The notes under the pieces were generated by a model. The model worked only from the letters and a program-made list of their open reading frames with translations, searched no databases and was not told the DNA's origin. Of a DNA stretch of 64,000 nt, positions 1-64,000 are shown piece by piece. This DNA is from Apteryx mantelli. Lineage: Eukaryota; Chordata; Aves; Apterygiformes; Apterygidae. Positions within the stretch are counted from its first letter, which is position 1; each line of letters opens with the position of its first letter. Where the stretch lies: positions 9,953,501-10,017,500 of the forward strand of contig NC_089981.1 of the NCBI RefSeq assembly GCF_036417845.1, in the 5' to 3' direction. The translations under genes were made by a program, and so were the position numbers.

Positions 1-2
1 TC

Positions 3-170
3 ATCTGTACGCGCCCTTCCACCATCTTTTCAGCAGACAAGATAATCTCTGTGGTTTACACCATCATCACGCCTATGCTCAATCCCTTGATTTACACCCT
101 TCGAAATGAAGACATGAAAAAAGCCTTGAACAAGCTGTGGAGCAGAAAAGCAAAGAGGAGTCAGACATGA
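3..170 (+). CDS. Olfactory receptor, 3' end (partial)
   Basis: The open frame enters from the left edge and ends with TGA at 168-170. It encodes the end of ECL3, TM7 and the cytoplasmic tail, with the hallmark segment [19 protein letters not shown]. This marks a class II OR resembling family 4, a seven-helix odorant receptor of olfactory cilia. The same gene in copy B (28507-29448) is nearly complete but has lost exactly this TM7 segment. Whether this copy is functional cannot be judged, because TM1-TM6 are outside the window. Confidence 0.88.
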
Positions 171-2686
171 AACAACAGGGTGAGTGTTTGTAAGATGACT
201 GTAGCTCAAGAAACCATGGGGAGGCAAAGAGAAGTGTTCAGGAGGGACTTTTCAGGAATGTTGTTCTATTTTTGGCATGGCTGTTCAGAATAGAACTGAA
301 AATAAATTCAAAGTTATATGCAGCTCTCATCTTTCTTTGGAAATTGTCGGTCAAAAGGATGTGAGCATATTGTCACCAGTCAAACCCGAGCCTTTGGGGT
401 GGTATTGTGGCTTTTACCTTTAGACACCTTAGAGCTGTGTAAGTCTCAGGTCTAGGCTGGTCAGTCGTCTGGTGCTTTACACTATAAAAAAATCTAAGGG
501 ATAGGTATCTCAGTGGAAATACGGGGATCCAATATCTCTCCATACTCCACACAATATAACCTAATTCCTAGCTGAACACTGAAAATTTCCCTAAAATTCT
601 TAACAGTACTGTTCTTGATCCATCGAGTTTTCCTCAACTGTTTGCAGCAGGGAAACCCCCAAATGCCCCTACGACCTCCTGACTCTGGGCAATGCTGTTC
701 TACCGCAAATAGACTTACTTTAGCATTGCTGTCATGACAAGTGATTCAAGGCAGGGATTTTCCCAAATCTCCTCCTGGAACTGAGATTTGGGGAAGGGAA
801 GAAGAGGAACAGGATTCTGGATGGTGGATCAGAAGGCTTTCTTAGAAAAGCAAACTGTAGATTTGAAGAGACAGCAGCTCTTTAACATTTTAAATTCCCT
901 AATTTTGTCTGGGTTTCTCGAGGTGGAGGCTAAGGCATAGGTGAATGCAGGGCTTAGATGAATGTGGGGCTTATGAAAATCTGTTCTTTTTGATGATATT
1001 TGTCAGAAAGCATATTTAGGTTTGAGATTGTGATTCTTGATTGAAACATGCTGCCGGTTCTGCTGATGCTTAGCTCTAGATGGCTTTGACTATCATCTTA
1101 AACATCAGCGCAGAGAGAGGTGTGCAGACATGACTCATTGCTGTGCAGGGAAGCTCTTTGATGACGATCTACCTGTCTTTTTCTGGAAGAGTAGTAGTGT
1201 ACATTGCTCTTCCCAGAGACCTGTAAACATACACAGGAAAATAAAATGATGCCTGTGATTTGTTTCCAAGCTATTTCTTTCCTGTGAGCTGGGAGTCCAC
1301 TGAAAGAGACAATTTTGGACACCTCAGAAATCTGGTTTAAAAAGCTCACATCTCTGTTCAAGATAAGGACAACGTAACATTGATACGTGTAAAAACAGTG
1401 ATCTTCACATATCTGATGATACTTAATAATGAGAAACGAGAGACAAACCTTGAGCTTCAGGCTCTGCAGCAACAGAAAGATGACAACTAGCAGGACCAAA
1501 AGGCTACATTTTCCTGAGACTTGTAAAATCCTTCTTTAGGGTGCCATAGATGATCACAGGGACACAATCTTTGCTACAGTTATGCACAGCTTTAAGGAGA
1601 GGAAGTCAGGGGAAATAACAGCCCTAACAGGCTTGCAAAGGGAATCCACAAGACCTCTTTCCATCCCCCTTTGACTGTAAACTTTATGCAGAGGCAGGAA
1701 CCTCTCGCCTGTCTGAGATTAATTCTGTCACTTTCAGCTCAATAAAGATTTCAACTCCTTCTGCCAACTGAGGGACAGCATTTGTAAACTCAGCCAGAAG
1801 GGATGAAACATCGTTTAGTGCTAGAACACCTATCCTTAGAGCTAGCTTAGTTGAATTGATAAAAGGATTCCAAAGCCTTTCCCAACTTTCTCATCTCCCA
1901 GAAATGATTGGTCATTTATTCTCAAAATCACATTGATGACAGACATGTTGTTGGTAAGTCACCATCTTATTCCGTCATTCTTTTAAGTGGAAGAACACTG
2001 CAGCTTGATTAACTTTCAGATTATGTCCAATGTCCTTAAAATAACTACCGGTTCACTCAGTTGCCTCAAGTGGATTGCTGATATGTGGAGATGAAAAGCA
2101 GGAATAAGTTCTTGTTACTTCACAATGGTAGCAAAATTAGAAGTCAATCTTTTCTGCATTGCTGTAGTTTTTTCATGTTTCCAGGCAGAAGGGGAAAAAG
2201 GAGGTAGTAATGAGTGACAGAAGAGGGAGATTTAACAGAAGAGGGACAGTTACTTTTGCTAGTGTTTGGGGGGTGAAAACACGGGTGTGTGTTCTCCAAG
2301 ATTTCCTTTCCAGAACTTCAGGTTCTGTGTGTTGCACTGGAAGAGGCTACTCCTTTCAAATACTGAAGACGTAGCAGAAATGGCCATAAATTCAAATCAC
2401 ATTGCTTTTCTCCTCTTGAATGTCTCTGAAAGCTTTTTCTCATCTTGACGGACTGGTGGTTTTCCTACATGAGCAAACGTTCCTAATAGAACAGAGAACT
2501 GCAATTCTGTGCCACGCACTCCTCAGGCAGGAGTCCTGTTTGTGCTTGGAACTTGCAAGTTAAGAGTCAGGATTCCTCCAGCTTTCAGCAGCAGAGGAAC
2601 ACAGTCTTTCAAGATAGAAGTTGCAGATACAACCAGTTAAAAGTCCACCTAAAATCACTTCTAACAATTAAGTACCTTTCTGAATC
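171..2686. other. OR 3' flank and spacer inside copy A
   Basis: No gene seen. Short ORFs here have no recognisable domain, and most recur at the matching place in copy B (30.1-32.6 kb), as expected of duplicated noncoding DNA. Positions 1452-1742 form a block present three times in the window (see 27231-27532). Confidence 0.7.
1452..1742. repeat. Three-copy ~300-bp block, copy 1
   Basis: It matches 27231-27532 over its full length and 31385-31622 over its right 80%. It contains a run reading TGTAAAATCCTTCTTTAGGG. It has no coding potential, and no terminal inverted repeats or target duplication were recognised. Confidence 0.75.
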
Positions 2687-3703
2687 TTACCCTTGGAAGC
2701 TGATCAAATCTTCCTTGGAAGTCCTACTCTTTGTACCAAGGTTTTGATAAATTTTCCCCAAACAAAGTTCTCTTTCTAACAAGTCTGCTGAAGTTTCTCT
2801 GATATGACCTAAAACTCTCCTCAGAGCATCCTTCACCTCCTTATTCCTTAGGCTGTAGCTGGTAAGATTCAGCACTGGAGTCACCACTGTAGAGAACAGA
2901 GAGGCCCATTTCTCTCAGTCCAATGAGTAGCTGGATGTTGGGCTACCGCACATAAAAACGGTGCTGCCATAAAACAAGAAGAGAGCTCTCAGATGGGAAG
3001 CAGAGGTGGAGAAGGCTTTGCATCTGTGCTTGGAGGAGTGGATCCTCAGGGTGGTGGAGATGAGGTAGATGGAGGAGATGAGAATTGCCAGAGATGTGAA
3101 GATGCCACGAAACACACCAAAAATGTGAAGTACCGTCTCTTTGCTATAGGTGTCAGAGCATGAAAGCTGGATCCTAGGGGGATGTCACAGAAATAATGAC
3201 CGATAATACCAAACTCACAGAAAGAGAATGTGAAGGTGGAGATAGTTTGCGGAAGTGCGTGGACAAAGCCAATGAAACAGGAGATGATTACCATCTGTGT
3301 ACAGGCTTTTGAGGACATGACAGTTGCATGAAGGAGAGGGTTACACAGAGCCACATGCAGTCATATGCCATTACTGCCAGCAGGAGACACACAACACTAG
3401 CCATGAGGAGACAAGTGAATAGCTGTGCCACACAGGCACTGACTGAAGTGGCTCTCCTCACTGCTGAAGAGTTCACCAGCAACCTTGGGGAGAGAGCTGA
3501 GGAGTAACAGAAATCCACAGAATCCAAGTTACTGAGGGAAAGGTACACAGTGTGTGAAGCCGGGGGATCAACCTTCATCTACATGATCATTCCAAGATTC
3601 CCTATTAATGTGCTTAAAAAAAGCGGGTTACCTTTACCTCTTGGCTTTCTGTTAGTCCAGAGAGGATAAACTCAGTGGCCACACAGTGATTCCTCTCAGG
3701 CAT
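2687..3703 (-). pseudogene. Olfactory receptor pseudogene (copy A)
   Basis: A class II OR reads across several frames. The start is MPERNHCVATEFILSGL at 3703, followed by a TM1 remnant with IGNLGMIM, TM2 LSNLDSVDFCYSS, TM3 ending MAYD, TM4-TM5, KAFSTSASHLRAL and the TM7 segment TPVLNLTSYSLRNKEV. Lesions shared with copy B are a stop after TM1, a 1-base loss in the DRY region and a frameshift in the second extracellular loop. Lesions found only here are a 7-A run (8 in copy B) that shifts the frame and gives TAA at 3614-3616, and a CGA-to-TGA stop just before TM7. The NPxIY motif is degenerate (NLTSY). It resembles the OR5/8/9 type. It is dead. Confidence 0.92.
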
Positions 3704-5431
3704 GTTGCTAGCACACTCATATCATCTCCCGACAGGAAACTGGTTCAACACCTAGAAGTGATGGGAAACTGGCAACACACAATGGATTGTCTCAGTAGCC
3801 GCAAGGAAGCACGGCGCATTTTAATCATAGCTTCTGACTAGACTTCTTTAATTACGCATTGAAATGACTTGTGAAACAAGGGAGTACTCTTCCTATTTTT
3901 CAGGTGAGATAAGAAAGCCCAGAAAGACAAAATAATTTATTCAAAAGGCAGCAGCAGCACTGTGAAACACCAGTCCTAGTTTGGCACTACAATGGTTTTT
4001 GTGTGCCCTCTTTCTCCTCTTTTAAGGAAAAAAGTCTTCTTTTCTTGAGGACATCTATGGAGCACTCTTCTCCCCTCACTCATGGCCACGGTTGGGTGTA
4101 CAGTATCATCCAAATGGCCCACTCCAAGGACAATGGCCCGCTTGTTTCTGAAGATACATGGTCTTGACACTAGTTCAGACATCATTCTTCCTGTATTGCA
4201 ATCACCAATACATTTTTTGCCTATTAGCTAACTCTCCCGGGCATTGGTAGCAGGGTAGTTAGAGCTCAGTATGGGCCACAAAGTCCATTAATGGGACAAA
4301 GCAGCCCCCGTTCAGCCTTGCTGAAATAGGAATATAATGGTTAGGCTGCAGCTGTGCCAACTTGCTAAGACCTGCCTTAATTACATGGACCTCCACCACC
4401 CTGACCTTTGGGACTGCAACTTGTAAACATACAAATAACAAATCCACATCCTGGCAGAAGAAAGTAAGAGTTTCCTCTCTTGAATGAAATGGCGGCAAGC
4501 ACTAAATGGCAACAGCAGCAGGAAAACTCAGCTTTGCATCTTCCCAAAGAGGAGGAGATACCACAGGATCCTCCAGGTTTGGCTGAGAAAGGATTTCTCA
4601 TTTGCTTGCATCCCTGTTGTCAAGGAAAAGTGGCCATCTTCTGCTCAGGAATAAATTGGGAAGAGTCACCAAATGAAATACTTTCCATTTAGAGGGGGAA
4701 AAATCTCATGCTAAAAGGGAAGGAATCCTGAACAAAAAGGGAATCACTCATCCCTGTAAAGGTTCTACCAGCTTCACCTCACATGAAAAATTATTGTTAA
4801 TCTATTGGAGGTTACCAGTAACCTGGCTGACGCTCTCAAAGCGGAGTTCTTATCATGTGGGTGACTGAATGGAGGTTTCAATTCTTGCTGAGGTCTGTTT
4901 CTAGCATAGGCTTCAAGGTATTGCATATGTACAAAACTATTCTCTTACTGACCTGTTTCATCCAGAAAGGCAAGAGTATCTACTCTGTACTGTAGATACT
5001 GCAGATACTGTCTATACTGTAGGTACCAAGCCAGTTTATTCCCCCCTTGAGCCAAATCTTCAGAAGTACTTGCCCTTTTCAAGAAGCAGACAGCAGGATT
5101 AAAACCAGCCTATAATGGTTAGGTACACCATTTAAGTGAGGAAAATGCTCACCCTGCTTAGATGCACAAAAGACCAGACTGCCTTTACACACTGAGTTAT
5201 CTTTGCATAGTTGGCTGTTGTTTATCTCCAACCTACCCAACCTTTTCTGCCCTAAAGCACAGCAACTAGCCCAGTTAATTCTCAGAAAAGGGCTTCAATG
5301 AGCTTGCTATCAACAGGTTGCTCTCTTCCATGGACTACTTGGGAAACTGAAGGAGGAAATTTCCCTCTCCTGCCCCAACGTGAGGGATCAAACACTGGAT
5401 TAGGTGCAAATTTGTACAATCTCCATCTGTG
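3704..5431. other. Spacer inside copy A
   Basis: No gene seen. The 60-80-codon ORFs here (for example at 4480-4692) are shared with copy B but show no domain, signal or splice context. At 4980-5027 copy A carries a local expansion of a TACTGTAGATACTG-like motif relative to copy B. Confidence 0.6.
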
Positions 5432-5558
5432 CTGACATTTAAAATTCAGCTGGATCAGGCCGGAGCAATCTGATCTGACTGAACCTGCTCTGAGGAGGAG
5501 GTTGGACTTGATGACCTCCAGAAATCCTTCCCAACCTAAATGATTCTATGATTCTATC
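5432..5558 (+). repeat. Old CR1 3' tail
   Basis: The sequence has the CR1 3'UTR consensus order: GAGGAGGTTGGACTTGATGA, then a CTTCCCAACC-type stretch, then the tandem octamers ATTCTATG ATTCTATC. It predates the duplication, because the same fragment is at 35283-35408. Confidence 0.9.
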
Positions 5559-5690
5559 TGCAGATTGAAAATGATCTTTTTGATCTCTAAAATGAAGAAA
5601 TAGGCCTACCTTCCTTGCACGAAGGTGTGAGATATTTTATGCCATATTGTTCCCAGAAATAAACTCTTATTTCAAAAGCTACAAACTTAT

Positions 5691-6530
5691 GAGGCCTTCT
5701 ACAGACAGCTGGAAGTAGCCTCACGATCCCAGGCCCTGGTTCTCATGGGGGACTTCAGCCACCCTGAGATCTGCTGGAAAGACAACACAGCTAGGCACAA
5801 ACAGTCCCAGAGGTTCCTGCAGAGCATTGGTGACAACTTCTTGACACAGGTGGTGGAGGAGCCAACAAGGAGAGGTGTGCTGCTGGACCTCGTACTAACA
5901 AACAAAGAAGGACTGGTGGAAGATGTGAAGGTCGGGGGCAGCCTTGGCTGCAGTGACCATGAGATGGTGGAGTTCAGGATGCTGCAAGGAGGAGGCAGGG
6001 CACTAAGTAGGATCGCAACCCTGGACTTGAGGAGAGCAAACTTTGGCCTCTTCAGGGACCTACTTGGAGGAATGCCATGGGTTAGGGCCCTAGAAGGAAG
6101 GGGCGTTCAAGAGAGCTGGTTAATATTCAAACATCACTTCCTCCAGGCTCAAGAACGGTGCATCCCTATGAGTAGGAAGTCAAGCAAAGGAGGCAGGAGA
6201 CCTGCATGGATGAGCAAGGAGCTCCTGGCAAAACTCAACCAGAAGGAGGAAGTCTACAGAAAGTGGAAAGGGGGACAGGCCGCTTGGGAGGAATATAGGA
6301 ACATTGTCAGAGTATGCAGGGATGCAACGAGGAAGGCTAAGGCCCGTTTGGAATTAAATCTGGCGAGAGATGTCAAGGACAGCAAGAAGGGCTTCTTCAA
6401 AGACATCAGTAGCAAAAGGAAGACTAGGGAAAATGTGGGCCCGCTGCTGAATGGGGCGGGAGCCCTGGTGATGAAGGATGCAGGGAAGGCAGAGTTACTG
6501 AATGCCTTCTTCTACTGCTCAGGTCAGCCC
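5691..6530 (+). pseudogene. CR1 ORF2, endonuclease part
   Basis: The frame runs from [18 protein letters not shown] through [14 protein letters not shown] and [12 protein letters not shown], the C-terminal half of an APE-type endonuclease that nicks target DNA. It continues into the linker ([20 protein letters not shown]). A deletion of about 20 bases near 6510-6530 shifts translation out of the reverse-transcriptase frame. The N-terminal catalytic part of the endonuclease is missing through 5' truncation. Confidence 0.9.
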
Positions 6531-8094
6531 TCAGGAACCCCAGACCCTGGAGGCAAGAGAGAAAGTCTGGAGAAAGGAAGACTTTCCCTTGGTGGAGGAG
6601 GATCGGGTTAGAGATCATTTAAGCAAACTTGACACCCACAAATCCATGGGCCCCGATGGGATGCACCCACGAGTGCTGAGGGAGCTGGCGGATGGTATTG
6701 CTAAGCCACTCTCCATCCTCTTTGAAAGGTCATGGAGAACAGGAGAGGTGCCTGAAGACTGGAAGAAAGCCAGTGTCACCCCAGTCTTCCAAAAGGACAA
6801 GAAGGAGGAGCCAGGGAACTACAGGCCAGTCAGCCTCACCTCCATCCCTGGAAAGGTGATGGAGCAGCTCATCCTGGAGGCCATCTCCAAGCATGTGGAG
6901 GACAAAAAGGTGATCAGGAGTAGTCAGCATGGCTTCGCCAAGGGGAAATCATGCTTATCCAATCTGATAGCCTTCTCTGATGGAATGACTGGCTGGGTAG
7001 ATGAGGGGAGAGCAGTGGATGTTGTCTCCCTTGACTTGAGGAAGGCTTTCGACACTGTCTCCCATAACATCCTCATAGGGAAGCTCAGGAAGTGCGGGCT
7101 AGATGAGTGGACAGTGAGGTGGATTGAGACCTGGCTGAATGGCAGAGCTCAGAGAGTTGTGATCAGCGGTGCGGAGTCTAGTTGGAGGCCTGTAGCTCGC
7201 GGTGTCCCCCAGGGGTCAGTCCTGGGTCCAGTCTTGTTCAACTTCTTCATCAATGACCTGGATGAAGGCACAGAGTGCACACTCAGCAAGTTTGCTGACG
7301 ATACAAAACTGGGAGGAGTGGCTGATACGCCAGAGGGCTGTGCTGCCATTCAGAGAGACTTGGACAGGCTGGAGAGGTGGGCAGAGAGGAACCTCATGAA
7401 GTTCAACAAAGGCAAGTGCAGGGTCCTGCACCTGGGGAAGAATAACCCCATGCACCAGGACAGGTTGGGGGTTGACCTGCTGGAAAGCAGCTCTGCGGAG
7501 AAGGACCTGGGAGTGCTGGTGGACACCAAGTTAAGCATGAGGCAGCAATGTGCCCGTGTGGCCAAGAAGGCCAATGGTATGCTGGGGTGCATCAGGAAGA
7601 GTGTTGCCAGCAGGTGGAGGGAGGTGATTCTCCCCCTCTACTCAGCCCTGCTGAGGCCACATCTGGAGTACTGCGTCCAGTTCTGGGCTCCCCAGTACAA
7701 GAGGGATGTGGCACTACTGGAGCAAGTGCAGCGAAGGGCTACAAAGATGATTAGGGGACTGGAGCATCTCTCTTATGAGGAAAGGCTGAGAGAGCTGGGC
7801 CTGTTTAGCTTGGAGAAGAGAAGGCTGAGAGGAGATCTTATCAATGTGTACAAGTATCTGAAGGGAGGGTGTCGAGAGGATGGGGCCAGACTCTTTTCAG
7901 TGGTGCTGAGCGACATGACGCGAGGTAACGGGCACAAACTGAAACACAGACACTTCCATCTGAACATGAGGAAAAACTTTTTCACTGTGAGGGTGACAGA
8001 GCACTGGAACAGGTTACCCGGAGAGGTTGTAGAGTCTCCTTCTCTGGAGATATTCAAAACCCACCTGGATGCGATCCTGTACAATGTGCTCTAG
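6502..8094 (+). pseudogene. CR1 ORF2, reverse transcriptase part
   Basis: This 530-codon open frame covers the complete CR1 reverse transcriptase. It has [18 protein letters not shown], the [18 protein letters not shown] motif, [44 protein letters not shown] and the catalytic FADDTKLGG. The thumb and C-terminal region end in a TAG at 8092-8094. It is intact as a frame, but it is separated from the endonuclease by the frameshift near 6520 and has no promoter of its own, so autonomous activity is unlikely. Antisense ORFs in this interval are shadows. Confidence 0.93.
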
Positions 8095-8176
8095 GTGACC
8101 CTGCTTGAGCAGGGGGGTTGGACTAGATGATCTCCAGAGGTCCCTTCCAACCTCAGCGATTCTGTGATTCTGTGAT

Positions 8177-8259
8177 GAGGAGTCACCTTCTGGTCCTGAA
8201 GATGAGCCGTTTCCTCCAAGGCCTGGCCAGCAAAAGCAAACCTTCCTTAACTGTAACAG
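8177..8259 (+). CDS. ATAD2-like: ATAD2-like exon, truncated by CR1
   Basis: It reads [18 protein letters not shown] and ends QTFLNCNR before the donor GTAACT at 8260. It corresponds to the acidic region just before the second AAA domain. The exon ends with two bases of a codon, which the next exon completes. Its 5' part is replaced by the CR1 tail, which carries an in-frame TGA at 8165. Confidence 0.75.
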
Positions 8260-11200
8260 GTAACTGCCCGTGTCCTTTCATTGAAATTCTTCCGATTGCT
8301 GGGGCTTTCCAAGCTGTCGTGGCCATTGCAAGTGGGAGGGGCGTTAGATGAGGGAGGACAGAAGAGTTAGTCCAGGGTGCTCTGGTATCAAAAACTGCAA
8401 GCAGGAAGCATGGGGATATAACTAGGTGCTAGAGTTGTAGGAAAGCAAGTAGCTCCAGCCGATCATCCGGAAGGAGCCAGCCTCCTTTTCCTCCACCAAA
8501 GACGTCCACAGACAATTAGGGCATGCTGATTTCATGCATGCTGTTCTTCAAGGATTCAAGGCCAAAGAAATATGTTGTCCCTCCTCTTAGCTAAAAAAAT
8601 GCAGTGTGGGTTTGTGGAGTCACCTAGCTTCCCAGATTAGGAATGCAGGAGTGACTCAAGAAAATTGAGGAATGGCCAGCTAAAAGAGCATAATAAAAAC
8701 CCTGCAAAAAAGGGCTTCATTTGTGATCTTTAAGCCACTATGCTTACATTCATATTTTGATAGTGCAATGTGAAAGTAATTCAATCCCACAGTGGAGAAG
8801 TTAGCTTATGGGGTCCCAGCTGCGTCAGTAGTTTTTCTCACTCTCTCTTACTGTGCTGCTCAGGAAGGCTTCTGACCCACAGAACTTGGTCCAGTCTCTA
8901 GGCTCCTTGGCCTGAGCCAGAAAAGGTCCTGCAGTACTGGGAGGGCAAAAAAAAAGAAAAAAAAACAGTGCTATTCACAGATGTATTCCATGATAACAGA
9001 GCAAAAACCACGAGAAAGTTGTATTTGCAATCTAGGAGAGAGCACACAAGGAAAGATGAAACCATCTGAATGAAGGAATCTAATAAATATCCTCCAGTTC
9101 TATGGACTCACAGGAATGTTTTGCACTTTGTTAGATACAGCTAAGGCCTTTCAGAGCCCACGGCATTTCTTTTCCCACAAGGTTCTTCTGCTCCTTCCCG
9201 ACCACCTTCTCCATTTCCAGTGGACCCCCTGCACCTAAACTTGACCAAGGCAGAGGCCTCAAGGCTGCTCAGTCAAGACATACTGAACAAAGGAGCCTCA
9301 CGGCCGGGGGGAAGAGAACCAGACCAGCGTGTGCTGGACGAAGAAAGACACCTTGAACATCTGTGTCTTGATCGATCACTTCCTTTGCAAACTTCTTGTT
9401 TTGCAGTTACGCTCCTAGCAATGCTTGTTGCCAGCCAGCATGTCACAGGCCCAGGTTCTTAATCGCTGGAGAGCCCGGGTACGGGCAAAGTTCCCACTTG
9501 GCGCCTGCACTAATACACACGCTGGAGAGGTTTGCGGTTCACGTGCTGGACCTGCCGGCTCTCTTTGCTAGCAGCACCTCACCCAAAGAAAGATGCGCAC
9601 AGGTACCTCTTCTCTCTGCAATCTCACAGGATGAATAGACTCAGGGGAAGCAGGCAGACCTCCCGTGGTTAATGGTGGTGGCCTGGCTTTCCTCTGCTTC
9701 CTGTGGTGTTTATTTCGCGCTGAAAGAACACTTTTCTTGTACGCTGAACAATGCAGAAGAAGGACGTTGTGCATGAGCATCTTTTCCATTCCAGGCTAAA
9801 CAGCAATGATGTTGCTAGCAGCTCAGGGAGCTCCAAGATGCTCCTGATAAAGCCCTCTGCATGGCAAGAGCTGCTGCTCACGACAGCAGGCTCTCCAGAG
9901 TTGTTTCCCTTGCCTCTTCAGGCTCTGTAGCTCCCAGGAGGCGCCTCTGCCTCAGCCTGACTGCACATCATGCCCTTTCTCTAGCCTCCCTCTTTATAAC
10001 ACTGAAATGCAACCCAGGCTTGGGAGGGGGGAAGAAAAGGGTTTCTCTTCTCTCATCATACCGCAGGGAAGAGGCAAGAACACGCTTGCTGGATTCGAGC
10101 GGTGTAGCAGTGGCCCCAGGCTGATGTGGACCCTGCTGAAGGGCTGGGCCTGTTTTTTCAAGCACACTACCACTCACACTGGGCGTGAGGCTCTGGGCGA
10201 GTTACCTGACATCTAAGCAGTTTGGAAATCAGGCAGAGATTCAGGCCTGCCTCTCGCTGTGAAGAGGCTGAAGGAACTGGGTCCAAGCAGCAATGTTACC
10301 TTATTCTTGGTGGCTTGTTTGGACGCTTTGTCTTTGTGCACTCCCGTTTTGCAGGCAATTTTGATTGATCCATTGTTGTTCAGCAGCAGCCTCTGCTACC
10401 CGCTTCAACAGTCTTCTCCAAACTTCCTTTTGACTAGTTGATCCGAGAAGCCCAGAGGACAGCACCGAGCATCCTTTCTATTCCACATATCCATGCCTGG
10501 TGGGAGGCTGCCAGACTCACCTTGAGAGCTACGCTCACAACATTACTAGAGGGCATTCCAGCATATGCTCCAGTGCTGTTGCTCGCTACGTCGGATGTTT
10601 GCCATGCAGATCTCCCGCCAGAGGTATTTCTCTCACTGCCTTCCCGGCTTCTTTCAGTCTCATGTTAATTTATCACTCCATTAAGCACCCAAATACTGTG
10701 CTCTCCTAAGCCATTCAACACCGGCATTACTAGGGCACCCTGCTGGCATCTCTTCCCTCTGCAGTTGCCACAAGGCTTCAACCTGAAGGGCAGCAAGGCA
10801 AGTAAATCCAAAACAGGCAACCTAGGAGATGCTCAGTGTCCTCCCTTGGAGCACTGGAACCTCGGGTCGCTTCACAGAGCTTTAATCCTAGAGGTGTTCC
10901 TTAAAGAAGATGCCCTAAATTGCCCTGCCGACCCACTACAATCTCGCCTTTAAGGCCAAGAAGCAAACTTGTTCTAGTCTCTCCCTTATTCAAAGCATTC
11001 CTCAGCTTCACTGGAAAAGGAATTCATCTTTGTGGAGCAGAACACAAATTTTTTTGGGGGGGGGCTTACGGCTGCGCTGTCTTTTCTCCTCCCACCTCAG
11101 GTACGAGCTTTATTTTCTGAGCTTTACGGAGAAGTTTTCAATGTCCAGTCACCTAGCGAGGAGGAAGGGAGAAAGTTTTTCGAGGACTTGTTTGTCCAGA

Positions 11201-13571
11201 AAGCTGCTAAGCCTGCTGCACCACAAAAGAAAGCAGGTGAGCCTATTCTACAAACACAGCGTTGCTATCTCTAGCTTAGCAGCCATTCGGCATTTGCTTT
11301 GGTAATAGATTTCCTGGCACGAAGGTTTACTCTGCTTGTGTCCGCGCATCATCACTTGGCTAACCTTTTCTGGTTGACTGAAGCTTGTCAGGCACGGGAA
11401 GTCCTCCTGCCTGTGGCATCACCACCTGAGCCTCGACTGCTGAGAGAGGAGGAGGAGAGGCAGCTCGAGGAGCAAGGGGACGAGACATGGCCAGCGGTGC
11501 CTGCAGAGTCCAGCACACCCCTCTCTACTGGCAAGTCCTTTCTTCCTTTTTTCTTTTTTTCTTTTTTCCTTTTTTGGAGAAGGTGCCAATGACATCGATA
11601 TCTTCCCTCTTGTCATGGCATACCTGCTTTTGGTGATGCCAGTGGCTTTATGCCAAAGGCATTCCACTTCCAAAGGCATTTCCAAAGGCATTCCATTAGG
11701 TGCAGCATGTGAGGTCAGTCCCCAGGACAGTCACTCAACGTGCTTATGAAATAAAGCCCAGCCACAGAGCTTGGCTCACACTGTAAAACACTGGCCTCGA
11801 TGGCCCCGCAACGGCTAACTTCTCAAATGTAACATGTTTAGAGCAGTTGCTGAACACTCCACAAGTTCTTATGGTAATAGGAAACAGTGAGGATTTTTCC
11901 TGTGCTTTTGCTTCCTTTTTCTCTTCCTCTCCCTCTTGCCTTCCTGCCCACCAGCCCCCCACAAAGTCATTGCTGTCTGTCTGTGAGGCTTAGGCAACCT
12001 CTGTTTTTGGAAGACAGGGGAAGGAGAGCTTGTCTCCAAAGACTTTTCTGCTTCTCACCTCTTTTACTTCCTGTGATGAGAGACGAAGCCACCTGAGCTT
12101 ATGACCCTGCTTTGTGCTCTTGCCTTCGGTCTACAGTCTGCTCTGTGCACAAAATCTTCAAGGGCGTTCTTTTATGCATGATATAATCTAACCAGTTCTT
12201 GCGCTTTTTAAGTCTAATAACAATTGGACTCCCTTCACTTGCTGCCTTCTCTCCCTCAACACATGCATGTAGTGAGCCAGCACAATGGTACTTCAGTCCC
12301 TCTCACCATTTCCCTTGTGCACCAAGTAAGACGACGGTGCTAGATTTTGCAGACAGAACTGCTTAGCTAATGCTTTGGCTTGCTTTTTCTCCTATCTCTG
12401 TGCAGCTGCCTGCAGACAAAAGCGAAGGAGGAACGCATCGCCCTCAGAGAGCCTAGCAGAGAAGAGGAGGAAATGCTCACCCCCTGCTGAGAAGGAAACC
12501 AGCATCTCTCTCAGGGTAGGTTGGAGCTCACTGATCCACCTTTGCTTCCTGCTCTGCTGACAACCCTTGAGCTATCCATTATGCCAGCAGAGCTGCAGGC
12601 ATGGGCAACATTCAGCTAACAGGGAGACAGAAGCACCTCAGGAGGCTCCCACTGCCAGCTGGAAGCCCTCTTTCTAGAAGCTCTGTGGCCTCTCTTCAAA
12701 AGATGCATTTCGCAGGGCCCTGCATTGCAGCCACAGAAGCTCATCCAAGGCAAGAGGGCCTTTGCTGTGGCAGCCGCTGTCCTTTACTACAAAACGGGCC
12801 ATGGCAGTTCCTGCTGTTCTCAGAGAAGTTCACTTGCAGTTAGGATCATGGAGGTGATAGCCTGAGGAACAGCACAATGCTAGCTGAAACTGGAGCCTTG
12901 CTTTTTCTCGCAAGTCGGACACAGCAGCTCATTTCCTCCATGGAAATCTGCTGCGATATTTAGTCTGGTCTTGGACGTTTCACTCCTTCTTTATTTAGCC
13001 ATACAAGGAAGGAGGATGCGAGTTGTGTGGGACCATTTTCTTTTGTGTCTGAACACATCGAGAGCCTATTCAAATGATCTCGTGCTAACGCAAACTTGTA
13101 CTGTCTCCCTTTTTTCTTCAGCAACTTTTGAAGGTCGTTGGCGACACAACAAAGCACTGCAACATCCGCCACCTCGAAAAACTACACCTGGTGCTCAGCC
13201 AGTGTGTTTACCGCCATCGGCAAGACGATGACAAAACGCAGTTGATAGAGGTACTTTGCTTACACAGCACTTCCTGTCACTGTTCTGCACTTCTTCCTTG
13301 TGCACAGTGGATATCCTGCTTATTCGCTATTCCTCTCTTTCCTGCTTAGCAGTCTGTGTTACATACGAGTTGCTGACTTCCACCCGGAAGGCATCTACAC
13401 AGACTTTCATTTTATACAAAGCAGCTAGCTACAGGATTTTACATTTCTATTCCAGCTTATAGCAAGTTTGCCTGTGTCTAGTTGGCAATTATTATTCCTT
13501 TTTTATCTTTTTTTTTAGTCTTTTTTTAGGAAATGAAGGAAGAAATTGAAAACTTCTCCTGTGCTCAGTAA
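8177..13571 (+). CDS. ATAD2-like: ATAD2-like gene, 5'-truncated and bromodomain-less
   Basis: Eight exons read in order and in phase as the C-terminal half of ATAD2, a nuclear AAA+/bromodomain chromatin factor: 8177-8259, 9407-9602, 10438-10623, 11101-11236, 11402-11530, 12406-12515, 13122-13250, 13530-13571. They encode the degenerate second AAA domain (GEPGYGQSS in place of a Walker A, so no P-loop lysine), the helical region after it, a basic linker and the terminal helical segment ending ENFSCAQ. The catalytic first AAA domain is absent; a CR1 sits where the preceding coding sequence should be. The bromodomain exons expected between 11530 and 12405 are not found. No stop codon lies inside the exons. 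The fifth intron would use a GC donor. ATAD2 fits better than ATAD2B from memory of the family, without alignment. It may be an expressed fragment driven by another promoter or a decaying partial duplicate. Confidence 0.82.
9407..9602 (+). CDS. ATAD2-like: ATAD2-like exon: start of degenerate AAA2
   Basis: The acceptor is TTTTGCAG and the donor GTACCT. Residues include [20 protein letters not shown], then [18 protein letters not shown] and [17 protein letters not shown]. The P-loop position lacks the lysine, as in the inactive AAA2 of the ATAD2 family. One base completes the previous codon and the exon ends on a whole codon. Confidence 0.88.
10438..10623 (+). CDS. ATAD2-like: ATAD2-like exon: AAA2 core
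   Basis: It is 62 whole codons, from acceptor TTGACTAG to donor GTATTT. It contains [20 protein letters not shown] and [19 protein letters not shown], the Walker B-like and sensor-1-like part of AAA2. The phase matches both neighbours. Confidence 0.88.
11101..11236 (+). CDS. ATAD2-like: ATAD2-like exon: end of AAA2
   Basis: The acceptor CCCACCTCAG lies behind a pyrimidine tract; the donor is GTGAGC. It reads [20 protein letters not shown] and [20 protein letters not shown] and ends one base into a codon. Confidence 0.87.
11402..11530 (+). CDS. ATAD2-like: ATAD2-like exon after AAA2
   Basis: It reads [20 protein letters not shown] and then QLEEQ, after which the sequence departs from the family ([18 protein letters not shown]) where the bromodomain should begin. 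The in-frame acceptor is GGGAAG at 11401; the stronger-looking TTGTCAG at 11391 would put the frame out by 10 bases. The donor would be GCAAGT, a GC-AG type intron. Confidence 0.7.
12406..12515 (+). CDS. ATAD2-like: ATAD2-like exon: basic linker
   Basis: The acceptor is CTGTGCAG and the donor GTAGGT. It encodes [20 protein letters not shown], a lysine/arginine-rich stretch like the region after the bromodomain. Two bases complete the previous codon and it ends on a whole codon. Confidence 0.68.
13122..13250 (+). CDS. ATAD2-like: ATAD2-like penultimate exon
   Basis: It is 43 whole codons from acceptor TTTCTTCAG to donor GTACTT. It reads [20 protein letters not shown] and DDDKTQLIE, the conserved C-terminal helical segment of the ATAD2 family. 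Confidence 0.87.
13530..13571 (+). CDS. ATAD2-like: ATAD2-like last exon
   Basis: It has 13 codons and a stop, [13 protein letters not shown] then TAA, after acceptor TTTTTTTAG. The family ends with the same acidic-ENFSC segment. It is too short to appear as an ORF on its own. Confidence 0.85.
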   Translation, partial: EMKEEIENFSCAQ

Positions 13572-13711
13572 CAGGAAACATGCTTCTACTCTGCCATTCT
13601 TTTTCATTATTTGCTGTTTAGTCCTCAGTGCACAATTCAGTGAAGAGAGCCTGTAGTTATCATATAAAGACATCTGTTTGTATATATATCCAAATACAGC
13701 GAGGCTATACC

Positions 13712-13717
13712 AATAAA
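13712..13717 (+). promoter_or_regulatory. Polyadenylation signal of ATAD2-like gene
   Basis: A canonical AATAAA lies 141 bases after the stop codon in an A/T-rich 3'UTR, a plausible end of the transcript. Confidence 0.6.
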
Positions 13718-14149
13718 GCTCATATAAATCCTTTTAAGCTTTCTTACTGGCTGTTTGTTGCTGTTGTTGTTCCATACCTATTGCGTATACATACATGATC
13801 TGTTGACATAGAGGCGTTTGGCCTTCCTTTCGCATGTGCATTGCCTGAAAGTCACGTGCCTGGCATTTTTAGGAGACCAATGGTTGTCAGTGCCTTTGAC
13901 CTACACACATCTGGACGTCTTCCAAGTAATCTCAGTGCCTCTCTCAAAAGAAAGCAAGGGAAAACTCGACCATCTTTGCCCAAACGGTGACAGGCGGTTT
14001 TTCTGGCGCCGCCTGGGCTACTGCTTATGCCGTTGTCTATTAGGCAAGGTTGCAAGGCAGCGCAGAGGTCATTCTTCTTCGGACCTGCTCGCGCCCCCAG
14101 GGGTTCTCAGAGAAGGAAAACAAAGCTGCAGCAAGCGTCGGGGAGGAAA

Positions 14150-14950
14150 ACTCTTCCCCAGGCAGCGGCACTTTGCTGTGCTCGGGGCGCCCCGCGCCCG
14201 GGCACGTCTCAGCCCGCAGCGCTGCCTGCTGCCCGCCGCCCCCCCCCCCAGCAGCTCTCCTCTGCCCGCTCGGCGGCAAGCGGCGCTCGCGCTCTCTCGG
14301 CCCCTCGCCTCGGCCCCGGCCCCCCTTCTCGGCCCGCCAGCGCCCCCGGCAGCCGCTCCGCCGCCCGGCATGGCTCTCCCGGCGCAGCTCTCCGCCCGGG
14401 CGGCCGAGCCGAGCTGAGCCGCGCCGAGCCGCGCCGAGCCGAGCCGAGCCGAGCCGAGCCGCACCAGCCCCCGGCTCCCCCGGTGCCCACCCCCGCCCAC
14501 AGCGCCCGCCCGGCCCCCACCCGCCGCCACCCGCCGCGACCCCCAGCGCCGCCGGCAGCCGCGCTCCGCGCCGGGAGCCGCCCTCGCGCCGGGAAGCGCC
14601 CCCGAGCCCCGCCGAGGCTGCGAGCCTGCCCGGGGCTGCAGCGCCCATGGCGCCAGCTGCCCCCGCACCCTCGCCCCCGCCGCGCCTGCCGCGCTCTCGG
14701 CTCCGCGCAGCGGCCCCGCGCCCCGACGCCTCGCCGCCCGGCGCCCACGCTCTGCCCCGCCACTGCCCCGGCCCGCCACGCCCGGCCGCAGCCTGTGCTA
14801 GCGTGCCCCGCAGCCACGGCGCTCCAGCCCAGGGCGCTGCTGTTGCCCAGCGCTCTCCTGCTCGCCCCCGCCGAGCCTCTGCGCCTTCGCCACGGATGCG
14901 AGCAGCGTGTACATTGCACTGCTTTAAAGGCTCGCGTCTGGCATTGTAAC
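14150..14950. other. CpG island
   Basis: Extreme G+C with dense CpG, against an A+T-rich surround. It begins about 580 bases after the ATAD2-like stop. Long ORFs in four or more frames are a by-product of the composition, being proline/arginine/alanine or glycine-rich with no domain. It is probably the promoter of an unrecognised transcript; no convincing first exon or splice donor could be assigned on either strand. Confidence 0.8.
14402..14460. repeat. Pentanucleotide repeat GAGCC/GCGCC in CpG island
   Basis: About a dozen units of GAGCC with GCGCC and GAGCT variants run in tandem inside the CpG island. Confidence 0.9.
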
Positions 14951-15805
14951 ACAAGAAATCGGCTTGGGGCAATGGTAACTCCCTTGCCAGGCTTGCTTGC
15001 CTGGATCGGCAGCGGTAATGGGCCTTCTTCCCAACGGAGAGCTGCCAGAGGCTGGTCACAGCCTGCCCTTCTGAGCGCAGATCCAAAAGCTGCCCTGGCA
15101 GATGGCCGTTGGCAGACGTCCGTCGCAGAGCAAGCGGCCATGGGAGCGTCGTCTTTCTTTTCCTGCTTCTGCCTACTGCAAACAGAAATCAAGCAAAGAG
15201 CAGGCAAGAAAATCAGGAGGAGAGAGCGCTTCTGCCCTTCCCCTTTGTGCAGTGCAGTGCTGTGTGATGCAGCAGGAAGAGCCGAGAGCGAACAGCTGAA
15301 GGCGCCACACACACTTTACCCCAGACTTTGGAGAAACTCCAAGGCAGCTAAGCGCTTACGAAGGAAACAACCACCCGAGCTGTAAAACTGTGAGCATCCC
15401 TCAAGGGACACAGCCTTTGCTGATCTGGTTTTACATTTGACTCTCTGTGTCCTCTCAGAGAGGGCTGCTGCCCAGGCGCTACTGCTCCTCCACCTCTTCT
15501 ACCCTTTCACTTGAAAAGCCCTCCCTCCTGCTCTCTCTCCTTGCTGCTAGCACTGGTGTCGAATGGTAGTGCTCCGAGTGGGGCTGCTGCTTGCCTAGGT
15601 GCTTGCCCAGCACTCCCTGGCAGGGCAGCGCTACCCAATGCAGTGCACTTGCCCTGGACGATGGGAGCATCAGTGCAGCCCTCTTTGGCTTCAAGAGGTT
15701 CCGAAACCTCTTAGCCTGGGATTTGCACCTGCATCTTAGGGAGCAGAGTGTGCTGGGAACTGACAAGGATGGACTTGGTGGTGTGGCTGTGTGTTTCCAT
15801 CCCCT

Positions 15806-16495
15806 TCAGAATGAGCAGAAGAAGAGGACAGTGAGCATAATCAGGGTGAAGAGCCTGCCTGTTTGGAGGTGCTGGGAGCTGCACTTGCCTTTGAGGAAGA
15901 GGGTGAGGCTGAATACCAGCATGAGGGGCGTGCAGAAGAGGAAGTCCAGGACTCCAATGGTGATGAAGAGTCTGTGGCAGTTGCTGGAGGGGCGAACAGT
16001 GCAAGAAACGTACCCCAGCATGTTCAGCAGCAGCGAGAGGCTCCAGAGCAGGCTGGAGATGATGCCGGACAAGTGCTTTGGGCGATGGCTTCGGCACCAG
16101 CTGGGACAGAGGACAGACAGGCACCTCTCAATGCTGATGGCTGTCAGGAGATAGAAGCCAGTCCCGCACGTGAAAAGATCCAGGAAGAGGAATATCCCAA
16201 ACTGTACTCCCACATTGAAGTGCATCAGGCACTGAACTGTTTCGATGGCAATGCAGAGCAGGTAGCCAAAGTCAGCGGCAGCCAGCTTCAGGATGTAGAC
16301 AGTGAAGCGGTTCCTCTGGATGCGGAAGCCAAGGTACCACAGGACCGTGCCATTTCCCACCATACCAGAGGCAGAGCTGATGAGGCAGAAGCTTTCCATG
16401 AACTTGAGGAGAGCATATGACGGCCCTGCCTTTTGCACAGTCCCACTGTAATTAGTCCCTTCAGCCAGGCTTGAACTGCTTTGAAAGGAGAGCAT
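15806..16495 (-). pseudogene. MRGPR-type receptor, truncated in TM6
   Basis: A Mas-related G-protein-coupled receptor. It shows TM1 GMVGNGTVLWYLGFRIQRN, TM2 VYILKLAAADFGYLLC, TM3 with LLTAISIERCLSVL in place of DRY, then CRSHRPKHLSGIISSLLWSL. The chosen start, at 16495, lies 17 bases inside an exon that begins after the acceptor TTATTTCATAG, the usual layout for this family; the frame is open upstream to 16594. A TGA at 15806-15808 ends it in TM6 after 229 codons, against about 320 for the family. The same frame continues downstream with SQAKRFRNLLKPKRAA, like a receptor tail, but no NPxxY helix is seen. It is probably a pseudogene. The intact family acts in sensory neurons or immune cells. 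Confidence 0.88.
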
Positions 16496-16599
16496 TATGA
16501 ACTGATCAGTCACTATGAAATAACCAAAATGGAGAAAGTTTCTTCTTCTCTCTGTTTCTGCAAGAGACAGAGGGGAATTTGGTGACTGATACACTGCTT

Positions 16600-18670
16600 T
16601 TATACTTACAGCCTTGTGGCCTGGGACAGCTATCGCTCACGGAGTATGCATGGTTGATGTCTGGGAAGGTAACAGCAAGATGCTACATACTGAGGAGAAG
16701 GCAAAATCATGCAGAAATTTGGAGAGGTTGAAGCAGGAAGACAGGGTGAGACAGTTCAACAGAGTTAAAAAAAAGAAGCAGAAGAAAACATTGCTGCTTA
16801 TAGACAGGGAGGAGCAGGAGATGGGGAGGGGGTAACTCTACGCAGTGATCGTGTGTGTGTGTGGATGTCTGTGAGAGAGGACATGAAGATGGAACAGCAG
16901 AGACAGAGAACATCCCAAAGCATTAATGATGGCAAGGAAATGCTGAACCTATCCCAGAAATGCTTACCTTCCTGCCCCAGTGCATCGGAATTGACTGCTC
17001 AGAGAAGCTGGGACCTGGCACCAGCTCTAGTGTCTTTCTCTTGGTTTCTGATTCATCCCATGGATATTCTGGGAAACAGTTTCTGTGAAAAAGACAAGGA
17101 AGTTCTTTCAGCCTGCAGATTCAGTTTCTGTCTCCTGTGGCGTAATGAAGCAGGTGTTGTCAGGAAGGAGTGTTTTCGCTGTACTGAGGAGGCTGGGACG
17201 AAGTCAGTGGCAGATGAGAATGGGGCTCTCTCATGTTGTGAGGCAGTTTCCTATTTCTGCTCTACTTCTCTGGTTGCTTTTACAGTAGGTGGGGAGAAAA
17301 TTACCTGCCAGGGATTCCATTCCCAGGGATGCTGTGGGATTTTGCATGCATCTGTGAAAGGCTCTTGGTGCGTTCGTACTCTGGCCAAATGCTGTTATAA
17401 AGGAGATGTACAAATGAGCAGTCGGTAGAGATTGCGGGAAGTTTTCAGAGTAACTGTATTCTGTTTTGTTTTTTCTTTCTTGGAATATGAGAGTCAGCTG
17501 GAATGGGATTATTCCAGAGGAGGATGTCCCTTCTTCCAATGTTGGACTGCTCTGAAACACGCATATGCACCTACAGATTCCTTCGTCCAGACCTCAACCA
17601 CATTGCAGAAATACCAACAGTACCCTGAGTGCCTTATGTTGCAATCAATGAGAAAATAAAGACTATTTCAAACTCTGGTGTCTAGGAGCTCTTGTGATGA
17701 GTGGAGTCAGGTTTGCTGCCCTCAGGGCGGCAGGTGTCCCTTGCAGGCACCTCATGCCACTAGTACATGGACTACGTTGAGGAACACACTCAGCACTAAC
17801 ATCCTTGGCTGCCTGTCTCCTTTCAACCGTCCCCAGGGAAGCAGAAATGTGGTTTTTTTTCAGGGTGCTGGTGGCCCCCGAGGAACGCATTCTTCTTAGC
17901 CATGACCACTGACCTTCTAGAGTGCTCTGTGTCCTGGCATCTTCCCAGAGAGATACTGAGCAAGTCAGAGGACAAACATAGCTCACTTGCTGAGGGCATG
18001 CTCCATGGTAGGCTGGGCTGGCTATCTTAATGTTAGTTCAGGGCAGAAAATTCTGCACATGATCCCTATTCCTTGCAGTCATCCTATCACTGACTTCTTT
18101 TGGACCACAAGAAATATATTGCAAACACGTGGCAGATGGCACCTCTGAGAATGCTTGTCTCTTACTGTCAGTGATTGAGAGGGTCTACGATGGTGGTTTA
18201 CATCCTCTGGAGGTGCCTCTCTCTCCATTGGGCATTCAGGGAATGTCAGGTAATTAGCTTTCTATCTAAGACATTTCAAACAGATTTCATAATGTTAAAT
18301 AGCATCAGCCTGGGCCATTGATATGTACTGTCATGTACTGTCATACTGGTTGTAATGGACGCCCTGTGGAGATATGCCGAATCATCAAAAACTTTGCATT
18401 CCATATAATGCAAGTGAAGTAACCATCCTATGACTTCCATAGACCGTGCAAAAGCAAGCTGTAAAAGTCACTCACATTTCTCGTATATCTATTATAAGGC
18501 TTTGGTAAGATTGGTCTCTTGTCTCCAAAGCATATTCAAAACCTGAGTCTACTTCCTTAATGAAACTAATTAATGAAAGCCTGCATCAAATAGCAGCAGC
18601 ATAGATCTAGTTTCACAGACCTTGCAGAAGATACTCTACTGCTGCTCAGGGTCACACAGATTGAGAAGTT
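16600..18670. other. Intergenic; one MRGPR-leader-like stretch
   Basis: No gene seen. The 191-codon plus-strand ORF at 16853-17428 has no recognisable domain. On the minus strand 17500-17560 resembles the start of the MRGPR exon at 16440-16495 (FQSSPTLEEGTSSSG against FQSSSSLAEGTNYSG), perhaps a relic of a second copy. A GTGTGTGTG run is at 16851. Confidence 0.45.
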
Positions 18671-18679
18671 GTCAGTCCT

Positions 18680-19310
18680 CTTCCATAATGCCTGCTGCTG
18701 ATTTCACAACCTCCCTCAACACAACTTCTCATTCCCCAAGGGTCCACTGTCACTGCAGAACCTCCCTTAGCACACTCATCACTACCGAGTGTCCTCTTCT
18801 GACCTCAAAACCTCTCCCAACACAAGCTGTCACCATACATTGTCCCCTACTATTCACACTACCTGTTCTACTGTAGGGTCTCCTTGAACTCTCTAGCCAG
18901 CCTTATGACACCTCAGCAGCCACAATTTTGTAACCTCTCCTAGTGTTACCCTTCAAAACACGATGCCCGCTTCTGATGTCACAAGGTCTTTCAACACAGC
19001 TTAGCACCCACAGTATTACCTGCCACTTCATACGATCTTTCAGCACAGTCCCTCACCACACCTCAGGCACTTCTGATTTCACAAACTCCATGAAGACAGC
19101 CCCTGGCCATGTAGCATCCATTTCAAGTTTCACAACTTCCCTCCACACCGTGCCTTGTCCCCATCCTGCCCATCATCAAATTCACAACACACATTCACCA
19201 TGTCTCTGTCAACAACCCCCTTGCCAGTATTCACTATCCAGCTGCAAAACCTCATTCATCTCACCATGCACAGTCCCTCCTTGTCCAAATCACAGCTCCT
19301 CTGAGCATGA
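18680..19310. repeat. Diverged tandem repeat, ~55-65-bp unit
   Basis: A C/T/A-rich block repeatedly returns to CTTCTGATTTCACAA, then a CTCCCTCAACACAGC-like stretch, then a CACCACAC-TGTCCC-like stretch, with indels and substitutions. At least eight degenerate units can be followed. The ORF at 18943-19323 is a by-product. Confidence 0.7.
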
Positions 19311-19319
19311 CCTGCTGCC

Positions 19320-22300
19320 ATAGTGGTGTCCAGAGCCAGGTGCCAAGGGAAGTGGAATGAAAATGGAGAAAAGACCTTTCTCCTTTGCTGGCACTAAGCA
19401 CACCCCTACGGGGAATTATTTTGCAGCAGGAGGTAGCAGCAATTCTTCATTTGGACTTGTGCATTAAGTCACCTCTGGAGGTCCATTTGGCTAGGGAAAC
19501 AAAAGGACATGAATGTGATGCTAGCCAAGTTGCTGCCATGTGTGCCACTGGGTACAGAAAGTGGCAGGCTGACTCATACTAGGTTAGCAGGCCAGATGCT
19601 ATTGGCCTGATCTCTGGCTTCTGTCATCTGTTGCTCCTCTTCCTTTCCCAAAGACTGTAAGACTTTGTTTACCTTCTTACCCAATACTCTTGTTTCCTGT
19701 AGTGACTACTGTTAACCCTCATTAAGCTGCCCAAGGCTCCAGGCAGCAGTAAAAGGACATTTAAGTTAGGGGACTATTTTCACCAAGGCATTTCTTTACC
19801 AGTATTTATTCTCATTAACTGTAGGATTTCTGTTTTCACTGTGGAGATCGCTGGCATTCTGTGCAGAGGAGATGGAGACATTAACTATGTTGCTATCAGG
19901 CCATTCCACATTTCCAGAAATATCAGCAAAACAAAGTAAAGGACAGTAGCTGAGACAATGTCTTTCCTGACATCCATGAGGCATAAGCTACAAATACACA
20001 GTAGAGTTCAGAGCCATGATAAATTTGACTTGGGCCTTGGTCGAGATGATATGGTGATATAAATCAGCATGTCTATTTGCTTCGTTTGTTTCATTTCATA
20101 GGTTCACCTTTGACTGCAGCTGCTCGGGTTAAGAAAGATGGGGCCCATCATGACAGTGAGATTTGTCCGCCCTCAGTTATTTTGTTTAAAAGCTAGATGC
20201 CTATTTCAGACCTAATCGCATCCTAAAATCAGTTCTGAGGTAGATCAGATGCATCTGCCTCCAGAGACATTCATTTTTTTCTGCAGAAGAGCCTAGAGTG
20301 ACTAAGTCAGGGTTAAATTTGCTGACTTCCACTGGCATTAAATAGGTGACTTCCTCCCTCAGTTTCCCAATTTGTAAATGAAGGATTTTTTGACTGACTT
20401 GGTAATTCACTGACCTCTGTTAAAACATGCAAATTCTTGCAAAGAGGCTTTATTCACTGGATTTCCAGTGATGAAATTTCTGGTGAGATAGGACTTGGAG
20501 GGTCATCAAGAGGTCACCCAGGACATCTTCTGTCCCTATAAAAACTTCATCGTAACCACTCCTGAGAGAAATGAGCCCAACCTGTCCTTAGAAGACTCCT
20601 GTGATAGGAATTCTTTACCATCCCTGGAGGATGGTGACTCTTCCTACAGCTTGAGGTTTCTTTCTTTTTTTCCTTTAATGAAGATTTCTCTTTTACATGT
20701 TTTTTGGAATACACAGAAGTTAAAAAAGGAGAGAAAATATCTAGATTACAAATGGACTGTTTTAGCCTTCACAATGCTAGGAAGCCAGAGCAGTGGACCT
20801 AATGGCCCTTTACACAGGGGAAATCTATACAACTATCAGCTTGGAGTAAGGAAGAACTCCGAGAAGCATTAACTGGATAGTTCCATGCATATGCTTGTCC
20901 AGCTGAATACTCAGCTACTCCTTTGACTGTTATTTCTTGTGGAGAAACCCTGAAATGCCTTTGTGATATCATTATAAAAGCACTGACTGACAACTGTTTC
21001 TTTAAAATACATTTACTTAAACTTTTCAGTCAAGACAGAACTCATTCTCCTCCTTTGCCACTTTCTTTCACGCCTTGCCTTCACTAAGCCTCCACCCCTC
21101 CCTCCTCCAGCCCCAAGAGCCCTTCAGGTGGAAGATTTCCTGCGAGAGGGTTAAAGGTTGGTACTTAAACGGTTTTCTTCTCAGCCCTTTTTGCAGCTGC
21201 TGGGGTATGAAAGCATCATTCAGCACACCCAGGTCACATCATCCACACAGCCTATTAAACCACTTCTCACACAGGCAGGAAACATCAAGATACACTTGTG
21301 ACACACGAAAGCAAGTAATAAATCAGATGGGACTGGATTATACACTAACAGCCACCTCCTAAGCAAGTTTTGGAAGCTTTCCAGAAGCCATTCTATGTTC
21401 TTTAAAGGTGCTGTGCTCTAACACATTCATACCAGGGGAGACAGAAGTTGAGGAGATAAAGCTGTACAGCCCTTACACAAAAAATTAGATCTCTAAACAC
21501 AGGTGAGGTAAGTTTTGCAGCTTCTCTGCCTTCTCGCTTTGCTTTGCTTTGCTTTGCTTTGCTTTCCTCTTCCTTTTTCTTTCTTCTTGAACAAATGTGA
21601 AAATACAGAAAGGAACTTCCACTGAAGTTATCAACTGTCTCTAGTTATCTTTGGCTAGAATCATACACAGAGCTAGTTCTACAGCCGCAGATTCGATTGC
21701 TTCGATATTATTCTTTTGTTTCCCATAACCACCGGAGATTTTAGGGAAGAATGCATGCAGTAAGGAGATGGTGCAATTTCTCACCCTTTCTGAGATGTTA
21801 AGAGTACACATGAGATTCATTTTATTTTGCAGCTGATTGCATTATGTCATATAGCTCAGGTCTACCCCTGCAAAGGCACTTGAAGAGATAAGCCATAACT
21901 GGTGGGAATCCTCTACTGAATTAGTCATTCTAGTAATCCTCTTGGAGTCAACAGTAAGAAACGGGTACCTGCAGCTCATGATTCATCACATCTACAAGTA
22001 GACTGGTCAGGTGTAATATGCCTAGCTTAGGTACAGGTGCCTACATGACTTAAGGCGATGAGATGAGATCAGACAGATGGGTAGTTTGTTAAATGCAGTT
22101 TGGTGGTGATGGAAAGGACCTTGTCAAGAAAGACACATAGTCGAGCTGTCTGAATTGTGAATCGGTCCTTTTGTAGATGCACACCGTGTTTCTAGCTCAG
22201 GAATTTGCCATCTGCTGGCATTCAGGCATGCAGTTTCCCCTGACCATTTCTCTCTTGGTCACTCTTTTCTGATTGCCTAAATGTGGCCCTGCGATTGCTG

Positions 22301-24297
22301 TGGTATGCTTCCAGTCATGCTCTGGCTTGGATGGAGCCCAGCTATTTCTTTTCGACTGGGTACTGCACAGCCATAAAGGTGTGCTCATTTCATCCCTGTC
22401 ATTTATTTTGTTGAGAAGTCTACGTCATTGCTCAGTAGAAGGAAGAGGGGTAGAAAGGATCACGACCTGGTAAGACGAGGGAGAAAGTGACCTCCCGTTG
22501 TTCTTACTGATCCTTTTCCTTGTAGAAATATCTGAAAGGGAACCATCCATGTAAAGTTTACCCTTCTGCTTGAAAAACTTTCATCTAGTGTAAGTACAAC
22601 TGTAAGCATAGGAAAAGTCCCTACCTTTGCCCACTTCCTCTCTCGGCTTCACTTTGTGGGTTTGAAAGTAATCTTGGCTTTTCTCAGTTTCAGTGTTTCC
22701 TGTGGATGCTTGATCACTTTGTGCCTGCACGAGAGTTTCTGATTATGCTGCAGATGGAAGTAGTTGGTAGATAACTTGGCTTAACTGAATCATTCCACAG
22801 ATTTGCTCACAGATCACCAAGACAAATGAGAAGACCTGGTTGTGGTGTAATTCTGCAGGACTTAAAATGGTGCATTTTAACACCAGCTGACGGGGAATGT
22901 TTTGATGCTAGAAGGAAGCCCATACAGGGGATATTTTTATTAAAAGAGTGCCTGCTTTTGGCTGACCTTAAACTCTCTGTGAAGAGTTTCATCTGGTGGT
23001 TCCCACACTTCTTTGACCAAAGGAACTCTGGTGGTCTGGGTGCATAATGGCAAGCTAGACACGTTACACTCTTTCTAAAGATGTGGGCTATTCATTTATT
23101 AGTGACATGTAATGCTCGATGGGTTGTAGCTGGAATACAGGGTGAACCAAAGAAGTCCCATGTTTATGCTGGAATGTGACCTTGTCTCGAATGAGAAACT
23201 GTATGGATGTAGAAATGCCTAGGGACAAGGAGCTCAGCCATAACCTAAAACAGGTGGATGGCATTGCAAAAAGCTCTGCGCTACTTTCAGGGACCAAAAG
23301 GGATTATTCTCTAAAGGTCATTCTAACCTGGTGGTGCTAATTTGCTTAAGCTCCTCATAGTGAATGGAGGAAAAAAGGGTTCTGCAAAGGACCCTAATTT
23401 AGTCATTCTGAATCAGCCTACAGAGAGACTTATACTGGCTGTTGAAGGAGTTTAGTTAGATTAGCTTCATTAAGCTAAGTTAACCCTTGAAAGCATCACG
23501 CAGAGTGTATCAAAAATCACACTAGGTAAAATCAGTACAGTGCTGGGACAGAAGATCTCACAAGAGTCTTTCATTCTTCCTTCCTCTGATAGAAACAATG
23601 CTGAGATTTAGAACAATGTCAAATACTCCATTAAGTCATATGTGCAATTTTTTTCCCCTCCATGATAGATAACCTTCCCAGGACTCCTTTTTCCGCCTGT
23701 GACATTTCATATTTACGTTTCAAAATGTATATACACAAGAGAGTTCTTTTCTCTGCATGTGGGTACATTTCCCTTCTAAACAAGAATTCAAAGATCGTGT
23801 GTACTTATAAAGCCAATCATCATTCTGAGCAATATTTCCAGGTATTCTAAAAGACACCCATTTTACAAAGATTGCTGTCAGGGACTTTGTCTCCCCTGAG
23901 GGCAAACATGCTGCATTATCTGCCTTGTAGTGCCCAAGGTGAACACTCTGGCCTTGTCCTTAGTGCATGGAAGGCTACCAGCCATGGAGCCAGTCCTTCA
24001 AAATCCTGGAGGACCAGGATTAAGGAACATATCACAGAGTGCACCTATCTCCGTGCCACCAAAGCCATGGCAGAAGCTTTGTAATGTGGAGAATTAAATA
24101 GCTGTGAAAAAAAAAATACATGACAGAAACTAAACACTTCATAAGCTTAATACTAATGCTATATCTTTCTTGCTTTTATCCACTTCTGATATAGAACTCA
24201 TTATTAATAATGAAAAAATGCTGATGAATCATGTGTCTGTCTTTGTTTTCCCAGGGGTATAAGCTGTATATTGCATATTGGCACCTGACTGATCAAC
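19320..24297. other. Intergenic
   Basis: No gene recognised. It contains a (GCTTT)6 microsatellite at 21536-21565 and otherwise unremarkable A+T-rich DNA. The ORFs here are short and unsupported. Confidence 0.6.
21536..21565. repeat. (GCTTT)6 microsatellite
   Basis: Six uninterrupted GCTTT units in a pyrimidine-rich stretch. Confidence 0.95.
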
Positions 24298-25233
24298 ATG
24301 GAGAATGTAAGCTGTGTGAAGGAATTCATTCTTCTGGGCCTTTCAAAGAACCAAGGGGTGCAGAAAATATGTTTTGTGGTGTTTTTGTTCTTCTATATTG
24401 TTACTGTGGCAGGAAATCTGCTCATCGTTGTCACTGTAATTAGCAGTCAACGTCTGAACTCCCCCATGTATTTCTTTCTCTGCCACCTGTCCATTGCAGA
24501 TATTTGCCTCTCTTCTGTCACAGCTCCCAAAATGATTGCTGACTTCCTTGTTGAGAAGAAAACCATTTCCTTTGGGGGTTGCATGGCACAGCTTTTTGGC
24601 GTACATTTCTTCGGCGGCGCTGAGGTCTTCATCCTCACAGTGATGGCCTATGATCGCTACTTTGCCATATGCAGACCCCTGCACTACACCACCCTCATGA
24701 CCAGGCGTGTGTGTGGCTGGATGGTGATGGGTTCATGGGTGGGGGGCTTTGTGCACTCCCTGGTGCAGACCCTCGTAACCGTTAGCCTCCCTTTTTGCGG
24801 TCCCAACAAAATTGACCTCTACTTCTGTGATGTCCATCCCCTACTACAACTGGCCTGTGCCGACACCTATGTTGCGGGCATCATTGTCGTTGCCAATGGT
24901 GGAATGATTTCTTTGGTCTCTTTCATCATCCTGGTCACGTCCTACATTGTCATTTTGTTTTCCTTGAAGAGGCGAACATCCGAAGGGCGGTACAAAGCCC
25001 TCTCCACCTGTGGGTCCCACATTACTGTGGTGATTCTCTTCTTTGGGCCATGCACATTCATCTACATACGCCCATCCAGCAATCTCTCGGAGGAGAAGAG
25101 GTTAGCTGTGTTTTACAATGTCATCACGCCCATGCTGAACCCACTCATCTACACGCTGAGAAATGAGGAGGTGAAAAGTGCCATGAGAAAACTGTGGAAT
25201 AGAAAAGTCTGGAGTGAAAAGGGTGAGGTGTAG
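24298..25233 (+). CDS. Intact olfactory receptor (OR4-like)
   Basis: A 311-residue single-exon class II OR. It has an N-glycosylation site NVS at residue 3, TM1 GNLLIVV from 39, TM2 [18 protein letters not shown], the ECL1 cysteine at 95, TM3 ending [15 protein letters not shown] (117-130), and ECL2 cysteines at 167, 177 and 187. It also has [15 protein letters not shown] at 231-245 and TM7 [19 protein letters not shown] (278-296). All OR hallmark residues are present and length is normal. ATG is at 24298; a CCCAG acceptor at about 24255 fits the usual upstream noncoding exon. It couples odorant binding to Golf/cAMP signalling in olfactory neurons. It is the only complete OR in the window and is related to the broken OR at 28507. 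Confidence 0.95.
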
Positions 25234-27230
25234 AACTGTGGTAACATTTTCTCAGGAGCTGAGAAAATCAAGTCTCTCTCACTATAATTCCATTTTGGAA
25301 AATTTACTGAAAGCTCCCTTTTGAAGAAAAGCTTGGTTTTAGCTGTTGCAGTAATTAGGAAGACACTGAAAGTTCATGTTTTGATTGGAATGGCATTGTA
25401 AACTCTGTGACTAGCAGGGATTCCCTTTATGTTCTCTTTCTGAATAGCACAGGCCCAGGACTGGGGCTTCCAAGCACTGCTGAGACACCAGCAAATAAAG
25501 AAATGAATGCTATCAAAAATATTAAAATGTGTTCCAGGCAGAGCATCCCATTAGTCCGAGCTCTCCCAGGTGTAAACTTTCCGTCAGACAAACTCCATCT
25601 ACTCTGTAATCTACTCAGCTAGGAAACAATGGCCCAAGGTGTCTGCAAGGCTGTTGGTCACCTGCTGCTGGAAGCAACTGTGCCAAAGGCTTCCTTCCCC
25701 TTTACTTTGGAGTAAATGCCTTCTTAGGAGTACTGCATTGTCATATGCTGAATCCACGGGTTAGCAATTAAACTGCTGATATTAGATGCTGGCTGGGTCA
25801 CTTGCTGATGCAGATGATATGAGGAGAAGCTTCTCCGCTTCCCATTACAGTGCAGCAACTCTCTGCCTTTCTGCAGCAGTTCACCTATCCCTAATGCCCT
25901 CCTTCCTAGCCATCCCCTCTGCCCTTCATCTCGGCCTCAGATTTTGCATTTTACTGTTTAGACTAATAGAGAATCAAAGATCCAAGTGAAAGATAAATTA
26001 CTCACCGTAGGAAATTGTCGCCACCAAAGAAAGCATTTGAGGACAAAGAAAGCATTGGGGGGCACAGTTTTATGTGTCAGTGAAAATAAAGAGTTGTTTG
26101 GGAATAATTCCTGTATGCAGGATAACTCCTAGCCCAACAGGGCATATTTACAGGCCCAGGCAAAGGAAGAAAAAAGTATTCCAAGGGAATAGCTGGAGCA
26201 GCTACTACTGCAGGAAGGAAGAGAAGAAATGTGAAGATGGAAGATTAAATCACCTCAGAGCCAGCCAAAGCTGCCACAGGGAGGTTAGTTGTAGCAGCTA
26301 AGGTTCTCCACAAGGCCAAAGGAGCCACAAGGAGCCACGGGACCCTGACTCCTACCTTGCCAGGAGGAAAAGAGCAAATCAGCTGTGTGAGGGAGAAAGA
26401 CATCTGTGTAATGCACTCTGAAAGTAACTAAAGCACTTTCTTTTTTCTTCCTTCACTTCATGTTCCCTATAAACACTTGCTTGCACTTGTGTTGCACCTT
26501 AACATGGCTTAAGTGTGATTCAAGATAGGAAGGTGTTCCCTGCACAGGAGAGTGGCAGATCTACAGACCAAACCATGGGACAATGTCGCAAATGCTCTGG
26601 TTCCCCGAATGTCCTCTGCTCTATGCAGGGGGTGGCAGAGTGGGTTCCCATTTCACAGGCATGCACCAGTACACTGCGGACGTCTCAGTGTCTTCTCCTC
26701 ACCGTGGTGGGTTATGTGGATGGCAGCCAGCAGGACGGAACTGGGGTAAATCCTGATTCTCAAGGCTTAGAGGGATAGTGTCCCTCAGGCCTGGGCCAGC
26801 ATGTCCCTCACCCAGCATTCACACTCTGTGGACACAGCTAAAGGTGGGACCATCCCCACCTATTTGTAGCAGTCTAAATTCTTCATGCAATGAAGGACAG
26901 TTGTCTAGCTCAGCACCACTGTCAACAGAGAGGGACAGGCGCCTTCAGAGGCTGGTCTGTCTCACCTGGGGTGGGGCAGGTAGAAAGACAGATGGGGCCC
27001 ACTGACCCCCTTCATACTGAAACTGCTGAGGGGTTAGGGCACACGGCCAGTTCAAGCTAAGGCTTATAATTTTAAAACTGTTTGGGTTTTTTTTTAATGT
27101 TTTGGGGAAGAATGCCATGATTTTTCTGATTTCTCTTCCGGCTGCTGGATGCTAGCAGGCAACAGCAGGACCATAGCTTATGGAAGGCATCAACAACAAA
27201 AACATTTTATTCCTCTACGCATTGGCCCAT
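25234..27230. other. Intergenic
   Basis: No gene seen. ORFs of 65-87 codons (for example 26515-26778) show no domain or splice context. Confidence 0.6.
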
Positions 27231-27532
27231 GAGCTTCAGCCTCTGCAGCAACAGAAAGGTGACAACTGGCAGGACCAAACGACTGTATTTTCCTGAAACG
27301 TGTAAAATCCTTCTTTAGGGTGCCATAGATGATCATAGGGACACAATCTTTGCTATAGTTATGCACAGCTTTAAGGAGAGAAACTCAGGGGAAATAACAG
27401 CCCTAACAGGCTTGCAGTGAAATGCAAAGGGAATCCGCAAGACCTCTTTCCATCCCCCTTTGACTGTAAACTTTATGCAGAGGCAGGAACCTCTCACCTG
27501 TCTGAGATTAATTCTGTCACTTTCAGCTCAAT
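27231..27532. repeat. Three-copy ~300-bp block, isolated copy
   Basis: A third copy of the block at 1452-1742 and 31385-31622, lying outside both segmental duplication copies and upstream of the copy B OR. It starts at GAGCTTCAGCCTCTGCAGC and ends at TTTCAGCTCAAT; both flanks are unrelated. It shares the TTGCAGTGAAATGCAAAGG segment with copy B, which copy A lacks. It is either a mobile fragment or the remnant of an additional duplication unit. Confidence 0.8.
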
Positions 27533-28506
27533 GAGGGTTTCCATGCCCAGTCCAGAACTTGGCTGAGGTGTACAAAAACCTTACTGACACATCGTTAATG
27601 CAGATTATCTCCAGTATTCACCCACGTACTGTAGGAAAATTGGTCTGAGGAAATACAAGCCTGCTCTTTTGGAGACTGAGGTCGCAACCCAGAAACTCAT
27701 GAGCAATAACTGGAACCAATCCACACAAGATGTAGCCCAGTACAGCACATATAGGACAATGACTCTCCTGCTTCAGGTTTCCTGGCATCCCTTGAACATG
27801 GTCTGATTTCACTTAGGGTGCCTTAAAGACAATTTGTGCCTAAAGGCACATCTCTGCTAAACAGACATGAGGTAGGTGTCCACTTTACCTCCTCCAGAAG
27901 GATCTACACTGAGAGTTGAAGTGATGTTAATTAGCCAGCTGCCTTGTGTCATGATGTGAACACTGATGGTTGCACAAAAATGCATGGACATTCTACCAGA
28001 GTCAGAGAGCAATAGCAAGGACTAGTTCTGTTGAATTCCCTCAGAGGGTTGAAAAAGAAGGTACGTTCACTGCTTGAGCAGAATTCCTTAGGGGATGACT
28101 AACGTGTTGAGACTCAAATCAAAACATGCACTACCCTTCTCAGTCAGTTTTTCATTTCCAAATCAACACAACAAAAGTGAATGTTTAGGGAACCTAGTAA
28201 CTAGTCTTCCTTTTTAAAAGGGGCAAAGATCAGAAATAAGAATCTGGAGGATATTTCCACCAACTCCCTCAAGCAAATAAACGGACCTCCCTATTACACA
28301 CTTCAGTAATACATTCTGAGTTAGATATCAACTGTCACTCCTTGAGAGAAGCATTGACTTTGAAAGGAAACTTTCCCCAAAAGGCATAAAAGGGAATACA
28401 TTGATATTGAACATACCAGTGATCGACATGGATGTGTACTGATAGCACTGTGCTTCTAATGCCGTCACAGGTGGCTTTATTCTGTGCTTCAGGTCCTGCC
28501 TACGTG
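27533..28506. other. Intergenic, OR 5' flank
   Basis: No gene seen. An acceptor-like TTCAG at about 28491 may end the intron before the OR coding exon. Confidence 0.5.
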
Positions 28507-29448
28507 ATGTATATGAAGAACAAAAACAATGTGACAGAGTTTATCTTCCAGGGACTCACACAAGATGATACATTAGCAAAAGTATGCTTCACATTCTTCT
28601 TCGTCTTCTATGCCACTGTTATTCTTGGAAACCTGCTTATCATCATCACTATACAGAACAGTCAACAGCTGGACTCTCCCATGTACTTCTTCCTGAGCTA
28701 CTTGTCCTTTGTAGATATCAGTTACTCTACTGTCACAGTTCCCAAACTCATTTATGACCTTCTTGCTGAAAAGAAGACTATCTCTTTTGTGGGCTGCATA
28801 GCACAGCTCTTTGGGGTCCATCTCTTTGCCTGCGTGGAGATGTTCATCCTCATAGCAATGGCGTATGATCGTTACACTGCTATATGCAAGCCGCTTCATT
28901 ACGCAAGCATTATGACCAAGCATGTGTGTGGCCGGCTGGTGGCAGCTTCGTGGGTGGGAGGCTGTGTGCACTCCCTGGTGCAGACCCTGCTGACCACTCA
29001 GCTATTGTTTTGTGGGCCCAATGAGATCGACCACTACTTCCGTGATGTACACGCTTTGCTGAAGCTGGCCTGCACTGACACCTACGTGGTTGGTTGCATC
29101 GTGGTTGCCAATAGTGGTCTGATTTCCTCGGGCTCTTTGCTTGTTCTTGTTGTGTCCTGTGTCATTATTTTGGTCTCTTTGAGGACACACTCTTCCAAAG
29201 GGCGTCTCAAAGCACTCTCTACCTGCACCTCCCTTATCACTGTTGCACTTCTGTTCCTTGGGTCATGCATTTTCATCTATATGCGCCCTTCCACCATCTT
29301 CTCAGCAGACAAGAGTAGAAATGAAACTAAATTCAAGGTTTCATGTAGCTCTCATCTTTCTTTGGAAATTGTCAGTCAAAAGGATGTGAGCATATTGTCA
29401 CCAGTCAAACCCAAGCCTTTGGGGTGGTATTGTGGCTTTTACCTTTAG
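28507..29448 (+). pseudogene. Olfactory receptor with TM7 deleted and new tail
   Basis: An OR4-like frame of 313 codons (starts at 28507 or 28513). It is normal up to [10 protein letters not shown], with NNVTEFIFQGL, GNLLIII, PMYFFLSYLSFVD, MAYDRYTAICKPLHY and LKALSTCTSLITVALL. After residue 269 a deletion of about 246 bp, recognisable by comparison with 42-287, removes TM7 and the native tail. It joins the frame to former 3'-flank DNA, giving a 44-residue unrelated tail. In addition the conserved ECL2 cysteine is Arg (HYFRDV, residue 179; one T-to-C change). It cannot fold as a seven-helix receptor and is very likely nonfunctional despite the open frame. Confidence 0.9.
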
Positions 29449-29483
29449 ACACCTTAGAGCTGTGTAAGTCTCAGGTCTAGGCT

Positions 29484-30125
29484 TCTCCTGGCATTAAGAG
29501 GAATAACTAGGTATTTTGAGAGGTTATGCTTTCCCACTAGCTCCTGCGAGCTTCGGAGAGTGGTGTCTGCTCACGTTTCCACACAAAAAAAGTGATGGTG
29601 GTGCTAAGCTTCCAAGAGAAAGCAAATCCTTCAGGATGGCACAGCACAAGCAGGTTTCATCTCACATATATTGGTGTGCTGACATGAGGTGCCTCAACTT
29701 GAGAAAGCTGCTGAAGACAGCAAGAGACCTTTGATGGGACTGAGATTCATTGCATGGTAAAAGAGGAGCATGAGAGGAGCAGGATGCTGCACTAGGTGTC
29801 TGCCTTACAGTGAAGGGTGACATACACTGTACTAGGCTTTCCAAGGCTCCCAGGAACACTGATGGACACAGAGGTCGTTCCCTGATGCCAGGCATTAACT
29901 AGGATTTTCATCAGTCTGTGCCAACCTGGTATCTCTGGGAACGCTTCATTTAAAGGAGCTCTGCTAACACCTTTCCAAGGCCTTGACCTTATGTCATAGC
30001 TGAGCTTTGTAATCTATCAGAGCAGCAATCCAAGCACGGTTAAATACCATAGTCAATGCTGGAGCCACAATCCAGTTTAATCGTTGGGACATTTTTCACC
30101 GCTTTATTTAGAGGCTGGAGACTTT
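29484..30125. other. Copy-B-only segment
   Basis: About 640 bp lie between matching flanks in copy B (AGTCTCAGGTCTAGGCT on the left, CAGTCGTCTGGTGC on the right). No gene, LTR or terminal repeat was seen, so deletion from copy A is as likely as insertion into B. Confidence 0.7.
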
Positions 30126-31384
30126 GGCCAGTCGTCTGGTGCTTTACACTATAAAAATCTAAGGAATAGGTATCTCAGTGGAAATACAGGTATCCAATAT
30201 CTCTCCATACTCCATAAGATATAACCTAATTCCTAGCTGAACACTGAAAATTTCCCTAAAATTCTTAACAGTACTGTTCTTGATTCATCGAGTTTTCCTC
30301 AACTGTTTGCAGCAGGGAAACCCCCAAATGCCCCTAGGACCTCCTGACTCTGGGCAATGCTGTTCTACCGCAAATGGACTTACTTTAGCATTGCTGTCAT
30401 GACAAGTGATTCAAGGCAGGGATTTTCCCAAATCTCCTCCTGGAACGGAGATTTGGGGAAGGGAAGAAGAGGAACAGGATTCTGGATGGTGGATCAGAAG
30501 GCTTTCTTAGAAAAGCAAACTGTAGATTTGAAGAGACAGCAGCTCTTTAACATTTTAAGTTCCCTAATTTTGTCTGGGTTTCTCGAGGTGGAGACTAAGG
30601 GATAGGTGAATGCAGGGCTTATGAAAATCTGTTCTTTTTGATGATATTTGTCAGAAAGCATATTTAGGTTTGTGATTGTGATTCCTGATTTAAACATGCT
30701 GCAGGTTCTGCTGATGCTTAGCTCTAGATGGCTTTGACTATCTTAAACATCAGCTCAGAGAGCGGCGTGCAGACATGACTCATTGCTGTGCAGGGAAGGT
30801 CTTTGCTGACAACCTCCCTGTCTTTTTCTGGAAGAGTAGTAGTGTACATTGCTCCTCCCAGAGACCTGTAAACATACACAGTAAAGTAAAATGATGCCTG
30901 TGATTTCTTCTCAAGCTATTTCCTTCCTTTGAGCTGGGAGTCCACTGAAAGAGACAATTTTGGACACCTCAGAAATCTGGTTTAAAAAGCTCACATCTCT
31001 GTTCAAGATAAGGACAACGCAACATTGATACGTGTAAAAACTGTGAACTTCACATATCTGATGATACTTTATAATCAGAAAGGACCAAAAGGCTACATTT
31101 TCACATTCTTTTTCCTGCATTTTAGGACTGTCAGGCCAGTGGGATAATAGTGCATATAGTCCAAATGCTTTTACTACCCCGTGCATATTCTAATTTTAGC
31201 GTTACTGAGATAAACGGCTTCTGAGATAGTGATGGCCTTTAATCATCACTACTTGATCAAAATTCAGACTATAACATACTGAAGATAAGTTTTCTCCCCA
31301 GCCGTGTGTCTTTGGGCAGAAATAATGATGTTTCGCAGTCATATCACCTCTCTGTAAAATATGCTGGCAGCAGTTTGAAAGAAA

Positions 31385-31622
31385 GAGACTTGTAAAATCC
31401 TTCTTTAGGGTGCCATAGATGATCACAGGGACACAATCTTTGCTATAGTTATGCACAGCTTTAAGGAGAGGAAGTCAGGGGAAATAACAGCCCTAACAGG
31501 CTTGCAGTGAAATGCAAAGGGAATCCGCAAGACCTCTTTCCATCCCCCTTTGACTGTAAACTTTATGCAGAGGCAGGAACCTCTCGCCTGTCTGAGATTA
31601 ATTCTGTCACTTTCAGCTCAAT
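31385..31622. repeat. Three-copy block, copy in duplication B
   Basis: It equals the right 80% of 27231-27532. Its left part is replaced by about 250 bp of unique sequence starting after CTACATTTTC at about 31108. Confidence 0.75.
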
Positions 31623-32565
31623 AAAGATTTCAACTCCTTCTGCCAACTGAGGGACAGCATTTGTAAACTCAGCCAGAAGGGATGAAACATCTATTAGCAC
31701 TAGAACACCTATCCTTAGAGCTAGCTTAGTTGAATTGATAAAAGGATTCCAAAGCCTTTCCCAACTTTCTCATCTCCCAGAAATGATTGGTCGTTTATTC
31801 TCAAAATCACATTGATGGCAGACATGTAGTTGGTAAGTCACCATCTTATTTCGGCATTCTTTTAAGTGAAAGAACACTGCAGCTTGATTAACTTTCAGAT
31901 TATGTCCAATGTCCTTAAAATAACTACCGGTTCACTCAGTTGCCTCAAGTGGATTGCTGATATGTGGAGATGAAAAGCAGGAATAAGTTCTTGTTACTTC
32001 ACAATGGTAGCAAAATTAGAAGTCAATCTTTTCTGCATTGCTGTAGTTTTTTCATGTTTCCAGGCAGAAGGGGAAAAAGGAGGTAGTAATGAGTGACAGA
32101 AGAGGGAGATTTAACAGAAGAGGGACAGTTACTTTCCCTAGTGTTTGGGGGGCAAAAACACGGGTGTCTCTTCTCCAAGATTTCCTTTGCAGAACTTCAG
32201 GTTCTGTGTGTTGCACTGGAAGAGGCTACTCCTTTCAAATACTGAAGACGTAGCAGAAATGGCCATAAATTCAAATCACATTGCTTTTCTCCTCTTGAAT
32301 GTCTCTGAAAGCTTTTTCTCATCTTGACGGACTGGTGGTTTTCCTACATGAGCAAACGTTCCTAATAGAACAGAGAACTGCAATTCTGTGCCACACACTC
32401 CTCAGGCAGGAGTCCTGTTTGTGCTTGGAACTTGCAAGTTAAGAGTCAGGATTCCTCCAGCTTTCAGCAGCAGAGGAACACAGTCTTTCAAGATAGAAGT
32501 TGCAGATACAACCAGTTAAAAGCCCACCTAAAATCACTTCTAACAATTAAGTACCTTTCTGAATC

Positions 32566-33583
32566 TTACCCTTGGAAGCTGATCAAATCTTCCTTGGAAG
32601 TCCTACTCTTTGTACCAAGGTTTTGATAAATTTTCCCCAAACAAAGTTCTCTTTCTAACAAGTCTGCTGAAGTTTCTCTGATATGACCTAAAACTCTCCT
32701 CAGAGCATCCTTCACCTCCTTATTCCTTAGGCTGTAGCTGATAAGATTCAGCACTGGAGTCACCACTGTAGAGAACAGAGGGGCCCATTTATCTCGGTCC
32801 AATGAGTAGCTGGATGTTGGGCTACCGCACATAAAAACGGTGCTCCCATAAAAGAAGAAGAGAGCTCTCAGATGGGAAGCAGAGGTGGAGAAGGCTTTGC
32901 ATCTGCCCTTGGAGGAGTGGATCCTCAGGGTGGTGGAGATGAGGTAGATGGAGGAGATGAGAATTGCCAGAGATGTGAAGGTGCCACGAAACACACCAAA
33001 AATGTGAAGTACCATCTCTTTGCTATAGGTGTCAGAGCATGAAAGCTGGATCCTAGGGGGATGTCACAGAAATAATGACCGATAATACCAAAGTCACAGA
33101 AAGAGAATGTGAAGGTGGAGATAGTTTGTGTAAGTGCATGGACAAAGCCAATGAAACAGGAGATGATTACCATCTGTGTACAGGCTTTTGAGGACATGAC
33201 AGTTGCATAAAGGAGAGGGTTACAGAGAGCCACATGCAGTCATATGCCATTACTGCCAGCAGGAGACACACAGCACTAGCCATGAGGAGACAAGTGAATA
33301 GCTGTGCCACCCAGGCACTGACTGAAGTGGCTCTCCTCACTGCTGAAGAGTTCACCAGCAACCTCGGGGAGATAGCTGAGGAGTAACAGAAATCCACAGA
33401 AGCCAAGTTACTGAGGGAAAGGTACACAGTGCGTGAAGCCGGGGGATCAAGCTTCATCTACATGATCCTTCCAAGATTCCCTATTAATGTGCTTAAAAAA
33501 AAGCAGGTTACCTTCACCTCTTGGCTTTCTGTTAGTCCAGAGAGGATAAACTCAATGGCCACACAGTGATTCCTCTCAGGCAT
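32566..33583 (-). pseudogene. Olfactory receptor pseudogene (copy B)
   Basis: The counterpart of 2687-3703. It starts at 33583 and reads in frame through TM1 (FFLSTLIGNLGRIM), because its poly-A run has 8 A rather than 7, to a TAG stop shared with copy A. It also shares the 1-base loss at the DRY motif (MAYDCMW) and the ECL2 frameshift. It lacks copy A's TGA before TM7 (CGA here), so its last frame (32566-33015) is open from TM5 through TM7. It was a pseudogene before the duplication and has decayed less in B. Confidence 0.92.
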
Positions 33584-35282
33584 GTTGCTAGCACACTCAT
33601 ATCATCTCCCGACAAGAAACTGGTTGAACACCTAGAAGTAATGGGAAACTGGCAACACACAATTGATTGTCTCAGTAGCCACAAGGAAGTACGGCACATT
33701 TTCATCATAGCTTCTGACTAGACTTCTTTAATTATGCATTGAAATGACTTGTGATACAAGGGAGTACTGTTCCTATTTTTCAGGTGAGATAAGAAAGCGC
33801 AGAAAGAGAAAATAATTTATTCAAAAGGCAGCAGCAGCACTGTGAAACACCAGTCCTAGTCTGGCACTACAATGGTTTTCGTGTGCCCTCTTTTAGTGTG
33901 CCTATTTTAAGGAAAAAAGTCTGCTTTTCTTGAGGACATCTATGGAGCACTCTTCTCCCCTCACTCGTGGCCACGGTTGGGTGTACAGTATCATCCAAAT
34001 GGCCCACTCCAAGGGCAATGGCCCGCTTGTTCCTGAAGATACATGGTCTTGACAACAGTTCAGACATCATTCTTCCTGTATTGCAACCACCAAAACATTT
34101 TTTGCCTACTAGCTAACTCCCCGGGGCATTGGTAGCAGCGTAGTTAGAGCTCAGTATGGGCCACAAAGTCCATTAACAGGACAAAGCAGCCCCTGTTCAG
34201 CCTTGCTGAAATAGGAATATAATGGATAGGCTGCAGCTGTGCCAACTTGCGAAGACCTGCCTTCATTACATGGACCTCCACCACCCTGACCTTTGGGACT
34301 GCAACTCGTAAACATACAAATAACAAATCCACATCCTGGCAGAAGAAAGTAAGAGTTTCCTCTCTTGAATGAAAGGTGCCAAGCACTAAATGGCAACAGC
34401 AGCAGGAAAAGTCAGCTTTGCATCTTCCCAAAGAGGAGGAGATACCACAAGATCCTCCAGGTTTGGCTGAGAAAGGATTTCTCATTTGCTTGCATCCCTG
34501 TTGTCAAGGAAAAGTGGCCATCTTCTGCTCAGGAATAAATTGGGAAGAGTCACCAAATGAAATACTTTCCATTTAGAGGGTGAAAAATCTCATGCTAAAA
34601 GGGAAGGAATCCTGAACAAGAAGGGAATCGCTCATCCCTGTAAAGGTTCTACCAGCTTCACCTCACATGAAAAATTATTGTTAATCTATTGGAGGTTACC
34701 AGTAACCTGGCTGACGCTCTCAAAGCGGAGTTCTTATCACGTGGGTGACTGAATGGAGGTTTCAATTCTTGCTGAGGTCTGTTTCTAGCATAGGCTTCAA
34801 GGTATTGCATATGTACAAAACTATTCTCTTACTGACCTGTTTCATCCAGAAAGGCAAGAGTAGATACTGTAAATACCAAGCCAGTTTATTCCCCCGCTTG
34901 AGCCATATCTTCAGAAGTACTTGCCCATTTCAAGAAGCAGACAGCAGGATTAAAACCAGCCTATAATGGTTAGGTACACAGTTTAAGTGAGCAAAATGCT
35001 TACCCTGCTTAGATGCACAAAAGACCAGACTGCCTTTACACACTGAGTTATCTTTGCATAGCTGGCTGTTGTTTATCTCCAGCCTACCCAACTTTTCTGC
35101 CCTAAAGCACAGCAACTAGCCCAGTTAATTCTCAGAAAAGGGCTTCGATGAGCTTGCTATCAACAGGTTGCTCTCTTCCATGGACTACTTGGGAAACTGA
35201 AGGAGGAAATTTCCCTCTCCTGCCCCAACGTGAGTGATCAAACACTGGATTAGGTGCAAATTTGTACAATCTCCATCTGTGC

Positions 35283-35408
35283 TGACATTTAAAATTCAGC
35301 TGGATCGGGCCGGAGCAATCTGATCTGACTGAACCTGCTTTGAGGAGGAGGTTGGACTTGATGACCTCCAGAAATCCTTCCCAACCTAAATTATTCTATG
35401 ATTCTATC
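35283..35408 (+). repeat. Old CR1 3' tail (copy B)
   Basis: The duplicate of 5432-5558, ending ATTCTATG ATTCTATC. Confidence 0.9.
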
Positions 35409-35469
35409 TGCAGATTGAAAATGATCTTTTTCATCTCAGAAATAAACTCTTATTTCAAAAGCTACAAAC

Positions 35470-38400
35470 ATTTCATGTACCTTCGTAAGAGTGAGTAGCT
35501 TCCTTCTTCACTTCAAAGACATCTTACTGAAACAAATCAGAAGATTTATCTAAATAGAAAAACTTTACGACTTCACACTTGCAGTAGAGCCCCTCCCTGC
35601 TCCAGATAAATGCCCAGATAAATGTTCTTTGCTTCGATGTTTGCAGAACTATGCAATTCAGTACTGCCTTTGGAGCAACAGCTCATTCTTTTCCCTATAT
35701 GTTGCAGCTGACCTGCAGCCTGGGTGTTGTGAAACATTAGTGGAGTGACACGCTGAGAAACAACTTCAATATGAAATGTGATATTCCAACACTCAGCTTG
35801 CCGCTTTGGAATTCTTTCTTCAGAAAAATGGTGTTACTGAAGTACTTGGTGTATTTATGACTCTTGATGCAGTTTAATGTCTGTAAATTAGATCTCCTGC
35901 AAGACACCAGGCCTTAATTAGGAGTCTCAGCAGTTGCACTGTAATGAAGAATCTTTCTGTGAATTAATTTCCCCTACCCTTGGTTAGGGGTCCAGTCAAC
36001 ATCTATTCTGGGCTCCCCCTAGAGACAAAGGGAGCAATATCACCTTCAAAGGACAATTCATCCCATCTTAAGATAAGTGTGATAAGCAGAAGGAATCATC
36101 CTCTAAGGGTGTCTTTGTTGTCATTGATTATAGGACATGCCCATCTCATTCCCTGCCCTTACTACTTTTTACTAGCGAAACTGATGACATAAGTGTCCTA
36201 GCAAATTCAGTGAACCCTCGTCATGTCTGTCCCTATCAACTCACAAACAAAGCTTAACAAAGCTTTAGACTGCAAACTTTAATACAAATTCTTTTAATAA
36301 TAATAAGACCATATTCATGTAAATAGCAGTACAGTGTAAGATATCAGAGGAATCAGTTCTGCTTATCTGACTCTGAAGAGCTGCAGTGCAACTCTGTGGA
36401 GTTTAAGCATTAAGTATGCCATCTGAATGTGAATCCACCTCTGTTATTAATTATGATCAAACTTGATAATTCTTCCTCTCATTAAAATGCACAGTCCTGA
36501 TACACAGTTAGCTGGTTTTTCCACAGAAGACTCCTGTTGTCTCTAATAACACATCTACCCTTGGACTTGTGCCCTTTGTTAGATAACCTCTTTGGCTCAT
36601 GGACAATCTAGTTTCAAGCAGCCTGCTCATCTGCGGAGCAGATATTTTGCTGTGATAACCTGTTCATGTGTGGACCATCCAGGCTCAGATTATGTGTCCA
36701 TCCATCGGGGTAGATTTTTCTTCAAATGCAGATACAAAATTCTTCAAGTAGGTAATCGCTGCTGATTTGCTTAGAGTTCTGGTGCCTCTGCCTTAACACT
36801 GCCTTTGCACTTTCACCTAATCCCACATATAATTTTCTTCTAAGGTCCTTGAATAGTTAACTCTTTTGAAGAAAAGAAAAATAATGGTCTATTGGAAGAT
36901 GTTGACATAGATATCATGCTTTAGTAACAGCTTGCCATTAACCTCTCTCCCTGTTCTTGCAATATCACTGGACACTTATTGAAATTACTTTACAATAAGA
37001 TGATGAAGAAAGCTGTTCTGGGAGGCTGAGGAGCCTTTGAGACATATGAACAAAGACCCTTCCCCTGATTCTGGCATGAATTTAAGGACATCTCTACCTG
37101 CCAGAAAAGCTAGCTTATTTGTACTTCTTCGAGGGCTTAGAGGTTGTTCGACAAACTGTTGGCCTTCAGAGCAGAGAGCTGAATTGGGTTACTCAGCTGA
37201 AGAGTGATCTGCTCTGACTGTCCCTAGCAGGGAAAGCCATCAGTGGGGCTTAGGCAGGCAGAAATGTCCCAGGTAACGCAGCCTTAGTTAGACTGTGCTT
37301 ACAGTGGCTGCTCGTGTTGTGGAGTGGGGGCGACTCCTGGGACAATGAATGTGCAGTGCCGTGTGTAAGATGATGAGTGAGGGAAGCTCGTCTCTTTGGG
37401 CTGCACCATGAGGTCTGCAATGTATTTGCATTGGACTGAGTCCTCTTCCAGACTGCATTAGACTGGCAATGTAATGGCTTCTGGAGTTCTCGTCTAGACT
37501 ATGAGAAAGCCGTGGTGTTCAGGAGATAGCTGGGTTAAAAGTGGATCAACAGGTATTGCTTGTCTGGGTTATTTATTTTTCTTTGCTGTAGTCCTCTCTC
37601 ACAGTTTAGTCAGGAATATCTGAAACCTCCATGGTATTCTAGGAAGCATGAAAATGTTTGCTTGCAGAAAATTTGTACTTCTAGATGCTGCCAGAGTTGC
37701 TCTGGGAACTGACTGCTTATTGTTTAATAACACCTGTCAGTCTTAATGATAAAGCTAAGGATATGGAAGAGTGGAACATATTTCTTCCTCAGACACTACG
37801 TTTACACATTAAGGGGTCTAAGTGGTTCAGGATGGGCAGAATGGGTTGCTCTGAGTGATGACCCCCAGTGAGAGGGAGTGTAGCTTTTTATGGGACCTTT
37901 ACTTGCAGTCCTTCCTAAGAATAGGGAAAAATGGTCGTACACCCATTTGTCTAATAACTCTGTGTGTTGAGGCAGTGTTATAGCAAGTTCCGTTTCCTTC
38001 TCTGTGCTACTTCCATGGCCAAAGCAGCTGAGACTGAAGTCTTTCCCTACTGAAGCCAGTGGCTTTTTGTTCTCTGAGAGCCAGCTCCCTGAGTCAGATG
38101 GAATGTGATCCAAAACCAGAACTCAGGGCAGCATTAAGCTGCATTAATGTGGACTTGAAATAATTCCATAAACCTGAGCTGGTCACTCTACACTCTTCCT
38201 GTAATTCATAGATATAAATATAGACCTTTCAAGGGAGACAGAGACAGGTGTGATCAAACTATGGAGGCAAACAGACTTTTATTTGCCTTCATGAGCTATA
38301 GAAAGAGCCTACAAGTTTGGTTTATGCTTTAGCAGCTCATTAACAGAACTCTAAACTTAGGTTAGATGAATCCCAGTCTCATTTTTAGCCTGACTGTGAG

Positions 38401-38823
38401 TCAGGAAAAAAAAGACTACAAGGATGTATGAGGTAAGGGAATGGAAACAGAACACGGAAGCGATACTGCTGAACTGGAACTAGTTAACAACAGTTGAAAT
38501 CAAAGCTGGGATATCTTCAAGGCATCAAACTTGAAAGTAAAAACTTAGGTGAAACTAATCACCTTCAAAAGTGTCACAATTGTACTTTCTCACAGTAAAG
38601 CTGTAGCTCTTGCTATTACAGAAAAGTCTTTAATATTACAGTTATTTCTTTCTTCACTTCTGCATTCACTTTTCTCCTACTTCTGTTGCCTAATGAGCAA
38701 TTATTTCAGAATAAATTCATCCATGAACAGCTGTACTCATCATTTTACTTTTTTAAGCACCTGTTCCAACTCCTTTGGAGGTTTTATTGACTGACAAACA
38801 ATTTTCTCCATGTAACAGTCTGT
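35470..38823. other. Intergenic
   Basis: No gene seen. A+T-rich unique sequence; the 103-codon minus-strand ORF at 37802-38113 has no recognisable domain. Confidence 0.6.
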
Positions 38824-39690
38824 TCAGTGCCTCATTTTGAGGACCTCCTTGGTCCTCAAGCTGCAGACTGTGGGGCTTACCATTGTATAAAACACAGATA
38901 TCACCTGGTCTTGGTCAGGCAAGGAGCCAGAACTGTGGGGTGTGTAGCTGGAGTGCCAAAGGATATGGCAAAAACTATCAAGTGCACAGGATGCACAGGT
39001 GGAGAAGGCTTTGTGTCCCCCCTTCCCAGGATGGCAGAGATGATGTAGATGTAGGAAATGTGTACCTCCAGTATGACGAAGATGTCACCTAAAATGCAAA
39101 ATGCTGCGAGGATGATCTTGTTAACCCTGATGTCAGAGCAGGAGATACCACAGATCAGGGGTACCACACCACAGAAGTGACTGGTGATGCTGGAATGGCA
39201 GAAGGACACCCAAAAGGCACAGCTGCTGTGTATCATTGAGATTAGAGACCCACAAGAGTAAGAACCAAGTCACAGCTGGATGCTGAGGCTTCATGACATG
39301 ACAGCTTTGCATAGCAGTGGTTTCCAGCTGGTCATATGCCATCACAGCCAGAATGAAACATTCGTTGGTGCAAAATGTAGAGAAACAATACATCTGGGCA
39401 GCACAGCCACCAAATGAGACAGCTTTGCTCTCTGCTAAGAGACTGGCCACCGTCCTGGGGGTGATGACTGAGCAGCAGAGGTCTAAGACTGCCAAATGGC
39501 TAAGGAAAAGCTATTTGGGAGGGTGGTTTGGGGAGATAATCCTTATTAATGCGGTCAAGCCCAGATTTCCAACTACAGTCATCAGGTAAATAATTAAAAG
39601 CATTACAATGAGAGTGGGCTGTGCTTCTGCCTCATTGATTAGATCTAGGAGGAGGAACTCAGCTACTGTGGTGTAATTTTCTGCTGCCGT
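38824..39690 (-). pseudogene. Olfactory receptor pseudogene
   Basis: A class II OR in at least three frames. It has NYTTVAEFLLLDLINEAEAQ, TM1 VVGNLGLTALI, TM2 SVITPRTVASLLAESKAVSF, TM3 ECFILAVMAYDQ, SHFCGVVPLICGISCSD, the region around 39000, and a tail SLRTKEVLKMRH ending in TGA at 38824. Its initiator appears to be ACG (39688-39690) where ATG is expected. The DRY motif is lost, several frameshifts lie between TM3 and TM5, and NPxIY of TM7 is deleted. It resembles the OR5/8/9 type and is unrelated to the segmental duplication. Confidence 0.88.
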
Positions 39691-40340
39691 TTTGCTCAGA
39701 TATTTGTTCACATTAGGTAAGCAATCTTGTCTTGATACACTCTGGAGAACAACTGGCAAAAACCGATCATGATCATATGTTCCCGCTAGCGGTGAGCAGC
39801 TTACTTCCTTTGGTCAACGAGGACAATACTGATTTCGTCCAAAATGCCATTCTGAAACGGAATCACTTGTCTGTGTTATCCCAAACCAGCTGTAACATAC
39901 ATTATCTACCTAGATTGTTCCAGTGTGAAGCTGGAGCACTATGAATGCCACTAAGTCACAGTCTAATAATGGTAAATACATATGTATCAATGTTCAAGAG
40001 TTGTTAGTGGGAAGTAGGCTAAATGAGACTGGAAAGAGAAGAAATAGTCTCTGACAGACCTTAAAGAGGTAGTAACATTTCCCAGTTCTTTGAATTCTGA
40101 AATCAAAATTACATATGCTAGTGAGCATTTCAATTACTACTGTTTCCAGGGTCTGAAGGCACTAACAGGCCTTAATGGGCCTGATCATCCTCGCCTGAGG
40201 CAGCCACTTGCACCTCCTGCCCATGGGCCCAGGAGCCCCATTTAAGCTCAACCCTGGGCCTTCAGTTTCTGTCTGAGCTACCCTAGACGAGCACTGATCT
40301 CCAGCTCAGCTCAGCTCAGCGTGCAGACTCCATTGCTCTG

Positions 40341-40576
40341 GACCCTGCCCTGTGGGCTGACTTCCCAGCTTGACCCTGCACCTATCTTGTCACTTTGGGC
40401 CTGCCCAGTAGGCACTGGACTCTCTCTGTCCCTCGTTACCCTAACCAGGCCTGATCCTGGCTCTGACCCGCAGGCTGACTTCTCAGCTTGACCTCACACC
40501 TGCTTCATCACCAGGAACTCTCCTGGTCATCTGGACTCTTGGTTGAACTCGGCTACCATCTCCAGGTCTTCTCTGC
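40341..40576. repeat. Diverged tandem pair, ~118 bp
   Basis: GGGCTGACTTCCCAGCTTGA at about 40354 recurs as AGGCTGACTTCTCAGCTTGA about 118 bp later with similar surroundings, in a locally G+C-rich patch. Confidence 0.5.
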
Positions 40577-42730
40577 CCACCTGGCTCAGGGCCAGAGGGA
40601 CAGGCCCTGGCTGCAGCCTCCTGAGCTTATCATTCTACACATCCTGAACAGGGAAAAGGAAGGAAAAATGGGCACTTCTATGGCATAACTCATCTCATCA
40701 TGTAGCAGATGTCTAAGATACTCACATGAACCATTCTGTAAAAACACCTGTTACTTTTTTTTCCTCCCCCTCCCTATTGAGAAGAAACTAAGATGGAAGA
40801 CAGAAACAAAGGCATGCTTAAAGGTATATCTCTAGGTGAGATGAATTCCATAAGCAGGCATATGCATGTAGAGCTACTCCAGATTTATTACAAATAAACC
40901 AACTATTCCTTCAGTGCTGTATTTATAACTGTGATACTAATATTTTTTTAATTCAGAAAAGGATATTAAAGTCCACTGGTTGGATTCCAACTGTTTCCAG
41001 TCAACTTGATGGCATTCTACTAGACAAATGCCTGATAGAAAACACTCTTTGATTAATTCTGCTCGTTCCTGCACCAAACCAAGCTCCATTCACACTCATA
41101 ACAAACTGACTGTCTGACTAGTAGGTACATGGACGTATGAATTCATGAGCTGACTTTTGAAGGTGTGCAGGATATACAAAGTTACCTGTGAAGACAGAAA
41201 TGGATGGTCAGCATCTCTGGGGAAAATAAGGTTTCAAATGCATTTGTCTGCATGGGATTACAATGATATTCCAGAGTAGATGTCAACTGCACTTAAACTC
41301 CACGACTATGAAAAGAGTTAAATTCATATCCATTTTCACTTATCATGTCTTTATTAAACCAAAGGTAAGTAACTACAATTTGTTTGCACAGAAGAATACA
41401 TCACTACAGTCTGCTGCTGCTGTATCAATTCTATCAATAAATTGGACATACAAGCCACAAAGAACACGTGTGAAAATGAGGCTATTCTAGGATTCCTAGA
41501 CTGTAACCTTCTAGTTCCACATTGTCCTGAAATGATGTTTTGCTAAATTTCAGTCTACTTTTAAATAGAAACAGACTTTATCTCTGTTATTTCTGTTTTG
41601 TATAACAGAGATGGTCTCTTTCCAAAATGTTGAGAAGATTTGGATTTATTCCTCTCTTGGTAATACCCACCACTCTGAAAAAGAAGGAGATCTGAAAAGG
41701 CTTTCGTCTGGTTAACAATGGAGCTTCTATATGTGTGTATAGACATCTGGAGATCAAGGGTCTATAAGCAAATCTGGTAAATAATCCAGTCCTTATTGGG
41801 GAAAAAAAAAAAAAAAGCTTGCAAGCAATTACATAGCAACTTATGGTTGGATCATACAAGAACTTCCAAAGTGAACACAGATGTTACTTCCCAGTTGAGA
41901 AAGCAAGCAACTCCACCTGTGTTGAAATCCACTGTTGTAGCAGGCAGGATTAAGCAGTGGGTGTAAGAAAATGAATGGCCATCCTTCATAGCAAAGAAAC
42001 TAGAGATGGGAAATAGATCTTTCAGCTACTAATTTCTAAGGCCAGGAAAACGCAAATTTCATACTTAACAAGTGCAACTAGTAAATCCCCTCCTACATAA
42101 TGTAAGAGTTAGAAAAAAGAAAAAGAGAAGTACTTTTTTTTTTTTTTAATTTGATCTTAGTATGTAATATGGCTCAGATATCTTTCTCAGCTCCAATATT
42201 TCAGGATACATGAGAAAGTAACCAGGTTCTAATTACACTCACTGACTTGGATTCCCCAGTTGGAAGGACAAGATGTGAGGTTTTTGCTGTCTGCGCTTTG
42301 GCTGTCTATGATGTAAGAGATATGATCTCAGAAGTAATCGCCTTCACCTAAGCTGTTCATCTCATGTTCTTCATAGTTTACAAAGAAGATTCATGGATCC
42401 CGGGCTATGAAGATGTCCCTTCTAAGAAAAGATGAATGGTGCCCAAGAAGTGCCCCCCTTTTTCTTTATTAACCTTAAAGGAAGATTAGATTGGTGAGGT
42501 CAGATGGACTCAAATCTGCTGCAGAGGTTTAAATTTGGGTAAGATCAGTCAATGGGCCCACATATGACTGGAATAAGCTGGGACAGCCTTTTGCTCAAGC
42601 CTATGACTAGATGCGTAGTCAACTATCTGAAAAGAGCATGTCAGATATTTTTGTGCCACAACACTCAGATATGATGCAATGCAATGTTGTTCACTACAAT
42701 ATAATTACAAGACGATACATTAAAACAAGT

Positions 42731-42757
42731 GTATATATATATATATATGTATATATA
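42731..42757. repeat. (TA)n microsatellite
   Basis: Alternating TA with one G interruption. Confidence 0.9.
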
Positions 42758-44143
42758 ACTGATATTATCAATAAACGTTGAAAAATGGAAACTTTCTCAA
42801 CCATCTTACTTATTTCGAATTCTCCTTTTCAAACAAATAGATAGGGTCCAAAAACTTTCTCAGCTCTTTGGCATGCTATGATCATGCCTTGCCACCAGAT
42901 GGCGAAGGCACAAACCTGAGTGTGTATAAATGAGTATACACTGGTGCTGATGTTTTCCAGTAAGTTGAAGATGGCTATTTTATTTGTTGGATTTTTCTTT
43001 AGCCATAGTAGGGCGCTATATTTTAAAAAACTTTTCTGAAAATTGTCATAATTCTCCTGCACAAGTTAATTATGAAAAATCATACAAGGGGACATCCATA
43101 GGTAAAGGAGGAAGTGACACAATCCAGTATTATAGCTGGGGAGGCAGCACAAGTATTTGGGGAAGCAGAGTAAAGGGAAGACAAGAGGATTTTCTTCTGT
43201 GAGGTGAACTGAATAACTGTGAAACTTCCACCTTGCAGCAATTAAGTTACTGTGCTCCTTCAGCAAATTATCCATTATGAATGTATTAATTATGTCACCA
43301 AATACGTCAAAAGTTCAACATCTGCCAACAAGAGAAATACAGGGAGTTACATTATCTGTTTGTGTTAGACTAACTGACTCTTAGGATTCAGTTCATCCGC
43401 CTAAATTCAGGCATCCTACTGAAGGACCTCATGCTGGTGCCCGGGTAGTTGGAGATCTCTCAGTAGAGATAAAAGGGAGAAATTGGTGAGGATTGTGGGT
43501 GAAAACGCTCATGTCATCTACCAGGAAGCACCTAAAAGCTTTGTCTGAATCTAATCTAGTCATCTAAACCCCCTCTGGACTCAACGGAGAGAGACAGGCA
43601 GTTCCTGGAGATGATTCAACTTGTCCTAAGGAAGAAGCGCTCTGTGAAGATGCTAACTTCTTTCTCTCTGATGAACACAGAGGAAGCCTGATTAGCTTTA
43701 AATAGGTCACTTGCATACAGCTAAAGCTCAGCAAGGAAGTCTTCCTGTATGTTTTCCCCAAGTGTTTCACACCTATGAGCATTTGAAAGAGTAATCATGG
43801 AGCCTGGCCTCCTGCATTGCTGTGGTATGGAAATATGGTGTGATGGCATGGCGCAGAACTGCAGGCTTGGGAGGGTAAGGCTGGTGGATTTCCAGGGAAG
43901 GGTTTTTGGTTTTGTTTTTGTTTTTACACATGCACGTGCAATTTCACACATACTTTCTCCATGTCATGTTGATTAGGCTGAATGCATCCCAGATTTTGGG
44001 ATGTGCATAGTTTACCGTGCACTTAAAGAGAGTCAGAACAGCACACGGTGCAGCTCAGTGTGATATTTCAGAGAATGTGAAATGCATCTCCTGGACAGAG
44101 CTGTGCAGTAGATCCAGACCCATCATGGATCTTGAGCACATGC

Positions 44144-44149
44144 CACATG
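44144..44149. repeat. ERV target-site duplication, left
   Basis: CACATG, identical to 50760-50765, directly flanks the LTR. Six bases is typical of alpha/beta-type retroviral integrases. Confidence 0.95.
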
Positions 44150-44635
44150 TGTCGCGGTCCGCGGGAGTGACGGGAAAGAATCATACGCATTCACAGAATG
44201 CAGGTTCAATTCCAACTTTATTCGGCAATTTGCCCATCTTATATATGTTTGTGCAGTCGTACACTTTGCTAGGCCAATCACCATGCAGATTATGTCACAG
44301 GTAGCCAATCATGGCACCGATCACGCACGCAGCGATCATGCCTTGTACCTTGCTACTTATTTAGCAAAGCTATCTTACCCTTAACCTTGGTTCCCACTGG
44401 CTTCTGCTAGTTTATCTGTACTTTCTCAGGATGTATCATTTCCAGCTGCGCCAGTGTCCTTGGTGGACTACTTCAAAGCACGTAGCAGTGGCTATAGCCT
44501 GAGGCCTAAGGCTTCAGCAAATTTAGCTACTAATGCTAAGCAAGTTGTGCTAAGCAATTAATCCTAAACAGTGTTAGTTCCATGCTCTATATCTCATATA
44601 GATTATTGTTCTGAAGCACCGCAAGGGCCCCAACA
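44150..44635 (-). repeat. 3' LTR of ERV
   Basis: 486 bp; sense-strand ends are TGTTGGGGCC and GCGACA. In sense order it holds a CCAAT box (GATTGGC at about 44275), a TATA element (ATATATAAG, 44238-44246) and the polyadenylation signal AATAAA (44217-44222), the usual U3-R order. Confidence 0.95.
44217..44246 (-). promoter_or_regulatory. LTR TATA element and AATAAA
   Basis: On the minus strand ATATATAAG at 44246-44238 lies 16 bases upstream of AATAAA at 44222-44217, so initiation would fall very close to the polyadenylation signal and R would be short. The same arrangement is at 50370-50341 in the 5' LTR. Confidence 0.7.
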
Positions 44636-45990
44636 CTTCCCCCTCTTCTTTCAAATAATAGATCAACCATTTTCTGTACCCGAGCTAGGATGCATTGTAG
44701 TATACAAGGCCCACAAATCAATGGGAACATGCCCACGACACCTACGGTAATCAGCTGTTTTAGTCCAGCTGCCAACCAGGGCCCTATAGCAAGCATATTC
44801 AACCAATCAAACAGTCCCCACAAGTTTTCACCATCGTCTTCTTGCAGTTGTTTTGTTAACTCCTTCAATTTTGCAATGCTTGTATGTACTGACTCAGAAT
44901 GATCACTCAGGTTCATACAACACATTCCTTCAAAGTCTTGACGGCCATGGCCTTGGGCCAATAGCAAAAAGTCAATTGCAGCCCGATTTTGTAAGGTGGC
45001 ATATCTAATTGAATCTACGTCTGTTAATAAGGTACTTAAAGCAGTACTAGTAGCATTTGCTTCTTTTGCAAGCCAGCATCCTAATCTGTTAAGTTGTGAT
45101 AAAGCATGAGCAGTCCCTATTCCTGCAAAAATACTACTCAAGATACGTTCTGCTGGATTCCAAAATTCTACGTTACTATCGCAACCTGACATAAAGCTGT
45201 GGGTGGATCGCTTTGCTCGAAGATGGACCGTTCCATCAATTAACCATTTTTCAGGATGGAATATTGTCAAAAGTCCAAAGATACATGGTCCCCCCACAGC
45301 TTTACCTGGTACGCCTTTCCAGGCTCTCTGACCACGAATTAAGAATATCTTAGCAGCCAACCCTATGGGTTGCGGTCCAGGTGTTATTTGACCTGAGGTG
45401 GTGTGATTACACCATACAGATGTATTGGCATAAATGCCTGAGGGAGATACATCAACGTCGCCCTCTTTGGTAGGTGCCCTTGCAGTATAATTTAGATAAA
45501 AGCAGACTGCAGCCTGTGTAATTCCCAATAAGTCAAGTTCTTGTGGCTGCAGTGGCAAGGCAGGAAAATTGTGTACATTGTGCATATTGTTATACCATGT
45601 GGAAATATTCCACTCCTGCGTCTCCATTCTGCATCGCACCACCACCATTTGGGCTGAAGTGTACCTGGCGCACTACAATTTGCTAACACCGTATCATTGT
45701 AAAGAGACCCCATGAGCTGTATATCAAGAGGAAGTCCGGTCAAGCAAGTGTGGAAAGGGTCTGATGGCATCGTCATTGATAAACAAGGTGTCCGTATTGG
45801 TTACATTCGCAAGAGTCACCCAGATGTTGCCACGTTTCCAGGTGCCTGGTCCGACGGGCATGCTTGTTGCTCCGAGGATGAGGCAACATAAGGTCATAAA
45901 CGTTGCGACGGCACCCATCGTAACCGAATTCCTGTAGAAACACAAGCATTTCCCCTCCCCCAGGTTATCAGTTCCATTGGTCCCACCCAT
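44587..45990 (-). pseudogene. env: ERV env (frameshifted)
   Basis: A retroviral envelope remnant. A hydrophobic signal segment (VATFMTLCCLILGATS) begins in the first frame (45990-45724), overlapping the end of integrase as in alpharetroviruses. The surface unit then runs through a second frame (45776-45492) and returns to the first (45648-44587), so two compensating frameshifts lie near 45770 and 45650. A furin-type site RAKR sits at about 45225-45214. The transmembrane unit has an immunosuppressive-like region and a CC pair (GMCCMNLSDHS), but the first cysteine expected in CX6CC is Arg. A membrane anchor (LITVGVVGMFPLICG) follows and the frame runs into the LTR. Nonfunctional as it stands. 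Confidence 0.88.
44636..44652 (-). promoter_or_regulatory. Polypurine tract
   Basis: The minus strand reads GAAAGAAGAGGGGGAAG immediately before the 3' LTR, the primer for plus-strand DNA synthesis. Confidence 0.92.
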
Positions 45991-46720
45991 TGGTCGGAAA
46001 CCAAGTCTTTGACCAAAACTGGGGGCTTTTGTATTGATCTCATGTCTGTGGCTTGCTGACGTTCGAAATTATTATGACCTGCTTCATCACAATTCAAAAA
46101 ATTAAGGACATATAACGCTTTGTGTAGTCATTCTTGTGGGGTGAGCAGTGTCTCCCCCCCTTTTTTTTTTTTTTGTTTTTGTAGCATGTCTTTCAGGCTG
46201 CGGTGTGACTGCTCAACAGTGGCTTGGCCAGCTGGGGAGTGGGGTATGCCTGTTACATGAGAGGTGCTCCATGTATTGAGGAATTGACGTACACGGCCTG
46301 AGCAATAGGCTGGGCTGTTGTCCGTTTTGATGGTTGTTGGCACCCCCAAGACCGCAAAGCAGGCAAGCCAATGGCGAGTCACATCCCTAGCCTTTTCACC
46401 AGTGTGGGCGGTGGCCCACAAAAATCGAGAATGGGTGTCGACTGTGACATGTACATATTTAAGATGACCAAATTCTAAAACATACGTAATGTCTGTTTGC
46501 CCTAATTCATTAGCCTTTAAAACTCTAGGGTTCGCCCCTTCCTTTGAAGGCATTGGGGTGAACTACTGACAGTCTGAACAAGACAAAAATAATGTCTCTG
46601 GCCTGCTGGATGGGTAGCTGAAACTGCCTCTTCAGCGAGCAGGTGTTTTGATGAAAGAAGGAGTGAGACAGCCTGGCTTGTTCCAGAAGGTTGAGTACCA
46701 CCGCTGGCATGGCTGCAGCA
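45894..46720 (-). pseudogene. pol: ERV pol: integrase
   Basis: Zinc-binding H-H motif (SHSFFHQNTC, near 46660) followed by a frameshift at about 46545. The catalytic core has the three acidic residues in QTDITYV, KTDNSPAY and QATVEQSH (46505 to about 46190). A stop at about 46130 precedes the C-terminal DNA-binding part (PPVLVKDLVSDQWVGP and RLRWVPSQRL, to 45894). All three domains of the strand-transfer enzyme can be recognised, but the frame is broken twice. Confidence 0.88.
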
Positions 46721-47348
46721 TCAGCACGTCGATTTCCCTCAGCGATGGGTCCGGCCAGGTCCGTGTGTGAGCGTACATGTAAAACATAAAAGTCATGCTT
46801 TCTGTGATTAATAAGAGTCCAAAGAGCATAAAGTTCTGCAAAGAGCAATGGATTGGAGATCTCACGAAGAAAGGAGGCCTCCAACCTTTGCACAAGGCCT
46901 GCAGCATAACAGGAATCAGTAACAACATTTACAGGTTCATTGGCACAAAGTTCAAAAGCCATACGGATGGCCACCATCTCCAGTACCTGTACCGACCCTC
47001 GTTCCTGTGTACGTACGGTTGTTCTCCATTGTTGCATGACAGGGTCCTGCCACATGATAGCAGCCCTTTTAGACCTGCCCGAAGCATCGGTGAAGACAGT
47101 CAAATCAGGAACCGGGACAGGGCGACAGCGACTAGGGGTAGGCTGCCAGCCTCTGCCCATAACCTGTGCCGAGGATAATGGATGGAAAGCTGTCCAGTGA
47201 AATCAGCAAGGGCTACTTGAAAACCCCAATCTTCTGAAATTAACCAGTTCAAATTGTCTGTAGTGGCTGGGATATAAATAACTTCAGGGTCACAGCCATT
47301 CATGGTTTGCAGTCTCTCCCTGCCCTTAATGATAAGCTTAGAATACAT
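46721..47348 (-). pseudogene. pol: ERV pol: RT connection and RNase H
   Basis: The connection segment (IIKGRERLQTMNGCDPEVIY, 47348-47160) shifts frame near 47155 into an RNase H domain. That domain has VFTDASGRSKRAAIMW, VLEMVAIRMAF, VVTDSCYAAG and HVRSHTDLAGPIAEGN, so the D-E-D catalytic residues are present. It would degrade the RNA of the RNA:DNA hybrid during reverse transcription. Confidence 0.87.
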
Positions 47349-47438
47349 TTTTGTAAGAGTCCATAAGTTTTTCGGTGGAGTATGTTACAGAAAAATCCAT
47401 TCCAAAATGTGCAAGGGATCTGTGCTTTTTGTATCCCA

Positions 47439-47739
47439 TCAAAGTAATACTGCAAAAGGCTGGAAGCAGTTAGCAATCAGAGCTAAATAAAAAGGCAATG
47501 AGAAGTCATGTCGCCAACTCTGGCATTCCTCCAGAGCACGGGCACATAACTGGAGTGCCTTTCTCGCTTCAGGTGTCAAAGTTTGAGTGGAAGTTAGGGA
47601 GGTGTCCCCTTTGAGCTTTTCAAAAAGGGAGTGTAGCAGTTCCGTGGAAAGTCCTAGCACTGGTCAGAGCCAATTAATGGCTCCTAATATTTTTAGTAGG
47701 TCATTAAGCATGACAATATCGTTTAATTGCAGTTGGACT
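47439..47739 (-). pseudogene. pol: ERV pol: RT thumb remnant
   Basis: Immediately after the captured VAPA piece, pol resumes in the thumb of reverse transcriptase (LNDLLKILGAINWL, a TGA stop at about 47667, then PVLGLSTELLHSLFEKLKGD and LTPEARKAL). The fingers and palm with the YxDD catalytic motif, and protease, are missing from the element. A frameshifted stretch (47349-47438) joins it to the connection domain. Confidence 0.82.
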
Positions 47740-48035
47740 GGCTGCAATTACAACAAGAAGTGAAGGAAGAGAATTAGAGCCATTATCTCTGAGGATCATA
47801 GTCAAAAGGTTGTAGCATTACTTTGAATTTGAGGTCGGTGGGTGGATCGAGCACCAGGATCTGCTTGTGCTTAGCCAGAGCCCTGGCGGCCGCCATCTCG
47901 CTCGCTCGCTACCGCGGGGGGGGGGGGGGGGGAGGAGCGGGAGGGGGAGGCGGGGAGGCCGGGCGGCGGCTCGGTGCTGGTGCTGGCGCTGAGGGGCGGC
48001 CGCCGCGTCGCCCCCCCCCCCCCCCAGCGCGGTGC
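47740..48035 (-). other. VAPA: Captured host VAPA cDNA inside the ERV
   Basis: Between gag and pol, in ERV sense, lie a G+C-rich leader with GCGAGCGAGCGAG, then ATG (47896-47894) and LAKHKQILVLDPPTDLKFK. Without any intron this joins VMLQPFDYDP, then after a frame change RDNGSNSLPSLLVVIAA, at 47740. The three pieces match the N-terminus (exon 1), a later part of the MSP domain, and the start of the C-terminal membrane anchor of VAPA, the ER tether for FFAT-motif proteins. From memory, VAPA is matched rather than VAPB (AKHxQILVLDPPTDLKFK). Everything between the pieces is missing, and the first junction looks like an exon border. The mini-ORF has 37 codons and ends TAA at 47783. It is an intronless, internally deleted transcript fragment and is unlikely to make functional VAPA. 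Confidence 0.87.
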
Positions 48036-50074
48036 TGCCCCACAACGGGAACATCCTCTTTTTTTTTTTCTTTTTTTGTTCCCCCTTGCTCGTACATCTG
48101 AGCCGCCAGTGCAGCAGCAAGGGATTCGGTGCTGTGGTGCTTAGAGCCTGCATTTTGACAAGCCCGCACCATCTCTGCAATAGTGCAAGTTGCTCGGTTC
48201 TTAATCGCCTGCAAGGCTCTCGCACAGTCAGCATTCGCATTCTCAAAAGCAAGCTGCCTCAGCAACAGTGCCTGAGCCTCCTCATTCTCAATCTGCCGCT
48301 CAGTTGCTGCATATAACCAATCAACAAATGCAGGGTACGGTTCTGTAGGTCCCTGTAATACTTTTGCAAATGACAAACTTGAATCGGTGTTTGTACCTGT
48401 CAGTCCACGCAAGGCTTGTAAAACGAACTTTGCAATCCTCTCATATGTTTCTCTATTATATTCCATCTGGGTTGCCGGATCCGCATGCAGCCCCTCTCCA
48501 GCCAATTGGTTATAGCCTACTCCTTGTCCGTTATTCAAGTTATCAACCGCCTGTGCGGGACATTTGTCTCGAAAGTCCGAAAGCCACACAGCATACTGAG
48601 TGTTAGTCAAATCCATTTTCATTAACGCTTTCCAGTCACAGGGAGTCATCATATACGTAGTAGAAAGCACTTCTAGGAATGTGATAGTATGAGTAGATTG
48701 AACTCCGCTTTCTTTTACCAATTTCTGCAGTTCCTGCCACTTATTCAAAAACACCAGCAAAGAGGTGGGCCCCAGAATCAGTTCGGCAAGGGTGCGAATG
48801 TCGCTCGGCACCAGGTTTTGATATTTCACCAGGGCTCTCAGCTGCACTTGCACTTGGTGGTTGTTTATCCCGTACTGCATTACCAGCTGTTGCAGCTTTG
48901 TTACCACTTGCCAATCCAGAGGCTCCCACCTCGTCTGTCCCTGACCCGTGGTCACCACCAGGGCTACTATAGGGAAAAACTGCATGTCCCCAACCAGTTC
49001 AGCATTCTGAATGATCCCGCGCCACCTTTTTGCCATGTCAAAGTCAGGGTCCCTAGGTGGCAGGGCTTTCTCCGGTGCTCTCGGTAAACGGTCCAAAATC
49101 GTTCGATACTCCTTTTGTGTTAAAGGGTTTTTTTTCCAGGCTTGCAGATGTTGCTCCGCCTGCTCAAGGGACCACGTCCCTTTGAGTACGTTGGTAATCA
49201 CCCAGTCTCTGGGGGCGATCTCTTGGTTCTCCTGGGATCCGCCGGCAGGATCCCCGGAGAACCGTTCCTCAACCGCTTTCAGGCCGTCCACAATGGCCTG
49301 ATGTGCCTTCTTATACGCCTCCCTCACATGCGCCTTTTTCGACCCCCTATCCAGCCTCCTCATTTCCTCCAACAGTTCCTCCATTTTTTTTGAATATTCA
49401 GTCAGATCAACGCTTTCCTCCTTAGGTAATGGCACAGCGGCCGGATCCACTTCCATGGGGGGAGCGGACGGCTCAGGGGGGGTGGCAAAGGCGTCAGCAA
49501 CGTCCCCTTTCTTGTACGGTGGCAAGTCCTCATATCCTGTGCCAGTCCCCCAAGCCTCCCGCTCTAGCTTAGAGAGAGGTGCCGCACACGGCAGGGAGGG
49601 CTCATCTGTCACCGAGGGCCCCCCCACGGATGGTGTATCAAAGACGGGCACCGCGCACTCCGCTCCTTCCGTGCACTCCGCTCCGGGCACCGCACACTCC
49701 GCTCCTTCCGCGCACTCACTCCCCGGCGAAAGTGCTGCCGCGGAGGGCTCCGCCTGCAGCGCCCTCCATATGGCAGCAGTCGCCTGTGCCTCCCCGTGCA
49801 GCTGTTCGATCATGAGCCGCACGTCTCGATATGTTTTGGCCAGACGCCTGGCCTCTTTTTCTCCGTTCTGGATGGATTCCCACAGTTCCTTCCCAACCTT
49901 CTTCCAGGCTTCCGCGCTAAAGACCTGGCTGGACTCCCGTAACAAACCGCGCCGCCTTCCCCACAACAGCAAGTCCACCAGCGCCTGGCGCTCCACCTGT
50001 CACTCTGTTTGTGCTGCCACTTGTAACAATTTTTCTAACGTGGCCTTTTCTACCGCTGATACAGCGTTTCCCAT
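47909..50074 (-). pseudogene. gag: ERV gag, fused to host sequence
   Basis: The likely true start is ATG at 50074 (MGNAVSAVEK, with a glycine-2 myristoylation signal), in frame with a TGA at 50002-50000 (codon 25) and then open for 695 codons. A PSAP late motif lies in PPEPSAPPMEVD and an LPPY element nearby. The capsid is well preserved, with the major homology region QGPTEPYPAFVDWLYAA near 48350-48300. Nucleocapsid is cut: only one CxxC half-knuckle (CSRCG, out of frame after an A-run at about 48060) remains. Translation then runs through the G+C-rich VAPA leader to TAG at 47911-47909. The TAG is followed in the same frame, four codons later, by the VAPA ATG. Confidence 0.9.
49646..49723 (-). 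repeat. 39-bp tandem duplication within gag
   Basis: Two 39-base units starting GGGCACCGC at 49646 and 49685 encode two near-identical 13-residue runs containing GAEC and EGAECAVP, in the segment between matrix and capsid. Confidence 0.85.
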
Positions 50075-50253
50075 ACCGCCCGCCGCCTCACAAGGGCGCC
50101 TGACTCACCGGTCAGAAGAGTTGCGTAGCTACGACTTTTCTTTTCCCGTCTTTTTTCAGACGGCCAGGCTCGTTTTCCCCGGGCACGAGCCTCCCGGGCG
50201 GTATCCACTCCCGTTACTCGAACTCTTAGCAAAGCCAGCTTCTCCTCTGCAGT
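50075..50253 (-). other. ERV leader
   Basis: Untranslated region between the primer-binding site and gag, where packaging signals and the splice donor are expected; no specific element could be assigned by eye. Confidence 0.6.
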
Positions 50254-50271
50254 ATCACGTCGGGGTCACCA
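50254..50271 (-). promoter_or_regulatory. Primer-binding site (tRNA-Trp type)
   Basis: The minus strand reads TGGTGACCCCGACGTGAT two bases after the 5' LTR, the site complementary to the 3' end of tRNA-Trp that avian leukosis-type viruses use to prime reverse transcription. Confidence 0.93.
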
Positions 50272-50273
50272 GA

Positions 50274-50759
50274 TGTCGCGGTCCACGGGAGTGACGGGAA
50301 TGAATCATACGATTTCACAGAATGCAGGTTCAATTCCAACTTTATTCGGCAATTTGCCCATCTTATATATGTTTGTGCAGTCGTACACTTTGCTAGGCCA
50401 ATCACCATGCAGATTATGTCACAGGTAGCCAATCATGGCACCGATCACGCACGCAGCGATCATGCCTTGTACCTTGCTACTTATTTAGCAAAGCTATCTT
50501 ACCCTTAACCTTGGTTCCCACTGGCTTCTGCTAGTTTATCTGTACTTTCTCAGGATGTATCATTTCCAGCTGCGCCAGTGTCCTTGGTGGACTACTTCAA
50601 AGCACGTAGCAGTGGCTATAGCCTGAGGCCTAAGGCTTCAGCAAATTTAGCTACTAATGCTAAGCAAGTTGTGCTAAGCAATTAATCCTAAACAGTGTTA
50701 GTTCCATGCTCTATATCTCATATAGATTATTGTTCTGAAGCACCGCAAGGGCCCCAACA
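50274..50759 (-). repeat. 5' LTR of ERV
   Basis: 486 bp, same length as the 3' LTR. By eye it differs at four positions, all within 44160-44190/50284-50314. TATA at 50362-50370 and AATAAA at 50341-50346 (minus strand) would drive the provirus. Confidence 0.95.
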
Positions 50760-50765
50760 CACATG
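50760..50765. repeat. ERV target-site duplication, right
   Basis: CACATG, matching 44144-44149. Confidence 0.95.
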
Positions 50766-53700
50766 TCTATACAGCAGATGGGATTCATCTCCCTGCAGTT
50801 AAGCTATTTAAAAGTTAGGTGACTGAATCTAATCTAGTTGTCTAAGCTGCCTTTGTAGTAAAGGAAGGAGACAGGCCATTCAAGAAGATAATTCATCATC
50901 TCTCTCTTGCAAACTCATCTTACAGGGACGTGGGACATTTTCCATTTCCACTCATTTCCTGCTGGTATTTTAAATGCTATCTTAAATTTGCCCTCACTCC
51001 CACACCTGCAGAAAGAGAAGGAAGGTCAGAAGCAGTGGGGGAGTCATTGATATTCCTGATGGAGGCTGCTCTCCAAAGATCTCCCATCTTTGGGCAAATA
51101 GTGTTTCTCTTCAATGGTGAATTCCTACTTCTCTAATCTTCCTTTTGCATGAGAGAGCAATGTTGAAACACTGAAATGTCTTCTGGGTCAATTATGCTAA
51201 ATTTCAATTGAGAAAAATCAAAAAGCTTCATTTTAATCATTTTGAATCATTTAACTTCAACAAAGAAATTATTAGATATTTCAGAATGTATATAATAGAC
51301 ATTGCGGTGTAGTCATGTAGTATGTAATAATAGAGTGTGTTTTGAATTAAATGAAGCTAGAGAAGAAAGTAGGTATGAAAAATGCTTTGGAAACTGGAAG
51401 TGCTTCTCCACCTCAAATGTAAGGATGGCTCAAAGTCAAACTGTACCAGCTGACTATCTGGGCAGTTGGTTTAAAAGGAAGTGCTAAAAACATGGGAATA
51501 GGAGAACTTACAGAGATGATTTGTTTATTTATTTATTTATTTATTTTTCCTTGGGAGATGTTGTGCTGGAAGCGGGAAGGGGACCTGTGGGAAGATGGAG
51601 GCACTGTGGGATGCATGGAGGAATACCGGGGCTATTAAGGTAGTGGTAATTCTGCATGTGTGTCCATCGCATGCATCTCTAAGCACACGAGGTTTATCAA
51701 CTGGAAACAACTGAGTATGTAATTACCTCACAGGAACAGCTTTTGGGAAAGAGGTCTTCAGATATGCATGGGGGTGAGGGCAGACTGAAATAGCAGCAGG
51801 TGGCTATGGCCCAAAAGTGAAGGGGCTCAGCTGGACTTCAGGGAGAAATAACAGAATGGTGGAAACAGTGAATTTAGGAGCAGAGTTAGCCAGCTACAAA
51901 CGAGGGACATGTCTGCAGAGGATGCGTAAATGACGTTTTTGCAATTTCTGATCGCCTCACAGCCTGTCATTGCTTGAAACAAGGTAAACCCTGGCCTCAG
52001 CTCAGTTCTGCCATTACGAGCATTCACAGTCTGTGTCGTTACCTGTGGAGGCTAGGTTGAGTGCCAGTCTGGACTTCCAGCTGCTTGAGCTTATCTAGGT
52101 AGTACCCTGAACTGCGCTTCTCATGCTCGCTTCTGTCGCTTGCTCCAATTATTCATTTCTTCTCCTCCTGCTAGGCTGAGCCATGTCTCCTTTTAGTCCT
52201 CTCCTCCCTTCCTTTGCCTTCCCTCCATCCAGAGTCAGCGTCCTCACGCACAACCTAACCAGGCCACCACAGCGGGACTATTCTTTCCCCAAACAGCCCC
52301 TGGAGTCTTCCTCAGCTGAGTCCCTTGCTCCAGGAGTTCAGCCAGACCTTGGCACTTCCTTCACAGACCCCCTCGGTGTTGGCTGTAGCCTGTGCGGCCA
52401 CCAACACATCCAGGTTCCCCCACCCCCTGGACTCTACCTTCTTCAGCCATGGCCTTGCAACAGCAGCCAGCTTATCCTCAGTGCTGAGTTCTTCAGTTTG
52501 AAAGGCATTGCACTATAATAAGGTTAGAGCTCATGATCACAGGTGGGGGAAGTGGTATGTCTGCATGGTCTGACATTGTGTGAAAACCATCTGGGATGCC
52601 AAAGGTCTTTGCAGGACAGGGGACTGAACTCTCTATTTCCAAGTCTGTAGGTAGCAGCCCTCACTTGGGTCTGTGAGTTGACACATATGGCGGAGGTGGG
52701 CTGGAGGTATTCTTGATCTTTGATCTCGTAGGGAACATGGCAGTGGAAAACAGGATTTGGGATCCTTAATGGAACCATGGCGTGCTTGTCGGGTAGGGTT
52801 TAGGATAAGAGTTGCACTGGCAGACTTGAAGGGTTGGCTGACAGGCTTCTCGGCAGTTGAATTTTGTTGCCAAACCTGAAAGGAGGCCACAGAGTTGTGC
52901 AGGGACAGCCCTGAGGAGCTGGAATTTACTACCCGCTGCTAAGGATACAGAAAAAAAAAAAAAAAGACACAATTGCCAGTTTGGGGAGGGGGCTGTTCTT
53001 CCTTCCCTGCCCCACTCCTTCAGTGACCACCTCCATTTATGCCCCACTGAAATTTTCCGGGATTCTGCTCTGCTGGGGTGTTGGCAATCTTGCTGCCATT
53101 ACTAATCTGCTGCCCAAGGCAACCCCTCTGCTCTGCCTAATAACCTGAGAGATGTGGCAGGAGAGAGAACAGATTGGGCTGGATTATGTATACTGTCAAA
53201 TTTCAATTATTTTATTATTAAAGTTCTTCTTTTTTTTTTTTTTTTTTTCCTGGAAGGGGCAACCTGTTTCATAAATTGTGGAAGTGATGGACTTCAGCAC
53301 TGGATTCCTCAGTTGCCAGTTTGATTTCTCTCAGCATTAAGATGTATGCCTTTAAGAAGACATTTTGTGCTGGTGAGGCAAAATGGAGAGACTGTGGAAA
53401 ACAGGCACGTCAGGCTGAAACTTATTAACTGATGACTAGTAATATTAGACGGATGCTAACATAGCCATAAGAACAAAACTGTGGAATTTCAGATTTTTTT
53501 TTAATTGCTTCATCTGTAATTGTGAAACTGTAATTTCCTAGTTTCTTTTTTTAAGCTTTACCTTTCCTCCAGGGGAAATGTCTGTGACTTCCTTTGCTTT
53601 TCTCTGAGGAAACCCTACGCAGATTATTACATGTATTGATTTGAACTAATCACTCTGACTTTGACAAGGAAGCCAAATGCAAATTCCAGGTAGGTTACAG

Positions 53701-56700
53701 CTTTAAGGAGCCTGTGTCTAAAGACTCAAGGCAAGCAATTTAATATAATTGGTTGTCTCTCCAGGAAATGACTTAGGATGATTTTAGCAAGGTCTCCGTA
53801 GGTACAGTTAAGAAACTCGTGCCTGACAAATTGCAATGATGCAACTTGGCAAGTGAGTCTGCGAGTGTGTTTAAATTGGCTCCAGTGTGCATCATTAAAA
53901 TCTCAAGGTCTTTCACTCCTTGAAATTAGCAGCTCTCTCATCTTACAGTCAGACGTGATTATTGCTCTAATCTAGGGACAGTGAGAGACCGCCTTGAAGG
54001 AAAAGCAGCCTGTGAAAACTGGCAGGATCTCTACAATGCTTTTGCTGTATCTCAAAAACCCCACAGAGACCCCGGTCTAATCTATTTCATTTAAAGATGA
54101 TGGGTCAAACAGAGCTGGCTGCATTGCACTAGTGGGGCTGCAGCTTAAAACTGCCTGGACTGAGCTGGTTTTGAACTACTCTGTTTTATGCTGGGATGAT
54201 ACACAGCTGACTGACCAATTTGGTCTACATAGCAAAGGCAGTAAACTCAGAAATGGTTTCTGGCAAAGATAAGGCCAATTCACAAGTTTCCCTGTCTTCT
54301 TCTGCTGTCCCAGGCCTCCTACTCTGCAGATTTCTTCTTGCTACTCCATCTCCTTTGCAGAACCTGGAAAACAGGGGACAAAGTTTTCATTAGAAACCCA
54401 GTTTTTCATTTAATTTTAGAACAAAGAACATTCTGAGGGAGCCTAGCAGGGAGGATGGAGCCCACCTGCAATGTGAGCTGCAGGGAGGGATTATTCCCTT
54501 GCAACAGAACTACCTCAGAGCATCTTGTCTCTATGTCTGAAACACAAATGGCCATGAAAGAAAAAAGGATCGTTCTCAGCCCCATGTCTGAAGGCAGCAG
54601 CTAAGTCTGTAATTGGCCTGGGCTCATAACGAGCATCCTTAGTTGGACAGCTCAAGACCTGACAAAGCTCATTAATCCCACTATTAGTCAAAATCAGATT
54701 GCTTTGATCGCATTACTCCAGGAACATAGTCCTGGTGTGGCATGAGAGGGCTGAACAAAGCCCTTCTCCAGACACACATTTGCCCTTCTGATGCCTACAT
54801 AAACCCCATAGTAACAGCTCCTCCGGTATAAGGCTAAGGACCCTCGGTGGAAGCACCAGTCTGCAGGGTTACACAATGCAGTAGCATGCACAGTGCAAAG
54901 AAGAGGCCTAAACAAATCTCAACAGTAGTATGGCATGCATAAAAAGACTTTTCCTCTCCTTCCGAGCTTTCTATTTGCTTTGAGATCCAAAGCTAGGATT
55001 CAAAATCTAGGAAAAAAAAAAAACAGCCAGGAAATTGCGATAATAATGAGTGTATAGATGTAAAAGCATGTGGCTGGGCACCAGGGGGAATGGCTGCTTA
55101 TTTGTCTTGTCCTGGTTGCTGCACTGTGGATCGAGATGAAACTCCAGGAGATTTCAGTTGCCCCAAACATCCTGACTTTAGAGAGCCTTTTGGAGAGCAA
55201 GTGCCTTTGGCAGGGCAGGAGTTTGGTAGGGAATCTGCAGTTTGAATGCAGATTGGAGACAGCTGAGAGTTGCAGGGGGGCAGTGTGCTGCAGGACTTGG
55301 CCAGAGAGAGGCCTCTGAAGTGACAGAGGGAGAGAGACTCTCCTGGTGGGCCAAGAGGGCCAGGGCTGAGTTTTCTGCGACCAAAAAAGCCACTGAGAGG
55401 TGTTGACCTGGAAAGCAGGGCTCAAAGGAAGAACTATTTTTCCAAGGACTCACTGAATTCAGAGGTGTGTGTTCAAAACTTTTGATTTAAATTGCTCCCC
55501 CAACAGCCCTGCGATTATCTGGGCCCAGCATATCATCAACTAGTGCATGCATGTATTCTCCAAATAGACTCCTGAGATTTTTTTTGTTTTAATTACTATT
55601 TCATCATAAAACAAAATGGAAGAACTGTAATTTAAAGGGCGCATCCTCAATTAGAAATTTCCTGTGGTGAGCATACCAAAATAAGCAGGTTGAGTAGTAG
55701 CAGGTGGCTTTGGATGATAGAGCCATTGGGATTAATAAGATCTGGAATAAGGAGTTTACGCTGCACTACATATATCCTGCAAGTTAGGCGTATGAAATAG
55801 TAACATTTGAGGGAGTTGCACCACCCAAGTACCTCCAAACTACTTTGAAGTATTCGTAGGTGAAGATTACTACCTGTGAAATGGGATTTTTATCCAAAGG
55901 CAGAATACCCTTTTTACAAGCAATATGTAATATCTACTTGCAACTGGGCTAAAGGCCTCCTTTTTTTTTCCTGAGCAATACTTCACAAGTACTGCAATTA
56001 TTGCATACGGACTGAATATTTCAGTATCTAGAATAGAGAGAGGCTAGTAATGCTATTCTTATAAAATATTTCTCTACTTAGGTAAGATTCACTAGGCCTT
56101 GGTAACCGTATGACAAAGCTGATAAAAAGAACAGCATAATACAGACACAGCTGAGGACGCTTTTGGTAATTGCTGATATTTTCCTAAGGCCTTAAAGTCG
56201 GCATTTGCATTTGGTACACAATAGTGGCACATATAGTTCACAAGCATCTTGAGGATCAGTAACATCATATTCACAAGCCTAGACCTTTGTAGTCTTGGGC
56301 TAACACATCACAACCAACCTGGTTAGTTGGAAGGCCTCATTAGATTTGGCTAAGAACATATCTCAGACACTGTCCTATGTTTCTACTTTTAATTACCCGG
56401 TACAACTAAGAATATGCCTACAATGACACATCTGAAAACTAGAGGTGTCACTGAGAGCCAGCAGCCCAAAGCTCTCTCCATAGTCATGGGAGACTCTCAC
56501 CTTGAAGGCGCAATGCATCCCAACCTGAAAGAGGTTTCTAAGATACATGACGTGAAGCTCTCCTTGAACTTGTTTATACTTTCACATACAACTACACCAC
56601 TACCTTTTAGACGTGTGCATTTTGATGAGATAGTTAGCTTTACCACGTACTTCATGCTGATGGCTAGCGATGTATGGTTTAGCAGAATGTCAGATGTTGC

Positions 56701-57979
56701 ATTGTGACAGGATTGGATTATCAGCACTGGGATCTAGATGTAAGGTCTCAGGTTAGAAGGTCCAGAAAGGGAGCATCTCACAGGCAGGAGGTGCATTCGT
56801 TTGGCTAGTATTAGCAAATCATCACTTGACTATCTGTACAGCACTGTATTTTGGAGCCGTGTATCACAGAGAGATTTTGTATGAAGTATTGCCCTCTTGT
56901 GGCTGTCCAAAAAAAGATGGGTAACTCGGAAAGTTTTCAGCTAGTGGAGAGCACATTAAGCCAGTTTGGGAAGACGGAAGGGCACAGCCCTAGTTCTACT
57001 CCTAGGCATACATGAAATGTATCTGTTCACTGTGTCCATTTCTGGCATCTGTTGGGTTTATTACCTAATGACTAGCTCCATTCTCTGTTTCAAAACTTCA
57101 TGGGATACGTGATTTCTGATGGTCCTAGGGCTTACTGCAGTACCCACAAAGAGAACTGGACCTCATGCATTTATTCCGGCCAAAGGTCTATGCAAGCATT
57201 GCATAAGGTAGACCTGTGTTTGGTAATCCTTGGAGAATACCAGCATATCTTCTAACATATACATGGGAGTCTTAATTTTGTAAGAGGCACGCACTGCAAA
57301 CATAGAGAAGAGGCTTTAGGAGTGATTGATCAACAATATTATCCACGTTAACACTGCAAAAGTTATTGGTTGGTAGTGTTGGAACAGTAACATATACACC
57401 AAGCTGTGCATCCAGAGGGAAAGTGGCGTTGCAATAAATAAATGCATGGATGCTTCCTGGAACAAGAGTGGGATTTTTTTGATTGTTCTCTGAAGTAGTG
57501 CTGGTAATTTGTGTTCATTCTTATGCCTGGCTACACATGCACTTCAAGTAGCGCATGGATTTCACAAGTGGTTTACCTCTTGTCATTTCTGGAGGGCCTA
57601 TACAAAATCATAGCTGATCATAGTAATGAATTGCTAGAATGGTTATCAGTAAAGAATTTCCTGCAGAAGATTCAGCTAGAATATTCTTGTGAGCTCTCGC
57701 TATAGAACCAGTGTGTAAGTCATTCCTGCAAGTACTGAGGTACTGTTTAATATAGTAATGCAAGGTATACAGAAAGATCCTTCAACGCCAAGTCTGCCTA
57801 GACTTCTATGCACTGGGAGAGGGGAAAAAATTAAATGTCTGAGTAGATCCTAAAAGTGATAATACCATTGTTATGAAAGTCTACAGGGCAAAATTTATAG
57901 GAAGAAGTGTAGTCTTTTATCAGATACTGGATTATATTCCATTTTGTATCCCCCCAGATAAAGCCAAAAGAACAAAATG
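50766..57979. other. Intergenic, right flank of ERV
   Basis: No gene recognised. Contents: a stretch at about 50825-50900 similar to 43540-43640; a (TTTA)n microsatellite at 51523-51546; poly-A at 52950; poly-T at 53230. ORFs up to 141 codons (for example 55000-55425 minus) show no domain. Confidence 0.6.
51523..51546. repeat. (TTTA)n microsatellite
   Basis: Six tandem TTTA units. Confidence 0.92.
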
Positions 57980-58205
57980 CATTCTGGGTACACCATCCCT
58001 TCCCTGAGCTTCAGTTTGTGCCCATTGCCTATTTTCCTGTCATTGGGCACCACTGAGAAGAGTCTGGGTCCATCTTCTTCACACCTTCCCATCAGATATT
58101 TATAAACATCCATAAGATCCCCCACCATGAGCCCTCTCTTCTCTGGGCTAAACAGTCCTCTGCCTCCCTTTGTAAGAGAGATGCTCCAGTGCCTTAATCA
58201 GTTCA
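57980..58205 (-). repeat. CR1 fragment
   Basis: The minus strand encodes the CR1 RT C-terminus: GDLMDVYKYLMGRCEEDGPR, LFSVVPNDRKIGNGHKLKLRE. It is the same region as 7790-7970 of the long CR1 but more diverged. Both ends are truncated. Confidence 0.9.
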
Positions 58206-60539
58206 TGGCCCTTCACTGAACTGGCTCTGGTAAGAGGCAGAGTGCTGTGCAGACTCCTGTGCGTGCGTGTTGTGGCTATAAATCTGGGTGCATCTTAACT
58301 ATGCTTCTGTGCTGCGATGATGAACACTCATGGCTGGAGATAGACCTCAGGTTTGTTAAAGCACTGTGGCATGGCATTCCAGCTGTGGTGCCTGGTGCAG
58401 AATAATTGAGAGGACTTTGTTGTTTGCACACTGCTCTGTACTGAAACCATGTGTCAAGGATGTGTTTCTTAGGGGCCTTTTATTGTGGTTGCTGCCTTTC
58501 TGTAAAGGCTAAGCTAATGACTGTTTCCTGCTGGAACTCAGCTCTCAGTGCTAATGAATGTGCATTCTTAACAGTAAACCAGTGAAAGTATGAAAGTAGT
58601 TTAAGTTTTGTTCACCTTCAGCTGTGGGTCATCATGTTGACAAGGGGTTCATAATGCATTTTCTGATTTTTTTTAAAGTATATTTCAACAACTTTAAAAA
58701 TAGCATGATTGTCCATTCCTACCCCAAACCATTTAAATTCCAAAGCCAGGCTTTAAGAAGTTGGTAAATGCCTCCATGAATTTTTCATGAAGCTTTTTTT
58801 TTGGGGGGGGGTGGGGGGGGGAAGGGGGCTGCCTCTGTTCTCATGTTGACATCACAGCAGAGTTGTTATGGATGGGATTGATGGGAAACAGTGCAGGTGA
58901 GGCATCTGTACCAGGGCTTTCTGTGCAGTTCCCTGTGCAGCAGGTGAAGAGAAATCAAGAATCGGCATTCATCTCATCCCAAAGTAAATATTTCTCCTAC
59001 ACCAGATGAACTGCACCATCATAGCACCTTTTCTCTCAGCTGAAAAAGAGCCTTGGAGCCACGCACGGATGTGTAATTTCAGGGTCCGAACTAGGCAATT
59101 CCTACATCTGCAGTTAAATAAAAACCAGCAGGGCATTGTCTCCAGAACTGGTTTGGTATGACTGTCACTACTTAAATAATACAGAGCCTATCACAGTGTT
59201 GGCATGCACCAAATCCATGTCCGTCTATCTCTTTCCCTCCCCCCTCTACCCCCAAGACAATGACAGCATACAGTGCCAGGTGACTGCTCATTAATAGTTT
59301 GCCCATGGCTAACCCCTTCTGAAGTGGTAAATGGGAGAAGAGAACTGACCCATTTGGATGTGAGCCATGCTATACTCTCATAGTTTTGGCAAACAATAGT
59401 CTGCATTGACAGCTGGAAGACCCTTTCTTACCCTTTTCAGTAAGGTCATACCAATGTAATATTCACCAACAAACTGAGGCAACCAGATCATTGCTTCTGG
59501 TACCAACAGGCTGCGCAGTCACCAACAACGTTTACTACCTCTATAAATGGAAGGAATCTCTTACGAATTGTGGACTAAACTAGCACTGTCTGAATACTAT
59601 GGAAAAGTTTTCTGTAGCTACACCATCAAAAAACACTTCAGATGTTTCCAAAAGCTACAGGCAAGTTAATGACCATGAATTTCCAAACATTTGCTTCCGA
59701 GTTGGGAAATGAAGCAGACAGCTGGGGCCTGGACAAACATATCTTTTCTCATTAATCAAGATTTTCAAAATGAATATTAACCCAGATGGATGACCAGCAT
59801 AAGGCACTGCACTTCCTAAAACTCTTTCTTCTGAAAAGAATATTCTGAAAAGAAATTTCTTTAAAGCATCTAAGACTGAGCTGTTGTGAAAGGTCTGGAA
59901 CTAGGTTTAATAATATTTTAAAATGATATGTGTGTGTCATTGTTCTGGCCACAAACTATTTCACAGCAAATAAAAGCTTGAGCAAACGTTAGCTGTTTCC
60001 AACAGCCTCTTTCTAATCAAAATGATATGCAGGTGACTTTGAACTGCATATCAGACAGTTGTCTGAGAGTGGGAATGGACAGCACTGTCAAGGAAATCCT
60101 GATGTAATGGGTTTAAAAAAAAAAAAAAAAAACACTCTGCTGGGAGCAGAGGCCAAGGCCTTTAGAAGCTGTAGGGATTAGCTTCTTTGTGCTTGAGGTA
60201 GGTTTGGTCATTGCTGCTTCTGTTGGGTTTAGCATGGATATCTGTCTGTTTGAGTACCTGATCTAGAAGATTGGGTTTTTTCGGAAGGAGATTGTCTTCT
60301 GTAGAAAATATAGCCCTACTAAGAGCAGCATGCAGAGATGCAACCAGACTGCAGCACCCTGAAAGCCTTGTGGGATTATACAGGAAAATGCAAAATTCAG
60401 AGATGCAAGAAACTTTTCTGACTCTTCTTCTCTGCCTCATATACAGTTTAAGAGTGAGTGGACCAAGGAAAGAAGTTGTGACGGTGTGCTCCTTTCTCCC
60501 CCCACTGATGTGCTCTCTCCCCCTCAACCTGACCTCCCT
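58206..60539. other. Intergenic
   Basis: No gene seen. A G-rich run at 58801-58830 (T9 then about 20 G with one T) and an A run at 60117-60131 are present. Confidence 0.6.
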
Positions 60540-61370
60540 GTAAACAGCACGTACATAGGGGCTAGTTGAGCATGCAACAGCTAAGACCTGTCTAGCATGC
60601 AAATACGACCATGAGTCAATCATCTCCCCCCCAATAAATAGGGGGCAGCCCAGAGCCCACTGAGCTCTCCTGCACAGCAGCGGGCTGCACTGCAGAACCT
60701 CCTTTTGTGTAGGAGCGCCTCTCAAGGTCACTCCTCGAGGCTGAGAGATTCCTTACCCGCCACAGATCCTCGGTAAGTGATCAACAGCATGCTGAACTTT
60801 TGTGAACTTCGCAAAACTTTCCTGAGTTATATCCCTGACTGATAGCACACCTAATTCCTTAGACATAAGCCGTTGACCAAGTCTGAGACTAGGACTGGAT
60901 TCTGCCGCACCTAGGCTTCTCTCCAAAGGAGTTTAGAAAGCAAGGGGGTCCAGTCTGAATCTTGTGACTCAACAGGAGGGTTCCCTTTGCACTCACCCCT
61001 TTAGACATCAACCGTTGACCAAGTCTGGGACTAGGACTGGATCCAGCTGCACCTGGGCTTCTCTCCGAAGGAGTTTAGAAAGCAAGGGGGTCAAGTCTGA
61101 ACCTCGTGACTCAACGGGAGGGTCTCCATTGCACACGCATCTGACCCTGTCCTTCATGCAGTAAATAACTGAGAGAACCTTGCCAATCGAACCTCGTTAA
61201 ATCGTTCTTATTTACGACTGAACTTTGTTAAGTCACTGTCTTACTGCAGTAAACGTAGTGCTGCTTCCCTCTTACGAGGGAAGTGCATCACTCCTTTCAC
61301 GACAGAAGTCTTTTCTCAAACCTTTTGCAACTAAATCATAGGTGGAAGAGACAAAAGGGGCATGTTGTAG
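60540..61370 (+). repeat. Probable solo LTR or ERV remnant
   Basis: A TATA-like AATAAATAGGGGGC at 60635 is followed by CCCACTGAGCTCTCCTGC, CCTCGAGGC and GAGATTCCTTACCCGCC, the look of a retroviral U3/R/U5 with a GGTAAGTG donor at 60772. A purine-rich GGTGGAAGAGACAAAAGGGG precedes TGTTG at 61374, like a polypurine tract before an LTR start. No gag/pol/env was seen, and the exact ends are uncertain. Confidence 0.5.
60859..61142 (+). repeat. 142-bp tandem duplication
   Basis: Units 60859-61000 and 61001-61142 both begin TTAGACAT, continue with CCGTTGACCAAGTCTG and GGAGTTTAGAAAGCAAGGGG, and end near GACTCAAC-GGGAGGG. They are roughly 90% identical by eye. Confidence 0.9.
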
Positions 61371-61775
61371 AATGTCATGTAGTACACCTCTGTTTTCTTC
61401 CCTGCTCTGCTGTCGGATATTAGACCAATCACTTGTAAATCCCTATGGATTTCCTATCTATGGAATGAAAGGCCAGTGACGCAAAGGACTTAGAAACTTC
61501 TTCCATTACATGCCTGCTTTCCTGTAGTTTTACTCTTGTTGTTTATTTATATCCACCATATTTAATAAATACTGTCTGTATATTAAGATAATTCTCCAAG
61601 AATGAAATGAATCACCATCTAAAGGTTCTTCTGTCTCTCTAGTTTAGAGGGAAACATCCAAATCAGAGTCAATATATTCCGCTCCTCAGGCTGACAGTGC
61701 AAACAAAATGCATAACGTAAAATACTGAAAATCTTCAGTGGCATGTAAGCACACTGCAGGGGGCTTTCAAAATAT

Positions 61776-61990
61776 CCTGAGGATGCTATCAGCTCACAGA
61801 AAAGAATTTCTCCATCTGCTAGCAGTCAGCGTGCTATATGCAACAGCTAGTTGCGTTTATGTTCAACCTCAGTGCAACAGCTCACAATGGCAAGGCAAAA
61901 TTGGAGCACTATTTTATATGATGTCATCCCCATGCTAAATCTCTTGATCCACAGCCTGAGAAACACAGGTGGAAAGGATGCCCTGATGTC
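61776..61990 (+). pseudogene. Olfactory receptor relic (TM6-TM7)
   Basis: Across frame changes it reads LSAHRKEF, HLLAVSVLYATASCVYVQPQ and then IPMLNLLIHSLRN-GGKDALMS, the end of an OR from the third inner loop to the C-tail. It stops where the CR1 fragment begins at about 61992. TM1-TM5 are absent. Confidence 0.82.
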
Positions 61991-61991
61991 A

Positions 61992-62900
61992 GCTGTCACT
62001 GTCCACCTATCTAGCCTGAACTTCATCAGTTTCTCTAGCAGGATGTCATGAGAGACTGTGTCAAAAGCCTTGTTGCAACTGAGGTAAACAAGTACCTCTC
62101 CTCTCCCCTCACCCACCAAGCCAATCATCTCCTCAGAGCAGGCTGTCAGCTTTGTTAAGCAGAGTTTCCCCTCATAAAGCCATCCTGTCTACCTCCAGCC
62201 TATCACCTTTCTTTCATATCTCTGGAAATGATGCCCAGGATTAGTTGCTCCATCACCATCCTAGGGATTGAGGTGAGGCTGACTGGCTTGTAGTTCCCTG
62301 AATCCTCCTCCTTGCCCTTCTTGAAGGTAGCAGGGGCTTTTGCTCTCTTGCAGTCCTTGGGAATCTCTCCTGTACACTTCCTTGTTAGGTTTGAGGTCAG
62401 CCAGGAGCTCCTTGTTCATCCACATAGGCCTCTTGCTACCTTTGCTTGATTTCCTGCTTGTTGGAATGGACCACTCTTGAGCTTGGAGGAGGTGATCCTT
62501 GAATATCAGCCAGCTGTCTTGGACCCCTCTTCCCTCCAGGACCATAACATATGGAATCCTTCCCGAGCAGGCCAAATTCTCTTCTCCTCAAGCCCAGGGT
62601 ATTGATCCTGCCTTTTGCCCTCTGCTCCCTCCTCACAGGATCCTCAGCTCCACCATTTTGTGGTCACTGCAGCTAAGACTGCCCCTGACTTCCACATCTC
62701 CAATCAGTCCTTCCTTGTTTGTATGTATGAGATCCAGAGTGCCTCTCCTCCTCAGCTCCTTGATCACCTGCGTTAGAAAGCTGTCATCAATGCACTCCAT
62801 AAACTCCCTGGATTTCTTGTGCCCTACTCCGTTGTCCAGCCAGCCAATATCAGGGTCGTTGAAGCTCATAGGACCAGGGCCTATGGACATAAACTTTATT
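61992..62900 (-). mobile_element. Old CR1 fragment
   Basis: The minus strand runs from the endonuclease (FNDPDIGWLDNGVGHKKSRE and LSCSDHKMVELRIL, 62890-62633) through the linker (RPMWMNKELLADLKPNKEVY) to the RT motif [20 protein letters not shown] (62100-62000). It has many indels and frame breaks, an internal RT deletion and no 3' tail. Confidence 0.92.
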
Positions 62901-63504
62901 CCAGTTCTCTGAAGAATGCCTCACCTATTCTTCCTGAAGAGACTGTCTACAGCAGACACCCATTACATGGTCACCAGTGCTGGTCTGCCCCCAGTCCTGA
63001 CCCATGAGCTCTCAGCTGGCCCCTCACCTGTCCCCAGGGAGAGCTCCATGCATTCCAGCTGCTCATTCAACTATTTCTCTTCTCTTCACACTTGAAACAG
63101 ATTGCATTTTAAGCAAGAGCCTAAATTTTGTCAAATTTAACTTGATGGCTTCAAGGAAGTACTTCAGCTGCTGCCTTGTACATCATACCCATTCAACTTC
63201 ACCTGCAACATCTAAGTTGATTGTAGAGAGGGGCACACTATTTCTGTGCTCATCCTGCACCACAGGTGTCTGCCTCCTGACAATATAGAGAAAGAAGATT
63301 GAAATAAATATTCAGAGATATGACATCCCCGCTGTTGAAGGGACCATGTCTGTACTTACCAACAGTTTGTGCCATTAGGGACAAATTCAAAAGACTCTTT
63401 TGCTCTTCCCATGAGTCTGAACAATAGTGTACTAAGCTGTCACAGCAGAAAAGTCTGGCAGGTGAGCGTTCCACAGGTCAGCTGGTGACCACTGTTCAAA
63501 CAGC
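62901..63504. other. Intergenic
   Basis: No gene seen between the CR1 fragment and the B30.2 exon; it may include 3' decay products of the B30.2 exon. Confidence 0.5.
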
Positions 63505-63991
63505 CTACATAAGACTTCCTCCAGGAAAGCAAAGGTTCTTCCATGTCAAAACCATGATGCTACAGAGCCTCCCACAGAGTTCAGTGTCCTGACCGACAGT
63601 AAGGGTGGGATTCAGTTCTAAGAGACACTCACAGACACTAAGCAGCAGTGGGGTGAAGGGGGTGGTCATGGCCACGTATTTTTCATTCCATCGACGCACC
63701 CTCCAGTAGCCCACCTCCTGCTTGGGGTCCTCTACATGGCAGCTGGCAGACTCATAGCAGACACCCAGGGCCCAGTGGGTTTTGTCTCCTACTTCAGCCT
63801 CCCAGTAGCGGCAGCCTGATGAATAAGCAGATGATCCCAGCACACAGGGGAAAGTGGTGAAACACTGAGAGCTTTGTGGCAGCTCCTGGGGGATGTCAGT
63901 GAAATAAACACTCCTGAGATTCTCTGAGAGCACCACACTGGCATGAGCTGTCTGAGGGTCCAGAGACACATCTCCTTTGGCAGAGCAGAGA
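63505..63991 (-). CDS. PRY-SPRY (B30.2) exon of a TRIM/butyrophilin-like gene, partial
   Basis: After an acceptor TTCTCATAG at the window edge, the exon reads AKGDVSLDPQTAHASVVLSE, then SVYFTDIPQEL, CVLGSSAYSSGCRYWEAEVG, HWALGVCYES, VGYWRVRRWNEKYVAM and TPLLLSVCE. These are the PRY motif and the first half of SPRY, a ligand-binding domain at the C-terminus of TRIM ubiquitin ligases and butyrophilins. After LSVC the sequence leaves the consensus (no FYN or LYPG motif in this frame) and ends at 63505, so the C-terminal third is altered or lost. RING, B-box and coiled-coil exons would lie beyond 64000. It may be a pseudogene. Confidence 0.82.
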
Positions 63992-64000
63992 CTATGAGAA

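Follow-up and report, generated by a model that had tools for sequence, protein, structure and literature searches.

Uptake of host genes by retroviruses has mostly been inferred from oncogenic viruses that were selected for their phenotype. In gag-onc viruses, host cDNA lies between the viral ends, gag is truncated, protease and reverse transcriptase (RT) are lost, and helper proteins are needed. Non-autonomous LTR retrotransposons are structurally defective elements that are mobilized in trans. Class II (beta/alpha-like) retroviruses are marked by two CCHC knuckles and by a dUTPase that precedes protease. VAPA, the host gene considered here, is a housekeeping ER tether.

Multi-copy endogenous retroviruses (ERVs) with captured host genes have been described in crocodilians. 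According to the parts of Chong et al. (2014, PMC4299795) drawn on here, CrocERV29 carries KIT-ligand and CrocERV31 carries nectin3; purifying selection maintains the captured open reading frames (ORFs), and the gain of KIT-ligand cost the ERV no domain. In one species, nine copies retain the KIT-ligand ORF in full, and there are six insertions of nectin3. A review (PMC4997597), in the sections used, covers co-packaging and template switching as well as patch repair through microhomologous host RNA. No VAPA-carrying ERV was recognized among the papers listed by searches of the open-licence PMC literature. Capture terms matched once in a paper on bird LTRs (PMC6523648), within its reference list, and no VAP term was found in the part of PMC13297096 consulted.

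A defective provirus with host sequence in its center

The 64,000-nucleotide stretch analyzed here (the window; C4:9953501-10017500) contains a provirus on the minus strand, and genome-wide searches ran on the same 1.504-Gb assembly. The features of the provirus are as follows, in ERV sense:

50760..50765, target-site duplication, 5' side, CATGTG as read on the minus strand
44150..50759, minus strand, class II-like defective provirus
50274..50759, minus strand, 5' LTR, 486 bp
50254..50271, minus strand, primer-binding site, Trp-type
47909..50074, minus strand, gag, AUG at 50074, with p24 domains; ends inside the first CCHC knuckle
48033..48044, minus strand, 5' junction, a patch common to the gag knuckle and the VAPA 5'UTR
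47821..48044, minus strand, part of VAPA exon 1 (5'UTR and coding start, AUG at 47896)
47792..47820, minus strand, first ~29 nt of VAPA exon 3, exactly abutting the end of exon 1 without exon 2
47740..47794, minus strand, part of the last VAPA exon (exon 6), reading ...RDNGSNSLPSLLVVIAA; ~3 nt common with exon 3
46128..47739, minus strand, pol remnant: RT thumb, RNase H, and integrase; frameshifted
44587..46068, minus strand, env remnant: avian gp85-like and TLV_coat/TM matches; frameshifted
44150..44635, minus strand, 3' LTR, 486 bp, differing from the 5' LTR at 4/486 sites
44144..44149, target-site duplication, 3' side, CATGTG as read on the minus strand

The gag frame meets an in-frame TGA 24 codons past the AUG at 50074 and reopens at 49999-47909; its product has one distant relative in the protein database, at 32% identity. 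The primer sites of this and related proviruses are named for what we take to be tRNA-Trp and a Lys-type tRNA. A block of ~305 bases on the minus strand, with limits at about 47740-48044, separates the RT thumb from the first knuckle, of which the first half is kept, and stands in place of most of the nucleocapsid (NC), the dUTPase/protease, and the catalytic RT. The first-pass annotation, which was made from the window alone, had described this arrangement correctly in most respects: the end of gag in the first zinc knuckle, the restart of pol in the RT thumb, the loss of protease and catalytic RT, and the LTR pair with its 6-bp duplication are all seen, and its view that capture preceded integration is supported. 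It had placed the block at 47740-48035; the start holds, and the other end moves to about 48044.

A 35-amino-acid frame (47896-47792) matches VAPA chains in the PDB (best E 4.5e-12). The host VAPA gene was located in the same assembly, at about 56.68-56.71 Mb of contig C2. The insert is 91% identical to exon 1 and the 5'UTR of this gene over 157 columns (E 1e-54), with a deletion in the 5'UTR relative to the gene. It is identical at 26/27 columns to the start of exon 3, two of these columns being the acceptor AG, and at 23/23 to exon 6 over the stretch compared. The PDB matches and the comparison with the gene confirm the proposal that the block consists of pieces of VAPA mRNA.

Exon 1 of the gene ends in CAAAG/GTGAGG (slash, exon border), exon 2 (153 nt) is bordered by AG and GT, and exon 3 begins with TAATGCTACAACC directly 3' of ACAG. 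The insert reads ...CAAAG/TAATGCTACAACC..., which leads from exon 1 to exon 3 with exon 2 absent to the base. About 29 nt into exon 3, it jumps to exon 6 via ~3 common bases. The host-derived block is intronless and joined at exon borders, and the GT/AG sites of the gene together with the exact exon 1-3 join bear out the earlier claim of a spliced transcript. Skipping of exon 2 would be in frame because its length is a multiple of three and its borders on both sides are of phase 1, and the captured mRNA was presumably an exon-2-skipped form. Alternatively, a deletion at two common bases (AG) may have removed exon 2. Inside the gene, just downstream of exon 5, we also noticed a second, diverged exon 5 (C2:56703968-56704108) that is 95% identical over 141 nt and is followed by GTAAGT.

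Two deletion forms and their relatives

The block in the window belongs to a family. We designate the form that joins exon 1, the start of exon 3, and exon 6 as D1, and the form that joins the start of exon 1 to exons 5 and 6 as D2. A 29-mer over the exon-1/exon-3 junction of D1 occurs, with at most 3 mismatches, at 131 places in the assembly, whereas its reversed control occurs at 0; the 100 of these 131 places that were listed span 30 contigs. Querying the assembly with 361 bp that span the block produced 40 scored matches (161 candidates), each almost full length and 92-100% identical. A query from the pol flank gave 40 scored matches of 147 candidates, 23 of them already known from the first query and 17 new; the block was present in 17/17 of the new loci. 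Counting the window provirus, 49 D1 loci were read (30 and 17 from these lists plus L095 and L096). With no more than 3-4 errors, the gag/VAPA junction was found in 46/49, the exon 1/3 junction in 49/49, the exon 3/6 junction in 49/49, and the VAPA/pol junction in 48/49; within the stretch read, the gag/VAPA junction was not found in 3/49 and the VAPA/pol junction in 1/49. Several independent insertions thus have the same viral/host junctions. The first-pass annotation was right about the capture but had envisaged one provirus, where there is a family at 131 places with two longer relatives.

Of the 131 D1 places, at least 27 (those among the 100 listed) lie on contig C11 (29.7 Mb, ~2% of the assembly), which is ERV-rich and possibly the W chromosome. 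Four D1 copies (L019-L022, C4:17.645-17.664 Mb) stand in tandem with an exact spacing of 6078 bp and identical 3348-bp stretches. This array reflects either recent unequal recombination among proviruses or assembly expansion; since its four copies share those stretches, not every D1 copy is a separate integration.

The two D2 loci, L049 (C44:18.53 Mb) and L050 (C2), have the gag/VAPA and VAPA/pol junctions in common with D1. They hold the start of exon 1, followed by exons 5 and 6, whose join falls exactly on the splice border (CACCTGAGA/GATGAAGG); the jump from exon 1 to exon 5 has a GCCC overlap. The D2 insert covers VAPA residues 143-230 (human protein numbering), and its junction occurs at 2 places in the assembly (control, 0). 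At the switch from VAPA to pol, copies read TTGCAGCC, which fits VAPA V-I-A-A and RT L-Q-P alike. Because D2 combines the outer junctions of D1 with an exact exon 5-6 join, the two forms point to a single capture event that took in more of the spliced mRNA; from this longer VAPA cDNA ancestor, D1 and D2 arose by separate internal deletions. A search of the assembly with the cDNA of exons 2-5 (9 matches; 8/8 candidates scored) revealed no provirus with VAPA exons 2 or 4. Its matches were limited to the exons of the gene, a gene on C18 that appears to be VAPB-like, the exon-5 duplicate within VAPA, and the two D2 loci.

In the VAPA part of L049, A>G and T>C changes account for 18/23 differences from the gene. 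Hypermutation over the entire L049 provirus was considered and rejected, as these classes make up only 26/72 changes in 1205 pol columns.

The 5' ends of these proviruses tell of exchange. D2 proviruses have a different LTR and a Lys-type primer site; the Trp-type site is found in the window and in 6/7 other D1 loci tested, with no primer site found in L063. The D1 loci L095 and L096 carry a leader that matches the D2 family (positions 64-901 of 901, 82%), and neither a Trp- nor a Lys-type site was found in them within 3 mismatches. This pattern suggests that recombination after capture exchanged the 5' end (LTR, primer-binding site, and leader) between lineages.

A query with the D2 leader scored 40 places of 154 candidates and returned six loci: L050, the D1 loci L095 and L096, L094, and the VAPA-free L092 (C17) and L093 (C9). 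The capsid of L092 and L093 is followed by zf-CCHC, zf-CCHC_5, dUTPase, and RVP domains, that is, by two knuckles, a dUTPase, and a protease in the class II order. Duplications of 6 bp, also in keeping with class II, flank the window provirus, three further D1 proviruses, and both D2 proviruses. A search for the parental pol with an ungapped degenerate pattern gave 0 matches; in IMG/VR, the RNase H-integrase piece returned 8 stretches, none of which was confirmed as a relative, and a junction 18-mer gave no match. L094 (C44:81.69 Mb) is a related provirus whose capsid breaks into non-matching sequence; it is neither captured nor a clear parent.

The two VAPA-free relatives allow the 5' breakpoint to be compared with uninterrupted gag, the sequences there being TGCGGGGCAGCA in L092, TGTGGGGCAGCA in VAPA, and TGTGGGACAACG in L093. 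Slid along each relative (1289 positions), the VAPA 12-mer scored highest at the breakpoint in L092 (11/12) and reached a tied highest score there in L093 (9/12). By longest exact run, the 9 nt at the junction of L092 are exceeded by 10 nt elsewhere; in L093, the junction has 6 nt, and an 11-nt run for this VAPA stretch lies ~320 nt downstream, in the dUTPase region. The 5' junction is thus not the best homology patch by this second measure, which lends weaker support to homology as a guide for the switch.

Spread, age, and coding capacity

Four of eight D1 LTR pairs (window, L051/52, L059/60, and L061/62; 486-488 bp) differ at 4, 4, 3, and 2 sites, a divergence of 0.4-0.8%, and the four proviruses are flanked by the 6-bp duplications noted above. 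At the neutral bird substitution rate of ~1.9e-9 per site and year, this divergence corresponds to about 1-2 million years. The remaining pairs are less regular. L053/L054 (C11:8.48 Mb) has unlike LTRs with 40 differences and no target duplication was found for it, probably as a result of recombination between two proviruses; L055/56 and L057/58 show only a partial LTR match, and L063/64 shows no pair. Given these mismatched, partial, or missing pairs, some D1 copies are recombinant or rearranged. The LTRs of L050 differ at 2/446 sites (target duplication ATATTC), and those of L049 show 7 differing sites and a gap of 24 nt (GTGAAT). The VAPA part of D1 differs from the gene by a mean of 3.8% (range 1.6-6.4%) over ~125 nt in 29/30 loci (L025, in which the motif is absent, was dropped), and that of D2 at 7/293 positions in L050 and 23/294 in L049. 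Judged by these divergences, the VAPA part is older than the LTR pairs.

Lacking most of NC, dUTPase/protease, and catalytic RT, D1 must, by established retroviral biology, have obtained these proteins from elsewhere. Its recent spread without a full set of replication genes suggests helper dependence, which the first-pass annotation had also proposed, with related proviruses as the putative suppliers in trans.

The captured sequence no longer encodes a VAPA product. The VAPA frame of the window copy is 37 codons long. The three protein pieces recognized earlier are indeed VAPA-derived, but the RDN...VVIAA piece lies in a different frame from the first two, and the middle piece covers no more of exon 3 than its first ~29 nt. 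In D2, the exon 1-exon 5 join departs from the VAPA frame. Reading Gag from capsid in 29 D1 loci, we found that it exits in frame 0, +1, or +2 relative to the VAPA AUG in 14, 8, and 7 loci, respectively. One of the 8 (L008) has an unreliable frame because the anchor is absent, L025 and L049 gave no Gag reading, and in L007 and L008 Gag stops earlier. All 14 frame-0 loci, which include the four identical tandem copies and a near relative of those copies, stop just upstream of the VAPA AUG, at a TAG that the gene, too, has in frame ahead of its AUG. We considered and rejected the idea that the VAPA 5'UTR, read in another frame, encodes a conserved Gag tail, since the exits divide 14/8/7 across the 29 loci. 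These results do not support the earlier analogy with acutely transducing viruses as carriers of a gene product, and at the protein level we reject the gag-onc comparison; neither an open host frame, often Gag-fused in such viruses, nor a conserved ORF of the crocodilian kind was found.

Poly-A, poly-G, and poly-C tracts near the VAPA 5'UTR (window 47910-48080 and L001-L030) differ strongly in length between copies. Changes in tract length shift the Gag frame from copy to copy. From the broken VAPA frame and the exit of Gag in all three frames, we infer that the VAPA remnant is a non-coding passenger.

Origin of the block and comparison with known systems

We consider it highly probable that spliced VAPA mRNA was packaged, template-switched into the virus, deleted internally, and amplified in trans as a non-coding passenger. 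A class II-like ERV would have packaged a spliced VAPA mRNA that had presumably skipped exon 2 before capture. During reverse transcription, the 5' switch would have led from the gag zinc knuckle into the VAPA 5'UTR at a short patch of homology, and a putative 3' switch from the last VAPA exon into the RT thumb; together they would have replaced most of NC, dUTPase/protease, and catalytic RT with VAPA cDNA. Internal VAPA sequence would then have been lost in at least two ways, giving the D1 and D2 deletions. D1 would have been copied to more than 130 places by proteins putatively supplied in trans by related proviruses, and its LTR, primer-binding site, and leader may have been swapped between lineages during this spread.

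Among the alternatives, read-through, in which a provirus beside or within VAPA gives rise to a chimeric transcript that is spliced, follows the classic oncogene model and, in the parts of PMC4997597 and PMC4299795 drawn on, is the general model for acute transforming viruses. The insert, however, has its start inside the VAPA 5'UTR and not at a splice acceptor, and a 5' join within a homology patch fits template switching at that point; we regard read-through as an improbable account of the whole insert, although it could have supplied the 3' part. Slightly less probable still is that the block was kept for a function, as GC-rich 5'UTR/exon-1 RNA acting in cis on packaging, stability, or translation, or through small-RNA or antisense control of VAPA. 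D1 is far commoner than D2 (131 versus 2 places), and its exon 1/3 and 3/6 joins persist in every locus read; this retention is partly a sampling effect, as the loci were found via the block or its flank, and the homopolymer tracts vary widely with no frame kept. It is tempting to speculate that a cis advantage, or a small-RNA hold on VAPA, explains the abundance of D1, such that a host 5'UTR was domesticated as viral regulatory RNA and no protein was transduced, but we give this idea equally little weight.

Patch repair, in which VAPA RNA served merely as a splint over a deletion in viral RNA and contributed short pieces of chance homology, never a longer cDNA, would account for the short, mosaic D1 insert and the homology at its 5' junction, and the sections used of PMC4997597 describe host RNA acting as a splint. 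The D2 copies tell against it: they have both outer junctions, residues 143-230, and the exact exon 5-6 join, so the ancestor was longer, and we judge patch repair the least likely of these three biological alternatives. An assembly or annotation artefact, including the false join at the insert ends that had been raised as a concern, is rejected at the family level and has a negligible chance of being correct, as the same join occurs at 131 places with none in the control, across 30 contigs among the 100 listed, and the junctions are almost uniform in proviruses with differing target duplications.

Template-switch capture followed by deletion thus stands as the preferred account. A single genome preserves the donor gene, uncaptured relatives, two deletion stages, and more than 130 descendants, which makes steps of the capture model directly testable: the spliced template, the homology at the switch, the order of deletions, the use of helpers, and the exchange of LTRs. 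The hybrid seems to have drawn no benefit from the host protein as it spread.

Like acutely transducing gag-onc viruses, the VAPA family has replaced replication genes with host cDNA. It differs from them in that a Gag-host fusion in the VAPA frame would require read-through of a stop (14/14 frame-0 loci), in that no growth regulator is involved, and in that the hybrid is heritable and multi-copy. It appears, then, that a growth regulator is no prerequisite for transduction. Like non-autonomous LTR retrotransposons, the family is defective and was amplified with LTRs and target duplications, whereas its foreign part is an identifiable spliced host mRNA that can be compared with the living gene. 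As far as the parts of PMC4299795 drawn on extend, CrocERV29 and CrocERV31 resemble it as multi-copy ERV lineages that captured host mRNA and later spread; in the VAPA family, by contrast, the ORF is destroyed, NC-PRO-RT is replaced, and the junction is present at 131 places. The VAPA family exemplifies a known kind of capture that ended differently: the gene taken up is a housekeeping ER tether, its coding capacity was lost, and the copy number became large.
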